64,000 nt of DNA. It comes from Dyella telluris (lineage in GTDB: Bacteria > Pseudomonadota > Gammaproteobacteria > Xanthomonadales > Rhodanobacteraceae). The notes beneath the pieces were generated by a model, which had not been told where the DNA came from, did no database searches, and worked only from the letters and a program-made list of their open reading frames with translations. The stretch is from NCBI RefSeq assembly GCF_014297575.1, contig NZ_CP060412.1:4650001-4714000 (forward strand). The letters run 5' to 3'. The translations under genes and the position numbers were made by a program. This document shows, one piece after another, positions 1 through 64,000 of this stretch. Position 1 is the first letter of the stretch. Every line of letters starts with the position of its first letter.

Positions 1-7
1 GAGGGTG

Positions 8-316
8 ATGCGCCAATACAGGACGTGGTTTGCTCTGTCTTTCTTTTGGGTTCCTCTGATCGTGGCGCTGCTTTTGAATCCCGGGCGCAACGGAAGTCAT
101 CTCCCGTCCCTCGGTAGTCCTCAATTAGCACTGCTCGGGTTTTGCGGCCTTTTGATGGTGGTCTATTTTCTGGCCAATGTCAGCGCGGAGAGATTTCGGG
201 CGGTCTGCTGCAAGCGTGACGTAGCCTCCTGGTCCACCGTGGGACAAGCATGGTTCTCGTTGGCCCTCGGGCTAATGGCCGTGTGGTGGTCAGCAACTAG
301 TCTGCTGAACCGCTAA
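8..316 (+). CDS. small three-helix membrane protein, unknown function
   Basis: The protein is about 102 aa with three hydrophobic stretches, near residues 9-25, 38-59 and 77-95, separated by short polar loops. It is therefore an inner-membrane protein. I do not recognise a family. ATG at 8 is preceded by GAGG at the very edge of the window, and a GTG at 5 is also possible, so the start is uncertain and the gene could be longer. Its TAA stop lies inside the outer arm of the hairpin repeat at 315-344. This is the same arrangement as in the 11-14 kb cassette-like array, so it may be a stray member of that gene class. Confidence 0.55.
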   Translation: MRQYRTWFALSFFWVPLIVALLLNPGRNGSHLPSLGSPQLALLGFCGLLMVVYFLANVSAERFRAVCCKRDVASWSTVGQAWFSLALGLMAVWWSATSLLNR

Positions 317-344
317 GGTCCGCTTTCGACCCAAAGCGGACCTT
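315..344. repeat. hairpin repeat, longest copy
   Basis: Perfect inverted repeat with 12-bp arms (AAGGTCCGCTTT and its complement) around a CGACCC loop. It is one of nine copies in the window. The other eight lie between 11021 and 14052. It directly follows, and overlaps the stop codon of, the small membrane gene upstream. Confidence 0.9.
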
Positions 345-387
345 GCGAACTGGGCACGGGAAGGCCAGTCGCCATGAAAACCCGGAA

Positions 388-648
388 CTAAAGCGACAGC
401 CACGAGGATTGGTTCCCATCAAATCGGAAGAGTATCGGCCCTGGGAAGGCGGCGTCTTCTTCGGATAGCAAAACCGTCTCGAGCCAAGCTTCAACTCGCC
501 AACCCTCACCCGCGGTCATTAGTTCGAGCGCTGTCTGGCCATCGAACACTCGAATTGGCGTGCAATGAAACCACTGCCAGACCGCCGCGCGGTCTGGCTC
601 AAGGCGATCAGCGAGCAAAAAAATTCGACGGGTTAGGCTATTGGCCAC
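388..648 (-). CDS. small protein resembling the MbcA/ParS/Xre toxin-binding domain (DUF2384-like)
   Basis: The 86-aa protein has the pattern W-x2-F-x2-P-I-x-V-F-x-G-x-T-A-L-E-L at about residues 24-43, then V-E-x-W-L. This resembles the C-terminal toxin-binding domain of Xre/MbcA/ParS antitoxins, which normally pair with RES-type toxins. There is no separate DNA-binding domain and no toxin gene beside it. It starts at a GTG only three bases after the stop of the MipA/OmpV gene and has no visible ribosome binding site of its own. It is probably translationally coupled to that gene, an odd partnership. The family call is from memory of the motif and is tentative. Confidence 0.5.
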   Translation of the reverse strand: MANSLTRRIFLLADRLEPDRAAVWQWFHCTPIRVFDGQTALELMTAGEGWRVEAWLETVLLSEEDAAFPGPILFRFDGNQSSWLSL

Positions 649-651
649 GAC

Positions 652-1428
652 TTAGAACGTATAGCCCAAGGCAACAAAGTAGCTCTCAGCACGCTTACCG
701 TTGACCATCGGGCTGTCCTGCACCGCGCTGGGCAGTGCTGTGTAGCGTGCACCACCCGAGACGCTCCACTTCGACGTGAATTTGTAGGACGCCACAATAC
801 CTACGTAGGGAAGTGTGCCGCCGCCTGGCCGGTAAGAAGGTAGCCCGCTGCGCAGCGCCTCGCTATCACTTACGCCGTAGTAGTAGTTGTTGAGCTCGCC
901 CGTCATGTACGTGGCGCCTACGGTGGGTACAAAACGCCAGTTGCCATGCACCCACGGATAGCTGTAGTTAGCATCGAAGGAGTCGCCACCACCATGGCCG
1001 GTGATTTCCTTCTGGGCAGTGACTTGCACTATGCCCCAGCTATCGTGATGCCGCCATGCAACACCACCCAATCCCGATAGCTTACGGTCGGAAAGCAATC
1101 GCAGCTGAGGGTTGGTGGTATCCGTGTGGTCGAACTGATTTCCGAGAAGAGAAACGACGGCCGACAGTTCATCATGATCGCTATTGAGAAACTTGTAGCC
1201 GAAGCTGATGCCGCGAAAGTAGATCGACTTTCCTTCGTAGCTGACAAGCGGGAGCGGCCACGGAGTCTTGTCGTAATTGCGGTAGGGGCTCGGGCTCCAT
1301 GCCGCGCCCATGCCGACCGTCCAGCTAGGTTCGCCGTCAGGCTTGGTCTGGGCTAGGACCGGAAAGCAAAGAAGTAGTGCGGAGACTGCTGCCACATAGG
1401 GGGCTGAACGACGGACGCAATTGAGCAT
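652..1428 (-). CDS. MipA/OmpV family outer-membrane protein
   Basis: The 258-aa precursor has an N-terminal signal peptide (basic start, hydrophobic core, cleavage near AQ-TKPDG around residue 27). The body is rich in alternating beta-strand segments and ends in Y-T-F, the aromatic C-terminus of outer-membrane barrels. The stretch with PLPLVSYEGKSIYFRG is typical of MipA/OmpV proteins, some of which act as scaffolds for murein enzymes or as porin-like channels. It diverges from a two-component system whose start is 137 bases away, and in other proteobacteria such pairs often control the MipA gene. An antitoxin-like gene follows directly downstream. Confidence 0.85.
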   Translation of the reverse strand: MLNCVRRSAPYVAAVSALLLCFPVLAQTKPDGEPSWTVGMGAAWSPSPYRNYDKTPWPLPLVSYEGKSIYFRGISFGYKFLNSDHDELSAVVSLLGNQFDHTDTTNPQLRLLSDRKLSGLGGVAWRHHDSWGIVQVTAQKEITGHGGGDSFDANYSYPWVHGNWRFVPTVGATYMTGELNNYYYGVSDSEALRSGLPSYRPGGGTLPYVGIVASYKFTSKWSVSGGARYTALPSAVQDSPMVNGKRAESYFVALGYTF

Positions 1429-1493
1429 GACGAATGAGGACCACGAGTGGGGGGGGCGGCGCTAGATCCTGCAAACGCTACATTGCCTGAACA

Positions 1494-1522
1494 TTACCGC
1501 TTGATTTTCAATGCGGTGGTAA
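1494..1522. promoter_or_regulatory. inverted repeat in the divergent promoter region
   Basis: TTACCGC, then TTGA-TTT-TCAA, then GCGGTGGTAA forms an imperfect nested palindrome between the MipA/OmpV gene and the response-regulator gene. It is a candidate operator for the adjacent OmpR-type regulator, but no consensus was matched. Confidence 0.35.
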
Positions 1523-1565
1523 AGTTTTTGCTGCCACCGATGGCAGGTTAAATTTCTGAAAATCC

Positions 1566-2246
1566 ATGCGAATTCTTCTGGTCGAAGACGACCCGGACAT
1601 GGCCCAGGCATTGTGCTTGGCCTTGCAAAAGCACGGCATGCTTGCCGACTCGGTTGCGACCTTGGCGCTTGCCACCGCAGCGCTGCGCCAAGACGTACAC
1701 GATCTGGTACTTCTCGATCGGCAGTTGCCCGATGGCGATGGCGTGCAGCTCATCAGCACGGCTCGCAAGATTCGTAGCGATATGCCCGTGATTCTGCTGA
1801 CCGCCCGCAGTGCATTGGCTGACCGTGTGGGTGGGCTCGACCTCGGTGCCGACGACTACCTGGTCAAGCCTTTCGCTATCGAGGAGCTGCTTGCCCGCTT
1901 GCGGGCCGTGTCGCGTCGGCCGGCCCGATCATCGTTGCCGGCCGCTGTCGTGGCAAACGTCCAGTTCGACTTCCAAACACACGAAGCCTTCGTTGACGGA
2001 GAAGTACTGCCGCTGCCCCGCCGGCAACTGCTACTGCTTGAGGCGTTGTTCCTTCGTCATGGTCGTACCGTGCGCCGCGAGGTCATACAGGAGGCGATCT
2101 ACGACTTTAATGACGAGATTCAGTCCAATGCTTTGGATGCGCACGTTTCCAAGTTGCGTCGTTCGCTTGCAGAAGCAGGCGGCCGTGTGGACATCCACGC
2201 CATTCGTGGCATTGGCTACATGCTAAAGGAGCGCCTAAATGGCTAA
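1566..2246 (+). CDS. OmpR/PhoP-family response regulator
   Basis: The 226-aa protein has a receiver domain (about residues 1-115) followed by an OmpR-type winged helix (about 128-224). The acidic pocket is D9/D10, the phosphoacceptor is D51 (in VLLDRQLPDGDG), with conserved T79 and K101-P102. It should be phosphorylated by the histidine kinase encoded immediately downstream, whose gene overlaps it by 8 bases, and then bind DNA through the winged helix. The divergent MipA/OmpV gene is the obvious candidate target. The QseB/PhoP branch of the family is likely. The ligand of the system cannot be told from the sequence. Confidence 0.93.
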   Translation: MRILLVEDDPDMAQALCLALQKHGMLADSVATLALATAALRQDVHDLVLLDRQLPDGDGVQLISTARKIRSDMPVILLTARSALADRVGGLDLGADDYLVKPFAIEELLARLRAVSRRPARSSLPAAVVANVQFDFQTHEAFVDGEVLPLPRRQLLLLEALFLRHGRTVRREVIQEAIYDFNDEIQSNALDAHVSKLRRSLAEAGGRVDIHAIRGIGYMLKERLNG

Positions 2247-3603
2247 GAAAGGACGGTCGCTCGCCACTCAGCTCGTTTGGCGGGTGATCCTTGTGCAGAT
2301 CGCCATCGTGGCTAGCGCGATCGTGACATTTACTTACCTGATGTACCGAGACGACGTTTCGTACATGGACGATCAGATCACGTCCATTATCGCGGATTCG
2401 CTGCATACCGGTGATCATGGGCAGCTGAAACTCGTACCGACAAACAAATTTGAAGAAACCGCGAAGTCGTTCCCCGCGCTTTGGTTTGTTGTCGAAGACG
2501 AAAAAGGCCAGCGTTTGGTCTACGGAGATATGCCGGACGCCTATCGGTCGCTGGTGGCCGCTCTTCCCCACCTGCAGCATGCTGATATTCACGACAGATC
2601 GGCACCCTATGCGTTGACCATGCGAACGGAGCGAGTTAGAGCGACGGTGGGTCCCGTTCTCGTTATGGCCGGTGGCGCAGCGACGGGAAGCCTGGGCGCG
2701 ATGCTTCTCTTTATCGCGCACTACATACTTTGGCCGATCCTACTGCCGCTGGTCGTCGTCACGTTTGTCGTGTTGCCGTGGCTTGTAAGGCGAGCTATTT
2801 CGGGCGTGCAGGATGTAGCGAACCAATCGCAGATGATCGACATCGACGAACGTGGCATGCGGTTGGAGGACAAGGCGGTTCCTTTGGAGCTTCGGCCACT
2901 AGTTCAGTCTTTCAATGCTGCGCTAGAGCGCCTGCAAGAGGGCTACGATGCCCGGGATCGGTTCCTAGCTAGCGCAGCGCACGAGCTTCGCATGCCCATC
3001 GCTGTACTCGACGCCAGGATCGAGACACTGACTACGGGTGTTACTCGCCTTCGCTTGCGGGGTGATGTTGCTCGCTTGGCTAATCTCGGTGAACAGTTGC
3101 TCGATCTCCAGCGGCTAGGTAAACAGCACAGCGCTTTCATCGCTATCGATCTCGCCGCGTTGGCCCGCGAAGTAACGAGTGATGTAGCACCGTTGGTGGT
3201 TGATGCTGGTTATGAGATCGCATTGAATGCGCCAGAGAAGCCGGTGATGATTGCCGGCGACAGCTTGGCCCTCAGTCGCGTTCTAACTAACTTGATTCAG
3301 AATGCTGTCGCCCATGGTGGCGGAAAGGGCTTGATATCGGTCGACGTCGAAACGTCCGGAACTCTCGGTGTTCGCGACGAAGGCCCTGGGATCCCTCCAG
3401 AGGATCGGTCGCGAATTTTTGAGCCATTCCATCGGTTGCGCCAAAGCGCAATTGGCGCGGGTCTAGGCCTGCATCTGGTGCGCGAGATTGTGACTCTTCA
3501 TGGCGGACGCATCGATGTGACCGAAGCTGCGGGCGGCGGTGCATGGTTTCGCGTTCGATTTCGACAAAGTCCTTTGCCACTGGTTGGAAGCGGAACCCGT
3601 TAA
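2239..3603 (+). CDS. OmpR-partner sensor histidine kinase
   Basis: The 454-aa inner-membrane kinase has TM1 at about residues 15-36, a periplasmic sensor of roughly 115 residues, TM2 at about 153-182, a HAMP-like linker, and a HisKA domain with the phosphoacceptor H248 in AAHELRMP. The ATPase domain shows the N box (LTNLIQNAVAHGGG), G1 (DEGPGIPPEDR), F box (FEPFHR) and G2 (GAGLGLHLV). All catalytic boxes are intact. The gene starts 8 bases before the end of the regulator gene, so the two are co-translated. The last ~15 codons resemble a sequence at 4095-4140, which suggests that a dispersed repeat forms the 3' end of the gene. Confidence 0.93.
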   Translation: MAKKGRSLATQLVWRVILVQIAIVASAIVTFTYLMYRDDVSYMDDQITSIIADSLHTGDHGQLKLVPTNKFEETAKSFPALWFVVEDEKGQRLVYGDMPDAYRSLVAALPHLQHADIHDRSAPYALTMRTERVRATVGPVLVMAGGAATGSLGAMLLFIAHYILWPILLPLVVVTFVVLPWLVRRAISGVQDVANQSQMIDIDERGMRLEDKAVPLELRPLVQSFNAALERLQEGYDARDRFLASAAHELRMPIAVLDARIETLTTGVTRLRLRGDVARLANLGEQLLDLQRLGKQHSAFIAIDLAALAREVTSDVAPLVVDAGYEIALNAPEKPVMIAGDSLALSRVLTNLIQNAVAHGGGKGLISVDVETSGTLGVRDEGPGIPPEDRSRIFEPFHRLRQSAIGAGLGLHLVREIVTLHGGRIDVTEAAGGGAWFRVRFRQSPLPLVGSGTR

Positions 3604-3763
3604 GTTTTCCGTCGAGGGGCAGGTCAGCGCGTCGCTACTCAGCCATAACGTTAGTCAGCCAGCGAGCGCGTATTTTTGCGATCGCAACTATGGTGCGTGG
3701 CGTTGGCGATACGCCATCGGGCCGGCGCCGCCTGGCGACGATACGGTTAAGGGTCGATTCTTA

Positions 3764-3994
3764 TCAAGGTGAGACGCCGCGTCGAACAAGTACCAGGTCA
3801 CCGTCGTCCTCCGGATAGTGCACGAGGCCGCCGAAATCCGTTTTGATCATCGCTCCCCTCCCTAGGTACTCCCAATCCTCGCCGCCCGGCAGATAGCTCT
3901 TGTCATCGATGGCTGCGATCACCGTACCTCGGTACTTTCCGGCAATCTGAACCACGTCCCCTGCCAGAACGAGTTGCTCGTCGCTGTACTTCAT
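3764..3994 (-). CDS. small SH3-like conserved protein, unknown function
   Basis: The 76-aa protein begins MKYSDEQLVLAGDVVQIAG and ends in a stretch with GLVHYPEDDGDLVLVRR. It is predicted to be all beta, and similar short proteins (D-x-V-x-I-x-G, then W-x-Y-L-x-x-G-x-x-I, then G-L-I/V-H-Y) are common orphan genes in proteobacteria. No function is established as far as I know. A strong ribosome binding site (GGGAGGGG) sits a few bases before the ATG at 3994. It lies alone between the histidine kinase and the old yellow enzyme operon. Confidence 0.7.
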   Translation of the reverse strand: MKYSDEQLVLAGDVVQIAGKYRGTVIAAIDDKSYLPGGEDWEYLGRGAMIKTDFGGLVHYPEDDGDLVLVRRGVSP

Positions 3995-4094
3995 GGCCCC
4001 TCCCAGATTCAGCGATCATCGCCTGCCGCGACGTCCGCTATCGGTCGAGAGCGGGCGTCACAGTAGCGACCCCAATGCCTTCACCCTTGATTCC

Positions 4095-4180
4095 ACAAAG
4101 TTCTTTGCTGCCGGTTGGAAAAGCACCCGCTGACTTCGTCTTGGACAATCTGGCTGGAGCGTCCTTGCTCAGCCAAAAGA
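4095..4180. repeat. diverged repeat of the sequence at 3564-3649
   Basis: ACAAAGT-y-CTTTGC, then GGTTGGAA, ACCCG and finally CTCAGCCA occur in the same order and at almost the same spacing at 3564-3649, which spans the 3' end of the histidine kinase gene. Identity is imperfect. The rest of the 248-base gap 3995-4242 holds nothing I can support as a gene. Confidence 0.4.
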
Positions 4181-4242
4181 TAGGCGACCTAAGGGGCGCC
4201 TCCTCTTCGAATGCGACATTTGCGCCTGGCGCCGGCCGTGCG

Positions 4243-5361
4243 TCACTGGGCCGATGCGGTGCCCGGGCCTTTGTAACGGGATAGCCAGTACGCGTACGGA
4301 GTAGGCAGTACCTTGACGGGCTCTGCCTGAGCGAGCGCTTGAGCGATTTGATAGGGGTAGTGAGGATCGGCCAGGTGGGCACGTCCCATCATCACCACAT
4401 CCATCTGCTGATTGGAGATGACGCGCTCGGCGACGTGCGGACCGTCAATGCACCAGCCCGAGGCCACCGGCAACTTTGCTTCGCGTCGGACACGTTCGGC
4501 AATGGGCGCAAGGAAGGCTTCGGTACCCCAGGGCACTTTTACGCCCGGAATGACAAAGTTCATGCTGACGTTGAGTAAGTCGATTCCCAAGGCGTGCATA
4601 CGTCGCACTAACGCAATCGACTCGGTGAGCGTCGCCTCGTCGTTGCCGTCGTATTCGATCACCCCAAAACGAGCGGTGAGCGGCAGATTTTCTGGCCACA
4701 CCTCGCGGACGGCGGCCAGCGTTTCGAGCAGGAACCTTCCACGATTGTCGAAGCTACCGCCGTACTCGTCGGTGCGCTGGTTGCTGTACGGCGAGAAGAA
4801 GCTTTGCGCCAGGTAGCCATGCGCGAAGTGGAGCTCCAGCCACTGGAAGCCAGCGTCGCGGGCACGGCGCGCGGCGGCGACGAAGTCGGTCTTGACCTTG
4901 GCGATATCGTCGAGCGTCATCGCCTTGGGCACGCGACCGAGGCCGCCACCAAAGGCAATAGCGGAAGGCGCCAACGGCTGCCATGCGCGCGGGTCGCCCT
5001 CGGGAATATGATCATCCCCTTCCCATGGGAGATTGGCGCTTGCCTTGCGGCCGGCATGGCCGATCTGGATACCGGGCACGGCACCGGCAGCAGCAATTCC
5101 GGCAGCGATGCGCGCCATGCCTTCGGCTTGGGTGTCATTCCATAGACCGGTGCAGCCCGGGGTGATGCGACCCTCGGGGGACACGCCGGTGGCTTCCACG
5201 ATCACCAGACCGGCGCCGCCGCGTGCAATAGAGGGGTAGTGCACTTGGTGCCAGTTCGTCGTGACGCCATCCTCGGCGCTGTATTGGCACATAGGCGGCA
5301 CCGCGATGCGATTGCGCAGGGTGACGTCTTTGAGTTTGAACGGTGTGAACAAAGCCGACAT
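4243..5361 (-). CDS. NADH:flavin oxidoreductase, old yellow enzyme family (YqjM/XenA-like)
   Basis: The 372-aa protein has the FMN TIM barrel of old yellow enzymes. The N-terminal run LFTPFKLKDVTLRNRIAVPP is followed by MCQYSA, where the cysteine marks the thermophilic-like YqjM/XenA subclass. Other features are IQIGHAGRK, the substrate-binding H-x-A-H pair in LHFAHGYL, SPYSNQRTDEYGGS, and a C-terminal MMGRAHLADPHYP phosphate-binding stretch. These enzymes reduce activated C=C bonds with NAD(P)H. The start at 5361 is the first codon of the family-typical N-terminus. The open frame continues upstream, but only as a shadow of the DJ-1 gene. It is the last gene of a three-gene operon facing a LysR regulator. 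Confidence 0.93.
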   Translation of the reverse strand: MSALFTPFKLKDVTLRNRIAVPPMCQYSAEDGVTTNWHQVHYPSIARGGAGLVIVEATGVSPEGRITPGCTGLWNDTQAEGMARIAAGIAAAGAVPGIQIGHAGRKASANLPWEGDDHIPEGDPRAWQPLAPSAIAFGGGLGRVPKAMTLDDIAKVKTDFVAAARRARDAGFQWLELHFAHGYLAQSFFSPYSNQRTDEYGGSFDNRGRFLLETLAAVREVWPENLPLTARFGVIEYDGNDEATLTESIALVRRMHALGIDLLNVSMNFVIPGVKVPWGTEAFLAPIAERVRREAKLPVASGWCIDGPHVAERVISNQQMDVVMMGRAHLADPHYPYQIAQALAQAEPVKVLPTPYAYWLSRYKGPGTASAQ

Positions 5362-5444
5362 CGGGATTCTCTTGACTGAAGTAACACGTACGGCCCCGGC
5401 GCCGCACGTGGCGGCACCGGGGCGCGAAAGGATGGTTTCGGTTG

Positions 5445-6140
5445 CTATTCGGCGGCCGCCTGCAGCACCAGACGAGCTACTTCCTCGGACGAGGCAGGGT
5501 TCTGGCCGGAGACCAACTTGCCGTCGCGCACGGCGAACGGCTGGAAATCGTCGCCGCGCTCGTAGTGGGCCCCGAGTTGCCGCAGGCGGGTTTCCAGCAA
5601 GAAAGGCACCGTGGCACTGAGGCCCGCAGCATCTTCTTCGGTGTTGGTGAAGGCGCTGACGCGGCGACCGGCCACCAATGGCTGACCGTTGATGTCGCGC
5701 ACGTTGATGAGGCCTGCCGGTCCGTGGCACACCGCCGATACCACCTTGCCCTTGGCCCAAGCGCTGGAAAGGAGGCTGGCCAGGGTAGTGCTCTGCGGGA
5801 GGTCCCACATGGTGCCGTGCCCGCCAGGCAGGAAGATCGCCGTATAGCCATCTGCACTCACGTGGTCGATCTTCAGCGAGCTTTGCAGCTTGGCCATGGC
5901 CGCCGGGTCCTTGAGAAAGCGCTCCACGCTGGCCGGGTTCTTGCCCTCCGCCTGCTGCGAGTGCGGATCCACCGGGATCTGACCACCAGTGATGGAGGCG
6001 ATGTCTACGTGGGCGCCGGCATCGATAAAGGCGTAATACGGCGTGGAGACTTCCTCGAACCACACGCCAGTTGGACGCGGGTCGGCGCCCCTGGTGGCCT
6101 GCGAGGTAAGGATCATCAGGATCTTGATGGCATGCGTCAT
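5445..6140 (-). CDS. DJ-1/PfpI family protein (Hsp31-like class I glutamine amidotransferase fold)
   Basis: The 231-aa protein has the nucleophile elbow AVCHGPAG with C138 and H139, and an upstream acidic E29 in GVWFEE, the usual partner of the cysteine. The middle AIFLPGGHGTMWDLP and the late NTEEDAAGL match Hsp31/HchA-type DJ-1 members, which act as glyoxalase III-like or chaperone enzymes. It sits between the SRPBCC gene (26 bases away) and the old yellow enzyme gene (83 bases away) in one operon. That suggests defence against reactive carbonyls or electrophiles. A second, diverged DJ-1 gene lies at 14332. Confidence 0.9.
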   Translation of the reverse strand: MTHAIKILMILTSQATRGADPRPTGVWFEEVSTPYYAFIDAGAHVDIASITGGQIPVDPHSQQAEGKNPASVERFLKDPAAMAKLQSSLKIDHVSADGYTAIFLPGGHGTMWDLPQSTTLASLLSSAWAKGKVVSAVCHGPAGLINVRDINGQPLVAGRRVSAFTNTEEDAAGLSATVPFLLETRLRQLGAHYERGDDFQPFAVRDGKLVSGQNPASSEEVARLVLQAAAE

Positions 6141-6166
6141 GGTTGCGCTCTGTCTCTTGGGGGCAG

Positions 6167-6676
6167 TTACGATGTGGCCTTGCGGGCGGCGTCGACGAGG
6201 CCGTCCAGCCAGTCCTGATGACCGTTGATCATGGGGTTGGGGACGGTGCGCGCCAGCTCCTGCGCGGGGCGACCGTTCTGCGTCTCCTGGGTAAGGATGC
6301 GCACGCGACCACCGTCGAGGTTCTCCACCAGCCAGGCGTGGTGCACGTCCAGACGGGTGTCGCCTTCGCCGGCCCAGCCATGCCACGCGACGCGACCCGG
6401 CTGACCATTCGTAGGCGGGACGAATTCGGTGCACTGCGATTCCACCGGAAAGCCAAAGGTTTCGAAGTAGAAGCGCACCCCGTCGGCGAGTTCGGGGCCG
6501 GCCTGATCGTAAAAGCGCACGTTGGCGGAGTTGCCGTAATAGGTGGACCAGGCCGACGGAACGCTCAGTAGCGGCCACACGTCAGACGCGGTCAGCCCGG
6601 CCACAATCACTTCGTTGGAGCAGAAGTTGTCGGTGAAGCCCGGCACGTAACCCTCGGGCCAGCGAATCTCATTCAT
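6167..6676 (-). CDS. SRPBCC (START-like) domain protein
   Basis: The 169-aa protein has the helix-grip pattern of polyketide-cyclase or AHSA1-like proteins. An N-terminal strand is followed by SDVWPLLSVPSAWSTYYG, then repeated strands such as GVRFYFETFGFPVES and RVAWHGWAG, and a long C-terminal helix ending DWLDGLVDAARKA. These domains bind hydrophobic ligands, and the ligand here is unknown. It is the first gene of the operon that also encodes the DJ-1 and old yellow enzyme proteins, transcribed away from the LysR gene. The ATG at 6676 is preceded by AGGTG. Confidence 0.82.
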   Translation of the reverse strand: MNEIRWPEGYVPGFTDNFCSNEVIVAGLTASDVWPLLSVPSAWSTYYGNSANVRFYDQAGPELADGVRFYFETFGFPVESQCTEFVPPTNGQPGRVAWHGWAGEGDTRLDVHHAWLVENLDGGRVRILTQETQNGRPAQELARTVPNPMINGHQDWLDGLVDAARKATS

Positions 6677-6729
6677 GAAAGCACCTGCTTAAGAGGCCTG
6701 TCGGCCCTGGAAGACAGTCACTTTCAGCG

Positions 6730-6759
6730 TTAGGATGAAATAAGTCCAATCGTATTAGG
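6730..6759. promoter_or_regulatory. candidate LysR operator between divergent genes
   Basis: The 97-base divergent promoter region contains TTAGG at about 6731 and an imperfect palindrome CCAAT-cgt-ATTAGG at 6746-6759 with T-rich flanks. This fits a LysR box in size and position. It is placed on position and symmetry alone. Confidence 0.35.
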
Positions 6760-6773
6760 CAATTCTTGTCATC

Positions 6774-7682
6774 ATGTCTTCTGATATCAGAACGATTGAT
6801 CTGAATTTACTGAAAGCACTCGATGCGTTGCTGGACGAACGCAATGTCACGCGTGCGGCGGAACGCCTGTCGCTCACGCAGCCTGCCGTCAGCGGCATGC
6901 TGACGCGATTGCGTGAAAGTCTCGACGACCCGCTATTTATACGAACGCAACGAGGGATAGCACCGACCCTCCGAGCGCTCGAGTTGGCCGGCCCAGTCAA
7001 GCAAATTCTTGGCGACATCGAGACGCTTCTCCGGCCGGCCGCCTTCGATCCGGCACGCGCCGACATGGTCTTGAACATCGCAGCGACCGACTATGCACTA
7101 CAGGTGGTGGTGACGCCGTTTCTTGCAGAACTTCGCCGGAGGGCGCCAGGTATCCGCGTCGCCGTGGTGCCGGTCCAGGATCCACGGCTCCACACCCAAC
7201 TAGAGCGCGGCGATATTCATTTGGCGCTCGTTACGCCTGAAAGTACGCCGCCGGATTTGCATGCGAGGCACCTCTTTGACGAACGCTACGTGTGCGTGAT
7301 GCGCCAGAACCATCCTGGCGCAACAAGCAAGCGGCTCTCGATAAAGAAATTCTGCGCGCTCGATCATGCGTTGGTGTCTTACGCCGGTGGAAGTTTTCGA
7401 GGCGTCACGGACGAAGCGCTTGCAGCCATAGGGCTCAAACGGCGGGTCACAGTGTCCGTGACCAGCTTTCTTGTACTTCCAAAGATTTTGAGAGAAAGCG
7501 ATCTAATGGCGGTCGTCCCTGAGCGCCTGGTCAAAGGCAGAAAAGGACTGGCGGTGTTCGATCCGCCACTGGAGATACCTGGTTTCACCAAGACAGTGGC
7601 TTGGCACGAACGAACACATCGCGATCAGGGGCATCGCTGGGTGCGCGAATTGCTATTCGAGGTTTGCCGAGACCTTGCATGA
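6774..7682 (+). CDS. LysR-family transcriptional regulator
   Basis: The 302-aa protein has the LysR winged helix at residues 8-67 (DLNLLKALDALLDERNVTRAAERLSLTQPAVSGMLTRLR, read from the start of the domain) and a periplasmic-binding-like effector domain from about residue 95. The DLNLL-x-ALDALL start is typical of the NodD/PcpR-like branch. It is transcribed away from the SRPBCC/DJ-1/old yellow enzyme operon 97 bases apart, the classical layout in which LysR controls the divergent operon and itself. The effector is unknown, and an electrophile reduced by the old yellow enzyme is a reasonable guess. Confidence 0.92.
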   Translation: MSSDIRTIDLNLLKALDALLDERNVTRAAERLSLTQPAVSGMLTRLRESLDDPLFIRTQRGIAPTLRALELAGPVKQILGDIETLLRPAAFDPARADMVLNIAATDYALQVVVTPFLAELRRRAPGIRVAVVPVQDPRLHTQLERGDIHLALVTPESTPPDLHARHLFDERYVCVMRQNHPGATSKRLSIKKFCALDHALVSYAGGSFRGVTDEALAAIGLKRRVTVSVTSFLVLPKILRESDLMAVVPERLVKGRKGLAVFDPPLEIPGFTKTVAWHERTHRDQGHRWVRELLFEVCRDLA

Positions 7683-7772
7683 TCGGCTGGCCGCCGATAA
7701 GCAGGCGGCTCATCGCGCGACTGCATCGCTGACACCAGCCTGGCAAGGCGATGTGCTGCCTGCAAGCGCTGC

Positions 7773-7807
7773 CGGCTCGCGGAGTTCATATTTCACTCCG
7801 CGAGCCG
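7773..7807. terminator. bidirectional hairpin terminator
   Basis: 13-bp perfect arms (CGGCTCGCGGAGT and complement) around a 9-nt AT-rich loop, between the convergent LysR and TonB-receptor genes. No long T tract follows on either side. Confidence 0.7.
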
Positions 7808-7848
7808 TCGTGAGCCATCAGAAAGCCTGTTTGCTCATTGTTGAACGC

Positions 7849-10029
7849 TCAGAACTTCCAGTTGAGGCTCACCGAGGCGTTGCGCGGCGCGCCGTAGTAT
7901 CCGATCTCGTAGAGGCTGCCGATGTATTTCTTGTCGGCGACGTTGTTAATGTTTGCGCGCAGGGTGACGTTCTTGACCACGTCCCACGCGGCAAAGACGT
8001 TGTATACCGCGTAGGCGCCCTGGCGAACCGCAAAACCCGTATAGCTGTCCAGATTGGCGGTCTTGTCGCGCCAGTTGCCGCCGGCACCGAATGAGAGTGC
8101 TTCGTAGCCAGGCATGTGGGCGCTCAACAGGAAGTTGGCGGTGTTGCGCGGAATCCACGGATTGACGCGGCCATCGACGGTGGTCAGCAGGGTCTTGTCG
8201 CCGTCCAGCGTCAGATGCGTGTAGCCCAGCACGAGGTCGACGTAATCGTTGATCTTGCCAGTGGCCTCAAATTCCCAACCCTTCGATTCCACATCTTCGC
8301 CGACGTAGTAGTACTGGAACGTGTCCAGGTCCATGCCGGCATAGGTGCCCAGGTTCTTCTGCTTGGCGTCGAACACAGCCAGCGTGGTCAACAGGCGCTT
8401 GTCAAACCAGTCGGCTTTCACGCCGGCTTCGTAGTTCTCGCCCTTGGTCGGCTTGAGATAGACGTGATTGACGTCGTAGTAATCCTGCGGCTGGAAAATA
8501 TCCGAATAGCTGACGTAGCCGAGCACATGGTCGGTGAAGTCGTAGGTCAAGCCTCCGTAAGGGCTGAGCTTGGTCTGGCTCTGCGAGCCCGAGGTGGTGT
8601 CGTTACGACTGAAATCGGCGTAGTTGAAACCGATAACGGCTTTCAACTTATCGGTGAAGGTCAGACGCGTCGCGCCGAAGACGCGCTGGAGATGCTGGCT
8701 GAGCGTGTCGTCCAAGGTCCGGTCGCCCCACGTCGGCTTGGGAATGGCGTCACCGGCATAGGGAAAGCCCGGCAGTTCACCGAATGCCGGCTCGCTGGAA
8801 TCGATCGGGTACTCGTATTGAGGATAGTTGCTATAGGCGCTGCTGACGCCAAACATCACTTCCTGATCGTGGCCGAGCCAATCGAAATGGCCGTTGACGC
8901 TGACGTTACCCATCTGCTCGGTGGTGGTGTCGTAACCGCGGTACGCCCAACCGACGAGACCCTGGTGGGTCCGCGGATCAAGGCCCGTCGTGGTGTACGC
9001 GTCAAGCAGCAGATCGTCTTCTTCGACGCGCTGGTAGTTGTACGTGGCCTTTACTTGCCAGTTGTCGGAGAGCGCGTAGCTGTATTCGATGAAGGCGTCG
9101 TTGTTCTGCGTGTTCCAGAACGTCCAGTCCTGCCCCGTCGACGCGCTGCGGTTCCAGCCGATCTGGCTGCCGTCGACCAGGTTGTAGGTCAACGCGCCCC
9201 ACATGTTGCCGTTGGTCTTGGCCTTCTGATAGCTGTAGCCGAGGGTCAGCGTACCTTTGTCGCCAACCTGGCCATCGACGACGCCGTAGAGGTAGTCGCG
9301 CTTGTTGTCGAGGCCGCGCAGGTATGAACCATCGTCCTCGTGCACCGCGATGATTCGCCCGGCCCAGCTGCCGCTGGCGGTGAACGGCGTGGAGTAGTCC
9401 AGCTGTTCGCGCGTGCTGCCCCACGAACCGTAGGTGATCCCTACTTCGCCCTGCGCCTCATTGGTCGGACGCTTGCGTACGTAGTTGATCGTGCCCGACG
9501 CATTGCCGACGCCGGTCAGCAGGCCGTTCGCGCCACGGATGACTTCGATCTTGTCGTAGCCGTAGGAATCGAGCGCGCCGGTCACGATGCCCCAGCCGTT
9601 CGGCATGCCGACGCCGTCGATCTGGGTGTTCTCGATGTCGAAACCACGCGCCGTGTAGTTGCTGCGGTCGGTTTCCCACTGCTCGACGTTGATGCCAGTG
9701 GTCAGACGCAACGCATCATTGACGTTGTTGGCACCGAAATCGCGCATCTGCACGCTGTCCACCACGCTGATCGACTGCGGCGTGTCCTTGATGTCCAGAT
9801 CAAGGTTGGTGGCGCCATTGCTGACGCGGTCGGCGCGCTGGGCGACGACCCGCACCACACCAAGATCGGCGACCTTAGCTTTGGTCTTGTCGGCCGTCGC
9901 GGTCGTGCTCTTGGTAGAAGCGTCGTCCGTGGACTGAGCATAGACCTGCATTGCAAGCATCAAGCTGATGGCGAGCACAGACAGACGCGAGGCACGCATG
10001 GCTTGCGCGCGACGGAAAGCTTGGGACAT
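7849..10029 (-). CDS. TonB-dependent ferric-siderophore receptor
   Basis: The protein is about 726 aa from the chosen start. It has a signal peptide (basic start, LSVLAISLMLAMQVYAQ), a plug domain beginning NLDLDIKDTPQSISVVD and containing IEVIRGANGLLTGVGNASGTINYVRKRP, and then a 22-strand barrel ending in W-K-F. The plug motifs match the FhuE/FpvA type that imports ferric hydroxamate or pyoverdine-like siderophores across the outer membrane with TonB energy. An upstream ATG at 10095 would put the Fur box right against the start codon, so I prefer 10029, which leaves a 5' leader downstream of the box. Neither start has a clear ribosome binding site. No siderophore biosynthesis gene is adjacent. 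Confidence 0.93.
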   Translation of the reverse strand: MSQAFRRAQAMRASRLSVLAISLMLAMQVYAQSTDDASTKSTTATADKTKAKVADLGVVRVVAQRADRVSNGATNLDLDIKDTPQSISVVDSVQMRDFGANNVNDALRLTTGINVEQWETDRSNYTARGFDIENTQIDGVGMPNGWGIVTGALDSYGYDKIEVIRGANGLLTGVGNASGTINYVRKRPTNEAQGEVGITYGSWGSTREQLDYSTPFTASGSWAGRIIAVHEDDGSYLRGLDNKRDYLYGVVDGQVGDKGTLTLGYSYQKAKTNGNMWGALTYNLVDGSQIGWNRSASTGQDWTFWNTQNNDAFIEYSYALSDNWQVKATYNYQRVEEDDLLLDAYTTTGLDPRTHQGLVGWAYRGYDTTTEQMGNVSVNGHFDWLGHDQEVMFGVSSAYSNYPQYEYPIDSSEPAFGELPGFPYAGDAIPKPTWGDRTLDDTLSQHLQRVFGATRLTFTDKLKAVIGFNYADFSRNDTTSGSQSQTKLSPYGGLTYDFTDHVLGYVSYSDIFQPQDYYDVNHVYLKPTKGENYEAGVKADWFDKRLLTTLAVFDAKQKNLGTYAGMDLDTFQYYYVGEDVESKGWEFEATGKINDYVDLVLGYTHLTLDGDKTLLTTVDGRVNPWIPRNTANFLLSAHMPGYEALSFGAGGNWRDKTANLDSYTGFAVRQGAYAVYNVFAAWDVVKNVTLRANINNVADKKYIGSLYEIGYYGAPRNASVSLNWKF

Positions 10030-10096
10030 GAGGAGATTTTCCAAGAAAGACGAGTAGGGGCCTGCGCTGGGCAAGCTCTTAGTGCGGCGCATCATA

Positions 10097-10115
10097 AATG
10101 CGAATAGATCTCATT
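10097..10115 (-). promoter_or_regulatory. Fur box
   Basis: On the minus strand the sequence reads AATGAGATCTATTCGCATT, which matches the inverted-repeat Fur box AATGAGAATCATTCTCATT at 15 of 19 positions. It lies 68 bases upstream of the TonB receptor start chosen here, as expected for iron-repressed transcription. Confidence 0.75.
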
Positions 10116-10408
10116 TGCAATGCTTTCGTTAAATGTGTGCCGCGGACCGCCGGGCGGCGGCCAGCCCTAGATTTCTTGTAACCGGGCCATTGGGGGAAAC
10201 GAGCTCAAGTGGGCGAGGTGCTCTCTGGAGGGGCATTCGCAGGGTTCACCCGTGGCCGGCAGGCACTTGGAGGTGGCCCCCAGGCCTTCATTTGTCTTGC
10301 ACAAAACTGACGATAACCTGCCGCAGCACCTATTGCCACGTCTATTGGATTGGCGAAGTGGCGACCCGGTGTGCGTGTTTGACCCACCCAACTTGTAAAG
10401 GGAATTGC

Positions 10409-10933
10409 ATGAAACCGACACACAACGTTTTGGCTGTCGCCGTTCTGGCCACGCTCGTTCCCATGGCCGCCTTGGCGGGAACCGCGATCCGCGACCAAGT
10501 CCTCAATAGCTCCTCAGTAAGTACGGTGCAGCTCACGCCTGGCTCGACCTCCTACAACGGTTGGGCCGCGTGGATCCAACAGCAGCAGACTAGACCGGAC
10601 ATTGCCCAGGTAGTGCATGGCATTGGCACCATCACCGTGACGACGTCCTCGGGCAGCTCGAGCGCACAGGCCGCGCCCACTATGTCCGGTATCACCGCCC
10701 TATCTGCCCCGGCCGCGACGACCGATCCATCGCCAGTGGTGTTGCCGCAGACGGGTACACCGGGGCAGACGATCACCATTACCAACAAGATTCCCAATGG
10801 GGGCGAGCAGGTCTGGACCTACACATGGACGATAACGACTACCAGCGGTGAGAGCAGCGGTGGCTGGGTGCTGACGAGCTCCGGAGGCTGTGGCAACCCG
10901 AACTGCGGCATTGTGATCACCAATCCCGGCTGA
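10409..10933 (+). CDS. secreted Ser/Thr-rich protein, unknown function
   Basis: The 174-aa precursor starts with a clear signal peptide (MKPTHNVLAVAVLATLVPMAALAG). The mature part is low in charge and rich in Thr, Ser and Gly. It includes TITVTTSSGSSSAQAAPT and TYTWTITTTSGESSGGW and ends with a small Cys pair (GGCGNPNCG). The composition suggests an exported beta-rich or surface protein. The longer upstream reading frame has no secretory start and is not used. AAAGGGA precedes the ATG. It is followed by a hairpin and then by the first repeat of the cassette-like array. It could be the first gene of that array, though its 87-base tail and own terminator make it different from the others. Confidence 0.65.
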   Translation: MKPTHNVLAVAVLATLVPMAALAGTAIRDQVLNSSSVSTVQLTPGSTSYNGWAAWIQQQQTRPDIAQVVHGIGTITVTTSSGSSSAQAAPTMSGITALSAPAATTDPSPVVLPQTGTPGQTITITNKIPNGGEQVWTYTWTITTTSGESSGGWVLTSSGGCGNPNCGIVITNPG

Positions 10934-10960
10934 CCCCTGGCTCTCTGTGGTCGTAATGGA

Positions 10961-10978
10961 GCCCCGCTGCGGCGGGGC
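10961..10978 (+). terminator. GC-rich hairpin terminator
   Basis: GCCCCGC and GGCGGGGC pair around a short TG-rich loop, followed by CTTCT and TGGTTT. It ends the secreted-protein gene and separates it from the array. Confidence 0.65.
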
Positions 10979-11020
10979 CTTCTACTGGTTTCCACGTTTG
11001 TTTGATCTGGGCTAGAGGAT

Positions 11021-11044
11021 GTCCGCTTTCGACCCGAAGCGGAC
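11021..11044. repeat. hairpin repeat, array copy 1
   Basis: Arms GTCCGCTT and AAGCGGAC around TCGACCCG. It marks the left edge of the array, 77 bases after the stop-proximal hairpin of the secreted-protein gene and 50 bases before the next start. Confidence 0.9.
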
Positions 11045-11094
11045 AGTTGACGTGCGACAAATATTGGCAATTTGGCGAACCAACGAGGTGGCAA

Positions 11095-11589
11095 GTGCGG
11101 ACACCCAAATACGCAATTGGGCTTAACAACTCAGCCCTGCTCTCGCTGGGCGTAGCTATGTTCCTGGCCCTGTCTTTTTCCGGCATCGCTCAGTCAACCG
11201 AGTTGTCATGCGAGGGAAGTGCGAAAGGGCCGAATTACGCGCTTCACCTGTACCTGGTTGGCCCAACGGTCACGGGATTTCGGTTCGAGAGCGCTGACCA
11301 AACCGGCTCCGGGGACTGCCAGTTGCAGGCCTTTCGGGACGGGCGTGATGCTTCGCGGTTCTTGAAGGCGGAATGGGCTTCAAGCCTTGCGGTCACGACG
11401 ATTTCCATCAAGGATGCCGACGGCTTTCATGACCCCAAGGACTACGCTACGGTCGCGATTCGAAGGGGTCGAGACGGCTACTCCTTGGCATATCACATGG
11501 ATGGCGCCGCGAGCGCATGCGGCGTCCGTGGCTACCTGCCAAATGAGGTGGCGGTCGCAGCAGGGCATAAGCGTTGCGTCGAAAGTTGA
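11095..11589 (+). CDS. array gene 1: exported or membrane-anchored Cys-containing protein, unknown
   Basis: The 164-aa protein has a hydrophobic N-terminal segment (SALLSLGVAMFLALSFSGIAQ, a signal peptide or anchor). The predicted mature domain contains four cysteines (LSCEG, GDCQL, SACGV, KRCVE), consistent with two disulfides in the periplasm. I do not recognise the family. The frame is open upstream through the hairpin repeat, but that part is a repeat-encoded artefact. GTG at 11095 has GAGGTG four bases before it. The next repeat follows 31 bases after the stop. Confidence 0.6.
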   Translation: MRTPKYAIGLNNSALLSLGVAMFLALSFSGIAQSTELSCEGSAKGPNYALHLYLVGPTVTGFRFESADQTGSGDCQLQAFRDGRDASRFLKAEWASSLAVTTISIKDADGFHDPKDYATVAIRRGRDGYSLAYHMDGAASACGVRGYLPNEVAVAAGHKRCVES

Positions 11590-11620
11590 GCTAGTCGGAG
11601 ATATACGGCGGTAATGGAAT

Positions 11621-11644
11621 GTCCGCTTTCGACCCATAGCAGAC
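11621..11644. repeat. hairpin repeat, array copy 2
   Basis: The left arm GTCCGCTTT is intact. The right arm reads ATAGCAGAC with two changes from consensus, making this a weaker hairpin. Confidence 0.85.
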
Positions 11645-11676
11645 ACTTCGGATCCGAGGTCTAAAAGGTCATTTCT

Positions 11677-11961
11677 ATGCAGAAGCTGCTCGATATCGGA
11701 TATGCCATTGAGATCCCCGGGCAAGGCGCTGTGCTCGTCGGTCGCACCGAGCAAACAGATGCGGTTCTTTGTAAGGGTGACGTGTTTGACCTCATTCTGA
11801 CGACGGGCGAGCGGCGCACGTTAACCGCCCTAGGCGTGTCGCCGTTCACTAAGTGCTTCACGGAAGCGACGACGTTGGGCGTCCTGGTTGGTGACCAACT
11901 GGACACGTTGGATGCAGTGGATGGTTCCGAGCTATGGATCAATTGGCCGCCGGGGCAATAA
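11677..11961 (+). CDS. array gene 2: small beta-barrel protein resembling translation-factor domain II
   Basis: The 94-aa protein reads I-E-I-P-G-Q-G-x-V-L-V-G-R then G-D-x-F-D-L-I-L, with a later T-T-L-G-V-L-V-G. This order resembles the domain II barrel of EF-Tu-type GTPases (I-x-G-x-G-x-V-x-x-G-R, then V-x-x-G-D). There is no GTPase domain, so it would be a stand-alone barrel. Small proteins of this kind exist in many genomes without known function. The start at 11677 has AAGGTC upstream. The stop is 17 bases before the next repeat. Confidence 0.55.
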   Translation: MQKLLDIGYAIEIPGQGAVLVGRTEQTDAVLCKGDVFDLILTTGERRTLTALGVSPFTKCFTEATTLGVLVGDQLDTLDAVDGSELWINWPPGQ

Positions 11962-11978
11962 TCGAGTCGCTTCGAAAC

Positions 11979-12002
11979 GTCCGCTTTCGACCCAAAGCGG
12001 AC
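11979..12002. repeat. hairpin repeat, array copy 3
   Basis: Perfect consensus copy with 9-bp arms GTCCGCTTT and AAAGCGGAC around CGACCC. A spurious reading frame (encoding the run NVRFRPKADM) crosses it. Confidence 0.92.
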
Positions 12003-12054
12003 ATGGCGAATCGGATGTCTATATCTCTTCATCAGGGGCCGGGGCGTCGTCATC

Positions 12055-12414
12055 ATGAGTGCAAAATTTCCATTTGCCGTTCGCCGCCGTTTCATGGAAC
12101 TTCCCGAAGCGAAAGCAGACGAGATGATCGAGGCTTCGCAACGGAGCTGGAAGCCTTGCGTATACGTCTTGCTCGCTTCTCTATACGTGACGCCTGTCTT
12201 GCTATTTTTGGTTGGCGTCGCAGTGGGCTGGATGCTGGCACCATTACCTTGGCTTTCGGCTGGTCTCTATCTGGCTGGACTGATGCTCTTGATCTGGCTC
12301 ACGCCAAAAGTTGTGTCCAGGGTCGTCAAGCCCAAGGCCTTCAAGCGCATCAGGGCAGCAGGGTTCAACTATTTCTGCGGAATAACCGGTTATTCCATCA
12401 ATAGGAAGCGCTGA
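12055..12414 (+). CDS. array gene 3: two-helix membrane protein, unknown
   Basis: The 119-aa protein has a charged N-terminal third (MELPEAKADEMIEASQRSW), two transmembrane helices at about residues 36-60 and 65-84, and a basic C-terminus ending NRKR. This predicts an inner-membrane protein with both ends probably in the cytoplasm. I do not recognise a family. A larger overlapping frame starting inside the preceding repeat is rejected as repeat-driven. It is followed by the next repeat after 27 bases. Confidence 0.6.
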   Translation: MSAKFPFAVRRRFMELPEAKADEMIEASQRSWKPCVYVLLASLYVTPVLLFLVGVAVGWMLAPLPWLSAGLYLAGLMLLIWLTPKVVSRVVKPKAFKRIRAAGFNYFCGITGYSINRKR

Positions 12415-12441
12415 AGAGCACATCTCAGTGAAGTGATGAAT

Positions 12442-12465
12442 GTCCGCTTCCGACCCGAAGCGGAC
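12442..12465. repeat. hairpin repeat, array copy 4
   Basis: Arms GTCCGCTTC and GAAGCGGAC. The third-from-loop pair is changed on both sides compared with copy 3 (T-A to C-G), a compensatory change that keeps the hairpin. Confidence 0.9.
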
Positions 12466-12503
12466 ATAACCCTGGCTAGTAGTTTTTTGCTTCTTTGACC
12501 GGA

Positions 12504-12857
12504 ATGGCCGTGACTCGACCTATATCAAGCATTGAAGCAACGGTTCTGGAAAATGCCGTCCGGATTGGGGCCGTCGGCAACTTGTCGCCAGAAACGGTCG
12601 CCTCGATAAGGCAACTCAGCGTGACCGCAACATGCAAATGTGGCTGCGCGACGGTCTGGTTCGGTCCAAAGGGCGATGCCGCCAAAGGGAGCATTGCCGC
12701 CGAGGCATGTGGCACATGGAATGGCGTGACCATCGATATCATCGTCTGGTGTACTGATGGGCAAATCGTTGGGCTTGAAGTGGTCGGAGCAGGCAAGGTT
12801 GGCCTGCCCGATCCCACGTCGGTGCGATCCATGGAGCAGTGGTTTCAGGCACCGTGA
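12504..12857 (+). CDS. array gene 4: soluble small protein with CxCGC motif, unknown
   Basis: The 117-aa protein has an N-terminal helical part (SIEATVLENAVRIG), a cysteine cluster C-K-C-G-C near residue 45, and a C-terminal run DIIVWCTDGQIVGLEVVGAG followed by LPDP. The last part resembles small uncharacterised proteins in which D-G-x-x-x-x-L-E-V is conserved. The cysteines could bind metal. A TTG at 12495 in the same frame is an alternative start. Neither start has a good ribosome binding site. The next repeat begins 13 bases after the stop. Confidence 0.55.
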   Translation: MAVTRPISSIEATVLENAVRIGAVGNLSPETVASIRQLSVTATCKCGCATVWFGPKGDAAKGSIAAEACGTWNGVTIDIIVWCTDGQIVGLEVVGAGKVGLPDPTSVRSMEQWFQAP

Positions 12858-12870
12858 GTCTGGCTATAAG

Positions 12871-12894
12871 GTCCGCTTTCGACCCGAAGCGGAC
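12871..12894. repeat. hairpin repeat, array copy 5
   Basis: Arms GTCCGCTT and AAGCGGAC. It lies 13 bases after one stop codon and 18 bases before the next start codon, so almost nothing else fits between the two genes. Confidence 0.92.
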
Positions 12895-12912
12895 AGTTCC
12901 ATGTGAGGAGAA

Positions 12913-13302
12913 ATGGCGAATCGATTGCCGGCCAGACGGATTGCATACGAAAGGCCCCTGACCGGGTCGGCCATACACCGCACCATGTCGGACCTGTTTC
13001 CCCGTAGGAACGACTACGGGAGCGGCTCATTCGATGAATTGGTCCCAGAACTGAGGGCGCTCGGAATTAGCTGCGCTGGGGATTTCAAGCGCCTGATGAC
13101 CCGCTATAGGCGTGCGCTGCTCAGGTTTGATCGAGCCCCGTTGTCAGAGTTCGAACGCCGACTTGCTATCGACGATTACGGTGCGGATTTCGTGTCGGAT
13201 GCCACGAGACGCCAATATTGGTTCGCCTACCCTGGCCTGGTACGCACAGCTATAGAGATGCATTTCGGCGAAGATGCGGTGCCATCTAAGCGTGAGGAAT
13301 AG
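12913..13302 (+). CDS. array gene 5: soluble helical protein, unknown
   Basis: The 129-aa protein is strongly charged and has no membrane segment. The N-terminus is basic and arginine-rich. The middle reads FDELVPELRALGISCAGDFK, followed by RRALLRFDRAPLSEFERRLA, and the C-terminus is acidic/basic (DAVPSKREE). The composition is compatible with a nucleic-acid-binding or adaptor protein, but no family is recognised. The start is well supported by GAGGAG six bases before the ATG. An internal ATG at residue 25 (MSDLFPRRNDY) is the alternative. Confidence 0.6.
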   Translation: MANRLPARRIAYERPLTGSAIHRTMSDLFPRRNDYGSGSFDELVPELRALGISCAGDFKRLMTRYRRALLRFDRAPLSEFERRLAIDDYGADFVSDATRRQYWFAYPGLVRTAIEMHFGEDAVPSKREE

Positions 13303-13316
13303 GTGGCCACCGGAAG

Positions 13317-13340
13317 GTCCGCTTCCGACCCATAGCGGAC
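13317..13340. repeat. hairpin repeat, array copy 6
   Basis: Arms GTCCGC and GCGGAC with a TTCCGACCCATA centre. It lies 14 bases after the preceding stop. Confidence 0.88.
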
Positions 13341-13368
13341 CTAATGGGTGACTGGAAAAGGGGGCGAT

Positions 13369-13653
13369 ATGGATAGCGATGAGATGCTGACTGCGGTGCA
13401 TGCCATAGTCGATAGGAATCGAACGGACAACGTTCGCGAGGCGGCATTCCGCTGGGCGGCTTCAGAGTGTCGGCTTGATCTCGGCTACTACACACAGTCT
13501 GCACCTACGCCGGATGACGCGGAGCTATGTGAGCTTTCCTTGGCAGAGATCCTTGGGGAATTCCCAGGAATCAAGGCTGCCAGTACCGAGCAGAAGGAGG
13601 GGTTGGCGCCTGCGGACATGCAAGTCGTCTATCGGAAGAAAGAGGTCCGCTAA
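13369..13653 (+). CDS. array gene 6: small acidic protein, unknown
   Basis: The 94-aa protein begins MDSDEMLTAVHAIVDRNRTDNVREAAF (in the order read, with a short helix up to about residue 35) and continues with two cysteines and an acidic middle (TPDDAELCELSLAEILGEFPG). I do not recognise it. The ATG at 13369 has AAAGGGGG in front, better than the upstream GTG of the same frame. The TAA stop falls inside the outer arm of the following repeat, as for the gene at 8-316. Confidence 0.55.
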   Translation: MDSDEMLTAVHAIVDRNRTDNVREAAFRWAASECRLDLGYYTQSAPTPDDAELCELSLAEILGEFPGIKAASTEQKEGLAPADMQVVYRKKEVR

Positions 13654-13654
13654 G

Positions 13655-13678
13655 GTCCGCTTTCGACCCATAGTGGGC
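13655..13678. repeat. hairpin repeat, array copy 7
   Basis: The left arm is GTCCGCTTT and the right arm ATAGTGGGC. Two of the changes give G-T wobble pairs rather than open mismatches, so the stem is kept. Confidence 0.85.
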
Positions 13679-13706
13679 ACAGAGCAGAACAAGGGGAAGG
13701 GGAAGG

Positions 13707-14012
13707 ATGGAAGTCTATTACCGCGGCCACGCCTTCATTTTTGAACCATCTACTGAGTCTCCGTGGAAAGGACGTCTCCGCCTAGATGATCAGTCGCACG
13801 CACTCCTCGCGAGGCTCATCGATTCGGAAGACGACGATTGGTGCTTGGATGGCGACGGCGAGCGGCTTCCGGCCGAAAAGCTCTTTCTGAGCACGCCTTG
13901 GAGCGTGAAATCGCCGCAGGGTCGGGTGGGCCTCATCTGCCGGTTCATTGACCACAGAGATGGCTCTGTTGTGTTCAGCACGCCGGATACATACCTTGGC
14001 GATTCGATTTGA
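13707..14012 (+). CDS. array gene 7: small soluble protein, unknown
   Basis: The 101-aa protein begins MEVYYRGHAFIFEP and has an acidic cluster (IDSEDDDWCLDGDGE) and a predominantly beta C-terminal half (GRVGLICRFIDHRDGSVVFST). No known family is recognised. A purine-rich leader (GGGGAAGG) precedes the ATG. The last array repeat follows 16 bases after the stop. Confidence 0.58.
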   Translation: MEVYYRGHAFIFEPSTESPWKGRLRLDDQSHALLARLIDSEDDDWCLDGDGERLPAEKLFLSTPWSVKSPQGRVGLICRFIDHRDGSVVFSTPDTYLGDSI

Positions 14013-14028
14013 ATCGTAGAGCTCTAAG

Positions 14029-14052
14029 GTCCGCTTTCGACCCAAAGCGGAC
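14029..14052. repeat. hairpin repeat, array copy 8 (right end)
   Basis: Perfect consensus copy. The pairing extends outward as CTAA-G on the left and C-GTTAG on the right. It is the last copy. Downstream at about 14094-14125 there is a diverged relative of the direct repeats at 32447 and 34301. Confidence 0.92.
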
Positions 14053-14331
14053 GTTAGCAAGGCCGGGCGTTTCCTACCCGACGGCGGCTTAGGGCAGGGC
14101 GATTAGGTCAAGTTATCGCGGCTAGATCATCAATCGATGCAATCTGGTGGCCGTTTGGGCATATCACCCATTTTTCTGCGGAATGACGTGCGAATCCCAT
14201 CTGGTGATGCGTCCAGCAGGATCAGGCTATGGTTGCGCAAGATCCGCCAATACGATGCGAGGCATCGCTTTCTAGCCTGTGCGGTGCAGGGACATGTGAT
14301 CCATTCACCGCATCAGAGCCGGGAGGCAAAT

Positions 14332-15132
14332 ATGTCAAAGGGAAAAGTGCTTGTAGTCGGCTCCAACGCTACGCGCATCGAAATTCAAGGCGGTAAAACG
14401 GGGCCGACAGGACAATATCTCAACGAAACCGTGGTGCCTGTCATGGCGCTGATCGACGGCGGCTATGAAGTAATCTTGGCGACACCCGACGGAACCAAGC
14501 CGCATATCGACGAAGCATCACTGTCCGCCCAGCACTTTGGCGGAGATGCGAAAGCCTTCGAACGCGCCAAGGCTTTTTATGCGGGCGACCCGTCAATGAA
14601 TCGCGTGCGCACTATACGCCAGGTCATAGATGATGGCCTGGATTCGTATGCGGCAGTGTTCGTGCCCGGCGGCCAAGCTCCGGTCGTTGACCTCATGCAA
14701 GACCCGGAGCTGGGCGAGGTGCTTCGGCACTTCCACACTCAGAAGAAGCCGACCGCGCTGTTATGCCATGGCCCCGTCGCGGTGGTTGCCGCGCTCCCCA
14801 TGGCTCGTGAGTTTCGTGCCGCCCTGGTGGCCGGTGACCACGCAAAGGCGGAGGCATTGGCCAAGGGGTGGCAGTACGCCGGCTACAAGATGACAGTTTT
14901 CAACGCGTCTGAAGAGAAGTACGTCGAAGACCAGATCCTGCATGGAAAGATGTATTTCACCATGCCGGAAGCATTGACGGCAGCGGGCGGAATGGTTGTC
15001 AGCGGCACAGTCGATTTCGCACCGCATGTCATTGAGGACCGCGAGCTCATCACAGGCCAGAACCCACGTTCGGATCAACTGCTTGGCGCAACATTGCTGA
15101 AGGCGTTGGAACGGGAGGTGGTGGCGATTTGA
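14332..15132 (+). CDS. DJ-1/PfpI family protein
   Basis: The 266-aa protein has a type 1 glutamine amidotransferase-like fold. The nucleophile elbow is LLCHGPVAV, preceded by AAVFVPGGQAPVVDLMQDPELG, with a C-terminal RELITGQNPRSDQLLGATLL. The length and the E-containing N-terminal part (FERAKAFYAGD insert) fit the long ThiJ/PfpI branch. It is probably a glyoxalase III-like enzyme or a stress chaperone. The start at 14332 follows GGGAGGCAAAT. The open frame further upstream has no ribosome binding site. It begins a run of small redox and detoxification genes on the plus strand. Confidence 0.88.
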   Translation: MSKGKVLVVGSNATRIEIQGGKTGPTGQYLNETVVPVMALIDGGYEVILATPDGTKPHIDEASLSAQHFGGDAKAFERAKAFYAGDPSMNRVRTIRQVIDDGLDSYAAVFVPGGQAPVVDLMQDPELGEVLRHFHTQKKPTALLCHGPVAVVAALPMAREFRAALVAGDHAKAEALAKGWQYAGYKMTVFNASEEKYVEDQILHGKMYFTMPEALTAAGGMVVSGTVDFAPHVIEDRELITGQNPRSDQLLGATLLKALEREVVAI

Positions 15133-15270
15133 TTTGCTCCATCGTCACCTGCAAGAACCCGCAAGTGGGCTGGTGGCGCCATATCTGTCTGGTTGCGGGT
15201 GATGGTGGCGACTGATTCTTTTCAGTCGCAGCATGGCCAACGACAAACTATCCATAAGACAGGAAACACG

Positions 15271-15687
15271 ATGATGGAAAAGAAACATACGGGACAGTGC
15301 GCGTGCGGAAACGTGCAATTTGGGTTTGACGGCGATCCCGATTTTATCGCCGACTGCTATTGCAAGGATTGCCAGAAGGCCGGTGGCGGCGCCATGGCCA
15401 CGTTCTTTGCCATACCTGCCGACGATTTCACGGTTACCAGCGGCAAGCCACGGGCTTTCCACTATACGGCCAATTCCGGCAATGGTCTTGATCGAAACTT
15501 TTGTCCAGAGTGCGGAGCTCGACTGTTCACGAGCAACCTGGAAGGGTTTCCGGGCATGGTATTCGTGACGATCGGAAGCCTCGACAACGCCGCAGGTATC
15601 GCCCCGAAGCTGGAAATGTTCACGTCGCGGCGCTTGCCTTGGTTGCATGCACTGGATCTTCCGCAATTTCCCCAGATGCCATCCTGA
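15271..15687 (+). CDS. GFA/CENP-V family zinc protein
   Basis: The 138-aa protein has the zinc-binding pattern of the GFA family: GQCACGNV near the N-terminus, CYCKDCQKAGG, and RNFCPECGARLF. In the founding family member this fold spontaneously links glutathione and formaldehyde, but most members are uncharacterised small-thiol or carbonyl-handling proteins. CAGGAAACACG precedes the ATG. It is followed after 29 bases by an ABM-fold monooxygenase gene and preceded by a DJ-1 gene, a context of carbonyl stress. Confidence 0.88.
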   Translation: MMEKKHTGQCACGNVQFGFDGDPDFIADCYCKDCQKAGGGAMATFFAIPADDFTVTSGKPRAFHYTANSGNGLDRNFCPECGARLFTSNLEGFPGMVFVTIGSLDNAAGIAPKLEMFTSRRLPWLHALDLPQFPQMPS

Positions 15688-15716
15688 GCTTCCCGAACAT
15701 ATCAAGGAGATGCGTC

Positions 15717-16046
15717 ATGGCTGCCAGCGTAAAGGCGATCGCAGTGCTCACGGCCAAGGCAGGGTGCGAAGACGAACTCAAGGCGCTGTTGCATGGCATG
15801 GTTCAGCCTTCGCGGGCTGAGCCAGGCAACCTGCAATATGAACTATGGCGGGATGCTGAACACCCGGGCCGCTATGTGCTCGAAGAAAGCTATCGCGATT
15901 CTGACGCTGTTATCGAACACCGAGCGAGCGACCACTACAAGGCATATCTATCCCGGATCGGGGGCATGGCCGATCGATCGGTTATCGTGCTTGCTCCCGA
16001 GGATGTAGTGAATAACCAGGTGCAAAGCGGCCGGCCTGGCCGATAA
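15717..16046 (+). CDS. antibiotic biosynthesis monooxygenase (ABM) domain protein
   Basis: The 109-aa dimeric alpha-beta-barrel protein matches YgiN-type ABM sequences: KAIAVLTAKAGCEDELKALL, then S-R-A-E-P-G-N-L-Q-Y-E-L, then the conserved E-x-Y-x-D-x-D-A-V-x-x-H (LEESYRDSDAVIEH). These proteins oxidise quinol-like substrates without cofactors or act as heme- or stress-related proteins. AAGGAGA lies before the ATG. A diverged paralogue is at 22227. Confidence 0.9.
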   Translation: MAASVKAIAVLTAKAGCEDELKALLHGMVQPSRAEPGNLQYELWRDAEHPGRYVLEESYRDSDAVIEHRASDHYKAYLSRIGGMADRSVIVLAPEDVVNNQVQSGRPGR

Positions 16047-16082
16047 ATACTTCGCGAGTAGATCGAAGCGCCAGAAAGGAAT

Positions 16083-16104
16083 CCGCCCTCCTGCAGGAGG
16101 GCGG
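16083..16104. terminator. perfect palindrome, bidirectional terminator
   Basis: CCGCCCTCC-TGCA-GGAGGGCGG lies between the convergent ABM gene and the alpha/beta hydrolase gene. There is no T tract. Confidence 0.7.
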
Positions 16105-16143
16105 TGAGCTAAGCATCAGCGATGGCTGCCTTCGTGTTCGGTA

Positions 16144-16902
16144 TTACTGATGGGGGCCCTTCGCCGCCCGCTCGATGACCTGCACCACGACGTCCGGGTG
16201 AGACATATAGACCGCGTGGCTACTGCCTTTGACCTCCGTTACCTGGCTGTTGGCGCGCTTGTACATCCAGCGCTCCAGATCGGGATTGATCGCACGGTCA
16301 CTGCCGGAGACGATGCCCCAGCTCGGTTTGCTCCGCCATGCAGGCGTTGAAATGGCCGCGCCGAACGCCGTGGCCGCAGTCAGTACTTGCGACTGCGACA
16401 TGAATTTCGCCTTGTCTTTGGGAAGGTCGGCGCAGAAGTCGGCGGCAAATACGGCCGGATCCAGGTAGAGGTAGCCATCCGGGGTCTGCTTGATACCCTT
16501 GGATGCCGGCGGCATCTTGTTGATCAGGCTAAGCGTCGTCTCGCCCTTGTCGGGAAGGAACGCAGAAACATAGACCAGCGCAACCACCTTCGGGTCGTTG
16601 CCTGCCTCGGTGATGATTGAGCCTCCGTAGCTGTGGCCAACGAGCACGATGGGGCCGTCAAGGCTGGCCAGCGTGCGCTGCGTGGCCTTTACATCGTCCT
16701 CGAATGAAGTCTCAGGCTGCTGCACCACGGCGACCGTAAAGCCATCCTTTTCCAGTAGCTTGGTTACAGCTTCCCAGCCCGAACCGTCCGCAAACGCACC
16801 ATGCACAAGCACAACGTTCTTGACTGGAGCGGGCGGGTTGGCCGAAGCACCGCCAGCGGATGCGGCGAGTGCAAGCGAAAGCAACGTCATGGGCAACTTC
16901 AT
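16144..16902 (-). CDS. exported alpha/beta hydrolase
   Basis: The 252-aa protein has an N-terminal signal peptide (MKLPMTLLSLALAASAGGASA) and a compact hydrolase domain. The oxyanion region VVLVHGAFADGSGW is followed by the nucleophile elbow VGHSYGG and a late histidine in GSSHAVYMSHPD. The fold matches the short EstC/salicylate-esterase-like group found in many proteobacteria as secreted or periplasmic proteins of unknown substrate. AAGGACC sits 7 bases before the ATG at 16902, which supports this start over a longer frame. It is convergent with the ABM gene. Confidence 0.87.
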   Translation of the reverse strand: MKLPMTLLSLALAASAGGASANPPAPVKNVVLVHGAFADGSGWEAVTKLLEKDGFTVAVVQQPETSFEDDVKATQRTLASLDGPIVLVGHSYGGSIITEAGNDPKVVALVYVSAFLPDKGETTLSLINKMPPASKGIKQTPDGYLYLDPAVFAADFCADLPKDKAKFMSQSQVLTAATAFGAAISTPAWRSKPSWGIVSGSDRAINPDLERWMYKRANSQVTEVKGSSHAVYMSHPDVVVQVIERAAKGPHQ

Positions 16903-17502
16903 GATCAGGTCCTTTATCCACGTGGTTGGAAGGTAGTGACTACAATTCGCCCGACCATGGCACGATGTGCGGCGGCCACAGGGGAGGCAAGTGTGGGCAT
17001 CACACCGCCATGGGGCGAGTGCTCTTGGCGCTAGCCACATCACGTCGACGCAGGCGCCTGCCAGCTCGGTCATGTGCCAGTATTGATCGTGGCGTGGCGA
17101 TACTGCGGGAGCCTTGATAAGGCATTGGCAGTCCGTCCGTTGCGATCAACACGCGGCCCACACAGAGGTATTGTCTCGGGTCGCATTCAAGATCTATTGC
17201 ATGGGCAGTGCGTTTTTGCAGGATTCGCACGCGCCCAATCGTCGCCGATTGGAAAAAAATCGTCTCTGGCGTCGCGCGCCATTGCAGTTTCCGCGTGGGA
17301 ACGTGCGTGAATAACGGAAGCGCGCTTGCGCAATATTGAGCAGCCATCAAGCAAGATTTGCGCACGATGGGGCGGCACCAGGCCTTTAAGATCAAGACCT
17401 GGCCGTCGCATCACGCTGGATGTTCCCGTAAACCATTGCGGGCAACTTGCGCTTAACGTGACGAAAATCCGTTCCATGACGGAGTGTTAACTGTGAGGTG
17501 CC
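16903..17502. other. 600-base intergenic region
   Basis: It separates the hydrolase (minus) and the first AraC gene (plus) and must hold both promoters. Short frames on both strands have no recognisable protein and no ribosome binding site. The GC content drops locally around 17200-17350. GAGGTGCC at the right end is the ribosome binding site of the AraC gene. Confidence 0.5.
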
Positions 17503-18435
17503 ATGCAGTCGGCGTATTACACCAAGCAGATCGCGAAGCGCTTTCATTTGCCCGATGCAACCACGCTGGTATCGGGCGTGGCGGGCGTGTCTCCCATTCT
17601 GGCGTCGAGATTGTGTTGCGGGTCGATCGATCACGGTACCGTCGAATCACCGCCTTGCATTGATGCCTACACCATCCAGGTTGCGATGAAACCCGTTGCA
17701 TCCCTCGAACTTCGACTACAGGGAAGGAAGGTGTCAATGGATGGATTGCCGGAGGGCGGCATCGTTCTCTTGAGCCTTGAATGCAGCCCGGTCAAGACGT
17801 TTTACTCAGCATTCGACCTGGTACGTTTCGAAATGTCAAAAAGCGCCATCGACTCGCTTTCCTTGGCATCGGGTGAAAAGGTAATCGAAGGCCTGAGGCG
17901 CCCGCCGCCGGGCCATAAGGACCTCATTCTTTTTCGTTTGGCGCGGATGCTCTTGCCAAGCTTTTGCAGGACGGACGAGGTCGATTCACTTTTCATGGAC
18001 CAGGTTTCACTTGCGTTGCACTCGCACGTGGTGCGCACCTACGCTGGACCGCGTGACGATCCTCGTCCGCTCAAAAGCGGTCTGACATCCTTGCAGATAC
18101 GACGGGCATCCGAGTTCATCGAGGCCCATATGGCGAGCCGCCTTTTCATTACGGATCTGGCGCGCGAGTGCTGTGTTTCCACGAAGTATTTCGCGCGCGC
18201 GTTTCGGCGTACCTTCGGTATGCCTCCTTACCAGTGGCTTCAGGAGAGGCGAGTCGATCGAGCGCAACATTTTCTGCGAGTTCGCACCATGGATCTGCAG
18301 CAGATTGCTGTCGCGTGTGGATTCACAAGTCAGAGTCACTTTACGCGTGTCTTTGCGTCGATTACCGGATCGTCACCGGGCGCATGGCGACGATACATGC
18401 ATCATCATTCTCCTTTGCCACTGCGATGGCAGTAG
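17503..18435 (+). CDS. AraC-family transcriptional regulator
   Basis: The 310-aa protein has an unassigned N-terminal effector domain (about residues 1-200) and a C-terminal double helix-turn-helix from about residue 210 (RRASEFIEAHMASRLFITDLA, then STKYFARAFRRTFGMPPYQW, then IAVACGFTSQSHFTRVFASITGSSPGAWRR, given in segments). The final motif is the conserved AraC second HTH. A second, unrelated AraC gene starts 46 bases downstream, and an aldo/keto reductase gene follows. These two regulators probably control the redox genes at 19.6-25.3 kb. Confidence 0.9.
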   Translation: MQSAYYTKQIAKRFHLPDATTLVSGVAGVSPILASRLCCGSIDHGTVESPPCIDAYTIQVAMKPVASLELRLQGRKVSMDGLPEGGIVLLSLECSPVKTFYSAFDLVRFEMSKSAIDSLSLASGEKVIEGLRRPPPGHKDLILFRLARMLLPSFCRTDEVDSLFMDQVSLALHSHVVRTYAGPRDDPRPLKSGLTSLQIRRASEFIEAHMASRLFITDLARECCVSTKYFARAFRRTFGMPPYQWLQERRVDRAQHFLRVRTMDLQQIAVACGFTSQSHFTRVFASITGSSPGAWRRYMHHHSPLPLRWQ

Positions 18436-18481
18436 CGGGCGTTCCGCAACGACGCGACGCGATCGCGAATCAGATGCGCTG

Positions 18482-19546
18482 ATGGATGATTGCCAAATGC
18501 CCTACTGGTCGCACCAGATATATGACGTGCCGAGCCACCGTGGCGACCGTGTGATCGACAGCGGGGTGGGCCTTCAACTTGTAAGGATGTCCGGGAGTGA
18601 TCTCGCGCGGCATCCTCTGCGCTATCGCGGGGATATGGCCATATTGGTGGTCATTCCCTACGACGGGTGCTTGACGCTTAGGCTGGGTGCCGAAAAAACG
18701 GTCTGCATCGATGGTGACCGATCCGTGTGGCTGCTCGGTCTCGAGCGGGGCGTCGTGATTGATGGCAGTCACGATGCAGCGTTCATTGCCATGAAGGTCA
18801 CCTTGATTGCCCTGGAACGCCTGACTTTGAAGCGCGGCGTTAGGTTCGGCGGCTCTTCGGCGCCGACACGGTACCCTGCCGATTGTGCTCTTGAAAGCGC
18901 GATCGATGCACTGTGTGAGTACGCCTTCAGCGGTAACGAGGATGGCAAGGATAATCCCGTATTTTCCAGCGCTGTCGGAACAGCCATTCAGTATCACCTG
19001 TTACGTGGGTACGGGGGAATGGCATCGCAACATAACGACGCCGGAGGCGCGCTCGCGCCCTGGCAACTGAAGCTCGTCAAGGAGTGGGTCCTTGGCCATC
19101 TCGGGGTCAAGCCCAATGCGGCGACCCTGGCCCGAATGTGCGGAATATCCGTTTCGCATTTTCGCCGGGCGTTCCTGGTGAGCACAGGTACGACCTTGCA
19201 GCGGTGGATTGTCCAGCAGCGTGTGAAGCAGGTTTGTCGAGATCTGGTGGGGACGTGCCTGACAACGGCAGACGTTGCCCAGCGCTGGGGTTTCTCGGAC
19301 CAGAGCCATTTGACACGCAGTTTCGCGGCTGTGCTTGGTACGACACCCGCGCGTTGGCGTCGCGCACATCTTGCCGATGCCACGCGATTGACGACCGGCA
19401 GTTTGATTTCCGAGCCTTTGGCTCCGCATGAGAGCGCCTCATTCACCAAAGTACCCATGCCCTTCGCCTGGCTCCATGGCAGGGGGCCTTCACCATCGCG
19501 CATGGCTGAAGCACATGAACTCCCGTTTCAATTGCCGGGCGAATGA
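18482..19546 (+). CDS. AraC-family transcriptional regulator (tandem second copy)
   Basis: The 354-aa protein has an N-terminal cupin-like AraC-binding domain of the AraC_binding_2 type and a C-terminal AraC HTH pair at about residues 205-310 (NAATLARMCGISVSHFRRAF; TTADVAQRWGFSDQSHLTRSF). About 45 extra residues follow the HTH, which is unusual because most AraC proteins end there. The frame is open well upstream, inside the previous AraC gene, but the family-like sequence begins at MDDCQMPYWSHQIYD, so 18482 is used. Its ribosome binding site is weak and translation may be coupled to the previous gene. Confidence 0.85.
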   Translation: MDDCQMPYWSHQIYDVPSHRGDRVIDSGVGLQLVRMSGSDLARHPLRYRGDMAILVVIPYDGCLTLRLGAEKTVCIDGDRSVWLLGLERGVVIDGSHDAAFIAMKVTLIALERLTLKRGVRFGGSSAPTRYPADCALESAIDALCEYAFSGNEDGKDNPVFSSAVGTAIQYHLLRGYGGMASQHNDAGGALAPWQLKLVKEWVLGHLGVKPNAATLARMCGISVSHFRRAFLVSTGTTLQRWIVQQRVKQVCRDLVGTCLTTADVAQRWGFSDQSHLTRSFAAVLGTTPARWRRAHLADATRLTTGSLISEPLAPHESASFTKVPMPFAWLHGRGPSPSRMAEAHELPFQLPGE

Positions 19547-19598
19547 TTGCACCAGGCAGCCATCCATTCATCCACATACTTGACGACAGGAGATCGTG

Positions 19599-20612
19599 AT
19601 GAAGCTACGCAATGCACTGGTCAGCGGCCCACTTGGATTTGGCGCTGCTCCGCTTGGAAATATGTTCCGGAACATTTCCGATGAGGAAGCTCAGGCCACC
19701 CTTGACGCCGCATGGGATGCCGGCACCCGTTTCTACGATACGGCGCCTTTCTACGGCGCAGGCCTTTCGGAGGTCCGCCTTGGCGCTATGCTTTCGCAGC
19801 ATCGGCGGGACGACTACATACTGAGCACCAAGGTCGGTCGATTGGTGCTGGATGAACTAGAGAGCAGCCCTCCCGAATTTGGTGAAAAGGGAGACATCTT
19901 CCGGTACGGTCGTCGAAACCGAGTGGTGCACGATTACAGTGGGGATGGCACGTTACGGTCCATTGAGGACAGCTTGGAGCGGCTGCGGCTCGATCGCATC
20001 GATTTTGTGTGGGTGCACGATATCGCGCAGGACTTCTACGGGGACGATTGGCTGGCCCGCTTCGAGGAGGCGCGCAAAGGCGCCTTCGTGGTATTGAGTA
20101 GGCTGCGTGACGAGGGCGTAATCAAGGGCTGGGGATTGGGCGTCAACAAGGTCCAGCCTGTCGAGATTCTGCTCGATCTTTCCGAAGCACGACCGGATGC
20201 GACGCTGCTGGCGGGCCGGTATTCGTTACTGGATCACGAGCTGGCACTGCAACGCCTGATGCCTGCCGCTGCTGCACAAGGCGTGGATATCGTGGTGGGC
20301 GGACCTTATAGCTCGGGTGTGTTGGTGGGCGGCGAGCATTTTGAATATGGTGCCGTGCCGCCGCACGTCGCCGCGAAAGTGGAAACGATCCGCACCTTAT
20401 GTGCCAGCTTTGGCGTGCCCGTTAAAGCGGCAGCACTCCAGTTTTCGCTTGCGCATCCGGCGTCCGCAGCAGTGATTCCAGGCGCCAGCAAACCTGAGCG
20501 CATCCGGGAAGACCACGCGGCGCTTAGAACCCTCATTCCAGCGGACTTCTGGCATGAGCTTCGCCGTCAGGGCGTCGTTTCTCCCGACGCACCGTTACCC
20601 GTCGATCGATAG
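19599..20612 (+). CDS. aldo/keto reductase
   Basis: The 337-aa protein is a (beta/alpha)8 NAD(P)H-dependent oxidoreductase. It shows GFGAAPLGN at the start, the catalytic pattern RFYDTAPFYGAGLSEVRLG (Asp and Tyr of the tetrad), STKVGRL (Lys), and DFVWVHD (His). A late VIPGASKPERIRED corresponds to the NADP phosphate-binding segment. It resembles the D-threo-aldose or pyridoxal 4-dehydrogenase group. CAGGAGAT lies 6 bases before ATG 19599. It sits between AraC regulators and the wHTH-NTPase gene in a compact plus-strand run. Confidence 0.92.
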   Translation: MKLRNALVSGPLGFGAAPLGNMFRNISDEEAQATLDAAWDAGTRFYDTAPFYGAGLSEVRLGAMLSQHRRDDYILSTKVGRLVLDELESSPPEFGEKGDIFRYGRRNRVVHDYSGDGTLRSIEDSLERLRLDRIDFVWVHDIAQDFYGDDWLARFEEARKGAFVVLSRLRDEGVIKGWGLGVNKVQPVEILLDLSEARPDATLLAGRYSLLDHELALQRLMPAAAAQGVDIVVGGPYSSGVLVGGEHFEYGAVPPHVAAKVETIRTLCASFGVPVKAAALQFSLAHPASAAVIPGASKPERIREDHAALRTLIPADFWHELRRQGVVSPDAPLPVDR

Positions 20613-20624
20613 TAGAGGACAGCC

Positions 20625-22223
20625 ATGGCTAGCTCGGCATCCCGCATTCAACAGGGCGTTGCGGACGTTCGCGATGAGGGCGCCGGGGCCGTAAACAACG
20701 TCACTCCCCTCGTTAACCCGCACGTGTCGATGCCTCGTCCGCCATCCACTGGACGGAAATTTGAATTTGGTCCGTTCGTCTATCTTCCCGAGCAACAAAG
20801 GTTGCTGCGTGGCGAAGCGACGGTGGCGCTGGGCAATCGCGCCATGGACGTGCTGAGCGCCCTGGTGGAGCGACCCGGGGAAGTACTGTCCAAGGACGAG
20901 CTCATGGCGCGCGTCTGGCCAACCACCATCGTTGAGGAAGGCAATCTCAAGGTGCATGTCGCTGCCTTGAGGCGCGCGTTGCACGATGGACTACAAGACC
21001 AGAACTATATCGCGACGGTGGTAGGGCGCGGCTACCGATTCGTGGCGCCAGTGCTGTGTAGTCGCGCCAGCCACGATGCCGGCACGACTACGACACCTAC
21101 GGATGCCTCAAGCACTGCGCAATCGTTGCGTCCAGCGTCCGCCTCCGTCATCGGTCGTGCGGATTTGATTGAAGATGTCATTGGCCAGCTGCCATCCAAA
21201 AGACTGATTTCGCTGGTCGGCCCGGGCGGCGTCGGCAAAACGGTGGTGGCGCGCGCGATATCCGAGGAGTTGACGAGCCGGCAGCGCATGGACGCGGCAT
21301 TTGTCGATCTGTCTTCCATCACCGACGAGCGACTTGCCATAAGTGCCATTGTGCAGTCGGCCGGACTTCTGCTGCACCCTGTCCACGCCCGATTGTCGCT
21401 CTTGAACCAGATTCGCGACCGGTCCATGCTGCTGGTGCTGGATGGGTGCGAGGGGCTACTGCACACAGTCGCCTCGTTCGTGGAAAAAGTCGTCGCTCTG
21501 GCTGCCGGCGTCATGGTGCTGGTCACCAGTCGCGAGCCGTTGTTGGTTCGTGGCGAGCACGTGCTACGCATGCGACCGTTGTCGCTACCCAGCGCTGGCG
21601 GGGATTTCACGCTGGCGGATATCTTGCGTCATCCTGCTGCAGAGCTTTTTGTGGTGCGGGCGCGGGCTGCGCGTCTGGACCTTCCTCTGCGCGACAGCGA
21701 AGCACAAGCCATTTCGCGTATCTGCCGACGCCTGGATGGTTTGCCGCTGGCCATTGAACTGGCAGCCGGTCGAGTTGATGCCTTCGGTATCCATGAACTG
21801 GAGCGGATTCTTGATGACGGCTTGGAGCTGCTGAACCAGGGGTGGCGCACGGCACCGGGGCGTCACCAGACCCTTGAGGCCATCACAGACTGGAGCTACC
21901 AATTCCTCAGCCCGCCGGAGCAGGCGTTGTTAGGTCGCCTGTCGGTGTTTCCATGGACATTCACGCTTGCCGCAGCAGAGAGTATCGCGGGCGGGCAGGG
22001 TGTGGATGCCGTAGCCACTGCGGGCTTGTTGGCCAACCTGGTTGCAAAGTCACTTGTGATGGCTGAAACAAGTTCTCGCCCCGCGGTCTATCGCCTGCTG
22101 GAGACCACGCGTTGCTACGCGCTCAAGCGGCTCGAGGACGAGCATGAAAGTGGCCTCTATCAGGCGCGCTACGCCGACTATTGCCGGCAGGACCGGGTTG
22201 GCGTTGCCAGCGACGAGAGTTGA
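20625..22223 (+). CDS. winged-helix regulator with AAA/NB-ARC-like ATPase domain, lacking the usual TPR part
   Basis: The 532-aa protein has an OmpR-type winged helix at about residues 45-145 (FEFGPFVYLPEQQRLLRG; then VLSKDELMARVWP and GRGYRFVAP). It also has an STAND-type ATPase with Walker A GPGGVGKT near residue 202, Walker B LLVLDGCE, and the later DGLPLAIELAAGR motif. Relatives in proteobacteria usually run to about 900 aa with a TPR sensor region. This one stops after the ATPase and a short helical part. It may use a separate sensor or be a shortened but functional form. It starts 12 bases after the aldo/keto reductase gene and ends 3 bases before an ABM gene. Confidence 0.85.
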   Translation: MASSASRIQQGVADVRDEGAGAVNNVTPLVNPHVSMPRPPSTGRKFEFGPFVYLPEQQRLLRGEATVALGNRAMDVLSALVERPGEVLSKDELMARVWPTTIVEEGNLKVHVAALRRALHDGLQDQNYIATVVGRGYRFVAPVLCSRASHDAGTTTTPTDASSTAQSLRPASASVIGRADLIEDVIGQLPSKRLISLVGPGGVGKTVVARAISEELTSRQRMDAAFVDLSSITDERLAISAIVQSAGLLLHPVHARLSLLNQIRDRSMLLVLDGCEGLLHTVASFVEKVVALAAGVMVLVTSREPLLVRGEHVLRMRPLSLPSAGGDFTLADILRHPAAELFVVRARAARLDLPLRDSEAQAISRICRRLDGLPLAIELAAGRVDAFGIHELERILDDGLELLNQGWRTAPGRHQTLEAITDWSYQFLSPPEQALLGRLSVFPWTFTLAAAESIAGGQGVDAVATAGLLANLVAKSLVMAETSSRPAVYRLLETTRCYALKRLEDEHESGLYQARYADYCRQDRVGVASDES

Positions 22224-22226
22224 AAC

Positions 22227-22532
22227 ATGAGGCCTGAGGACACCAGCGTGAAGATCATTAGCATCCTGGCGGCCAAACCAGGCAAGCGGAAAGAGTTGGA
22301 GAGGCTATTGCGCTGCGTGGCGAAGATGGGACGCTCTGAGCCGGGGAATTTCCACTACAACGTCTGGCAGGACCCTGCAGACCCCAACGTGTTCCTGCTC
22401 GACGAGCTGTACCTGGACGACGAAGCCAAGGCGGCGCACCAGTGCTCGGCGCACGCGGCATCGCTGATGTCGCGTATCGCCGACGTGTCCGCCTTTACTA
22501 CGATGGTGGTTCAGGCAGTCGATGTCACCTAG
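22227..22532 (+). CDS. antibiotic biosynthesis monooxygenase (ABM) domain protein, second copy
   Basis: The 101-aa YgiN-like protein reads VKIISILAAKPGKRKELERLL, then S-E-P-G-N-F-H-Y-N-V, then L-L-D-E-L-Y-L-D-D-E-A-K-A-A-H. The layout is the same as in the gene at 15717, but sequence identity is low. It is probably a cofactor-independent quinol monooxygenase or a heat-stable stress protein. It is packed directly behind the wHTH-NTPase gene and ahead of an old yellow enzyme gene, which suggests one transcript. Confidence 0.85.
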   Translation: MRPEDTSVKIISILAAKPGKRKELERLLRCVAKMGRSEPGNFHYNVWQDPADPNVFLLDELYLDDEAKAAHQCSAHAASLMSRIADVSAFTTMVVQAVDVT

Positions 22533-22636
22533 ACCACATCGCGGTCTTCTGGGGCCGGCGGTTGCTGGCAGCCCACCTGTAAAAACTTGCTAACACATGG
22601 TTCGTCCATGCCCCATCATCCTTCGGAGTTGTGATC

Positions 22637-23725
22637 ATGAGCAAGACAACCTTGTTTTCCAAAGGAAAAGTCGGTGCCATCGACGTTGCCAACCGCATCG
22701 CCATGGCTCCGCTCACGCGCTCAAGGTCGGGCATGGATGGCGTGCAGTCTCCGCTGGCCATCGAGTACTACCGGCAGCGCGCCTCCGCCGGACTGATTGT
22801 CACCGAGGCCACGAATATCTCGCAGCAGGCACGCGGGTACGCTTACACGCCTGGTATCTACACCGGCGCCCAGGTCGAGGCATGGGCGCCCGTGACCAGG
22901 GCGGTGCATGACGCTGGCGGACGCATCGTGGTGCAGCTTTGGCACGTCGGGCGCATGTCCCACACCAGTCTGCAAGCAGGTGGCGGCAGTCCGGTGGCGC
23001 CTTCGGCGATTCAGGGTGGTGACGAAATTTTCACCGAATCGGGGCCCGCGAGGCCTTCCATGCCAAGGGCACTGCGTATCGACGAAATCCCGGGCATCAT
23101 CCAGGATTACCGGCATGCGGGCCAGCTCGCCAAGGACGCCGGCTTTGACGGCGTCGAAATCCACTCTGCCAATTGTTACCTGCTTGAGCAATTCATCCGC
23201 GACAGCACCAACCAGCGTACCGATGCCTATGGTGGTTCGGTGCAGAACCGCACACGACTGGTTGTGGAGGTTGCCAACGCCATCTGCGAAGCCTGGGAAA
23301 GTGATCGCGTCGGTATTCGACTTTCGCCGATCACTCATGCCGTGGGTGATACGCCGCTCGACAGCGACCCGCAGTCAACCTACGGCTACCTGGCGGAACA
23401 GCTCGGCAAAATGAAGCTAGCCTACCTTCATTGCGTCGAAGGGCAGACACGCGGGGAGAACGCCTCCGATGCGTTCGATTTCAAGGCGTTGCATGCGGCT
23501 TTTGGTGGAACTTACATGGCCAACAACAGCTACAACCGCGAACTGGCGTCGCGGGCCATCGAGAGCGGACATGCGGATATCATTGCTTTTGGTCGTCCGT
23601 TTATCGGCAATCCGGATCTCGTATCGCGCCTGCAGCACGACTATCAATGCGTCGATGCCCCGACGGACACCTACTACGGCGGTGGCGCCAAGGGGTACGT
23701 CGATTTCCCACCCTACACCACCTAG
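22637..23725 (+). CDS. alkene reductase, classical old yellow enzyme (NemA/XenB-like)
   Basis: The 362-aa FMN enzyme has an N-terminal NRIAMAPLTRSR, the WHVGRMSH loop, the substrate-anchoring H-S-A-N in VEIHSANCYLLEQF, TNQRTDAYGGS, and the C-terminal IIAFGRPFIGNPDL phosphate clamp. The classical HxxN pair separates it from the YqjM-type copy at 4243-5361. It reduces alpha,beta-unsaturated carbonyls and nitro compounds with NADPH. ATG 22637 is preferred. An in-frame GTG six bases upstream is possible. It is probably induced together with the aldo/keto reductase and MFS genes by the AraC regulators. Confidence 0.93.
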   Translation: MSKTTLFSKGKVGAIDVANRIAMAPLTRSRSGMDGVQSPLAIEYYRQRASAGLIVTEATNISQQARGYAYTPGIYTGAQVEAWAPVTRAVHDAGGRIVVQLWHVGRMSHTSLQAGGGSPVAPSAIQGGDEIFTESGPARPSMPRALRIDEIPGIIQDYRHAGQLAKDAGFDGVEIHSANCYLLEQFIRDSTNQRTDAYGGSVQNRTRLVVEVANAICEAWESDRVGIRLSPITHAVGDTPLDSDPQSTYGYLAEQLGKMKLAYLHCVEGQTRGENASDAFDFKALHAAFGGTYMANNSYNRELASRAIESGHADIIAFGRPFIGNPDLVSRLQHDYQCVDAPTDTYYGGGAKGYVDFPPYTT

Positions 23726-24066
23726 TGCAACGGGCTGGTCTCGCGATCCGATGCAGCAGAAGCCGATCCAGTTGCGCCAAGACACCATCTCCTGGTGGCT
23801 ATTCAGCAGATGATCGGTCTGCGCAAGGGCGACGACCGCCTGCAGCAGTTGCGTCAGATACGCCGCTTCAGCGCCTAGTTGGCGTGCGAGGCTGATGCCA
23901 GCGAGCAGGCGGGTAAAGAAGGAGCAAGGGTCGTCCACGCGCATGCCTGTGGGCATCACAGCCACATGTGATTTCACCACGTTTAACCTGTGTCGAAGCT
24001 CATGCGCAGCCAAAATCACATGACGGTCTGAGCTGATCGCCAGACAGGCAGGCAGCAAACGGAGCG
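23726..24066. other. 341-base intergenic region
   Basis: It lies between the alkene reductase and MFS genes. A minus-strand open frame crosses it and extends as a shadow into the reductase gene. No protein family or ribosome binding site supports it. It probably holds the MFS promoter. ACGGAG is the ribosome binding site at its right end. Confidence 0.45.
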
Positions 24067-25302
24067 ATGCGCATGTATGAGAAGGCCTTTGAACATCAAT
24101 GCGAATGTGTAACAGCCCACTGTTTCGAAGCTGATCGAGAGCGGGAACGCACGAAGGCTCTCTTTGCCTTGGCCCTCGGCAGTTTTTGCATTGGCACGTC
24201 CGAGTTTGCCAGCATGGGAATCCTCCAGCTGTTCGCAGCTGACATGCATCTCAGCATCAGCTCGGCCACGGAAGCCATTACGGCTTACGCCTTGGGCGTC
24301 GTCATCGGAGCGCCGGTCGTCACGCTGACCGCCGCGAGGCTCAATAGGCGCACGCTACTGCTGTGTCTCATGGCGCTGTTCATCGCGGGCAATGCGCTGT
24401 CATCTGTAGCTCGGAACCTGGAGATGCTCGCTGTCGCGCGCTTCATCAGTGGTTTGCCGCAGGGCGCGTACTTTGGCGCAGGCGCGGTGGTGGCGTCGAG
24501 CATGGTCGGGCAGGGTGCCGGCGGCAAGGCGTTTGCCCTGGTGATGACTGGCCTGACTGTCGCCACCATTGTGGGGTCGCCCCTGGCGACGTTTCTTGGG
24601 CAGAACCTGGGCTGGCGTAACACGTATGTTGCCGTGGCCCTGCTGGCCTTCGTGGCCTTTCTGGCACTTTGGGCATGGACGCCACGCTCCGATGCGCTCC
24701 GGGGTGGGCCGCTCATCCAGGAGTTGGCATCCCTGCGCAAGGGCAGCGTGTGGGGCATGATGCTGGTAGCGGCGCTGGGTATTGCGAGCATTTTTGCCGT
24801 GTATACGTTCATTGGTCCCTTCGTGACGGATGTTGCGCTACTCGATCGCCGCTGGATTCCCATTGCGCTTGCGTTGTTCGGCATTGGCATGACCGTGGGC
24901 AACCTGGTGGGTGGTCATCTCGCTGATATGCATGCCGCGCGCGGGTTGGTGTGGGGGTTTGCCGGTGCTCTGGCCGTGCTGGCCGTGCTGGCACTGTCTG
25001 GTGAGCATGCGCTTGTGCTCATGCTTACCCTCATTGGCGTCGGTGCCACCATGATGATGGCCATACCCACCATCCAGGTGCGGTTGACTCAGTTTGCGCC
25101 AGAGGCGCCTACGTTGATGGGGGCCATGAATCTGGCCTCGCTCAATGTGGCCAACGCCATTGGCGCGTGGTCCGGCGCGCGCGCCATCGAAGCCGGCCAC
25201 GGGTTGCTATCGGCGGCGTGGGCGGGCCTCGCCCTTACCGCCGCCGGCTTGATGGCCTTTGCGCTCACCTTGAGAAAGAACCCGCAGCTGGCCACGGCTT
25301 AG
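24067..25302 (+). CDS. MFS drug-resistance-type transporter (DHA1, AraJ/YdhP-like)
   Basis: The 411-aa inner-membrane protein has about 12 transmembrane helices. After a polar N-terminus of about 30 residues, the first helix carries FALALGSFCIGTSEFASMGIL, the motif D signature of AraJ/YdhP exporters. The loop between helices 2 and 3 (LNRRTLLL) and MTGLTVATIVGSPLATFLGQ (motif C-like) follow. It is expected to export small organic compounds by proton antiport. Its position after detoxification genes fits efflux of the same compounds or their products. Confidence 0.9.
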   Translation: MRMYEKAFEHQCECVTAHCFEADRERERTKALFALALGSFCIGTSEFASMGILQLFAADMHLSISSATEAITAYALGVVIGAPVVTLTAARLNRRTLLLCLMALFIAGNALSSVARNLEMLAVARFISGLPQGAYFGAGAVVASSMVGQGAGGKAFALVMTGLTVATIVGSPLATFLGQNLGWRNTYVAVALLAFVAFLALWAWTPRSDALRGGPLIQELASLRKGSVWGMMLVAALGIASIFAVYTFIGPFVTDVALLDRRWIPIALALFGIGMTVGNLVGGHLADMHAARGLVWGFAGALAVLAVLALSGEHALVLMLTLIGVGATMMMAIPTIQVRLTQFAPEAPTLMGAMNLASLNVANAIGAWSGARAIEAGHGLLSAAWAGLALTAAGLMAFALTLRKNPQLATA

Positions 25303-25619
25303 GCGGGCGCATGACTGTATATCGCTCCCCAGGTGCGTCGAACATTGGTGTAAATGTGGTACTCCCAACGCACGGACGGCATTCATCGAAGTGTGTCAGC
25401 GCGCGGTAGCCCGATATCAGTAATCGACTTGTATGACTGCCGGGATCGCCGCCACTCATCGTCCTTGAAAAAACCAGGGCGCAGGGGTGTGCACTCATGA
25501 CCGCGTCCGGGCGTCAGGTGGCTCGTACCGTCGCAACGGCGATCGGCTGGGAATGTCGGCGATGGGTGCCCGGCGTCGATGATTCGCACCCGGACGGGCA
25601 CTACCGGATTGGCAGGGGT
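25303..25619. other. 317-base intergenic region
   Basis: It lies between convergent MFS (plus) and AraC (minus) genes. No credible gene and no clear terminator hairpin were seen. Confidence 0.4.
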
Positions 25620-26516
25620 CTAGGACCCGGTTTTCACATCGCGTCGCTGCGCCCGGAACTGGCCGGGTGTCATGCCAGTCAGCTTGCGAAAGACCCGAAT
25701 GAAATTGGCCTGCGAGCCAAAGCCTGTTTCCAGGGCAATCTCCAGCTGCGGAGCTTGCGTATTCGCAAGCAATTGCTCCGCTGCCTCCACGCGCCGGTGG
25801 GTTACATAGCGGTACGGCGACAGTCCGGTGGCGGCGCGAAATAGCCGCGAGAAGTGAAATTCGCTGAGGCATGCCTGCGCCGCGAGTTCACTAAGCGAAA
25901 GGGTTTCGGCAAAGCGTAACTCGATCAGGTCGAGAACGCGCTTGAGTCGTCGCGGATCCAGGTCCGGGGTGTTCGTTTGAGGGCGCCAGCGCTCCACTGT
26001 GTAATTGCCCAAGAGATGGCCGGCCAGTGCCGAGTGCATGCCATCGAGAAATAGGCGATGCGAAGGATCGGGACCCCGCTGCATCGCGCCCAGCATGGCC
26101 ATGCCGATCCGGTGCAGCGTCGGGTCGGCCAGGCTGTTGATATGAGCCAGTTCGATACCGGACGGGTCCAACCCACAGTTGATCAGTACCTCTTCCTCGA
26201 CCAGCTGTCGGGGCAGATAGATCAACAAGACATCGATGGCATTGGCGATAGCACCACCATCCTCCTTGAGGCCCAAGGGAGAGACGCTTGCGGTGCCCGG
26301 CTGGACATAGTCCGAATACGTCGCCCCGTTGGCACGCCTCGATACCCTGGACCGCCCGGAGGTGACCAGGGCCACGACGTTGCTGTCGAAGGTCGCTGAT
26401 TCGAGATTCCCGGCCGCAATCGACCAGTGCTCTGCCCGGAAGTGGGGGAGGTTGGCATCGTTCAGCAATCGAGATCCCGCGGGATATCTGCCCGTCGTAC
26501 CTACTGGTGCGTTCAT
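25620..26516 (-). CDS. AraC-family transcriptional regulator
   Basis: The 298-aa protein has the C-terminal AraC HTH pair at about residues 195-290 (TLSLSELAAQACLSEFHFSRLF; then ALETGFGSQANFIRVFRKLTGMTPGQFRAQRR, read in segments). The N-terminal half is an uncharacterised effector domain. The frame is open 37 codons further up to 26627, but GGGG just before the ATG at 26516 favours the shorter form. Downstream is the convergent MFS gene. Upstream and divergent, 649 bases away, is a NarL-type regulator. Its target is not evident. Confidence 0.87.
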   Translation of the reverse strand: MNAPVGTTGRYPAGSRLLNDANLPHFRAEHWSIAAGNLESATFDSNVVALVTSGRSRVSRRANGATYSDYVQPGTASVSPLGLKEDGGAIANAIDVLLIYLPRQLVEEEVLINCGLDPSGIELAHINSLADPTLHRIGMAMLGAMQRGPDPSHRLFLDGMHSALAGHLLGNYTVERWRPQTNTPDLDPRRLKRVLDLIELRFAETLSLSELAAQACLSEFHFSRLFRAATGLSPYRYVTHRRVEAAEQLLANTQAPQLEIALETGFGSQANFIRVFRKLTGMTPGQFRAQRRDVKTGS

Positions 26517-27165
26517 GCTTACCCCAAAATCGGGGCCGCTCCGTCTGGCGTCGTCCCACAGCGCGAGGGCGCGGCCATCATTGACCACCGGCACGGGGCC
26601 GGGCGCCGCTTTGCCAACGCCGTTCATGCGGCGGTGCGATACGGCGCTTCGCGATAGTCATGCCAACGACGGTCAAGACTGAATCACCCGAAAGTGGCTT
26701 TTTGCCTTGAGAAGCGCCGGGGTAAGCGAATTTCACTCCAAAGGGTGATCTGCGCGACATCAGTCCGTTTGAAGCAGTGCCTCACAACGTCGGCCACATC
26801 AAGGCCGCGGGGCAGTCGGCCGTCGCCGCGGCTTTTGTCCGTTTGTGCAGATCGAGTGGGCTCGCTGCCTGCGAGCGCTCGCGGACGGTTCAGTCGAATG
26901 CATCCGGGCTCCGCTTGCCGGCATGGACGTCCATGGGGCCGCGCCGCGCAGTGCCATATAGGGCCGATCGCGTTACGGAAGGCGAACATTGACATGATGC
27001 GTGGGGCGGAACGATGGCCCATAAACAGGATGGAACGATAGACTCTCGGCAGGGCAATTCCACCCGAAAGGGTGATTGCCCTATGGGGTACGGAAATCGC
27101 CAAATACACCTTCGGCAAGCCGCGGTCACGAAGCGCATCGAACCAGTTCTTCAGGACGGATAATC
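26517..27165. other. 649-base divergent intergenic region with CACCC...GGGTG hairpins
   Basis: It separates the AraC (minus) and NarL-type (plus) genes. It contains CACCC-GAAA-GGGTG at 27061-27074 and two related but less perfect motifs near 26685 (TCACCCGAAAGTG) and 26733 (TCACTCCAAAGGGTGA). These could be operators or small hairpins. Frames across it are not convincing as genes. Confidence 0.45.
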
Positions 27166-27795
27166 TTGGACAGTGACTGCCCGGTCCGGGTCTTGATCGT
27201 CGACGACCATCCCATGATGCGGGACGGACTGCGTTCGACGATCGAGCTTGAGAATGACATGTGCGTGATCGGCGAAGCCATCGATGGCGCGCAGGCCATT
27301 GAGTTGTTTGCAACGCTGAGCCCGGATGTCACCCTGCTGGACCTGCAGATGCCCAATATTGACGGCCTTCAGGCGTTGACGGTTATCCGCAAACGGTGGC
27401 CCGGCGCGTCAGTCATCGTGTTTACCATATATCCCGGGGATGCCCGGGTGACGCAGGCGCTGACGCTAGGCGCCACGTCGTACCTGCTCAAGTCAGCGGG
27501 CCGAAACGAGATCATCGGAGCCATTCGCGAGGCAGCGGCCGGCAGGCAGGTGATAGCCACGGAAATCAGCAGCGAACTGGAGGCTTATCACGGTGCCGCC
27601 GTATTGACCGTGCGTGAACTGAGCGTGCTGCGGCTGGTCAAGGAGGGCATGTCCAACCGGCTCATCGCCGAGTCCCTCTTCATCTCCGAAGACACTGTCA
27701 AGAGCCATATGAAGAGCATCTTGATGAAGCTGGGGGCGTCCGACCGCACTCACGCGGTTACCATCGCTGCACGCCGCGGGTTCATCGACCCGTAG
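27166..27795 (+). CDS. NarL/FixJ-family response regulator
   Basis: The 209-aa protein has a receiver domain (acidic pocket D13/D14, phosphoacceptor D59 in VTLLDLQMPN, lysine in YLLKSAG) and a LuxR-type HTH at about residues 145-207 (LTVRELSVLRLVKEGMSNRL; then SEDTVKSHMKSILMKLGASD). The start is most likely TTG at 27166 with AGGACGG upstream, because family members begin right there. The cognate kinase should be the propeller-type kinase at 28504. Between them lies the remnant of another kinase. Confidence 0.9.
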   Translation: MDSDCPVRVLIVDDHPMMRDGLRSTIELENDMCVIGEAIDGAQAIELFATLSPDVTLLDLQMPNIDGLQALTVIRKRWPGASVIVFTIYPGDARVTQALTLGATSYLLKSAGRNEIIGAIREAAAGRQVIATEISSELEAYHGAAVLTVRELSVLRLVKEGMSNRLIAESLFISEDTVKSHMKSILMKLGASDRTHAVTIAARRGFIDP

Positions 27796-27896
27796 CGGGG
27801 GCGTCCTGTTGGAACACAGCTTGGCGGCATCGCTCGCGGCACGCTTCGGCGCGCCGGCATTTCGTCACGACGCGGCCGATGACATCGCCCCCGGGC

Positions 27897-28058
27897 GAAG
27901 GGGTTCGAGAAGAAATCGCGAGGAACTGCCGCGAGATTCTGCTCAAGGCCTTGCGTCACGCCAGCTCAATTCGCGTTCGCGTGAGCCTGATTTCAGCAAG
28001 CGGGCGATGCACGTTCCTATTGAAGGTGACAGTATTGGCATTCCTGCTGCCCATGTGA
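27897..28058 (+). pseudogene. fragment of a sensor-kinase HATPase domain
   Basis: A short frame without start codon reads REEIARNCREILLKALRHAS and then SIRVRVSLISASGRCTFLLKV before a stop. This matches the N-box region of NarL-partner kinases (compare ELYASGREALINAFRHASAK in the intact kinase at 28504). Everything before and after that segment is missing or unreadable. It follows the regulator gene by 101 bases, where a cognate kinase gene would be expected. Confidence 0.55.
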
Positions 28059-28503
28059 CCACGGCAAGGAGCGTGTCAGGTGGGAACCTTCCAGCAGGCG
28101 CGAGCGGACCGAGCGCATGTAACCTTGATGGATTGCCTGGCCATTCAACGAAGGCCAACGCTCTATAGACATGTGGTAGCCGGGTGACGCAGAAATGGTC
28201 GTCGGCAGCACTTGGGCCTGCTCGAAACAGCCAAGTCGATCATAGGTCACGCGTGCCGACTCCCATGCAACGCTAGAACGACCGCCGAGGCCGGCCTGGC
28301 ACTGGCGGACCAACGAATGCCAAGCGTTGGAAATATTCCAAGGGAATCGTCTGGGCATCTATGCTATTGCTTGCGCCACCGGGCGCGAGAGCAGCGTTGA
28401 TCGCAGCCCTTGCGATGTCTTTCGGTCGCGCGCAGGCCCGATGTAGTTCATTCTTTTCAGGCACTGCCGTGAAGCGCCAGATGGCCGCTCGAAGGAGGTC
28501 CTA
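28059..28503. other. 445-base region without a supported gene
   Basis: It lies between the kinase fragment and the intact kinase. Short open frames have no recognisable protein. It ends in a perfect ribosome binding site (AAGGAGG). It could contain further decayed kinase sequence that I cannot read. Confidence 0.4.
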
Positions 28504-31500
28504 GTGAAACAGCGCTGGTCACGACCAAGCTCCCTGATCTTCGTCAGGCGCTTCGTAATGCTGGCTGCCTTTCTTTTCGTGGCGACTGCCTGTCGTGAGC
28601 TTCTCGCCCAGGATGGCGACGACCATCCTGCCAACTTTACCCGCACGGTCCTTTCCGACAGCAACGGTGCGCTATATCACATCTATGGGATGGCTCAGAC
28701 GCCCGATGGCTGGATATGGCTTCCGGAGAAAGGCCATCTCTATCGCTTTGATGGCATGACGCCGGAAATCGTCGACGTTCCCGGCGCGGATTCCTCGGAC
28801 CCGGAATGCGTTCTGGCAACCCGATCCGGGGACTTGTGGGTGGCGTACGGCTCCGGTCGAACCCTCGTACTCCCGACCGGAGATTTTAGGCATCCGCGCG
28901 TGATGAACAGCAGCGGCCTGACGATGCCCCAATCGTTGCTGGAGGATAAGCATGGTGACATATGGGCGTACGGCAATAACGGAGCCTACAAGGCCAACGG
29001 TGACCAATGGAGGCCAATCGGCAAGGAATCCGGGCTTACCTCGAATCGCATCTACGCCATGCAGATGGACACGGAAGGCACGCTGTGGATGCTGACGGAC
29101 CAGGGTGTCTTTACACTGGCCAACGGGAAAGCGAGCTTCACCAAAAGTACATTCAGTGCCCCTTGGCTTGACCGGCACCTTGACCTTGGACACAACGACG
29201 GCACCTTGCGTTCCTATGGAAGTGTGGTGCTCAGCATAGTCATCGCATCCTATGGAAAAACAGAGGTGCCCGCCTATCAGACGTCGCGTTTTCGCGCGAT
29301 GAGAGATTCAGCAGGCGGCTTCTGGCTGGCGATGCCGGGGGATGGCGTGCGCCGGTCGGCATTAGCGGACCGGAAGACATTGGATGCGCTTGGATCATCG
29401 ATTGGCAACGGCACAAGTATCGATGCGGCCGCATGGCCGAAGGTGTCTCCCTCCCTTAGCGGCGAATTTCTAGAGGATCGTCAACACAATATCTGGATCC
29501 AGACGCGCTCCGGCCTGGAGCAATTTCGTCCGAATGTCGCCACCGCCTTGAAGCTGCCAAGCGGTGACTTTGCCTACACCATGCTGCCGGATCAGGACGG
29601 ATCGATCTGGTTTGGCGTCGCCCAATCCAGAAACGTCTATCGCTGGTGGCATGCGGCGTCCACGATAACGCCGGCAGATGGCTACGCCTACGACACCACC
29701 GCCGCCTTGAGGGATATCGACGGCAGCGTACTGCTGGGCACGGGGGGCGGGCAGTTGCTTCGCTTCGCCGATGGCAAGTTCGAGCCCCTGACTCCATTGC
29801 CTCCCGCGGGAAACCAGGACGAGGACGTGGTCACCATTGCCAGGGACGGCCAGCACAAACTTTGGGTTTCCATTCACCACCATGCCATAGCGCGGCTGGA
29901 TGGTGATCACTGGGTCATCAAGGGTGGCTTCGACCAGCTTCCGGACAAGGACAACAGGCGCGCTGTTACCGACGCGCACGGGCGCCTGTGGCTGGCCTAC
30001 CCTCACGACGTGTTTGTGATTGATGGAAAGAAGCTCACGCGCTTTGACTCCAGTGTCGGGATGGACATCACCAATGTCACCGACATCATTCCCGACGGCC
30101 AGCCCATGGTGGGCGGGGCGGATGGTGTCGCCGTATTTGATGGCCATCGCTTCCATCGGCTCAGTTCGCTTGACCCCATGGCACTGACCAATATCAACGG
30201 CATGGTGCGCCTGAAGGATGGAGCGGTGTGGCTCAATGGAAAAAAGGGCCCCGTGCGGATTAACGCCGGCGAAGTAGCGCGCGTGTTGAAGGACCCGGGC
30301 CACGACGTGGCACTGCGTGTTCTTGGTTCCGAAAGTGGGCCGCCTGGGCCGGCCCAAAACACTTTTCCAGTTCCGGCCCTCATCGAGGGCACGGATGGGC
30401 GTTTGTGGTTTGCGGGTGATGCCGGTCTGGCATGGATTGACCCGACGAAGGTCTTGCCCAGTCACGAGCCGACGGTGGTGATTCGTTCACTGATCGCGGG
30501 TGACAAGGCCTACCAAGTAACTGCCATCCCTACGCTTCCGCCGGCAACGAGCAATATCGAGCTCGATTACACCGCCATCGGGCAAGGTGACGCCAGCCAC
30601 TCCCGGTTCCGCTATCGCCTGTCCGGTGTGGACAGGCATTGGCAAGATGCTGGATACCGGAGGCAGGCGTTTTACACCAATCTCGGTCCAGGCACTTATC
30701 GCTTCATGGTCGAAGCGAGCAACGATGACAATGTCTGGAGCCTCTCCACAGCTCATGTCGACATCACGATCGCACCTGCGTTCTATCAAACGATGGGGTT
30801 TCGGATCGTTTGCTTCGTTGTGGGACTGGTGTTTTTGTTGCTTGCCTACCGCTATCACCTGCAGCGGCTTACACGGCGGCTTCGTTACGGACTGGAAGTA
30901 CGCCATGCCGAACGCGACCGGATAGCCCGCGAACTGCACGACACCTATCTTCAGACCGTACATGGCTTGGTGCTCAAGGTGAGCGCGGTCAGCGAAAGAA
31001 TGCCGGCAGGCGATTCCAAGGACCAGATTGTCAACGCCATTGGCCTTGCCGGAGCGGCCTTGGCTGAAGGTCGGAACCGAGTGTATGAGTTAAGGGCAAA
31101 GGCCACCAGCAAACAGGATCTTCCGGGCGCCTTCGATGAAGTGGCGCGGGAGTTCGAGACCGAGCAATCGCCTATTTTCAGCGTGACTTCAATCGGTCGC
31201 ATGAAGGCATTCAATCCGACGGTGATCGACGAGCTTTACGCAAGCGGTCGCGAGGCGCTCATCAACGCTTTCCGCCACGCTTCTGCAAAACATATCCATG
31301 TGGACATACGTTCTGACAGGACGGGCATTCGTGTGCAGGTTGCCGATGACGGGAAGGGGATTGATCCACAAGTGCTCCAGAATGGCGGCATCCCAGGGCA
31401 CTGGGGTCTTCGTGGCATGCAGGAGCGGCTGAGGGTTATCGGCGGCGAATGTAGCGTTGCCCGCAAGGCGCCGCGAGGGACGATCGTGACCCTCTTCGTG

Positions 31501-31530
31501 CCGGCGCGACGCGCTTACGTCCGCGGCTGA
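28504..31530 (+). CDS. two-component sensor kinase with periplasmic beta-propellers (Reg_prop/Y_Y_Y type)
   Basis: The 1008-aa kinase has a signal peptide or anchor at about residues 15-35, then about 650 periplasmic residues of repeated propeller blades. Examples are PDGWIWLPEKGHLYRFDG, HGDIWAYGNNGAYKANG and DGRLWFAGDAGLAWID. A Y_Y_Y-like domain follows (FRYRLSGVDRHWQDAG; GTYRFMVEASNDDNVWS), then one membrane helix (about 766-787), HisKA_3 with phosphoacceptor H812 in ARELHDTYLQ, and an HATPase domain ending VADDGKGIDP and GHWGLRGMQERL. GTG is the start, 5 bases after AAGGAGG. It probably phosphorylates the NarL-type regulator at 27166. Propeller kinases of this kind often sense polysaccharides or cell-envelope signals. 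Confidence 0.92.
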   Translation: MKQRWSRPSSLIFVRRFVMLAAFLFVATACRELLAQDGDDHPANFTRTVLSDSNGALYHIYGMAQTPDGWIWLPEKGHLYRFDGMTPEIVDVPGADSSDPECVLATRSGDLWVAYGSGRTLVLPTGDFRHPRVMNSSGLTMPQSLLEDKHGDIWAYGNNGAYKANGDQWRPIGKESGLTSNRIYAMQMDTEGTLWMLTDQGVFTLANGKASFTKSTFSAPWLDRHLDLGHNDGTLRSYGSVVLSIVIASYGKTEVPAYQTSRFRAMRDSAGGFWLAMPGDGVRRSALADRKTLDALGSSIGNGTSIDAAAWPKVSPSLSGEFLEDRQHNIWIQTRSGLEQFRPNVATALKLPSGDFAYTMLPDQDGSIWFGVAQSRNVYRWWHAASTITPADGYAYDTTAALRDIDGSVLLGTGGGQLLRFADGKFEPLTPLPPAGNQDEDVVTIARDGQHKLWVSIHHHAIARLDGDHWVIKGGFDQLPDKDNRRAVTDAHGRLWLAYPHDVFVIDGKKLTRFDSSVGMDITNVTDIIPDGQPMVGGADGVAVFDGHRFHRLSSLDPMALTNINGMVRLKDGAVWLNGKKGPVRINAGEVARVLKDPGHDVALRVLGSESGPPGPAQNTFPVPALIEGTDGRLWFAGDAGLAWIDPTKVLPSHEPTVVIRSLIAGDKAYQVTAIPTLPPATSNIELDYTAIGQGDASHSRFRYRLSGVDRHWQDAGYRRQAFYTNLGPGTYRFMVEASNDDNVWSLSTAHVDITIAPAFYQTMGFRIVCFVVGLVFLLLAYRYHLQRLTRRLRYGLEVRHAERDRIARELHDTYLQTVHGLVLKVSAVSERMPAGDSKDQIVNAIGLAGAALAEGRNRVYELRAKATSKQDLPGAFDEVAREFETEQSPIFSVTSIGRMKAFNPTVIDELYASGREALINAFRHASAKHIHVDIRSDRTGIRVQVADDGKGIDPQVLQNGGIPGHWGLRGMQERLRVIGGECSVARKAPRGTIVTLFVPARRAYVRG

Positions 31531-31562
31531 ATACGTGTTCGGTCTGCGGCGGCTGGCAATGA

Positions 31563-31976
31563 CTACTCTTTGATCTGCATGGCAGCGAGGTGAACTTGCT
31601 TGCCGTACATACCCCAGTTCTCTTCCGCGACCTCCAGAATGGCAACGTAAACGGGAACCTCTCCGCCATCGATGCGTGAATATTTGCCAAGGATGGCCGT
31701 GGCCTCGGTCACCATGCGTGTCTTGGTGGAAGCATTGAAACCGCCCTTGAGCGCGTACACCTTGAGACTGATGATGGGTTCGGCTGCTTGCTTTCCGGCC
31801 CGATACACCGTTTCCGGTGCGTGTTCCACGAAGTAGACCCAGATGCCGGCGCGGATTTGCGGCGTATCGATAAGGCGTTCGCACGCTATGCCAAGCTCGG
31901 TCAATTCAGCCGCGATTTTGGCACGGGCGTCGGCGGTGAACGTGTCCCTGGATGCGTGAAGGAACATCTTCGGCAT
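31563..31976 (-). CDS. tautomerase-superfamily protein
   Basis: The 137-aa protein begins MPKMFLHASRDTFTADARAKIAAELTELG (order as read) and contains IWVYFVEHAPETVYRAGK, a layout of 4-oxalocrotonate tautomerase or MIF-like proteins. Pro-1 would be exposed after removal of Met, the catalytic base of the superfamily. Two beta-alpha-beta units fit the length. The ATG at 31976 follows AAGGGG. It is convergent with the sensor kinase and is the last gene before the accessory island. Confidence 0.75.
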   Translation of the reverse strand: MPKMFLHASRDTFTADARAKIAAELTELGIACERLIDTPQIRAGIWVYFVEHAPETVYRAGKQAAEPIISLKVYALKGGFNASTKTRMVTEATAILGKYSRIDGGEVPVYVAILEVAEENWGMYGKQVHLAAMQIKE

Positions 31977-32765
31977 GACATGCCCCTTTTGATTGTTCAA
32001 CGGACATCTACCGTAACCGACCGTCGCCAGGATGCGCAGTTAATTCTGGTAAAAGCTAACTAGCTGTAGATCAGTTACCGCTGACTCGTGCTGCGAACGG
32101 TGTCGACGCATGATGATCCACGAAGTCGATGGGTGATGTGCCCGTGAACGCAGCTCCATCCGAACCTTGACCGTCAGGCAAGGGCGGCAGGGTCGATTTG
32201 TACTATTTCAGGACGATCCCGGGATAACAGAGGCTCTTCTGCGGAAAGGTGTCCGGGTGGCTCATATGGGTGATCCCCCGTATCGCGCGCCCCTTGTCGA
32301 GGGCTGCTGGCAGTGGGACTTCACAATGCAGTGCCGACCCGGTAGCCGAGATCACCGATCCTGTCCGCCATGGTGCTGTCGTTCCAGTCGGACAAGTCAA
32401 TCTTGGTGATTTCGCATTGGCTGTCTATACCGGATAGCAGGACAGGGCGATTAGCCCGTGTTATCGGGGGTAGGGCAAGGGCATCAGATCGGCGCAATGA
32501 GACGAACCCATGCTGTATCTGCACCTAAGTGCCTAATGAAAATGCGCCTTATCCGTTCGATCCTTCATAAGACATGGGCGCTTGGATTGGCGATCGAACT
32601 GTGAGGCGCCTGCGGGGGCTTTACAGTGATCTGATTCCAGTCCGCAAATTTGCGCCATACCGCTGGCGAGGCTTGCATTGTGTGTACCCGTCCCGTTTGA
32701 CCCCATGGTAAAACTTGGGAGCGTACTATTGGATAATCGCGACTCAAAGAAATGGAGCCTCACAC
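31977..32765. other. 789-base region at the left edge of the accessory island
   Basis: No gene can be supported. Two overlapping minus-strand frames (around 32203-32524) read plausible peptides such as IDLSDWNDSTMADRIGDLGY, but in different frames, so a decayed gene is possible. The direct repeat at 32447 lies inside. Confidence 0.4.
32447..32476 (+). repeat. direct repeat A flanking a two-gene unit
   Basis: GCGATTAGCCCGTGTTAT, then cGGGGGTAGGGC. It matches repeat B at 34301-34329 at nearly all positions, with one base of length difference. A more diverged relative with the same GCGATTAG...GTTATCG...TAG frame lies at about 14094-14125. The short GCCC and GGGC ends can pair. Confidence 0.65.
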
Positions 32766-33611
32766 GTGATTCTTCACCCGATCAAATTGCTCGATGCGAT
32801 GGCAGAGGAGATTTCAGATACAAATCAGACCATTGGAAAACTTCAGCAACTCAGCTTTTACCTTGATGGCGAGAACAACTTCTACGACCAAGAGCATGAG
32901 ATGACTGAGCATGAGCTCGAGTGGAGGCTTGAGCGCACGTACATCGGCCTTTCCTTGCTAATGGAACATCTCGCGCTACCGAACCTATTGTCCCAGTTCC
33001 AAGCGGGGTTCAAGAGATATCATGGCAAGCTCAGAGAGGTAGAGGTGGTGCCGTATGTCGGCGACTTCTACAGCGAGCCTCACTCATATTTGCGAAAGTA
33101 CCTATTTTCCCTTTCGAGTCTTTGTGGTGCCGATCTGGAAAAGCAGCAAGACGAGCAGAGGAAGTCCACTCTGGAAGGGATTCTTGTAAATACGCCGAAG
33201 ATCATCTTCGACAGGGGAATCGAACCGAAAAATGAGGCTGAGGTTAGGAAGAGCGTGTTCGACCTTCTCATCCATGTTTTTCCGGATACAGTTCGCGAAA
33301 TGCCCATCATTCAGAACACGAAGACCTACAAGCCAGACATAGGCGTCAAATCACTCTCAACTGCCATTGAATACAAATTCGCCGACTCTGAAGAAGAGGT
33401 CAAGAAGGCAGTAGGCGGCCTTTATGAAGACATGCGTGGATACTCAGGCAGCAAGGACTGGACCACATTCTATGCAGTCATCTATATGACTGATGCCTTT
33501 TACACTCAGCAACAAATCATGTCCGAGTTCAAACACACGTCTGCTGACGAAAACTGGAAGCCACTGCTCGTCATCGGCAAGGGAGCTCGAGTAAAGCGCA
33601 GTAAAGCCTAG
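32766..33611 (+). CDS. PD-(D/E)XK nuclease-like protein
   Basis: The 281-aa protein has a helical N-terminal half and a C-terminal nuclease-like core (about residues 160-270). The Y-K-P-D-I-G-V run gives the catalytic Asp and T-A-I-E-Y-K-F the E-x-K pair. A preceding helix carries E (NEAEVRKSVFDLL), the usual order of PD-(D/E)XK enzymes. Base composition is clearly more AT-rich than the surroundings, a sign of recent transfer. GTG at 32766 with GGAG nine bases upstream is chosen. A TTG at 32715 is less likely. With its DUF2441-like neighbour and the direct repeats A and B around both, it looks like a small mobile or defence unit. The substrate is unknown. Confidence 0.7.
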   Translation: MILHPIKLLDAMAEEISDTNQTIGKLQQLSFYLDGENNFYDQEHEMTEHELEWRLERTYIGLSLLMEHLALPNLLSQFQAGFKRYHGKLREVEVVPYVGDFYSEPHSYLRKYLFSLSSLCGADLEKQQDEQRKSTLEGILVNTPKIIFDRGIEPKNEAEVRKSVFDLLIHVFPDTVREMPIIQNTKTYKPDIGVKSLSTAIEYKFADSEEEVKKAVGGLYEDMRGYSGSKDWTTFYAVIYMTDAFYTQQQIMSEFKHTSADENWKPLLVIGKGARVKRSKA

Positions 33612-33725
33612 CAATTTACCTAAGGCGAGGTCGCTTCCAGATCGACCTCGCACCTTGTACGTCGTCTATTTCCAACTATCAATCAAGCCGATGGCTTCGT
33701 CGTCGCAAAGGTCCAGGCGCAGGAC

Positions 33726-34238
33726 ATGCAGCTGTTCCATGTTCACACCTCCGCAATGCACTGCAGGGATCGACCTCTCCTCTCTGAAGGTGGCATCGTC
33801 ATCGCGGGAGCAAGTTTTAACCCCTACTACACCGCGATCAGGGCCTCAGCTACGAGGCCAGCTTTAGGCATAACGCCCACCGTCATCGCACGAAGTTACC
33901 GTGTAATGTTGCGTGAAGTAGTTTTCGAACAGGTTAGAAGTGTCTCATTTCCCAAAAGCCCTTCGAGGACCACTTGCCTGTGGGTGAGTCGCTCCATTGA
34001 AGATGCTCGTTACTGGCTGGAGCGAATTCCGCATTCTGGCGAGAAGCGAATCTACGAGCTGAAGCTCGAGGACGGGGTAATCCACGAAGCACACGAGGGC
34101 CATTTGAGCGAGGAGAGCGAAAATATCCAGGAACTCGAAGGACGGGCCTTCCAGTATTGGAGCGGAGCTCGAGCCGCGACGGGCGGTAGGGAATTATTGT
34201 GCGGCGGGAAATTGACGGTCCTAAAGCGCCACGTCTAG
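33726..34238 (+). CDS. DUF2441-like protein
   Basis: The 170-aa protein begins MQLFHVHTSAMHCRDRP, then IVIAGASFNPYY, LREVVFEQVR, and the well-preserved PSRTTCLWVSRSIEDARYWL. The order matches my memory of the DUF2441 family, whose members begin with an L/F-Y/F-H-V-H segment and contain F-P-x-x-P-S-R-x-x-C-L-W. The fold has been compared to ADP-ribosyl-transferase-like proteins, but the activity is unproven. It is the second gene of the unit between repeats A and B and follows the PD-(D/E)XK gene by 114 bases. They might form an effector pair. Confidence 0.65.
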   Translation: MQLFHVHTSAMHCRDRPLLSEGGIVIAGASFNPYYTAIRASATRPALGITPTVIARSYRVMLREVVFEQVRSVSFPKSPSRTTCLWVSRSIEDARYWLERIPHSGEKRIYELKLEDGVIHEAHEGHLSEESENIQELEGRAFQYWSGARAATGGRELLCGGKLTVLKRHV

Positions 34239-34300
34239 ACCTTGCAAGTCAATCCCAGCATTGAATGTGCGCCGCAGAGCAAGGACACATGCCGGCAGGA

Positions 34301-34329
34301 GTGATTCGCCCGTGTTATAGGGGTAGGGC
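34301..34329 (+). repeat. direct repeat B flanking a two-gene unit
   Basis: GTGATTCGCCCGTGTTAT, then aGGGGTAGGGC. It is the partner of repeat A at 32447-32476. It lies in the 255-base gap between the DUF2441-like gene and the convergent nuclease-like gene, which otherwise holds nothing recognisable. Confidence 0.65.
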
Positions 34330-34493
34330 GTGATCGCTTTCGGTTTGACCCACTTGCGTTCAGTGCCTCAAATGCAACCTGAGTGGCGAGCGGTGGACGC
34401 ACCTTCTCAAAGCCTCTGATTGCTCATCCTTAGCAGGCGCAGGAACCATCAGCGCTCGCGGTGTCTGATCCAGCGAATCGGGCGAGGCGATTA

Positions 34494-35738
34494 CTATCCC
34501 GCTCCCAGTGTTGGGGCTTGGAGTGCGACGAGCATTTGATTTATTCGACTCCTGACTTCGTTGGCGAAAAGTCCGCGAGCATCAAATCCAGCCGCATCGA
34601 GCAGCGGCCACGTGTATTCACAAAACAGGCCAGGTCGCGGGTGTGCCTTTTGACGTTGACTCGCGGTGAACTCCCTGTCGAACGCTTCTTTACCCGATGT
34701 ATCAAGGATGCAATCGGCCTCGAGCGTGTCCAGATACCCCGTCCATTCCGACCGGGACAGCTCGCGCGATTGCCCGATATTTTCCACCCAATACGTGCAA
34801 TATTTCTCAACGCTGCACGGCGAGCTTGCCCACGCATATCCCCCGGCCATGAATCCCCAGTGGAAGTTGGGTTCGACTCGCCACCCTTTGGATCTGAGCG
34901 CAATCAGGTTTTGTACTGATGTCGGGTCCGAAAAAAGAGCTCGTGCCTGTCCGAGCGTGTCGGCCGGATACATACGAAGACTTACGGCACCCGCATCGCT
35001 CGGATAGCCAAGCCAAGCCATGAAAATTTTCGGCGTACAATCGAAGTCGCGCCAACCTAGGCCCTTGCCTTCCTCGCCACCGACCGCGATCCCTTGGATA
35101 GCATCCAGGCGCCTCTCCAGGCGGAAGCGATTGTTCCCACAGCGACTGATCGTTGAGTAGGGGCCGATGTTAGGAAAATGTTCCTCAACAAAGTCCAGAA
35201 AGTCGCAAATCACTGAGCGCTCAGCGCCGTGAACCAAGTTGCGATCCACAAGATCGGAGAGCATCGCCAGCACATCTTGCCATCGCACGGACCGAGGTTG
35301 ATCCTGAAACTTCACCGGTGCGCCATGCAGGTTGATACGGTGGGGCTGCTCAGTCGGCTCACCCCAGTTGATCTTGTTTTCCACGACGACAACCAGTTCG
35401 CTGCCGTAGGTGATAATTGCGTCCAAAACCTGTTGCCGATCAGAAACCTCAAAGATGGCATTTACCTGCTTCGCATCGGGTGCTAACCAGACACTGATTC
35501 CTGGGATGGCGTCCCCATCAAGCGGGGGTTCCTGCTTCGTCACTACGCGCTGACGCTGCGTCGCAAACTCGGCCGGTGGCAAAGTTTGCAGCGCACGGCC
35601 GGGTGAAACAAAATTGAGCCAGGCCTGATGTGCCATAGGGCTGTAGCGGAGCACGACCAAAAGCGCTCGCGTGAGCTGATTCTCATGCCACGCCGCTGCT
35701 GACTGGAAAGGAACGAAGAAGTTTAGGTGGTTGGTCAT
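34494..35738 (-). CDS. PD-(D/E)XK-like protein, unknown role
   Basis: The 414-aa protein begins with FFVPFQSAAAWHENQLTRAL and the helical LLVVLRYSPMAHQAWL. It carries the E-x-K motif ELVVVVENKINWG at about residues 113-125, preceded by a possible Asp in VSDRQQVLDAIITYG. The start with H-E-N-Q-L-T-R-A-L is shared by a group of uncharacterised large nuclease-like proteins in defence islands. The C-terminal half (about 250-400) carries aromatic-rich segments and has no recognised domain. It is the last gene of the minus-strand run SIR2-HerA-GNAT. It begins 84 bases after the GNAT gene and has no visible ribosome binding site. Confidence 0.6.
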   Translation of the reverse strand: MTNHLNFFVPFQSAAAWHENQLTRALLVVLRYSPMAHQAWLNFVSPGRALQTLPPAEFATQRQRVVTKQEPPLDGDAIPGISVWLAPDAKQVNAIFEVSDRQQVLDAIITYGSELVVVVENKINWGEPTEQPHRINLHGAPVKFQDQPRSVRWQDVLAMLSDLVDRNLVHGAERSVICDFLDFVEEHFPNIGPYSTISRCGNNRFRLERRLDAIQGIAVGGEEGKGLGWRDFDCTPKIFMAWLGYPSDAGAVSLRMYPADTLGQARALFSDPTSVQNLIALRSKGWRVEPNFHWGFMAGGYAWASSPCSVEKYCTYWVENIGQSRELSRSEWTGYLDTLEADCILDTSGKEAFDREFTASQRQKAHPRPGLFCEYTWPLLDAAGFDARGLFANEVRSRINQMLVALQAPTLGAG

Positions 35739-35822
35739 GGTGTAAACGGATATCCATACGTCTCAGCGAGGGCGATGCAGTCGACGAATCAACCCCTAGC
35801 GCTCTAGCTCGCCGCAACGGGT

Positions 35823-36344
35823 TTAAGCATAGTCTTTGCCACAGCGACCTTCGTGACCAAGCACAAATAGTTGGATGGCGCGCGCGCCGTCTCGCGAAGC
35901 ATAGGCCGTTCCCACCGGGACGAAATCAAAAAGTCTCAGCACACGGTGCATCCCTTGGTTTACGTCTGCGGACGTCGCATAAACCGCCCCTTGGGCATGC
36001 TCAAGGAGCTTTTTCACAAGGTCGCGGCTAATTCCCCGACGTCTTGCTTGCGGCTTGATATAAACCCAGCCGAGCTCGCGGGCGAACTTCTCCGCCATAT
36101 CAGGCACGCCGGCCTTCTTAAAAGTCTGGTTTCGGTACCCAACATTTGGATTTTTGAGACCTGCGACGCCTTGAACTACCCCACCATCCTTAGCAAAAGC
36201 TACGCGATGTGCTCGGTCTAGCAGCTGCGTCAAAGTCGCTGGGTTGACTTCACCTCCTTCGAGAATGCACTCCACAAAGGAGCGCCTGTCATCACCCGAA
36301 AGTTCATCGGGACTGTGCACCGATACCACGATTTTCTCACCCAT
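35823..36344 (-). CDS. GNAT-family N-acetyltransferase
   Basis: The 173-aa protein has the acetyl-CoA-binding signature in WVYIKPQARRRGISRDLVKKLL (V-x-P-x-x-R-R-x-G-I/x). A strand then reads AVYATSADVNQGMHRVLRLFDF and VPVGTAYASRDG, typical for the last GNAT strands. The substrate is unknown. Some GNATs in islands modify tRNA or small molecules, but nothing points to that here. GAGGGA precedes the ATG at 36344. It follows the HerA gene by 136 bases on the same strand and may be an accessory to the SIR2-HerA module. Confidence 0.82.
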   Translation of the reverse strand: MGEKIVVSVHSPDELSGDDRRSFVECILEGGEVNPATLTQLLDRAHRVAFAKDGGVVQGVAGLKNPNVGYRNQTFKKAGVPDMAEKFARELGWVYIKPQARRRGISRDLVKKLLEHAQGAVYATSADVNQGMHRVLRLFDFVPVGTAYASRDGARAIQLFVLGHEGRCGKDYA

Positions 36345-36480
36345 CTAGTTTCCCTCGATCTGGATCATTTATTGCGCAGGGCGCCCTTGTTGTCGGGAGC
36401 GGGGAATACAACGAGGAGCAGCCGAAGTTCGCACTGCGCTTGAAGCAGTTAGTGTGACCTGCTCTACAGCCTCTTGGAAC

Positions 36481-38199
36481 TCAAGGCTGGGGCACGTCGC
36501 CTGGCTGCCAATGATCAGCATAATTTGCCCCGTGAGACTTTGGAGCAACTCGCGGCGGTAGTATCTGGACGGGAAGGGGCATCGGGCTATCCACACCGAC
36601 AATAATCGCCTCGCCTTGACCCAGTGTTGGAAGAAAGGCAGCGGCTCCTGCATCCAGGTTTCCACAGGCCCTCTCAACTACGGCACGATCCCGCTCGTTA
36701 ATGAGGCGATGAACGATGAACATGCCCATTTGACTAAGCACGTCTTCGGGAATATCGCGAGGACGTTGAGTGGCCAAAACGCATGTCAGCCCATACTTTC
36801 GCCCCTCCTTGGCGATTAGGCCGAACGCCTCCAACTCTGTACGGGAGAATTCGTCGCCGAGACTTTTGTCGAGAAACTGATGAGCTTCGTCCAGTAGGAC
36901 GACAAGCGGTAGCTGTTGGAACCGCCCACAGCGTGCCAAGTTCAGGAGGTATCGCCCAACCGCGTTGGCGACGAGCTCGCGGGCATTGTGCTCGAATGAC
37001 AAGAATTCCAAGCTAACACGAAGGATGCGTTGGCCAGGATTCTCCAGAAACCGCTCGAGGACTGTGGGAAGCGGCTCGAGGTCTTCAGTATCGAAAAGAC
37101 ACGCCAGACTGGGTGAGGCCAGATCACTCTCGATCCTCGACATCAGTGTCACGCAAGCACTGACCTCGTTTGGCGTAGGTCCGCCCCAGCAGTTCACATT
37201 AGCATTGAAGCCAGCCGGATAGACGCATTCTTCGTTGATCTGGCTGGAGAGGAGCCGGATGTCAAAACGAGCCCCTTGAGCGGACAGAGCATTGGCGCTC
37301 GCAATGACCGCGTCCTCGAAGGGCGCCCTAGGTCGACCTTGCTTCCTTATCAGCCCCCCGTTTGCCAGCTCAGGATGAAGATGTGCAACTTTCAAGCTGC
37401 GCACTGCTTCTCGAAATTTTGGAGCTTGGACGCCCGGACTTGGACGGAACAGAACGAATAGATCTGTGTCGGTCAGCTCTGTATACGGAAAGCCAACGAA
37501 ACGGCGTGAATCTAGGGCACCCGTTCTAGATCCGCCCAGAAAAACATGAGTCACACCTGCAGCCTGATTTGCATACTCACCGGTGGCGTCGAACAAGATT
37601 GCCTTGCCACCTAGTCGAGAGATTTCCTCGACTAAGTGGGCAGTCGTCCAACTCTTTCCTCCACCAGTTGCGCCCAAAACTGCGCAGTGCCGGCCGAAAA
37701 GTTGCGCAGGATCGACGGCGATACTGGTATTCTGCGCATGGGGAAACACAGCTAGCTGCACTTTCTTGGCATTGGCGAGCGCGCTCGCTTCGATTGCTTG
37801 CTTCAGCAGGAGTGGGTGAGCTGAGTAGACGTATTGGCTAACCCGGGGGGAGATGGGGATGCCCTTTGACGACCTTCCAGTTTGGAGGTCCACAGCGGTT
37901 AGAAGTTGGACTACCCCGATAGGGTGCGGTGCCTGATGACTTTCAGCTTCGAACTCGACAGATAACCTGTCGCGCTCAGGCAGACGAACCTCGAAGATCC
38001 GACCGAGGACGGCGTGCTCCTCGCCTTCAATGACAACAAACTCACCGACTTGACCGCCCATAAGCGGAAACCCTGCTAAGTGCGCGCTCATGGGCGTGGA
38101 CGCGTGAGGAAGATTGACCTCGACGAGACCGGGCCGAACTCGGCACACGGTGCCGACGTAGCGCGCATGATCGAACGGGTAGATTGCTAGGCTGCTCAT
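36481..38199 (-). CDS. herA: HerA-type hexameric ATPase/translocase of a SIR2-HerA defence pair
   Basis: The 572-aa protein has an N-terminal HAS-barrel-like region (about residues 1-95), Walker A GATGGGKS at 176-183, and Walker B LPLVVLLDEAHQF at 430-442 with D437/E438. An arginine-rich sensor region follows (GLTCVLATQRPRDIPEDVLSQM). These are the hallmarks of HerA/FtsK-type DNA translocases. Its ATG overlaps the stop of the SIR2 gene by 4 bases (ATGA), so the two are coupled. In studied SIR2-HerA systems the ATPase assembles with SIR2 into a large complex that senses phage and depletes NAD. That role is inferred here from gene order and motifs. Confidence 0.9.
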   Translation of the reverse strand: MSSLAIYPFDHARYVGTVCRVRPGLVEVNLPHASTPMSAHLAGFPLMGGQVGEFVVIEGEEHAVLGRIFEVRLPERDRLSVEFEAESHQAPHPIGVVQLLTAVDLQTGRSSKGIPISPRVSQYVYSAHPLLLKQAIEASALANAKKVQLAVFPHAQNTSIAVDPAQLFGRHCAVLGATGGGKSWTTAHLVEEISRLGGKAILFDATGEYANQAAGVTHVFLGGSRTGALDSRRFVGFPYTELTDTDLFVLFRPSPGVQAPKFREAVRSLKVAHLHPELANGGLIRKQGRPRAPFEDAVIASANALSAQGARFDIRLLSSQINEECVYPAGFNANVNCWGGPTPNEVSACVTLMSRIESDLASPSLACLFDTEDLEPLPTVLERFLENPGQRILRVSLEFLSFEHNARELVANAVGRYLLNLARCGRFQQLPLVVLLDEAHQFLDKSLGDEFSRTELEAFGLIAKEGRKYGLTCVLATQRPRDIPEDVLSQMGMFIVHRLINERDRAVVERACGNLDAGAAAFLPTLGQGEAIIVGVDSPMPLPVQILPPRVAPKSHGANYADHWQPGDVPQP

Positions 38200-39446
38200 T
38201 GCACTTGGCCCAAGCTGCGCATACGTGCCACGTGTTTTTCCATGTCAGACTGAGCGACGATGTCTGGCACATAGGCCAGCAAGCCGTTGAAGCTCTCATT
38301 AATCATTGACAGGCGTGCGTCTCCTGCCTTGGCCAGCTGGGCCAGCTTGCGAATGTGCGCATTGATCAATGCCTCGCCCGGCCTCGGAACTGGGTCTCCT
38401 CCAACGGTATGAGGGGCGAGGTAGGGGCCAGCCACAACAAGTTTTAGACTAAGGTTCGACCGGATCGCTGACATGATTGGCTCTGCCAGGTGGTTGTCAT
38501 TAAAGCCAAAGCCGACGACCATCACCCCGACATTGGGTTGGCGAAGCGCAGCTTGGAAGGCAGCAATCATCTCCAGGTAAGGCTGCTCAAATGCAAGTTC
38601 ATATTTTGAGTTTCGCGGATAGATGAGAACGGGCTGCGCCGCACCCGCCACCTTGTGAACTTCGTTGGAGACGGGATCTCGCTCCCAGTCAATAGACCCG
38701 TGGAGCTTGTAAAGATGGAATAGGTTCGGCACGAAGTCTTGGCGCTCGCCATCGTTACCGCGTGTGACAATGTCGTAGCTAAAATTAATTGCGTCGAATG
38801 TGGACGGGATGGAATAGGAGAACCCATCATTCACAATGAGTCGCGCTTGGCGAGCCGCCTCTTCGAAGCAACGATCGTAGTTTGTGGTGAAGAGCTTAGC
38901 CCGCTGCTTGCGATTGGAGCGACGCGCTATTCGGCGCAGGAACTGCTCATGAATGGGAAGTGCATGGTTGGCAACAACGAAGTTGGTTGCGTCAGCGATT
39001 TCGCGCTCAGCCAGTGCTACGAAAGCCGCGACCTTAGCTTTGTGCTCAGCGTTGAAAACTGCTTCGGCCATTCGGCATCGGGAGAGTAATGCTTCGATGT
39101 TGGTTTCGTCTTGCGGGTAGCCAATGACTTGAATCAACGCATTGAAGTCAAAGCCTAGGGTGTCGGCGACTGCGTTAGTCTTGTCGCGAACTCGCACCCA
39201 GAGGTCCCACATTGTGGGTGCCTTGGCGGCGCCAGGCTTCGATGGTTCAACACCGAGAGACGTTCCTAGCCCTGCCAAAATCACTAAATTTTCGCAGTAG
39301 AAGAGCTCGGAGATGACGCGCTTTGCTTCTGCGACGGCGGAATCTGGGGGAAAAATGGCGGGCCGCGCATTTCCCACCGCTCCGGCGGGTAGCGCCGGGA
39401 GTTCGGCGAGCCAGTTGCCTTGTGTCATGGCGCTCAAAACTTGCAT
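38196..39446 (-). CDS. SIR2-domain NADase of a SIR2-HerA defence pair
   Basis: The protein is 416 aa from the chosen start. NAD-binding motifs are in order: LAGLGTS at 58-63 (variant of GAGxS), FTTNYD at 186-191 (TxNxD) and LYKLHGSIDW with the probable catalytic H249. GFGFNDNHL near residue 330 closes the fold. The N-terminal SELFYCENLVILAGLGTSLGV and PTMWDLW segments match SIR2 proteins paired with HerA. ATG 39446 with AGGGG upstream is preferred. In-frame ATGs at 39479 and 39497 lack ribosome binding sites. It is expected to cleave NAD on infection together with the downstream HerA. Confidence 0.88.
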   Translation of the reverse strand: MQVLSAMTQGNWLAELPALPAGAVGNARPAIFPPDSAVAEAKRVISELFYCENLVILAGLGTSLGVEPSKPGAAKAPTMWDLWVRVRDKTNAVADTLGFDFNALIQVIGYPQDETNIEALLSRCRMAEAVFNAEHKAKVAAFVALAEREIADATNFVVANHALPIHEQFLRRIARRSNRKQRAKLFTTNYDRCFEEAARQARLIVNDGFSYSIPSTFDAINFSYDIVTRGNDGERQDFVPNLFHLYKLHGSIDWERDPVSNEVHKVAGAAQPVLIYPRNSKYELAFEQPYLEMIAAFQAALRQPNVGVMVVGFGFNDNHLAEPIMSAIRSNLSLKLVVAGPYLAPHTVGGDPVPRPGEALINAHIRKLAQLAKAGDARLSMINESFNGLLAYVPDIVAQSDMEKHVARMRSLGQVQ

Positions 39447-39652
39447 GATGCCCCTGTCCCTTTGGTTGGTCGCCGCCATCCTAGCGCGCTCCGACACACC
39501 TCGTTATCTAGCGGCGTGCCCCAGGTGGCCACTTCAAGCTCAAATGCGCCCCCCCCGGCCACTCAGCACGGGGATGTTGTGCCAACACCGGCGGCGTGCG
39601 CTTTGCGCAACGAGAGCGAGAGGGGGCTTCTCACTTCAGTTCCACACGTCGC

Positions 39653-40741
39653 TCAGTGTTCCTCTAGAAGGCGCGCTGCCGGATTATCGGTTGCACTACC
39701 CGCCTGAAAGTATCCCATCACGCTGGACACCGCCCGATGCTCGGTCATCGCCATGATCGCCGGCAACGGCACGCCCTGTCGGCTCGCTTCGGTGACGAAA
39801 CCTGACCGCAAACTATGCCCACCAAAGTCTCCCTGCAGACCCGCGAGTTTCGCGCGCCGCTGCACGATCTCGCCCACCGCGGCCGGGGAGAGGGCAGGTC
39901 CAACTCGTTGCTTCCACAGCCGCCGAAAAATCGCCCCCTCGGTAATGCTGGCTGCGGCCAGCCAGGCCTCGAGTGCCTGGGCGGCCCGATCTAAAACCGG
40001 TTTGTCGGGTGTCGAGGTCGCGCCCACGCCGGCCTGCTGGGTCTTGCTGTGCTCCAGTCGGTAGATAAAGCCCTGGGGACCGATGCGGCGCAAGTCGCGC
40101 AGATTTGCCGCGGCGACCTCGCTGCGACGCCGGCCGCCGCTGGCAAAGCCAAAGCAGAGCAGGGCGCGGTCACGCAGGCCTTCGAGGCTGTCGTCACAGG
40201 TGGCCAGCATGGTCTCGAGCTCGGCGAGGGTGATCGCGGTCTTCTTGCGCGGGCGCTCGCCTCGCTTGACCGCGGCGCGGGCGGCGCGGCTGAGCACCGT
40301 GCGAATGGCCGGCTGCTCGCACGGATTGGTCACGTGCTTGAGCCGATGCGCCGTGGACAGCACCGCGACCCGATGACGGACCGTCGCCAGCGTCCATGGG
40401 CCCAGGTTGGCTTTGAGGCCGGCGGCCACCAAGGCTTGGTCGATGGTCGGCGGCAGCTCCCAGGCCAACTCGCCATCGGCGGATCGGCGGACCACATGAT
40501 CGACCACGAACTGCAGCACCGTGGCTTCGGACACCGGCAACGTTAGTTCGACGCCGTAGCGCGCCGTGTGCCAGCCGGCCCAGTAGCGCAGGGCACTGGC
40601 GTAGCTGCGAGTGGTGTTGGCGGCGGCCGCTTCGGCGAGCAATTCGCGCACGGCGTCGGCGGCCTGCTGCGCCAGCTGGATCGGCAACGCCAGGCTGGCG
40701 GCCGGCTGGGCAAGGGGCGAGATCGTGGAAATATCTTTCAT
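39653..40741 (-). CDS. tyrosine recombinase / phage-type integrase
   Basis: The 362-aa protein has an N-terminal SAM-like core-binding domain (AAANTTRSYASALRYWAGWHTARYG, read in sequence from about residue 38) and a catalytic domain. R of box I is in FGFASGGRRRSEVAAANL. H-x-x-R is in GGHSLRSGFVTEASRQG. A second His or Trp region is in MTEHRAVSSVMGYFQ, which carries the tyrosine nucleophile. It resembles integrases of integrative elements that sit next to KfrA-like genes. There is no ribosome binding site, and the start region overlaps a dif-like sequence. It is divergent from the KfrA-like gene and probably mobilised or once mobilised part of this island. Confidence 0.88.
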   Translation of the reverse strand: MKDISTISPLAQPAASLALPIQLAQQAADAVRELLAEAAAANTTRSYASALRYWAGWHTARYGVELTLPVSEATVLQFVVDHVVRRSADGELAWELPPTIDQALVAAGLKANLGPWTLATVRHRVAVLSTAHRLKHVTNPCEQPAIRTVLSRAARAAVKRGERPRKKTAITLAELETMLATCDDSLEGLRDRALLCFGFASGGRRRSEVAAANLRDLRRIGPQGFIYRLEHSKTQQAGVGATSTPDKPVLDRAAQALEAWLAAASITEGAIFRRLWKQRVGPALSPAAVGEIVQRRAKLAGLQGDFGGHSLRSGFVTEASRQGVPLPAIMAMTEHRAVSSVMGYFQAGSATDNPAARLLEEH

Positions 40742-40765
40742 AATATGTAATGTATACTACGAAAT
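40733..40765. other. dif-like sequence at the integrase start (possible att site)
   Basis: On the plus strand, ATCTTTCATAA resembles the complement of the dif XerD arm at 9 of 11 positions. After 11 bases, TACTACGAAAT resembles the complement of the XerC arm at 8 of 11. The spacer is 11 bases, not 6, so it cannot be a normal Xer site. AT-richness may cause part of the match. Confidence 0.3.
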
Positions 40766-40845
40766 AGGGCGTCTACCCACGATAATCATCACTTATCGCG
40801 AGTAAGAATCCAAGCGGGCAGGGGGCCGATCGAGGAGACCGTTCC

Positions 40846-41775
40846 ATGGCACGAGGCATTACCCAAGACCAGGTCAGCGCTGTCGCTGAGACCATCCTCT
40901 ATGTCGGCGAGAATCCGACCGTAGAAAAAGTCCGAGCCGCTCTCGGCACCGGCTCGCCGAATACCATCACGCGCATGCTCGAGACGTGGCGCGGTCAACT
41001 AGGGGATCGGCTGCGCCAGCTCAGCACTTTGCCGGAGGTGCCTGTCCCGGTGGGGCAGGCGATGGTCGACCTGTGGCGTCTCGCGATCGAACACGCGAAG
41101 CATGCCCTGGATGAGCACTTCTCAGAAGAAAACGCCCTGCTGGAGACCGCCCAGGCTCAGCTCGCGCAGGAGCGTGGAAGCTGGGAGCAGCGCCTGCAGG
41201 TGGCCGAAACCAGCCTGGCGCAAGCCCGGGCGGCACGCGACCTCGCCGAGCACGCCTGCAACACCCTCGATGGCCAATTGGAAGACAGTCACGCTCTCCG
41301 CTCAGATCTGCAGCAACAGCGCGATCGACTGCAAGTCCAGTACGACCAGCAAGCAACGCTGCTCCAATCGCTTCGGTCGCAGCTGGACGAACACCAGGCC
41401 GCAATGGAGGCGGAGCGCGAGCGCCGAGACACGCACCTTCGCGCTGTCGAAGATCGTGCCCACCTCGAGGTCGATCGCGCTCGGCAAGAAGCGAAGCAAT
41501 GGCAGCAACGATGGGAGAGCTCTGAACGAACCAGTCGCGAAGTGCACACCGAAATGCAGAGCCGGATCGAAATGATCAGCGATCGGGCTCGTCACCTGGA
41601 ACAGGAGCTGGCGAGCAAAATGGGCCAAGTCACCGCCCTCGAAAAGGCACTAGCGGAAGCACGGTTCGCGGCCAAAACTAAACCGCAGCAATCGAAGGCT
41701 ACGGCCAAGGTGCCCGCCAAGCGCGGTCAGCGACCGAAATCATCGGCTCGATCAGCCACTCTCAAATTACCCTGA
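40846..41775 (+). CDS. KfrA-like DNA-binding coiled-coil protein
   Basis: The 309-aa protein has an N-terminal helix-turn-helix (GITQDQVSAVAETILYVGEN; then TVEKVRAALGTGSPNTITRML), the KfrA N-terminal domain. A long coiled coil runs from about residue 90 to 270, rich in Ala, Glu, Gln and Arg, followed by a basic Lys/Ala/Pro tail. Plasmid KfrA proteins repress their own gene and help segregation or nucleoid-like packing. On chromosomes, similar proteins accompany integrases of mobile elements. GAGGAG lies 8 bases before the ATG. It is divergent from the tyrosine recombinase. Confidence 0.85.
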   Translation: MARGITQDQVSAVAETILYVGENPTVEKVRAALGTGSPNTITRMLETWRGQLGDRLRQLSTLPEVPVPVGQAMVDLWRLAIEHAKHALDEHFSEENALLETAQAQLAQERGSWEQRLQVAETSLAQARAARDLAEHACNTLDGQLEDSHALRSDLQQQRDRLQVQYDQQATLLQSLRSQLDEHQAAMEAERERRDTHLRAVEDRAHLEVDRARQEAKQWQQRWESSERTSREVHTEMQSRIEMISDRARHLEQELASKMGQVTALEKALAEARFAAKTKPQQSKATAKVPAKRGQRPKSSARSATLKLP

Positions 41776-41789
41776 TCCTTGTCGGTCGC

Positions 41790-42080
41790 TCATCGAATCA
41801 TGTCGTAGAGTTCGCTGAGCGAATTTACCGGGCCAATGGTTGGGCAATGCGTGGGAATTACGAACGCGTCGAAACGGCTGCCCGCTCCATCCATCGGGCG
41901 ATCGCGTAGGGCGGCCTTAAGCGTTGAATTCGAGAAGCCCAGCGAAATGGCAGTCCCGCCGACCAGCGCTTGCAATTCATCGACGTACATACCAAATGCT
42001 GCTTCACATTTACAAGATCGCGGCTCCCGCGGGTACAGCCGAAAAACATCGTGGCACGTGGTGCAGTAGATGAGCTTCAA
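41790..42080 (-). CDS. small zinc-ribbon-like protein, unknown
   Basis: The 96-aa protein begins MKLIYCTTCHDVFRLYPREP and contains CKCEAAFG, so a C-x2-C plus C-x-C set could bind zinc. The middle has GTAISLGFSNSTLKAAL and FDAFVIPTHCPT. Similar short orphan proteins with CxxC, then S/C-x-C-G, then G-F-x-N-S occur in mobile elements. The start is a TTG at 42080. It faces the KfrA-like gene tail to tail with a 14-base gap. Confidence 0.6.
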   Translation of the reverse strand: MKLIYCTTCHDVFRLYPREPRSCKCEAAFGMYVDELQALVGGTAISLGFSNSTLKAALRDRPMDGAGSRFDAFVIPTHCPTIGPVNSLSELYDMIR

Positions 42081-42402
42081 AGGGGTTCTCGCCGATAGTG
42101 ATGTGGTGCCTATTTAAGCGCGCATCGCTACCCATTTTCATCCACCAAAGATGACTCGATTTCTTCGCATTCCTAGATGACCAGATGGAATCCGGATTCT
42201 GTAACCACCACCGTTGATTAACTTCAACCAAGACTCCTGTCGTAGTGGATTGCAAGGTGTGCGCTCAAGCTCCTGCATTGCTCAATTGCATGTCAATGGA
42301 CAGCCGTGAGGAATGAGACCTTGCCGCCTGGCTAACTTCAATGTCATCTCATGAAGCTCTACGATGTCCCTCGGTTAAGTAAACCCACGCGATGGCACTC
42401 TC
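42081..42402. other. 322-base intergenic region
   Basis: A minus-strand frame (42010-42255, reading VEVNQRWWLQNPDSIW) overlaps the zinc-ribbon gene by 71 bases and lacks support. It is probably a promoter region for the two divergent neighbours. Confidence 0.4.
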
Positions 42403-42855
42403 ATGAAACACCTTCTCGATCCTGACATTGCCCTTATGCTGGACGAGCGAAAGCGCACGATGGCTGACTTCAGCGCTGACTATCGGCCGCTCAATATGTA
42501 TGTCATCTATCGCGCCGATCTCGACATGAGTCCAGGCAAGCTAGCTGCTCAGTGCGGACACGCTCTTGTAAACGCGTTCGACAAAGCCAAGCACGACCGT
42601 CCCCTGATCACGTCCACATACAAGGGGACCGGGGAGGGGACAAAGATTGTGATGTATGCGAAGAGCCTTCAGGCCCTGATTCGAGCCTACCGGGATATGC
42701 AGAACGCTGGCCTGCCACATCACCTAGTCATCGACCGTGGGCATACGCTATTGCCGCATTTCACCGGTGAGCCAGTCGTCACGGCACTGGGGATCGGTCC
42801 CGTGTATCGAGACGAGGTCGAAGGGACTACGAAGCGCTACACGATGGCCAAATGA
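42403..42855 (+). CDS. Pth2-type peptidyl-tRNA hydrolase family protein
   Basis: The 150-aa protein carries the Pth2 signature LNMYVIYRADLDMSPGKLAAQ (in order), with M-S-P-G-K-L-A-A-Q-C-G-H-A, followed by GTKIVMYAKSLQALIRAYRDMQNAGLPHHLVID (segments) and a late V-T-A-L-G-I-G-P. Pth2 is the archaeal and eukaryotic enzyme that releases peptides from stalled peptidyl-tRNA. In bacteria it appears sporadically in accessory DNA. The K and H of the active loop are present. The first 19 residues before MADFSADYRPL are not part of the domain, and an internal start at 42460 is possible. Confidence 0.82.
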   Translation: MKHLLDPDIALMLDERKRTMADFSADYRPLNMYVIYRADLDMSPGKLAAQCGHALVNAFDKAKHDRPLITSTYKGTGEGTKIVMYAKSLQALIRAYRDMQNAGLPHHLVIDRGHTLLPHFTGEPVVTALGIGPVYRDEVEGTTKRYTMAK

Positions 42856-42909
42856 GGTAAATCTCGGCCTAAGCTTACGAAGAAGGCCTTACGATTCTGA
42901 TGAGGCGCC

Positions 42910-43410
42910 ATGAGAGAGGACGAGTTAGTACAAGCCGAGCAGTGGGTGAATGAGTGGCATATTCGCGCCAAGATCGAGGCGTGGCCCGACTCGGATACGA
43001 TTATTCAGGCGCTCGGCCCGGGACCCGTCGACCTGAGGGCCTTGCGCGCGTCAGGCAAATTGCTCGGGGTGTGGTTTAAGCACGAGCGGCGCTTTCGTTA
43101 TCCGCCGTGGCAACTATCCATGGGACGACTTCATCCGCAACTCAGTGATTTGCTCGATGCGCTGGCCGCGAATCCAGCCATGACACCGGAGGCAGACCCA
43201 AACGGCTGGCTCCGCCTTCAATGGCTGGTCACGCCACGGCCATCACTAAGCGAGCTTGCATTGGCTGACCAGGCCGCCAGCGATGGTGTAGCAGAAGACT
43301 CAGAAGACCTTAGTGATGATGGACGTTCACCAGCTGACGTGTTCAAGATCGATTCTTCTGCGGCTGTTGCGTTGGCTCGGTCAGATGCGGCCTGGATGAG
43401 CTCGAGCTGA
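42910..43410 (+). CDS. antitoxin-like protein with C-terminal MbcA/ParS-like segment
   Basis: The 166-aa protein has a central part with RASGKLLGVWFKHERRFRYPPWQ, then LHPQLSDLLDALAA and DPNGWLRLQWLVTPRPSLSE. It ends with RSPADVFKIDSSAAVALARSD. This order resembles a family of uncharacterised antitoxin-like proteins in which a W-F-x-x-x-x-R-x-x-Y-P-x-W-Q segment precedes a T/S-P-A-D-V-F segment of the DUF2384 type. No RES-type toxin gene is adjacent. GAGGCG is the ribosome binding site. It follows the Pth2-like gene by 54 bases and precedes the HAD gene. Confidence 0.5.
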   Translation: MREDELVQAEQWVNEWHIRAKIEAWPDSDTIIQALGPGPVDLRALRASGKLLGVWFKHERRFRYPPWQLSMGRLHPQLSDLLDALAANPAMTPEADPNGWLRLQWLVTPRPSLSELALADQAASDGVAEDSEDLSDDGRSPADVFKIDSSAAVALARSDAAWMSSS

Positions 43411-43493
43411 CGCGTCCACCAAAGAACGGCAAAGAATTGCCGTAGACAGGACGAAGGCTTATTACGCTAGATATTAGGCCCTGGACAGAGCTG

Positions 43494-43976
43494 ATGTGCC
43501 AACGACGCGTTTGCTGTTACTTAATGCTTGACTTCGATGGTGTTTTACACGCCGCAGATGCCGGAGCGGACACCTACTTCACGTCTCTCTCCGAGCTCGA
43601 GTCGGTGTTACGCGACCTAAGGTGCGTGGACGTGGTCATTGTGTCGTCGTGGCGGCACATCCATTCACTGGACAAGCTCCGGACATTTTTCAGTCAAGAT
43701 CTTCGCCATCGCATTGTTGGCGTCACTCCCGACATCGCCCCGGCAGCAGGGTCAGATGATCGCGGCTCCCGTCAGCGAGAAATAGAAGCCTGGCTGGCGC
43801 GGATAGAAGGGCCCGGCCTACCTTGGGTGGCGCTGGACGATGTTGCGTCTCTTTATGACCCCGGGGCCCCAGTCCTTGTGACGCCAAATGGATTCGGCCA
43901 CTTCGAGGCTGCTGCCTTGCGAGCTGCCTTAAGTGACCCAGTCGCCTTCGGGAGACGGTGCGCCTCTGCTTGCTAG
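43494..43976 (+). CDS. HAD-superfamily protein (Swiss-army-knife RNA-repair HAD type)
   Basis: The 160-aa protein has the nucleophile motif LMLDFDGVLHAAD, the second-motif serine and helix in VVIVSSWRHIHSLDKLR, and a late acidic loop WVALDDVASLYDP. These correspond to HAD motifs I, II and IV. The short length and V-L-H after the Asp pair fit the HAD_SAK_2 group, which is linked to RNA-processing or immunity genes in some genomes. It is the last gene before the dif site. Confidence 0.75.
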   Translation: MCQRRVCCYLMLDFDGVLHAADAGADTYFTSLSELESVLRDLRCVDVVIVSSWRHIHSLDKLRTFFSQDLRHRIVGVTPDIAPAAGSDDRGSRQREIEAWLARIEGPGLPWVALDDVASLYDPGAPVLVTPNGFGHFEAAALRAALSDPVAFGRRCASAC

Positions 43977-43999
43977 CTGCGGACCTCATGACGACTAAG

Positions 44000-44018
44000 G
44001 TGACCCGACTCGGGTCAC
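44000..44018. terminator. perfect hairpin downstream of the HAD gene
   Basis: GTGACCCG-ACT-CGGGTCAC with 8-bp perfect arms, 24 bases after the HAD stop. No T tract follows. The rest of the 357-base gap 43977-44333 holds only the dif site. Confidence 0.6.
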
Positions 44019-44213
44019 GACTGTAGCCGGGTTAGTTCTGTTAGCGCGGGTCCTCTCGAAATCACTTTGGCCAGCTAGAGGTCCAGCTATTAGTGTTACC
44101 TGGACGGATTGGCCGTCAAATCGGCCAAGTAACGTTTATACCTAGTGTTGCGTAACGGAAATACTTGGCTCGGGTCGTGCCAAGGCGCAGCCGCCTCCGT
44201 CGCCCAATCAACA

Positions 44214-44241
44214 ATTTCGCATAATGTATATTATGTAAAAT
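44214..44241 (+). other. dif: chromosomal dif site (XerCD recombination site)
   Basis: XerC arm ATTTCGCATAA, central TGTATA and XerD arm TTATGTAAAAT. Against the E. coli dif the XerC arm matches 8 of 11, the centre 6 of 6 and the XerD arm 10 of 11. It lies in a gene-free gap. This is where chromosome dimers are resolved at the terminus, and a common insertion point for phages and islands. Confidence 0.88.
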
Positions 44242-44333
44242 TACGAATATTGCGTCATAGCCAGGGATCCCGTTCCAGGCTATGACGATCCCTTCTCTGA
44301 CCCCAGCCACCTCTGGCCCAAATTCACACGGGG

Positions 44334-46811
44334 CTATGCGCGGCTGGCTCCGCCCGATGCCGAACCGAAGCGTTTGGTGCGCCCGCCTTCGGAGCTTGCA
44401 GCACGCAAGGTCGAATCGCGTAGCAGGAAATGCGACAGAGCCGGGATGAGCACGAGCGCTCCCACCATGTTCCACAAGAACATGAAAGTAAGCAGGATGC
44501 CCATGTCGCCCTGGAACTTGATCGGCGAGAAGGCCCAGGTCACCACGCCGGCGGCCAGCGTGACGCCCACCAGGGCGACGACCTTGCCGGTGAACTGCAC
44601 GGCATGTCGATACGCCTGAGCCAGCGGCACCCCGGCCCGTTGCTGGGCGAGCTGGATGGAAAGCAGGTAGAGCGCGTAGTCCACGCCGATGCCCACGCCC
44701 AGAGCGATGACCGGCAAGGTGGCGACTTTCACGCCGATACCCAGGGCCACCATCAAAGCCTCGCAAAGGATGGACGTGAGCATGAGCGGCACCACGGCCA
44801 CGATGACGGCTCGCCACGAACGGAACGTCACGAAGCACAGCACGATCACCGCACCGTAAACGTAGAACAGCATGGTGTGGTCAGCCTGGCGCACCACGAT
44901 ATTGGTGGCCGCATCAATGCCGGCGCTGCCGGCGGCAAGCAGGTATCGCCGGTCTTTTGCACCGTGCGCGGAGGCGAACGACGCGGCGGCAGCAGCGACG
45001 CGATCGAGCGTTTCGGCGCGATGATCGGAGAGATAGGCGATCACAGGCATGATGGAGCACGCGTTGTTGAACAGGTCCGGATTGTTCACTGATGCTTGCT
45101 GCGCACCGTAATTGAGCACGTCCTGGTTGCGTGCGAGCGTCAGCCACTTGGGGTTGCCTTCATAGGAACCGGCGGTGATCTGGCGCACGGCATCGCCAAG
45201 GAATGTGGTTGCCTGCACGCCGGGCACTTGTCGCAGCGCCCACGCCAGCCGGTCCGCCTCCACCAACGTCGAATACTTCAGGCATCCCTCGGGTGGTGTC
45301 TTGACGATAACCGCGAAGACGTCGCTCGATAGCGAATAGTTGCCGGTGATGTAGGCGTTGTCACGGTTGTAGCGCGAGTTGGCGCGCAGTTCCGGGGCGC
45401 CCGACTCCAGGTCGCCGATCTTCAGGTGAGTGCTTACCGCGAAACCCACGACGGCCAGCACCGCCGACGCGCCCAGCGCGACCAAGGCCCAGCGGCGCGT
45501 GGTGAAGCGGTCCAGCCAGTGCCAGTGCGAACTACCGCCCTTCCCTTCGACCTGGTCGTTCTCGGCGCGCAGAGTTCGCGCGGCCGCTGCCGGGTCGACG
45601 CCGGTAAAGGACAGCAGCACCGGCAACAACAAAAGGTTGGTAAAGATCAGCACGGCAACGCCAATGCTCGCGGTCAGCGCAAGATCCTTGATCACCGGAA
45701 TGTCGATCATCATCAGTACGCCGAAACCCACGGCGTCGGCCAGCAAGGCGGTGACACCGGCCAGGAACAACCGGCGGAAGGTGTAGCGCGCGGCGACCAG
45801 TCGATGCGTGCCACGACCGATATCCTGCATGATGCCGTTCATTTTCTGCGCGCCGTGCGATACGCCAATCGCAAAGATCAGGAAAGGCACCAGAATCGAG
45901 AACGGGTCAAGCGAGAAGCCCAGCAGCGCCACCAGGCCCAGCTGCCAGACCACGGCGACGACGGAACACAGGATGACCAGCGCCGTGCTGCGCAGGCAGC
46001 GCGTGTAGCCATAGATCACCAGTGTCGCGATCAACGCGGCGATGCCAAAGAAGCTCATCACCTTCACCAGGCCATCGATGAGGTCGCCGACAAGTTTGGC
46101 GAAACCGATGACATGCAGGTGAACCTTGACGCCCGGCGTTGCTTCATAACGCGCGCGGATATCCTCCAGCGAACGCGACAAGGTGCGGTAGTCGATGGGT
46201 TTGCCGGTGTCCTGGTTTTTGTCCATCAGCGGCACGAAGATCATGCTGGACTTGAAGTCGTTGCCGACATAACGACCGACGATGCCAGAGCGCGCGATAT
46301 TGAGCTTGAGTTGCGCGGTGCTCTGCGGCGAGCCGTCGTAGTTGTCCGGCATCACCGGACCGCCTCGAAAGCCCTCCTCCGTGACTTCCGTCCAGCGCAC
46401 CGATGGGGTCCACAACGACTTGACCCAGGCGCGATCGACCCCGGGGGTCAGGAAGAGATCGTCGTTGATCTTTTTCAGCACTTCCTGGTACTTCGGGTCG
46501 AAGATGGTGCCGTCCTCGTTTTCCACGACCACACGCAACGAGTTGCCCAGGCCGCGCAGTTCGCCCGCGTTCTCCAGGTAGTTGCGGATGTAGGGGTGGT
46601 GGCTCGGTATCATCTTTTCGAAGCTGGCGTTGAAGCTCAGCTTCGTTGCCGCGAGCCAGCCAAGCACGAGGGTGGCAAGCACGCAGGCCATCACCATGAT
46701 GAAGCGGTGATTGAACACCAGTCGCTCCAGCCAGTTGCCGGAGCGCTTGTCAAAGGCCTCGATGGACCGCACGACGGGCATGCGATCAAGAGATTCGGTA
46801 GAAGCAGTCAT
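44334..46811 (-). CDS. MMPL/RND-family transporter
   Basis: The 825-aa protein has the duplicated RND layout: TM1 at about residues 36-56, a periplasmic loop of about 190 residues, five to six helices, a second long TM (RWALVALGASAVLAVVGFAV), another periplasmic loop, and a last helix bundle. Conserved pieces include FLIFAIGVSHGAQKM in the first half and VIALGVGIGVDYALYLL in the second, with the acidic residue of the proton path. Transporters of this branch move lipids or hydrophobic compounds, not drugs. It is the third gene of the DUF1329-Ycf48-RND operon, 18 bases after the Ycf48-like gene. Confidence 0.9.
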   Translation of the reverse strand: MTASTESLDRMPVVRSIEAFDKRSGNWLERLVFNHRFIMVMACVLATLVLGWLAATKLSFNASFEKMIPSHHPYIRNYLENAGELRGLGNSLRVVVENEDGTIFDPKYQEVLKKINDDLFLTPGVDRAWVKSLWTPSVRWTEVTEEGFRGGPVMPDNYDGSPQSTAQLKLNIARSGIVGRYVGNDFKSSMIFVPLMDKNQDTGKPIDYRTLSRSLEDIRARYEATPGVKVHLHVIGFAKLVGDLIDGLVKVMSFFGIAALIATLVIYGYTRCLRSTALVILCSVVAVVWQLGLVALLGFSLDPFSILVPFLIFAIGVSHGAQKMNGIMQDIGRGTHRLVAARYTFRRLFLAGVTALLADAVGFGVLMMIDIPVIKDLALTASIGVAVLIFTNLLLLPVLLSFTGVDPAAAARTLRAENDQVEGKGGSSHWHWLDRFTTRRWALVALGASAVLAVVGFAVSTHLKIGDLESGAPELRANSRYNRDNAYITGNYSLSSDVFAVIVKTPPEGCLKYSTLVEADRLAWALRQVPGVQATTFLGDAVRQITAGSYEGNPKWLTLARNQDVLNYGAQQASVNNPDLFNNACSIMPVIAYLSDHRAETLDRVAAAAASFASAHGAKDRRYLLAAGSAGIDAATNIVVRQADHTMLFYVYGAVIVLCFVTFRSWRAVIVAVVPLMLTSILCEALMVALGIGVKVATLPVIALGVGIGVDYALYLLSIQLAQQRAGVPLAQAYRHAVQFTGKVVALVGVTLAAGVVTWAFSPIKFQGDMGILLTFMFLWNMVGALVLIPALSHFLLRDSTLRAASSEGGRTKRFGSASGGASRA

Positions 46812-46829
46812 GAAAGTATCCTGGCCGGC

Positions 46830-47897
46830 TCAATGAAGCGGCTGGGCGTGTGCGCCCAGCGCGCCGACCGTCACGATGACGTCACCGGATACGGCCACCG
46901 CGGATGCGGGGGCCGGCTTGGCCGGTCGATGGGAAACGAAATGCTCGCCGCCGTCGCGGCTGAGCAGGACGGTGCCGGCCTGGCTCACCAGGGCGAGGCC
47001 CTGCGCGCCGAAGCTCGAACCGCCGGTGATGCCTTCCTGCAAGCCGGTATTCACTGGCAACCAGTGGACGCCGCCGTCGGTGCTGCGATAGGCGTTGCCG
47101 CGCAGCCCGTAGACCATCACGGCGTCAGTGGTTCCCGCCACGCCGAAATAGGTGCCTTTGTAGGGCGTCTCCAGTGCATGGAAGCGCCCTGTCTGGCGAT
47201 CGAGCTTGAGCACAAGCCCTTGTTCGCCGGTGATGTAGACGTCCGTGCCGACGCCATGGACGGCGTACAGGTGCAGTCGATCCGGATTGTCGGTGCGATC
47301 AAACAGCGACACCCAATGCTGCCCGCCGTCCGTCGTCTCGAAGATCAGGTTGAACGCGCCAACGATGAAGCCATGCTGCGCGTCGGCGAACCACACGTCG
47401 AGAAACGGATTCTCGGCGCCCTGGGCTGCAATGTGACTTACCTCGTCCACCAGCTTGTCAGCCTGCTCCTTGCTGCCGAGCTCGCCCTTTGACCCACGTG
47501 CACGGATCTGCGCCAGCATCAGTGGCCCCGAGCCACGGCCATCCATCTGCACGGACCAGTTCGCGCCGGCATTGGTGGTGTGCAGCACGATGCCGTCGTG
47601 CCCGACAGCCCAGCCCAGCTGGGGCGTGGGAAAGCTGACGGCGACCAGGTCGGACGACACAGGCACCCTCGCCTGCTGCCAGCTCGCACCATGGTCATCG
47701 GAGTAGACGATATGACCTCGTTGCCCGACAGCAACCATCCTGTTTCCAGCGATCGCCACGCCATTGAGCAAACCCCTGGATGCGAGCGGGCTCATGTCTG
47801 CCGGCGCGTCCAGCACATCAGCGAAGCCGGCAACCGACACGGCGGGAAGTGCGAAGGCCAGCGCGACCAAGGCGCGACAGATGCGTTGCGTGAACAT
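46830..47897 (-). CDS. Ycf48-like beta-propeller protein
   Basis: The 355-aa exported protein has a signal peptide (ALVALAFALPAVSVA) followed by seven BNR/Asp-box-like repeats: IVYSDDHGASWQQA, VLHTTNAGANWSVQ, IFETTDGGQHWVSL, AYRSTDGGVHWLPV and VLLSRDGGEHFVSH. Ycf48 in cyanobacteria assists photosystem II assembly. In proteobacteria the relatives sit beside MMPL transporters and DUF1329 proteins, so a periplasmic scaffold role is likely. It starts at 47897 with GGGGC upstream, 303 bases downstream of the DUF1329 gene. Confidence 0.9.
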   Translation of the reverse strand: MFTQRICRALVALAFALPAVSVAGFADVLDAPADMSPLASRGLLNGVAIAGNRMVAVGQRGHIVYSDDHGASWQQARVPVSSDLVAVSFPTPQLGWAVGHDGIVLHTTNAGANWSVQMDGRGSGPLMLAQIRARGSKGELGSKEQADKLVDEVSHIAAQGAENPFLDVWFADAQHGFIVGAFNLIFETTDGGQHWVSLFDRTDNPDRLHLYAVHGVGTDVYITGEQGLVLKLDRQTGRFHALETPYKGTYFGVAGTTDAVMVYGLRGNAYRSTDGGVHWLPVNTGLQEGITGGSSFGAQGLALVSQAGTVLLSRDGGEHFVSHRPAKPAPASAVAVSGDVIVTVGALGAHAQPLH

Positions 47898-48140
47898 GTG
47901 ATGCCCCGAAGATCTACAACCTGGGTCTTGAAACCCGTACCGCCTACCTTGGCGTGATGCCGGATGGCATCATGCTTCGCCGGTATGGACGGGTGATGCA
48001 ACGTCGTGAGGTGCGTGGCAAATGGCGGTGGGGCGCTGCGCTTGTCGGGCGACGTTGGGCGCAAACCCTCCCCCGAGAATGTTGCTGGTCGCCGCGGTCA
48101 TGCAGCACATGCCTCGCCACCGCCATTGCCATGCTTGGGA

Positions 48141-48172
48141 GTCGCGAAGCGAAGACGGCTTCGCTCCGCGAC
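48141..48172. terminator. strong hairpin inside the DUF1329-Ycf48 gap
   Basis: 14-bp arms (GTCGCGAAGCGAAG and a partner with one mismatch) around a 4-base loop, just downstream of the DUF1329 stop. A second small palindrome (TGATGCC-GGAT-GGCATCA) lies at 47955-47972. With no T tract, it may attenuate rather than end transcription, giving more DUF1329 than transporter. Confidence 0.5.
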
Positions 48173-48200
48173 CATGCTCACGATGTTTTTTCCTGGACGA

Positions 48201-49556
48201 TCAGCGCACGCCCGATCCGGCCAGCGATTCTGGCGCCCAGTCCCGCTCCGACATCGGCTTGGTGTAGCGCACGCCACCCGTTTCGCCGGAGAAACCCGTC
48301 AACGAGTACGAGCCTGCCATGACGTCGTAGATGCCATGCAGGTCGGCCACGGGGGCTGGCATGTCATAAGCCGGCGTGATGTACGCAAAACCCGTGCGGA
48401 ACAGCTGCCCGTGTGCGTCATACGCCTCGGATGCCACCGCCGCCCAGCTGTCCTCGTCGAGATAGAACGTTCGCTTGCTGTAGATGTGGCGCTTTCCGGC
48501 GGCGAGCGTCGCCTCGACCACCCACACGCGATGCATCTCCCAGCGCACATCGGCGGGATTGAGGAAGTTCGGCGTAAGCAAGCCATCGGCCTTGGATTCG
48601 TAGGCCATCTTGTAATCGTTGTACGGAACGTAGATTTCCTTCTTGCCCACGAGCTTGAAGTCGTAGCGTTCCATCGAGCCGTTGAAGAGGAACACATCGT
48701 CGAACGTGGACGAACCGCCCGAGCCCGGATTGGGCGTATCGAAGGCGAGATCGGGGGCGACCTTCACGCGGCGCTGGCCCGGCAGGTACTGCCATGCCTT
48801 GCGACCCTTGTCGCTGTAGTTGAGCGGATCGACGATCTGCATGGCCTCGCCTGCGCGACGCGCCGGGCCGGTGTAGGTCAGGCGCTGCTCCCAGAACACG
48901 TCCGCGTCAGGCTTGCTGGTGTCCCAGTACGGATACTCCTCGACGGCGTTGCCTTCGGTCGACAGCGTTGCGTGCCCCGAGGCGTCCACGTTGTAGTTGC
49001 GGTACTTGGTGTCATAGGCCACGCCATTGAAGCGCACCAGGTGGTTCCACATCGCTTCGAAGCCGGTCTGCGGGATCGGGAACGGGAAGCCTGCGTGGCA
49101 ACCGCTCATGGAACGACCGCCGGCATCGGTCTTCGCTTCCAGCGCGCACTTGGCCGTGTTGTCCACGACAAACTTCGGGAAGGCCGCCGTGCGGTGCGTC
49201 GGATAGACGTCGATGTGATAGCCCGGATACTTCTTCATCAGGGCCTTGGTGCCCTCGGTCAGGTTGGCCGAGTACTTGTCCATGTTCTTTGCATCGATCG
49301 TGACCACCGGCTTTTCGCCGGCAAACGGGTCGGGCCGGATGCCGCTGCCTGCCTTGAATCCGGAGGGTGCGCTGGTAAGGCCGCCGCTGTAGGCAGGAAT
49401 GGCGCCATCGGCGCTGGCGGCCATGTCCGCGCCGACGCCGGTGAGTGTGGTGCCGAGCTTCTTCGCCTCGTCGGACGACACGCTGGCATGACCCACGCCG
49501 GAGATCAGAACGGCAATGGCCCCGGCCATCAAGGCTTTGCGAAATTGCATGCGCAT
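48201..49556 (-). CDS. DUF1329 periplasmic protein
   Basis: The 451-aa exported protein has a signal peptide (KALMAGAIAVLISGVGHA) and the conserved parts of DUF1329: EAKKLGTTLTGVGADMAASADG near the N-terminus, IPAYSGGLTSAP, then PGQRRVKVAPDLAFDTPNPG and WVVEATLAAGKRHIYSKRTFY with the DED-SW block. The fold is thought to resemble LolA/LolB-like lipid carriers, so it may ferry a hydrophobic molecule across the periplasm. Start 49556 is fixed by GAGGAG three bases upstream. It heads the operon with the Ycf48-like and RND genes, and a CTCCCCC-N8-G8 element lies 158 bases upstream. Confidence 0.9.
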   Translation of the reverse strand: MRMQFRKALMAGAIAVLISGVGHASVSSDEAKKLGTTLTGVGADMAASADGAIPAYSGGLTSAPSGFKAGSGIRPDPFAGEKPVVTIDAKNMDKYSANLTEGTKALMKKYPGYHIDVYPTHRTAAFPKFVVDNTAKCALEAKTDAGGRSMSGCHAGFPFPIPQTGFEAMWNHLVRFNGVAYDTKYRNYNVDASGHATLSTEGNAVEEYPYWDTSKPDADVFWEQRLTYTGPARRAGEAMQIVDPLNYSDKGRKAWQYLPGQRRVKVAPDLAFDTPNPGSGGSSTFDDVFLFNGSMERYDFKLVGKKEIYVPYNDYKMAYESKADGLLTPNFLNPADVRWEMHRVWVVEATLAAGKRHIYSKRTFYLDEDSWAAVASEAYDAHGQLFRTGFAYITPAYDMPAPVADLHGIYDVMAGSYSLTGFSGETGGVRYTKPMSERDWAPESLAGSGVR

Positions 49557-49713
49557 ACTCCTCACAATTGTGATTCCAGTGTCGGGGCGCGTGCTCTGGC
49601 ACCACCCACGCTCTACGTTGCCTGGCTTTCGTCACCGGTTACCGCGCCCGGCCTTGCCGGCAGGGACACGCCAAGGCGGTCGATACCCATTGTTAGGAGC
49701 GCTCGAATCCATA

Positions 49714-49736
49714 CCCCCCCCAAAACGTCGGGGGAG
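49714..49736 (-). promoter_or_regulatory. CTCCCCC-N8-GGGGGGGG element, DUF1329 copy
   Basis: Read on the minus strand: CTCCCCC, GACGTTTT, then eight G. It points toward the DUF1329 gene 158 bases away and is identical in layout to the elements at 52671 and 59782. The 271-base gap 49557-49827 contains nothing else recognised. Confidence 0.75.
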
Positions 49737-49827
49737 GGGCAAACAGGCAAGGAGGGGTGGCTATCCGCCCATGGGCCGAACCACGGGATTGACGGGGCGG
49801 CCATGGCGCGCCCGGCCGACGTTGCGG

Positions 49828-52515
49828 CTATTCCAGGCCCTGGATGAGACCGAGCAGCTGCGCGCGGTGAACGACATGCCGGCGCGTACCCACGCCCAGC
49901 TTGCCGAACAGATTCTTCAGATGCCATTTCACCGTGGCCTCACCCACGGCCATGGCCTGTGCAATCTCTTTGTTTGACAGGTTGCGCGCGAGGAATTCGA
50001 GCACCTCGCGCTCCTTGGGCGTCAACACCATGCTTGGCATGACGCGAGGGCCGCCTTGTCGCTGATCTGCGGGCGGGGGAACCACGCGCGAGGGTGAAGC
50101 AGCGCCCGGGGCCGGTTCGCCGCTGGTCTCCTCCATCACGCGATAGGCCCAGTCGGTGAGCACCGGATGCGTGTCGGTGAACAGCCGCACGAAGCCAAAG
50201 GTCCGGGCCAGGCTCATGGCCTCGATCATCAGCGTGCGGCCGTCTTCGCCATTGCGATCCAGCGCAAAGGCACGAAGCGCCATGCATTCGATGCGGAAGC
50301 GCCCCAGGCGGGCCTGTTCGGCCAAAGGCGCGGCCCTCGCCACGGATTCGAGCACGCCGGGCCAATCCTGCGCCGCCATGGCGCCGTAGGCGTGCGCCAT
50401 GGCGCTCACCATCTCCACGTTCCGTCGCCACAGGGGGCCACGGCGAGGGATCTCGCTGGCGACCAGCTCGTCAATGCGGGTGATCAGTGCCGCGCACGTC
50501 TCGCGGCGAAAGCGGCTGGCGTGCAGGCGCACCTGTTCTCCCAGGCTGGCAATGCACAGGCGCGGCAGTCGCCGTGCCGCGCCAATGGCGAAACATGATT
50601 CCAGGATATCCAGCGCACGGTGCTCCTCGCCCTGCGCCGCCGCCACGCGCGTCACCGTGCGATAACCGAGCAGGATCGACTCGGGCGCCCCAACTCGTTC
50701 CAGGACATCCAGGCGATTGGCCAGCAAGGCCAGCGCTTCGTCCATCCGGTCGCGCTCGTAGGCAATCGAGGCGAGCAAGGCGGCGAACATGCACGACAGA
50801 GGGTGCCGCCGCCCGAACTTTGCATCGATGGAAACCAAGGCCGCGCGTAGACCCTCTTCGGCGAGAAGGATCTGTCCCTCCCACGCGAAACTCAGGCCGG
50901 TGATGAAATCGCGCCAGCGCACCGCGTAGTCGGGCTCTCTGGACAATTCCGCGCCTGGCGCAGCGCACAGGCGCCGGGCCTCCGCCGGGTCGCCCTGCAG
51001 CAAGGCCATCATGGCAAGGCGGTTGAGGTGCATCCGATGGAATTTCGGCTCGTTGCCCGGCGGGACTTCCTTCCACGGGGCCAGCATGCCGACGCAACGG
51101 TCCGGGTCATCGGCGTAGTAGGCCGCACCGCTGGCAATCAGCACGCACTCGTAACGCAAGGCGAGATTCACGTCAGGTCGCGACAGGATCAGGCCGACCA
51201 TGCGTTCGGCTTCTTCGTGACGCTCGCTCACGGCAAGCGACCATGCCGCAGCCAGACGCAACTGAGGATGTTGATCAAGCACGGACTCGGGCAGTACATC
51301 GAGCCATTCGCGCATCGTGCCCATGTGGCCCTGGATCACGGCCTCGTAAAGGCCTTTCTGCGCCAGATCCACGGCCACGCCTTCCCTGCCCGCTTCTCGC
51401 GCATGACGGGCGGCCTGGGTGAGCATGCCATGGGCTGCCAGCCAGTCCTGCGCGTGGCCATGCAGGTCGGCCCGCTCCTGCGCAGGCAGTTCGGCCAGCC
51501 GCAGGCGCAGTGCATCGGAGGCGAGCAGGTGCAGGCGGCACCAGTCGGAGTCTTCGCCGACGACGAAGATCGGCGTTTCGCGGGCAAGCCGCGCCAGGCG
51601 CTGCGGCGCGCCCTGGTCGCCCGTGAGCGCGATGCAGAGATCCGGATGCAGCTGATCCACCACCGCCACCCGGGTGAGGAAAGCCACGTCCTCTGGCGCG
51701 AGCTTGGCCGTCAGCGCCTCGACCAGCTGGTTGCGTGAGTCGGGTGAGTGCGGCCCCACGATGCTGCGCAGGTCGCTGCCCCGCTCCATCGCTGCCAGCA
51801 CCAGCTGCAGGCCCAGCGGCCAGCCTTCGGTCAATTCGTGCAAGCGGGCGCACGTGTCAGGATCCGCCTTGGCGCCGATGCGATTGCGCACCAGGCCAAT
51901 GGTCTCCTCCAGCGTGAATCGCAGCGTCTCGATGCCCACGGAGGTGGACAATCCGTACGCGCGCAGGTCGGCCACCATCGAATCGAGATCGGCGCGCCCC
52001 GCCGCCACGACACGCAGGTTCGGTGGCGCATTGTGCAGCAGATAGTTGAGCGCAGCCTGGCTGCTCGGGTGCAGGCGCTCGGCCTCATCGATCATCAGCA
52101 CCATCGACAACGAGGCCTGGGCTACTTCGCTAAGCCAAGCGGTGACACCTTCGTACTCGCCGAATGCCACCGAGGCGCTTTCCAGCAGCGTTGCGCCGAA
52201 CTGCGGCCGACCACACCCCATGCGCACCGCAAGCACCAGGCTGTGCAGCATGCGCTGGGGGTCAGGGCTTCCGTCTGCGGAGATCCAGGCAACCGCCCAT
52301 CCGCGCGCGAGATATTCATGTCGCCATTGCGCCAGTAGCGAGGTCTTGCCAAACCCCGCTGGCGCCTGCACCAGGATGAATGGCCGGTCGCGGAACTGTT
52401 CGTCGTCCAGGCCCAGTCGTGGGCGCACCAGCAGATAGCGCGGCGCACGCGGCGGCGTGGTTTTCAGGACAAGTTCGGCAATGGCGGGGGCTGCTCCGCC
52501 GGGTGTAAGGGCCAT
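49828..52515 (-). CDS. MalT-like LuxR-family activator (large ATP-binding regulator)
   Basis: The 895-aa protein has an N-terminal STAND ATPase with Walker A QAPAGFGKTSLL near residue 52, a Walker B-like MVLMIDEAERL, and EGWPLGLQLVLAAM. A helical TPR-like middle follows (about 380-800). The C-terminal LuxR HTH reads LTPKEREVLEFLARNLSNKEI and then VGEATVKWHLKNLFGKLGV. Such regulators bind ligand and ATP, oligomerise and activate promoters with G-rich sites. The start at 52515 is where family similarity begins. It sits between the DUF1329 operon and the Usp gene and is the prime candidate to bind the three CTCCCCC-N8-G8 elements. Confidence 0.9.
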   Translation of the reverse strand: MALTPGGAAPAIAELVLKTTPPRAPRYLLVRPRLGLDDEQFRDRPFILVQAPAGFGKTSLLAQWRHEYLARGWAVAWISADGSPDPQRMLHSLVLAVRMGCGRPQFGATLLESASVAFGEYEGVTAWLSEVAQASLSMVLMIDEAERLHPSSQAALNYLLHNAPPNLRVVAAGRADLDSMVADLRAYGLSTSVGIETLRFTLEETIGLVRNRIGAKADPDTCARLHELTEGWPLGLQLVLAAMERGSDLRSIVGPHSPDSRNQLVEALTAKLAPEDVAFLTRVAVVDQLHPDLCIALTGDQGAPQRLARLARETPIFVVGEDSDWCRLHLLASDALRLRLAELPAQERADLHGHAQDWLAAHGMLTQAARHAREAGREGVAVDLAQKGLYEAVIQGHMGTMREWLDVLPESVLDQHPQLRLAAAWSLAVSERHEEAERMVGLILSRPDVNLALRYECVLIASGAAYYADDPDRCVGMLAPWKEVPPGNEPKFHRMHLNRLAMMALLQGDPAEARRLCAAPGAELSREPDYAVRWRDFITGLSFAWEGQILLAEEGLRAALVSIDAKFGRRHPLSCMFAALLASIAYERDRMDEALALLANRLDVLERVGAPESILLGYRTVTRVAAAQGEEHRALDILESCFAIGAARRLPRLCIASLGEQVRLHASRFRRETCAALITRIDELVASEIPRRGPLWRRNVEMVSAMAHAYGAMAAQDWPGVLESVARAAPLAEQARLGRFRIECMALRAFALDRNGEDGRTLMIEAMSLARTFGFVRLFTDTHPVLTDWAYRVMEETSGEPAPGAASPSRVVPPPADQRQGGPRVMPSMVLTPKEREVLEFLARNLSNKEIAQAMAVGEATVKWHLKNLFGKLGVGTRRHVVHRAQLLGLIQGLE

Positions 52516-52670
52516 CAAGCTGATCCAGGTAGGCTGCCGCGAATTTCCCGAACGAATGTGGCTGGGACACCGCCGCCGCGCCTTGTGCAACCCACCACCG
52601 GCATGCGTCCCAAAAACATTGTAGCCACGCCGCAACGGGCGTCGCTACTCGTCACTCACCCTTCACGAGA

Positions 52671-52693
52671 CTCCCCCTCCTAGCCGGGGGGGG
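52671..52693 (+). promoter_or_regulatory. CTCCCCC-N8-GGGGGGGG element, Usp-hemerythrin copy
   Basis: CTCCCCC, TCCTAGCC, then eight G, in the 467-base gap between the divergent regulator and Usp-hemerythrin genes. It points toward the Usp gene 290 bases away. Position between the two genes could also allow autoregulation. No other feature was seen in this gap. Confidence 0.75.
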
Positions 52694-52982
52694 CCTCTAT
52701 GGCCACGCATACCTAGCCTTGGTTGCGTGACAGAACATGTCTGGCGTTCCAGCCGCCTGGCGGCTGAGGCCGGGTTGGCGTTCACGCCAGTCTGGCAGGG
52801 GTGGAGTCCCGCAGATGACCCTTCAACCAAAAGGGTTCCACGGTGCGGCCGGGCATGCGCCCGAGAGGAAACGACGGTGGTTTTCATCGCTACCCACGCA
52901 AGAGCACATGTTCCGGCAGCCATCGCAGGGTGCGGTGGGGTCGACGCCGGGGTCACGGGTAGTACACCTGTCTGGAGTCTGC

Positions 52983-53975
52983 ATGTATCGCCATCTCCTA
53001 GTTCCGCTCGATGACAGCGATCTGACGATCGAAACGGTCAGCAAGGCCGTGAATCTCGCGCGTGCGCTTGGGGCCCGGGTGAGCTTTGTGCATGTGCATG
53101 ACCGTCGTTCGGCGCCATCCGATGGCAGCGTCGACGAGACGGGCTACGCCCACACCTATCGTGACCGCGCCCGTGCGCTGCTGACCAAGGCCGAAGCGGC
53201 AGCGCGTGCGCTCGGCGTGCCTTGCGATTCGCTCATCCTTGATGGCGGCCTGCCGTACCAGGCGATCCTGGATACGGCGCGCAAGTCTGGTTGCGATCTC
53301 ATCGTCATGGCACCCCACGGTCACCGCACGGTGCGCGGCACGGCGCTTGGCTCGCAGACGGCCAGTGTTCTCACCTCGGGCGAACTGCCCGTACTGGTGT
53401 CGTCGGCGCAGGAAGCCGGTCAGGTCCATCCGATGGTCGAGATCATCCGTGATGAGTACCGCGCCCTCTCCGCCGTGCTGCACGCCTGGCTGTACCTGCT
53501 CAACCGGGACGCCGCGTGCAGTGCCGAGGATGTCGATCTCATGCGCGCCATGGCCCGCTACGTCGTCGAGCTTCCGCTGTCCCAGCATCATCCGAGAGAG
53601 CGGGACTATCTGTTTTTCGTACTGCGTGGCCGCACGGCGGTCGTCCATGCCGAGCTGGATGAACTGGAGCGCCAGCACGAACGCGAGCGCGCGATGGCTG
53701 AAGCGCTGGTCGAAAGCGTGGAGCGCTACAGCCAGGGCCAGCTGGTCCTTGGGCAACTTCGTGATGCGGTCGAAAGCTATGCGCACTTCATGTGGGAACA
53801 CATGGGGCGCGTGGAGGGCGTGATTCTTCCCGTCGCTCAGCGCTATCTGTCCGAAGCCGACTGGAACGGGATCCACACGGCGGCAACCCGCCCCGGCAGC
53901 CCTCGCGCCAACGGTGAATCGAAGGCCGCCTTCCGGCAGCTGTTCTCGCGCATGGCACACCTGGCACCGCCATGA
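52983..53975 (+). CDS. UspA domain fused to a hemerythrin-like domain
   Basis: The 330-aa protein has a UspA domain at residues 1-140 (YRHLLVPLDDSDLTIETVSKAV; ATP-loop-like APHGHRTVRGTALGSQTASVL, in segments) followed by a hemerythrin HHE-like helical bundle from about residue 150. Its His/Glu candidates are in YRALSAVLHAWLYLL, LSQHHPRERDYLFF, AELDELERQHERERAM and YAHFMWEHMGRVE. This suggests an oxygen, NO or iron-binding stress sensor. ATG 52983 starts exactly at the Usp fold. The longer frame upstream has no family match. It heads the plus-strand catabolic cluster. Confidence 0.88.
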   Translation: MYRHLLVPLDDSDLTIETVSKAVNLARALGARVSFVHVHDRRSAPSDGSVDETGYAHTYRDRARALLTKAEAAARALGVPCDSLILDGGLPYQAILDTARKSGCDLIVMAPHGHRTVRGTALGSQTASVLTSGELPVLVSSAQEAGQVHPMVEIIRDEYRALSAVLHAWLYLLNRDAACSAEDVDLMRAMARYVVELPLSQHHPRERDYLFFVLRGRTAVVHAELDELERQHERERAMAEALVESVERYSQGQLVLGQLRDAVESYAHFMWEHMGRVEGVILPVAQRYLSEADWNGIHTAATRPGSPRANGESKAAFRQLFSRMAHLAPP

Positions 53976-54043
53976 AAACACGCCACCCCATGGTCAGCAG
54001 TACGCGGCGCCCCGCGCCGATGGCTTGAGTAAAGGAGTATCCC

Positions 54044-55024
54044 TTGGAACACGCTATCCGTTTTTACGAGTCCGGCAGCCCCGACGTGCTGCGCTACGAA
54101 TCCGTCCAGGTCGGCGCGCCCGGCCCGGGTGAAGTCCGTTTGCGCCATCAGGCGGTGGGACTCAACTTTGCCGATACGTACTTCCGTAACGGCACCTACC
54201 CCATTCCCTTGCCCAACGGTATCGGTGTCGAGGCGGCGGGTATCGTCGAGGCGATCGGCGCGGACGTCGCCAACGTTGCCGTGGGCGATCGGGTGACCTA
54301 TACCGGCTTCATCAACACGCTGGGCGCGTACAGCACGGCCCGGCTGGTGCCCGCGGCGCCGCTGATCCGCCTGCCGGAAGCCATCGCGTCGGACACGGCG
54401 GCGGCCATGACCATGCGTGGCCTCACGGCGGCTTACCTGATGCGTCGCATCTACCCGTTCCAGGCCGGTGAAACGTTGCTGCTGCATGCCGCGGCCGGCG
54501 GCGTGGGCCTGATCGTGTCGCAGTGGGCCAAGTTGCTCGGCCTGCGCGTGATTGGCACGGTGTCGACCGAAGAGAAGGCCGCTGTCGCCCGCGCGCACGG
54601 TTGCGACGAGGTCATCAACTACAGCTACGAAAACATTGCGGCTCGTGCGCGCGAACTGACCGACGGCAAGGGTGTGTCGGTGGTGTTCGACTCCGTGGGC
54701 AAGACCACCTTCACCGCCTCGCTGGATTCCCTGCGCCGGCGCGGACTCATGGTGTGCGTCGGCACGGCCTCCGGCACCATCCCGCCGTTCGATCCGCAGA
54801 TCATCGCCATGAAGGGCTCGCTGTACCTGACGCGCCCGGCGCTGGCCGACTACATCGCCGACCCGGCGGACAAGGCCGCGCTTGCCGAGGAGCTCTTCGG
54901 TCACGTGTCTTCCGGCCGCATCAAGATCGAGATCAACCAGCGGTATGCACTGGAAGACGCGGCCCAGGCGCATCGCGACCTCGAATCGCGCAAGACCACC
55001 GGCTCGTCGATCTTCGTCATCTGA
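54044..55024 (+). CDS. qor: NADPH:quinone oxidoreductase, zeta-crystallin type
   Basis: The 326-aa MDR-superfamily enzyme has a GroES-like N-terminal part (GLNFADTYFRNGTYP; GVEAAGIVEAIGADV) and a Rossmann domain with AAAGGVGLIVSQWAKLLG. It lacks the zinc cysteines of alcohol dehydrogenases, as Qor proteins do. The start is a TTG with AAAGGAG six bases upstream. The next gene starts 8 bases after its stop. It probably reduces an unsaturated or quinone-like intermediate in the pathway encoded around it. Confidence 0.92.
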   Translation: MEHAIRFYESGSPDVLRYESVQVGAPGPGEVRLRHQAVGLNFADTYFRNGTYPIPLPNGIGVEAAGIVEAIGADVANVAVGDRVTYTGFINTLGAYSTARLVPAAPLIRLPEAIASDTAAAMTMRGLTAAYLMRRIYPFQAGETLLLHAAAGGVGLIVSQWAKLLGLRVIGTVSTEEKAAVARAHGCDEVINYSYENIAARARELTDGKGVSVVFDSVGKTTFTASLDSLRRRGLMVCVGTASGTIPPFDPQIIAMKGSLYLTRPALADYIADPADKAALAEELFGHVSSGRIKIEINQRYALEDAAQAHRDLESRKTTGSSIFVI

Positions 55025-55032
55025 GGCACACC

Positions 55033-55881
55033 ATGCGCATCGAGCAACTCACCTGCAACATTGGCGCGGAGCTCTTCGACGTCAACCTTGCGGACGCCGT
55101 CCACAACGATGACTTGTTCGGCGAGATCAAGGCCGCGCTGCTCAAGCATCGCGTGCTGTTCCTGCGCGACCAGGACATCAGCCGGCAGGATCACGCCGCG
55201 TTCGCGCGTCGATTCGGCGAACTGGAAGACCATCCGATCGTCCCCAGCCATCCGGATGCACCCGGGCTGGTGCAGATCTACAAGACACCCGACGCGCCGG
55301 TGGATCGCTACGAGAACGCCTGGCACACCGATGCGACGTGGCGCGACATACCGCCCATGGGCTGCGTGCTTCGCTGCGTCGAGTGCCCGCCGGTGGGCGG
55401 CGACACCATGTGGACCAACATGGTGGCGGCATACGACATGTTGCCCGCCCACATCAAGAAGCAGATCGCCCCGCTGTACGCGCGCCACAGCATTGAGGCG
55501 TCGTTTGGCGCGGCCATGCCCATCGAGCGTCGCCACGCGCTGAGGGAGAAGTATCCGGATGCCGAGCACCCGGTGGTGCGCACGCACCCGGAGACCGGCG
55601 AGAAGGTGTTGTTCGTCAACGCCTTCACCACCCACTTCACCAACTTCCATACGAAAGACAACGTGTGTTACGGCCAGGACGCGAATCCTGGCGCAAGCCT
55701 GCTGCTGAACTACCTGATCAGCCAGGCACACATTCCCGAATACCAGGTTCGCTGGCGCTGGAGCAAGAACAGCATCGCCATCTGGGACAACCGCTCCACG
55801 CAGCACTACGCGGTCATGGACTACCCGCCCTGCCATCGAAAGATGGAGCGCGCTGGCATCGTCGGCGACGCCACGTTCTGA
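55033..55881 (+). CDS. TauD/TfdA-family 2-oxoglutarate-dependent dioxygenase
   Basis: The 282-aa enzyme shows the Fe(II) facial triad: H-T-D in AWHTDATWRD at about residues 96-99 and the distal His in STQHYAVMDYP, near residue 261. R269-equivalent basic residues (CHRKMERAGI) bind 2-oxoglutarate. N-terminal VLFLRDQDISRQDHAAFARRFG is typical of TauD. Members hydroxylate sulfonates, phenoxyacetates, carnitine precursors and other acids. The substrate is unknown here. It is tightly packed behind the quinone reductase gene and before the BKACE gene. Confidence 0.92.
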   Translation: MRIEQLTCNIGAELFDVNLADAVHNDDLFGEIKAALLKHRVLFLRDQDISRQDHAAFARRFGELEDHPIVPSHPDAPGLVQIYKTPDAPVDRYENAWHTDATWRDIPPMGCVLRCVECPPVGGDTMWTNMVAAYDMLPAHIKKQIAPLYARHSIEASFGAAMPIERRHALREKYPDAEHPVVRTHPETGEKVLFVNAFTTHFTNFHTKDNVCYGQDANPGASLLLNYLISQAHIPEYQVRWRWSKNSIAIWDNRSTQHYAVMDYPPCHRKMERAGIVGDATF

Positions 55882-55918
55882 ACCCCTTCCCATCATCTGC
55901 AGAGCAACAGGACACGCC

Positions 55919-56977
55919 ATGAACTTTCTCGACGGTTCGCTGATTCCCGAGTACCAGGACAAGCTGGTCATCACCGCTGCGCCTTATGGCCCGGAGTGGA
56001 TCCCTTCGGATTTTCCCGAGGACATCCCCGTCACCATGGCCGAGCAGATCCAGAAGGCGGTGGATTGCTACAACGCCGGCGCCAGCGTGCTTCACCTGCA
56101 CGTGCGCGAACTGGACGGCCGCGGCTCCAAGCGCCTGTCGATGTTCAATGAACTGATCGCGGGCGTGCGCAAGGCCGTGCCCGACATGGTCATCCAGGTC
56201 GGCGGCTCCATTTCCTTTGCGCCGGAAACCGACGGCGCCAGCGCCAAGTGGCTGAAGGACGACACGCGCCACATGCTGGCCGAGCTCGATCCCAAGCCCG
56301 ATCAGGTGACGGTGACGGTCAACACGGTGCAGATGAATATCGTCGAGCAGATGGAGATGGCCGACCTGGCCGGCACCTCCATCGCCGAGCCGCAGACCTA
56401 CCAGGCCTATCGCGAAATGATCGTGCCGTCCGGCCCGGGTTTCATCGAGGAACACATCAAGCGCCTCAGCGCGGCCGGCATCCAGAGCGCCTTCCAGTTC
56501 TACAACATCAACAGCTACGAGACCGTTGAGCGACTGATCCGTCGCGGCGTCTATAAGGGCCCGCTGGTGATGAACTGGGTGGCGATCGGCGGCGGCATGG
56601 ATGCGCCCAACATCTACAACATGGCCAACTTCCTGCGCGCCATTCCCGACGGCTCCATGCTGACCGTCGAGAGCAGCATGCGCAACGTGCTTCCCATCAA
56701 CATGATGGGCATCGCCATGGGCCTGCACGTGCGCTGCGGCATCGAGGACAACCTGTGGAACCAGTCGCGCACCGCCAAGATGACCACGGTGGAGCAGATC
56801 GAACAACTGGTGCGCATTTCGCGCGAGTTTGGCCGTGACATCGCCAATGGCAAGGAAGCGCGCGAGATCCTGAAGATCGGCGTGTTCTACGACACCATCG
56901 AGGAGACGTTGGCCGCCAATGGGTTTTCACCCAACCGCAAGCCGGCGAAGCCGGGACTGGCTGAACTTGCAGCCTGA
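55919..56977 (+). CDS. beta-keto acid cleavage enzyme (BKACE, DUF849)
   Basis: The 352-aa TIM-barrel enzyme is of the DUF849 family. KLVITAAPYGPEW at the start is followed by metal ligands in HLHVRELDGRGS (H-x-H), a later SGPGFIEEHI, NWVAIGGGMDAPN, and a C-terminal GLHVRCGIEDNLW with the third ligand region. Family members condense a beta-keto acid with acetyl-CoA and split it into a CoA thioester plus acetoacetate, for example with 3-keto-5-aminohexanoate or dehydrocarnitine. The specific beta-keto acid is unknown. The insert YCNAG to FAPETDGASAKW differs from the lysine-pathway Kce enzyme. Confidence 0.9.
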   Translation: MNFLDGSLIPEYQDKLVITAAPYGPEWIPSDFPEDIPVTMAEQIQKAVDCYNAGASVLHLHVRELDGRGSKRLSMFNELIAGVRKAVPDMVIQVGGSISFAPETDGASAKWLKDDTRHMLAELDPKPDQVTVTVNTVQMNIVEQMEMADLAGTSIAEPQTYQAYREMIVPSGPGFIEEHIKRLSAAGIQSAFQFYNINSYETVERLIRRGVYKGPLVMNWVAIGGGMDAPNIYNMANFLRAIPDGSMLTVESSMRNVLPINMMGIAMGLHVRCGIEDNLWNQSRTAKMTTVEQIEQLVRISREFGRDIANGKEAREILKIGVFYDTIEETLAANGFSPNRKPAKPGLAELAA

Positions 56978-57083
56978 GTCGTAACAGCCTGCGGATCCGG
57001 TCAACGCCGTTTCCGCAGGCCGCCGGCGTGACGCAAGCCGTCACGCCATCACATCCGGCAGCGTTGCCGGCGAGGAGACCACC

Positions 57084-58409
57084 TTGGGAATGCATTACGT
57101 CGAGGCATCCACACTGGGAACCCCGGTCACGTCCGTGGCCCGGCCGCGCTTGTATGCGTGGCTGGTGTTCGCACTCACGTTCGGCCTGCTCCTGTCGGAC
57201 TACATGTCGCGCCAGGTGCTCAATGCCGTCTTTCCACTGCTGAAGGCCGAATGGGGCCTGTCAGACACACAACTGGGCTCATTGTCCGGCGTGGTCGCGC
57301 TGCTGGTGGGTGTGCTGACGTTCCCGCTCTCCGTGATGGCGGATCGATGGGGGCGCGTGCGCAGCATCCTCCTGATGGCGACGCTCTGGAGCCTGGCGAC
57401 GCTCGGCTGTGCCATTTCCACCAACTACGGCCAGATGCTGACGGCGCGCTTTTTTGTCGGCCTGGGCGAAGCTGCCTATGGCAGCGTGGGCATTGCGCTG
57501 ATCATCGGCATTTTTCCGTCACACCTGCGCTCCACGCTCACCGGTGCCTTCATGGCCGGCGGCGCGTTTGGCTCGGTGGTGGGCATGGCCCTCGGCGGTG
57601 TATTCGCCGCCCGATTTGGCTGGCGCTCGGCGTTTGTCGCCATGGCGATCTTTGGCGCCGCGCTGGTCGTGACATATGCATTGACGGTCAACGAGCGTCG
57701 CATGCGCGGAAGCGCGACCGGCACCACGGAGCCGCGAGAGATACGTCCCGGCTTCAGGCTGTCGCTGCGCAATCTTTTTGCCGGGCTGTTCTCCACCACG
57801 TCGGTGATCTGCGCGTACATCGGTAGCGGCCTGCAGCTGTTCATCATGGCGGCCGTCATCGCGTGGATGCCCAGCTATCTCAATCGCTATTACGCGATGC
57901 AACCGGACAAGGCCGGCGTTACTGCCGCGGTGTTCGTGCTCATTGGCGCGATCGGCATGGTGGTGTGCGGCGCCGTCACCGATCGTGTGTGTCGTCACTC
58001 GCCGCCACGAAAAATGGCCATGGCGATCGTGTACTGCCTGACCACGGCCGCCATCCTGGGTGTTGCATTCCAGATGACGCCGGGCGCCTCCCAGCTGATC
58101 GCCATCGGCCTGGGCATGTTCCTCGTTGCAGGCACATGCGGCCCGGCCGGAGCCATGGTCGCCAACCTCACGCCCACTCCCATTCACGCCACGGCTTTCG
58201 CCACGCTCACGCTTGCCAACAATCTCCTGGGCCTTGCCCCGGGACCCCTGCTGACGGGCGTGCTGGCAGATCACGTGGGCCTGCTGGACGCGTTCAAGCT
58301 CATTCCCCTGATGGCACTGTTTGCCGCCCTCGCCTTCTGGATTGGCCGCGCCCACTACGCAGATGACATCGATCGTGTGCGTGCGCCGACGCTGGCCACG
58401 GAAGCCTGA
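57084..58409 (+). CDS. MFS transporter, probably for an organic acid
   Basis: The 441-aa inner-membrane protein has 12 predicted helices. The first (AWLVFALTFGLLLSDYMSRQVLN) has the D-Y-x-x-R-x-x-x-x pattern of the anion:cation symporter and sugar-acid families, and the helix 2-3 loop is ADRWGRVRSILL. TTG at 57084 is six bases after GAGGAG and is preferred over ATG 57090. It is located between BKACE and a small hydrolase in the catabolic operon, so it likely imports the substrate of the pathway. Confidence 0.88.
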   Translation: MGMHYVEASTLGTPVTSVARPRLYAWLVFALTFGLLLSDYMSRQVLNAVFPLLKAEWGLSDTQLGSLSGVVALLVGVLTFPLSVMADRWGRVRSILLMATLWSLATLGCAISTNYGQMLTARFFVGLGEAAYGSVGIALIIGIFPSHLRSTLTGAFMAGGAFGSVVGMALGGVFAARFGWRSAFVAMAIFGAALVVTYALTVNERRMRGSATGTTEPREIRPGFRLSLRNLFAGLFSTTSVICAYIGSGLQLFIMAAVIAWMPSYLNRYYAMQPDKAGVTAAVFVLIGAIGMVVCGAVTDRVCRHSPPRKMAMAIVYCLTTAAILGVAFQMTPGASQLIAIGLGMFLVAGTCGPAGAMVANLTPTPIHATAFATLTLANNLLGLAPGPLLTGVLADHVGLLDAFKLIPLMALFAALAFWIGRAHYADDIDRVRAPTLATEA

Positions 58410-58443
58410 CCGCTGTCGGGCAGATATCTGACGGAATTTCCAC

Positions 58444-58995
58444 GTGACCAGTCCGACGATTCTTCTTGTACCTGGCCTGCGCGACCATGTCGCAGACCAC
58501 TGGCAGACCCTGCTGGAAGCGAAACTCCCCAATGCGCGCTCCGTGCCGCCATTGGCGCATGACAAGCTGAGCCGGGCCGCCCGCGTGGCGGCGCTGGACG
58601 AAGCACTGGCAGGCATCGACGGACCGGTGATACTCGTCGCGCACAGCGCAGGCGTGATGATCACCGTGCACTGGGCACAGACGCATAAGCGCCCCATCCA
58701 CGGTGCACTGCTTGCAACACCTGCTGATCTGGAGTCACCGATGCCAGCGGGTTATCCGGGCATGGACACGCTGAGCGAACACGGCTGGCTGCCGGTTCCT
58801 CACACGCCGTTGCCCTTCCCCTCGGTGGTCGCCTTCAGCGACAACGACCCTCTGTGCTCGGCGCCGCGTGCTGCCGAGTTGGCCAACCAGTGGGGCAGCA
58901 TGCTGGTGGAACTGGGCGAGGTCGGGCATCTCAATCCGGCGGCTGGCTACGGGCCGTGGCCGATGGCCGAAACACTCATCCATACACTGCTGTGA
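58444..58995 (+). CDS. small serine hydrolase, RBBP9/YdeN family
   Basis: The 183-aa alpha/beta hydrolase has TILLVPGLRDHVADHWQ (H-x-x-x-W), the nucleophile elbow LVAHSAGVM, the acidic SDNDPLC, and a last His in GEVGHLNPAAGYG. RBBP9/YdeN proteins are small esterase-like serine hydrolases, mostly without known natural substrates. GTG start. Its TGA stop overlaps a GTG that could start the next gene (GTGA). It is part of the catabolic operon, possibly hydrolysing an ester or lactone intermediate. Confidence 0.88.
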   Translation: MTSPTILLVPGLRDHVADHWQTLLEAKLPNARSVPPLAHDKLSRAARVAALDEALAGIDGPVILVAHSAGVMITVHWAQTHKRPIHGALLATPADLESPMPAGYPGMDTLSEHGWLPVPHTPLPFPSVVAFSDNDPLCSAPRAAELANQWGSMLVELGEVGHLNPAAGYGPWPMAETLIHTLL

Positions 58996-59003
58996 CCGGG
59001 CAG

Positions 59004-59684
59004 ATGACGGTTACCGAGACCCCGGTACGCAAGCGGGTCCAGGCCGAGTTCTACTTCGACCTGATCTGCCCCTGGTGCATGATTGGCAAGCGTCAGCTGG
59101 AGCAAGCCATCGATCTGCTGGTGGCGGCCTATCCCGATACGGTTGTCGACGTGCAATGGAAGTCGCTACCGCTGATGCCCGATATGCCACCGGAAGGCAA
59201 ACCTTTCCAGGCGTTCTACCGGCAGCGACTGGGCAGCGCCCAGGCCGTGGAATCCAGGCGCAGCCAGATCCGTGAGGTGGGTGACACCTATGGCATCCAG
59301 TTCCAGTTCGACCGCATCGAGTGGATGCCCAACACCATCGCCGCGCATCGCCTGGTCTGGCAGGCCGGAGAGATGGGCGGGCCGGCGCTGCAGTCGCACG
59401 TCATTGACGAGCTTTTCCACGCCTATTTTCTTCGTGGCGTACACATAGGCGAGCCAAGGGCGCTGGCGGACATCGCCGAGATCTATGGGATGTCACCCGC
59501 TGCAAGCATCTGTTCCAGCGTATTGCCTTCGTATGACGCCACGCTTGAGTACTGGCGAGGCGAAGCGAAGCGGAAGAGGCTTTCTGGCGTGCCTGCATTC
59601 GTGTTCGGTGATCGCTATTCGCAGGCTGGCGCGATGGATCCAGAAACGCTTGCCCGCGCCATGCTTGGATCCGTTTCTGCCTGA
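59004..59684 (+). CDS. DsbA-family FrnE-like oxidoreductase
   Basis: The 226-aa protein has a thioredoxin fold with a large helical insert and the active site ICPWCMIGKRQLE (C-P-W-C). The following WMPNTIAAHRLVWQAGEMG and the late GVPAFVFGDRY (cis-Pro) are typical of FrnE or 2-hydroxychromene-2-carboxylate isomerase-like DsbA proteins in the cytoplasm. It may isomerise a ring-cleavage intermediate or reduce disulfides. The ATG is 8 bases after the hydrolase stop. An in-frame GTG at 58992 overlaps that stop and is the alternative coupled start. Confidence 0.87.
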   Translation: MTVTETPVRKRVQAEFYFDLICPWCMIGKRQLEQAIDLLVAAYPDTVVDVQWKSLPLMPDMPPEGKPFQAFYRQRLGSAQAVESRRSQIREVGDTYGIQFQFDRIEWMPNTIAAHRLVWQAGEMGGPALQSHVIDELFHAYFLRGVHIGEPRALADIAEIYGMSPAASICSSVLPSYDATLEYWRGEAKRKRLSGVPAFVFGDRYSQAGAMDPETLARAMLGSVSA

Positions 59685-59781
59685 TCCGCTTGTCACGTGC
59701 ACGTTCATTGAACCGCCCTGCGCCCACGCATTGCGCACATGGGGCGATCACGCGTGCATGGCTGAAAGTGGGCCAGGACGG

Positions 59782-59804
59782 CTCCCCCACCGGACTGGGG
59801 GGGG
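59782..59804 (+). promoter_or_regulatory. CTCCCCC-N8-GGGGGGGG element, DUF1302 copy
   Basis: CTCCCCC, ACCGGACT, then eight G, in the 400-base gap before the DUF1302 gene, 281 bases from its start and pointing toward it. The gap otherwise has no credible gene. A large minus-strand frame over it is a shadow. GGGAGGAC near 60071 is the ribosome binding site of DUF1302. Confidence 0.75.
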
Positions 59805-60084
59805 TCTTGCACCCGGCCCGGCTGGAATCTGGGCATACCAGAAGCCACCACTGGCGGCTTCGCCGGAGAGGGAACGCGATTCCCTGCACGTCCACCGCGT
59901 GGCGTGCACCCGGCGAATGTGCAGCGCTGGCGGTAGCAACCACCCGAAAGCATTTCACCGCGCAGCTAGGGAAAACTTCATGGGCGGCCTGGCGCGATGG
60001 TTCCGGATGCGATGTTCCAGCCGGAAGAGCTGGAACACCGGCGAACTTACAGAGACGGCACAAGACATGGGGGAGGACAGTTGC

Positions 60085-61896
60085 ATGAAAAAGTTTGAAG
60101 GGGGGATCGAGCGCCGCGGCGTTCCGGCCATTCGCCGGACGGCACTGGCTCTTGCCGTGGCACTCGGCTCGATGAGTTCCGTACACGCAGTCGAATTCAA
60201 CACGGGCAATCCCGATCTTGATATCCGCTGGGACAACACCGTTCGCTACAACCTTGGCCAGCGCGCGCATTCGCAGGATCAGTCGATCCTCAACAGCCCC
60301 AACAATGACGATGGCGACCGCAATTTCGGCAACCACGCCATCGTCACCAATCGCGTGGACCTGATCAGCGAGTTCGATCTCGTCTACAAGAAGAACTACG
60401 GCTTTCGCGTCAGCGCCGATGGCTGGTACGACAACGCGTACAACTCGCTGGACAACAATCACGTCTCGTCGTCCAACCACATCGTCGACGGCAAGCCCGC
60501 GCTCGGCCTTCCCAACTACACGGAACGCTATTTCGAGGGCCCGTCTGGCCAGATTCTCGATGCCTTCGTGTTTGCCAATTTCGACATCGGCGGTGTGAAC
60601 GTCAACACCAAGGCCGGTCGTTACGACCTGTTCTGGGGCGAGGCGCTGCTCAATCCGATCCACTCGCTGAGCTACGGCCAGTCGCCACTGGACATCGGCA
60701 AGCTGCTGACCGTTCCGGGCGCGACTGCCAAGGAGCTGTTCCGCCCGCGTCCGCAGCTTTCGGCGCAGGTCCAGGCCACGCCTACCCTCTCGTTTGAAGG
60801 CCAGTACTACCTCGGCTGGGAGCAGGTGTATTACCCCGAGTCGGGTTCCTACATGGACCCGAACGATGCGGTATTGAAGGGCGGCCAGTCGATCTACATC
60901 AACGCCACCCAACGCGCGCTACGCGGCCAGGATATCGAGCCGAACGGCACCGGCGACTGGGGCGTGTCGATGCACTGGAGCCCGGAGTCCATCAACTCCA
61001 CCATCGGCCTCTACTATCGCAACACTTCCGACATCCAGCCCCAGTTCATGCTGACGCCGGCGGTTGCACCCAACGTGCCGGCCGCTGCATGCAAGGCGCT
61101 TGGCTACAAGTCGCTCACGCCGACCATCTGCTACATCAATCCGGCGATGGCCAGCGTGCAGCAGGTACTGGGCGGCAATATCGGCCAATACAATGCAACC
61201 TATGCCGATAACATCGACATCTATGGCGCAAGCTTCGCCAAGCAGATCCTGGGCGTCAGCTTCAGTGCCGAAGTGAACTACCGCCACAACATGCCGCTGG
61301 TGAGCATCCCGGTGCAGTTGCTGCCGACGCCGCTGGCCAACAAGGTGGTGGGTGCGATCAACACGGCGCCGACCGACGGCAACACGGCGGGTGCGCGCGG
61401 TGATACCTGGCATGCCGTCACCGACTTTGCCGGCGTGGTACCCAAGACCCCGGTGTTCGACACGGCCAACTACGTGGTCGAATTTGTGTGGAGCCGCTGG
61501 GACAAGGTCACGCAGAATCCCAACGCCTTTGAAGGCACCAGCCCCGGCTATGCCGGCATCGACAAGCCGACCCGCAACTACACCGGCACCCAGCTCAGCT
61601 TCACGCCGACCTGGTTCCAGGTGTATCCGGGTGTCGACCTGCTTGCCCCGATGACCTACACGATGGGCCTGTCCGGCAATTCCGCGGTTACCTTTGGCGG
61701 CAACAAGGGCATGGGCAACTTCTCCTTCGGTGTCGGCGCGGATGTGCAACAGCGCTATCGCTTCGACCTGAAATACATCGGCTATGTGGGTCGCCTTGCC
61801 GTCAACCAGGTCGGCGTGGTCACCTCCAGCGCTGGCCTGGCGTCGTTGCTGCGCGACCGCAACTACATCGATCTCACCTTCCAGACCACGTTCTGA
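60085..61896 (+). CDS. DUF1302 outer-membrane protein
   Basis: The 603-aa precursor has a signal peptide (TALALAVALGSMSSVHA) followed by a beta-rich protein. FNTGNPDLDIRWDNTVRYN at the mature N-terminus, GRYDLFWGEALLN, and the closing DRNYIDLTFQTTF (aromatic C-terminal residue) are typical of DUF1302. The family is predicted to form outer-membrane channels for hydrophobic compounds and is repeatedly found with DUF1329, Ycf48-like and MMPL genes, as here. It probably forms the outer-membrane port of that system. It has its own CTCCCCC-N8-G8 promoter element and is followed by the acyl-CoA ligase gene. Confidence 0.9.
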   Translation: MKKFEGGIERRGVPAIRRTALALAVALGSMSSVHAVEFNTGNPDLDIRWDNTVRYNLGQRAHSQDQSILNSPNNDDGDRNFGNHAIVTNRVDLISEFDLVYKKNYGFRVSADGWYDNAYNSLDNNHVSSSNHIVDGKPALGLPNYTERYFEGPSGQILDAFVFANFDIGGVNVNTKAGRYDLFWGEALLNPIHSLSYGQSPLDIGKLLTVPGATAKELFRPRPQLSAQVQATPTLSFEGQYYLGWEQVYYPESGSYMDPNDAVLKGGQSIYINATQRALRGQDIEPNGTGDWGVSMHWSPESINSTIGLYYRNTSDIQPQFMLTPAVAPNVPAAACKALGYKSLTPTICYINPAMASVQQVLGGNIGQYNATYADNIDIYGASFAKQILGVSFSAEVNYRHNMPLVSIPVQLLPTPLANKVVGAINTAPTDGNTAGARGDTWHAVTDFAGVVPKTPVFDTANYVVEFVWSRWDKVTQNPNAFEGTSPGYAGIDKPTRNYTGTQLSFTPTWFQVYPGVDLLAPMTYTMGLSGNSAVTFGGNKGMGNFSFGVGADVQQRYRFDLKYIGYVGRLAVNQVGVVTSSAGLASLLRDRNYIDLTFQTTF

Positions 61897-62083
61897 CGGA
61901 GTCCTCCCGATGCCGTCGCGTGACGCGCGGCGGCATCGGGCGAACCCGGCACGGATAGAAGCCCTTGGCAACTTCACGCAACAAACCGGTGAAGCAGTGT
62001 CATCACCCAAAGGGCCAACGTGTCATGCACGTGTGTCGCCATCGCTCCATGCACTTCCCCTGCCTCTTACGCGGAACCCGACA

Positions 62084-63721
62084 ATGATTGGTTTGATGAT
62101 GCAGCAGCCGCTCCTTGTCGCGTCCCTGTTGAACCACGCCACCCGTCATCACGCCGATCAAGAGATCGTGTCGCGTCGGGTCGAAGGCGATATCCATCGC
62201 TACCGGTTCGTTGATCTTGGCGTGCGATCGCGTCGCCTGGCGACGGCGCTCGCCGCGCTGGGTATCCAGCCCGGTGACCGTGTCGCCACCCTCGCCTGGA
62301 ACGGCTATCGCCACCTGGAACTGAATTTCGCTGTTTCCGGGTCCGGCGCTGTTCTCCATACCATCAACCCGCGGCTGCATCTGGACCAGATCGCCTATAT
62401 CGTCGAGCACGCGGACGATCGCGCCATCTTCTTCGACCTGACCTTCCTTCCCATCATCGATGCCCTGCAGGCGCGACTCTCCACGCCGCGGCTGTTTGTT
62501 GCCATGTGCGATGTGGCCTGCATGCCGCCGTTGCACGATTCGCTGCTGTGCTACGAGTGGTTGATCGACAGCCACCGAAGCGACTACGAATGGCCGTCGA
62601 TGGACGAAAACACGGCATCGTCGCTGTGCTACACATCGGGGACCACGGGCAACCCCAAGGGCGTGCTCTACAGCCACCGATCCACGGTGTTGCATTCCTA
62701 TGCGGGCGCGCTGCCGGATGCATTCAATTGCTCCACGCGCGACACCATCCTGCCCGTGGTGCCGATGTTCCACGTCAATGCCTGGGGCTTGCCGTTCATC
62801 GCCTGCATGGTCGGCGCGAAACTGGTGCTGCCGGGCCCGGCACTGGATGGAAGGTCGCTCTACGAACTGATCGAAGCCGAACAGGTGACCATGTCCGCCG
62901 GCGTACCCACGATCTGGCAGGGCCTGCTTGCCCATGTCGCCGAGCGTGAGGGCACGTTCTCGTCCATGAAGCGCACCGTGATCGGCGGCGCGCCCTGCCC
63001 CACCTCGATGGCGGCCCAATTCCAGAAAGTGCACAACGTAGATGTACTGCACGCCTGGGGCATGACTGAGCTGAGTCCGTTGGGTACGGTCTGCAGCCTG
63101 AAGCCGGCACAGCTCGCACTGTCCGAAGACGAGCGTTACGCCATCCAGGCCAAGCAGGGGCGCGCCGTGTTCGGGATCGACATGAAGATCGTCGACCCCA
63201 ACGGCAAGGCGCTCTCGTGGGACGGCGAGTCAGTCGGCGACCTGCTAGTGCGCGGCCCCTGGGTGGCCAGCGCCTACTTTGGCGACACAGCCACTTCGCC
63301 GCTACGCGACGGCTGGTTCCCCACCGGGGACATGGCCCGCATCGACCGCGACGGCTTCATGCAGATCACCGACCGCAGCAAGGACGTGATCAAGTCCGGT
63401 GGCGAATGGATCAGCTCGATCGATATCGAGAACATCGCCTGCCTGCACCCCGGCGTGGCCAGCGCTACCTGCATCGGCGTGCGCCACCCGAAGTGGGACG
63501 AACGTCCTTTGCTGCTGGTCACGCGAACCAAGGGAAGCGCCGTGGAGAAGGACGAATTGCTGTCGTTCTTCGACGGCAAGCTCGCCCGCTGGTGGAAGCC
63601 CGACGACGTGGTCTTCCTTGATGGCTTTCCGCTTGGAGCCACCGGCAAGGTACTCAAGAACAGGCTACGGGAGCAGTACGGAGACCACTACACCGGCTTC
63701 GATGCCTCGAAACAGGCGTAG
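62084..63721 (+). CDS. acyl-CoA synthetase (AMP-forming ligase)
   Basis: The 545-aa adenylating enzyme has the P-loop-like [19 protein letters not shown] (A3), GMTELSPLG (A5), [16 protein letters not shown] (A7), [15 protein letters not shown] (A8), and the catalytic Lys in [11 protein letters not shown] (A10). It belongs to the medium- or long-chain fatty-acyl group by [19 protein letters not shown]. It should activate a carboxylate of the pathway as CoA thioester, supplying BKACE or degrading its product. ATG 62084 is chosen because the family similarity begins there. It lies 187 bases downstream of DUF1302 and may share its transcript. Confidence 0.92.
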
Positions 63722-63766
63722 TTCTGACGCTGCCCCTGCGCCACCCTTGAACGGGCGACCCCAGGC

Positions 63767-64000
63767 TCAGCCGCCCAGCTTCCGGTACAACCGGACCACC
63801 AGCTCTTCGGCGACCAGCATGACCACGACCACGACGATGAGCGAGATGAGGCCGTGCCAAGGGCCGGTGAAATGGACGTCTTTGCCGAAGAGTTGCGCAA
63901 TGGCCTCGAGTATCACGAACTTCGAGCCGAACAGCACCAGCCATGCGCAGAAGAAGCGCAGGAAGCGCATGAACCCGCCCTTCTTTTTCGCGAAGTACTC
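63767..64000 (-). CDS. small membrane protein, unknown (extends to or past the window edge)
   Basis: At least 67 aa from an ATG at 63970, with two hydrophobic segments (FFCAWLVLFGSKFVILEAI and GLISLIVVVVVMLVAEELVV). The frame stays open to the right edge (EYFAKKKGGF before that Met), so the true start may lie outside. It is probably an inner-membrane protein. I do not recognise its function. It is convergent with the acyl-CoA ligase gene and ends 45 bases from it. Confidence 0.55.
   Translation of the reverse strand, partial: EYFAKKKGGFMRFLRFFCAWLVLFGSKFVILEAIAQLFGKDVHFTGPWHGLISLIVVVVVMLVAEELVVRLYRKLGG

Follow-up and report, generated by a model that had tools for sequence, protein, structure and literature searches.

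An array of seven probable mobile gene cassettes with a short recombinase-type site in Dyella telluris

Layout of the array

The window, the whole 64,000-nucleotide stretch of the Dyella telluris genome that was analysed, contains a compact array of seven unrelated small genes, each a single ORF on the plus strand, with a 24-bp site before, between and after them in eight direct-repeat copies (Table 1). The eight sites were defined by at most three mismatches to GTCCGCTTT-N6-AAAGCGGAC, a threshold that returns 10 matches in the whole window as against 0.04 expected in shuffled sequence, the two matches outside the array starting at positions 318 and 4033. The stop codons of cassettes 1 to 7 lie 31, 17, 27 or 37, 13, 14, 1 and 16 bases before the following site, the two values for cassette 3 resulting from two overlapping frames, and plausible starts are found 18–52 bases downstream of a site. 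The original prediction had described eight repeats alternating one to one with seven small plus-strand genes, with stops shortly before the repeats and starts shortly after them, and both descriptions are confirmed by these counts.

Table 1. Positions of the sites and cassettes in the window, with related cassettes in other genomes
Feature	Position	Strand	Details
Site copy, exact	318..341	+	Right end of a one-cassette array; partner site outside the window (G000:C1:4649931)
Site 1 (GTCCGCTTTCGACCCGAAGCGGAC), left end of array	11021..11044	+	Consensus match
Cassette 1	11045..11620	+	ORF 11047-11589 from earliest start; alternative GTG 50 bases after the site
Cassette 1 homologue			78%; begins at a site in G017
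Site 2	11621..11644	+	Consensus match
Cassette 2	11645..11978	+	ORF 11677-11961, 94 aa
Site 3, exact consensus	11979..12002	+	Consensus match
Cassette 3	12003..12441	+	Preferred ORF 12055-12414, 119 aa; alternative overlapping frame 12003-12404
Site 4	12442..12465	+	Consensus match
Cassette 4	12466..12870	+	ORF 12495-12857, 120 aa
Cassette 4 homologue			78%; begins at a site in G013; G013 interval also has a second ORF
Site 5	12871..12894	+	Consensus match
Cassette 5	12895..13316	+	ORF 12913-13302, 129 aa
Cassette 5 homologue			88% over 463 bp in G011; entire upstream site and first 13 bases of downstream site
Site 6	13317..13340	+	Consensus match
Cassette 6	13341..13654	+	ORF 13348-13653 with GTG start, alternatively starting at ATG 13369; a single base between stop and site 7
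Site 7, 3 mismatches	13655..13678	+	Consensus match
Cassette 7	13679..14028	+	ORF 13707-14012, 101 aa
Site 8, exact consensus, right end of array	14029..14052	+	Consensus match

Architecture of the site

Across 456 distinct sites, the conserved span extends from position -3 to +27, approximately 30 bp, and comprises a pair of inverted arms separated by the asymmetric 6-bp sequence CGACCC, a centre conserved as strongly as the arms. The sites were collected by their likeness to the consensus (up to 4 mismatches), so that conservation within the 24 bases arises partly by construction, which does not apply to the conserved edges. The two innermost arm pairs are often mismatched, with only 56–59% Watson-Crick pairing, and no covariation of arm pairs beyond independence was detected in these sites, with the slight exception of the outer pair -1/25 (45% vs 40%). 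A hairpin conserved for its structure is consequently not favoured. The term "hairpin" of the original prediction thus overstated the case and should become "recombinase-core-like site". The inverted arms and the 6-bp centre look like those of a Cre/Xer-type core. A structured RNA was discarded, as Rfam gave no match up to an E-value of 1 in positions 9000-16000 of the window.

The location of the repeats shortly after stop codons could also be that of transcription terminators in an ordinary row of genes. Nevertheless, a terminator-like match was found at none of the repeats of the window array, 21/630 sites have at least four T among the 14 bases that follow, and the same Rfam search argues against this explanation, which has been rejected and to which we assign a negligible probability.

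Distribution and orientation of the sites

The genome to which the window belongs carries 28 copies of the site, 23 of them within four same-strand regions. With up to 2 mismatches, the site is present in 18/20 Dyella genomes, and the motif is common to many genera. Neighbouring sites share the same strand in 265 pairs and lie on opposite strands in 22 (265/287). This count includes loci that overlap, L054 lying in L019 and L009 beside the window, whereas repeated loci (L054, L141 and others) were left out of the subsequent ones. Intervals shorter than 100–150 bp or longer than 1000–2500 bp were excluded from the strand, ORF and homology counts.

The longest sense ORF exceeds the longest antisense ORF in 169/178 and 61/63 of the Dyella intervals, in a count whose group "other" is mixed and still includes some Dyella and Lysobacter loci. 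The median distance from stop codon to site is 17–18 bases in those Dyella intervals (159 and 60) in which this sense ORF is longer than in 95% of shuffled sequences. The proposed association of the repeat with gene ends therefore holds throughout the genus. Caulobacter sp. 17J80-11, with the longer ORF in sense in just 7/23 intervals, counts against the cassette reading. The Pfam analysis covered 147 cassette ORFs, namely 146 of the 297 listed and the alternative frame of cassette 3.

With regard to plasmids, the window array had no near match among them, and of 72,556 plasmid records, 6 matched the 30-base site at E ≤ 0.05. A variant site, CCGGCCARWAGCGGACATT, occurs in 0–15 copies in eight recombinase-bearing genomes and was rejected, as it forms no clear arrays there.

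Movement of single cassettes

The comparison of 444 array intervals from 98 loci yielded 107 homologous pairs between loci, some of which rest on short matches, from 43 bases. In 0/120 comparisons were the neighbours of homologous cassettes also homologous. Three of the seven window cassettes have a counterpart elsewhere in the genus, each in a different one of three further Dyella species and next to other cassettes. Gene content is therefore not constant among relatives, as had been asked in the original prediction, and cassettes recur singly. Furthermore, cassette pairs shared between Dyella and Rhodanobacter reach 95.7% and 91.6%, and in one Dyella genome two pairs of cassettes, one identical and the other at 99.9%, are split between different arrays.

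The borders of these homologous stretches point to the site itself. Among 75 blastn segments, 110/150 ends coincide with a site in one or both of the loci compared, as against approximately 0.13 expected per end, bearing in mind that blastn ends tend to snap to a conserved site. In 15 homologous pairs, which are not independent of each other, 45 differences were counted in the outer half-sites vs 16 in the cassette-side halves, with a weak contrast for the upstream site alone (21 vs 11). Since cassette homologues share the inner more than the outer half of their flanking sites, the exchange falls within the site, around CGACCC. As shown by comparison between loci, single gene-plus-site units thus move between arrays, species and genera, with exchange inside the site near its centre. 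Neither a circle, nor an excision, nor a clean empty site was found. The gene at 14332-15129 was considered as an anchor for one and discarded: its two close homologues in genome G010 have no site in their 1.5-kb flanks, and these flanks match the window solely downstream of the gene, for which reason no empty site is claimed.

Alternatively, the repeat could be a REP-like palindrome that spreads on its own through the gaps after stop codons while the genes stay put, as the many dispersed copies of a short palindrome might suggest. This is highly improbable, given that genes travel with half-sites and without their neighbours, that neighbouring sites share their orientation so consistently and that the same motif is found in many genera. 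Ordinary homologous recombination between the repeats could also shuffle genes, for identical short repeats could provide homology and the crossover would also lie in the repeat. However, 24–30 bp is short for such exchange, and this process accounts neither for the regularity of one gene per repeat nor for the inverted sites that frame one recombinase family (see below), so that we regard it as very unlikely.

A candidate recombinase

We infer, with support from the evidence below, that the likely enzyme is a tyrosine recombinase of approximately 207 aa that consists of the catalytic domain only. Residues R57, K85, H154, R157, H180 and Y189, corresponding to the R-K-H-R-H-Y set of tyrosine recombinases, are invariant across 38 sequences, and their catalytic roles are presumed from their spacing relative to XerD. 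A predicted structure fits the catalytic domains of Cre and XerA, in a comparison that aligned just the chains ranked high by Foldseek and hence excludes no other family. Inverted copies of the site often frame the gene, at similar positions in several distant genomes. Site-like cores were found at the expected place and in the expected direction in 14/60 flank windows, whereas shuffles gave 0.27 and the opposite direction none, taking the best match in each of 30 genomes (30 of the 98 listed places). In the ten genomes having both elements, sites lie within 3 kb of the recombinase in 7/16 cases, where 0.03 would be expected; two of these seven near sites adjoin recombinase fragments (G128, G148). 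Both the flank windows and the 3-kb limit were selected after hits had been seen in the same loci. In addition, the recombinase gene is divergent from the adjoining site, in a layout resembling intI/attI, in five loci of relatives, L047, L099, L126, L186 and L187, with an array seen in L047. The gene in L047, at 3182-3805, is that of Dyella sp. OK004. The recombinase is present in 414 of the 72,556 plasmid records at E ≤ 1e-25.

Several observations count against this assignment. The two flank windows hold no recognisable site at 20/30 of the recombinase loci of the phylum, and in Sphingomonas rhizophila, whose protein matches the Phage_integrase domain PF00589 at 1.3e-19, the sites face the recombinase, the reverse of other loci. 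Co-occurrence is weak among 398 Pseudomonadota genomes, of which 10 have both, 26 the site only and 54 the recombinase only (Fisher P 0.056). Moreover, the short recombinase is found in 2/20 Dyella genomes although 18/20 carry sites, and its gene is absent from the genome of the window. Dyella terrae and D. halodurans have the gene.

The cassettes could thus be moved by another enzyme, either host XerCD acting on dif-like sites, as in the dif modules of Acinetobacter plasmids, or a different recombinase, with the short recombinase as a frequent passenger. Its absence from most site-bearing Dyella genomes, the presence of other tyrosine recombinases and the fact that dif sites likewise have inverted arms set 6 bp apart (PMC13141974) all speak for this alternative. 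Conversely, the arms GTCCGCTTT are unlike the XerC/XerD binding sites in Table 1 of that paper when compared by eye, and the short recombinase is framed by inverted sites at similar positions in several distant genomes. We consider this alternative unlikely, yet the most credible of those weighed here. Full-length tyrosine recombinases of the window's own genome were also considered as the local enzyme and are not favoured. Of its seven PF00589 matches, one is located approximately 3.6 kb away from the array G000:C1:4864354 and another inside the window (39704-40234), and in the stretches read neither of these two has a site beside it.

Proposed mechanism and significance

We therefore consider it likely that the locus consists of seven mobile single-gene cassettes with a recombinase-type site of approximately 30 bp, on which a short tyrosine recombinase would act. 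Each cassette would comprise one gene followed by one site (AATGTCCGCTTYCGACCCRWAGCGGACATT). Recombination between direct repeats, putatively by the catalytic-domain-only enzyme, would release a circle made up of a single gene and a full site. This circle could insert wherever another site has a centre that matches, and the asymmetry of the centre would keep all cassette genes in one direction. One of the inverted site copies beside the recombinase gene may open an array that extends away from the gene, as in intI/attI. Since the genome of the window has no short recombinase gene, its arrays would now be orphans or be served by another enzyme.

On balance, although with less confidence, we favour the broader reading of a second cassette capture system, built independently beside integrons, in which a catalytic-domain-only tyrosine recombinase and a lox-like, double-stranded 30-bp site gather and exchange single small genes across Pseudomonadota. 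Because the conserved centre would make most sites mutually compatible, distant genera would share one cassette pool.

Gene-cassette capture has its textbook example in integrons, and arrays of the Dyella kind would be missed by surveys that search for IntI and attC. Neither the site nor such arrays are described in the titles and abstracts listed from one open-access library, which is weak evidence of absence, and the site letters and derived peptides matched no paper there. If the system works as proposed, small and mostly unknown genes would be traded by an uncounted route in Dyella, Rhodanobacter and Lysobacter, and probably in other Pseudomonadota. It would also make a clear case for asking if a single small enzyme plus a site of 30 bp is enough to exchange cassettes when no folded single strands take part.

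Comparison with known systems

Like integrons and CALINs, these arrays hold single-gene cassettes of mostly unknown genes, in one direction and moving singly, with one recombination site per cassette. A tyrosine recombinase gene divergent from the first site may be a further parallel in some relatives, although the window's genome lacks it and the sites of Sphingomonas rhizophila have the reverse orientation. The shared cassette logic, together with the record of attC clusters without integrase (PMC8618304, PMC12444791), could suggest an integron remnant with unusually short attC sites. However, none of the 20 Dyella genomes exceeds the cut-off of the integron integrase model TIGR02249 (265 bits; best 77 bits), in agreement with the predicted lack of a nearby integrase, and RYYYAAC and GTTRRRY are found together within 60 bp in 0/630 sites, with 1.1 expected by chance in shuffles. 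The conserved span of approximately 30 bp keeps its centre sequence and is shorter than attC, as anticipated, which measures 57–141 bp between the two motifs (PMC3053210). Furthermore, the same type of site is found at all positions, and the candidate recombinase is a catalytic domain only. By the tests run, the system is not an integron; a remnant was rejected and is extremely improbable. The original suggestion of a cassette system of a different recombinase is instead supported by the lack of IntI and by the movement of single units.

The pdif or XerCD dif modules of Acinetobacter plasmids resemble these cassettes in their small gene modules, short two-armed sites, 6-bp spacer and exchange within the site. 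Nonetheless, dif sites alternate in orientation, so that excision removes two modules together, and their spacers differ from one another (PMC13141974). The Dyella sites are direct repeats, as the predominance of same-strand neighbours indicates, with one predominant centre and different, near-symmetric arms, and the window array lies in a 4.99-Mb contig.

In REP/RAYT elements, a tetranucleotide GTAG/GGAG precedes the palindrome, whereas positions -4 to -1 of the present site read NAAK. In contrast to the enzymes of Cre/loxP and Xer/dif, a length of approximately 207 aa leaves no room for a core-binding domain. Short tyrosine recombinases of the FimB/FimE type have about 200 aa, consist of the catalytic domain only and are encoded near inverted sites. 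None of the five NCBIfam matches of the candidate at 1e-3 was a FimB or FimE model, although NCBIfam may hold no such model. The short recombinase is akin to FimB and FimE in its length, its single catalytic domain and the position of its gene near inverted sites, but its task looks like cassette exchange and not like the switching of a promoter.

Nature and distribution of the site

Eight same-strand copies of the site GTCCGCTTTCGACCCAAAGCGGAC are found in the array with at most three mismatches, and each gap between copies holds one plus-strand gene, so that the alternation of eight repeats with seven single genes proposed in the original prediction is directly seen; shuffled sequence gives 0.04 matches per window at that threshold. 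The whole genome (4.99 Mb) contains 28 copies by the same measure, 23 of which lie in four same-strand regions, and no copy of the reversed pattern. With at most two mismatches, the site is present in 18 of 20 Dyella genomes and in 22 of the 41 genomes comprising the window's own and its relatives. Among the matches listed, the pattern GTCCGCTTYCGACCCRWAGCGGAC occurs in at least 120 stretches, from hosts that include Lysobacter, Rhodanobacter, Luteibacter, Pseudoxanthomonas, Massilia, Caulobacter, Brevundimonas, Sphingomonas, Phenylobacterium and Pseudomonas, among others.

Across 456 distinct sites, the conserved span runs from about -3 to +27 with abrupt edges, and the arms and the six-base centre CGACCC are equally conserved. 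Selection of the sites by their likeness to a consensus accounts for part of the conservation within the 24 bases but does not affect the sharp outer edges. Arm pairs in the same set show no covariation beyond independence, with frequent mismatches at the inner pairs 8/17 and 9/16. A core site read by a protein, in which inverted arms flank a centre that is itself asymmetric, fits better than the folded hairpin of the initial label. Transcription terminators were rejected for the repeats, and no Rfam family was matched up to E 1 in window 9000-16000.

Organisation and cargo of the arrays

Neighbouring sites lie on the same strand in 265 cases and on opposite strands in 22 (141 loci, some overlapping). 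When the longest ORF on each strand is compared, the sense one is the longer in 169 of 178 and 61 of 63 Dyella intervals, and the stop codon of Dyella intervals with a clear sense ORF lies at a median of 17-18 bases from the site, which ties the repeat to gene ends beyond this locus, as the cassette explanation of the original prediction requires. The sense ORF is also longer in 16 of 18 Lysobacter intervals and in 46 of 55 from the remaining mixed group, which still includes some Dyella. In Caulobacter sp. 17J80-11 this holds for just 7 of 23 intervals, most interval ORFs being antisense to the site; in the arrays of this strain (extracted loci L172, L173, L174 and L176), the terminal position tends to be taken by another type of site, GTCCGCTCACCACCCAAAGCGGAC. 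The cassette proteins are diverse, as the 147 scanned matched 30 Pfam families, each by three members at most. One of the Dyella cassettes carries the gene for a beta-lactamase-like protein, and therefore resistance-type genes can belong to the cargo.

Coordinates of features in the window, in extracted loci (L) and in the Dyella genome G002
Feature	Position	Remark
Seven-cassette array	window 11021-14052	plus strand
Tyrosine recombinase	window 39704-40234	minus strand; 362-aa ORF; no site beside it
Common stretch before a site	window 14004-14028; L220:1476-1500	~20 bases
Beta-lactamase-like protein	L167:4708-5589 (G002:C1:2152707)	PF13354, 3.7e-43
Array end with second site type	L172:7831	Caulobacter sp. 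17J80-11
Two site types directly abutting	L172:5777 and 5801	Caulobacter sp. 17J80-11; seen once
Truncated site	L219:117-140	G011
Truncated site	end of L220	G017
Identical cassettes	G002 2140096-2140444; 4137056-4137404	different arrays
Cassettes of 99.9% identity	G002 2151151-2152669; 4111525-4113043	different arrays
IS110-family transposase	L169:6324-7439	among G002 arrays; PF02371, PF01548
IS110-family transposase, annotated	L228:6651-7685	small recombinase-carrying plasmid

Movement of single cassettes

A comparison of 444 intervals cut from 98 loci, with the sites removed (blastn or tblastx at 1e-6), yielded 107 pairs of homologous cassettes between loci, a few of them on short matches. 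Where a same-side neighbour was present in both loci, the neighbours were homologous in none of 120 comparisons. This comparison shows that single cassette units move between arrays; the constant gene content among relatives that would have refuted the original prediction is not found. Homologues of window cassettes 5, 1 and 4 occur in the Dyella genomes G011 (88%), G017 (78%) and G013 (78%), all three with a whole site at the start and other cassettes upstream; the G013 interval contains a second ORF. The downstream site of the G011 and G017 homologues is reduced to its first 13-14 bases (GTCCGCTTYCGAC..), followed by unrelated sequence; the break falls within the CGACCC centre or at its border and is perhaps the work of an insertion sequence targeting the site. 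Cassettes are also shared across genera, between Dyella mobilis and Rhodanobacter DHG33 (95.7%) and between Rhodanobacter 7MK24 and Dyella G002 (91.6%).

The last window site and a G017 site are preceded by the same bases (TTTGAATCGTAGAG..CTAA) behind otherwise different genes, perhaps from an older exchange within a gene's end.

Point of exchange

Of 150 ends of blastn segments (75 segments, array loci), 110 fall inside a site or within 8 bases of one in one or both of the loci compared, where the expected share is 0.067 per locus and about 0.13 for either; since alignments tend to terminate at conserved sites in any case, the neighbour-homology test is the stronger one. Among 15 cassette pairs sharing 84% identity or more, which are not independent, the outer halves of the sites carry 45 differences and the cassette-side halves 16 (21 versus 11 for upstream sites, 24 versus 5 for downstream sites). 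The four cleanest pairs (G002 99.9%, L019/L094, L019/L179 and L128/L169) confine their upstream-site differences to positions up to 9, while in their downstream sites the differences start at position 16 or 17, so that the two sets bracket CGACCC; the exceptions are one downstream-site difference at position 6 in the G002 pair and upstream-site differences at 16-17 in L055/L135. The comparison places the exchange point within the site, and at the sequence level the half-site pattern is the trace that conservative recombination at the centre would be expected to leave.

Proposed mechanism and recombinase

We infer both a circular intermediate and its enzyme, a tyrosine recombinase of ~207 aa with only the catalytic domain. 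Two directly repeated sites would recombine at the centre, releasing a circle of one gene and one whole site that could re-enter at another site, with the asymmetric centre setting its direction. The gene for this recombinase is absent from the window's genome, where sites are present, and its four site clusters may thus be orphan arrays. In distant genomes (L196, L200, L204, L205 and L210), the recombinase is framed by a variant with the centre CCGGCC, such as CCGGCCARWAGCGGACATT, suggesting that the sites change in step with their recombinases. In Sphingomonas rhizophila (L178), the recombinase lies between arrays that point towards it, and the palindrome of its two framing sites is extended to CTAGC..GCTAG. 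The same arms with a TGGCCC centre seem to underlie the spurious ORFs starting MSALGQKRT in many rhizobial genomes, on which no paper was found in the open-access literature searched.

Relation to known systems

No IntI exceeded the cut-off in the 20 Dyella genomes, in line with the remark in the original prediction that no integron integrase lies nearby, and none of 630 sites has both attC core motifs. The site is also, as predicted, too short for attC as defined in PMC3053210, and an integron is ruled out on these three counts. The arrays do not match the XerCD dif modules of Acinetobacter plasmids either, since the arms, compared by eye, differ and the sites described here do not alternate. 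No description of the site or the arrays was found among the titles and abstracts listed from one open-access library. The arrays work like integrons but are not classed as such; the boldest reading left, a separate capture system beside integrons, is one that we hold to be reasonably probable.
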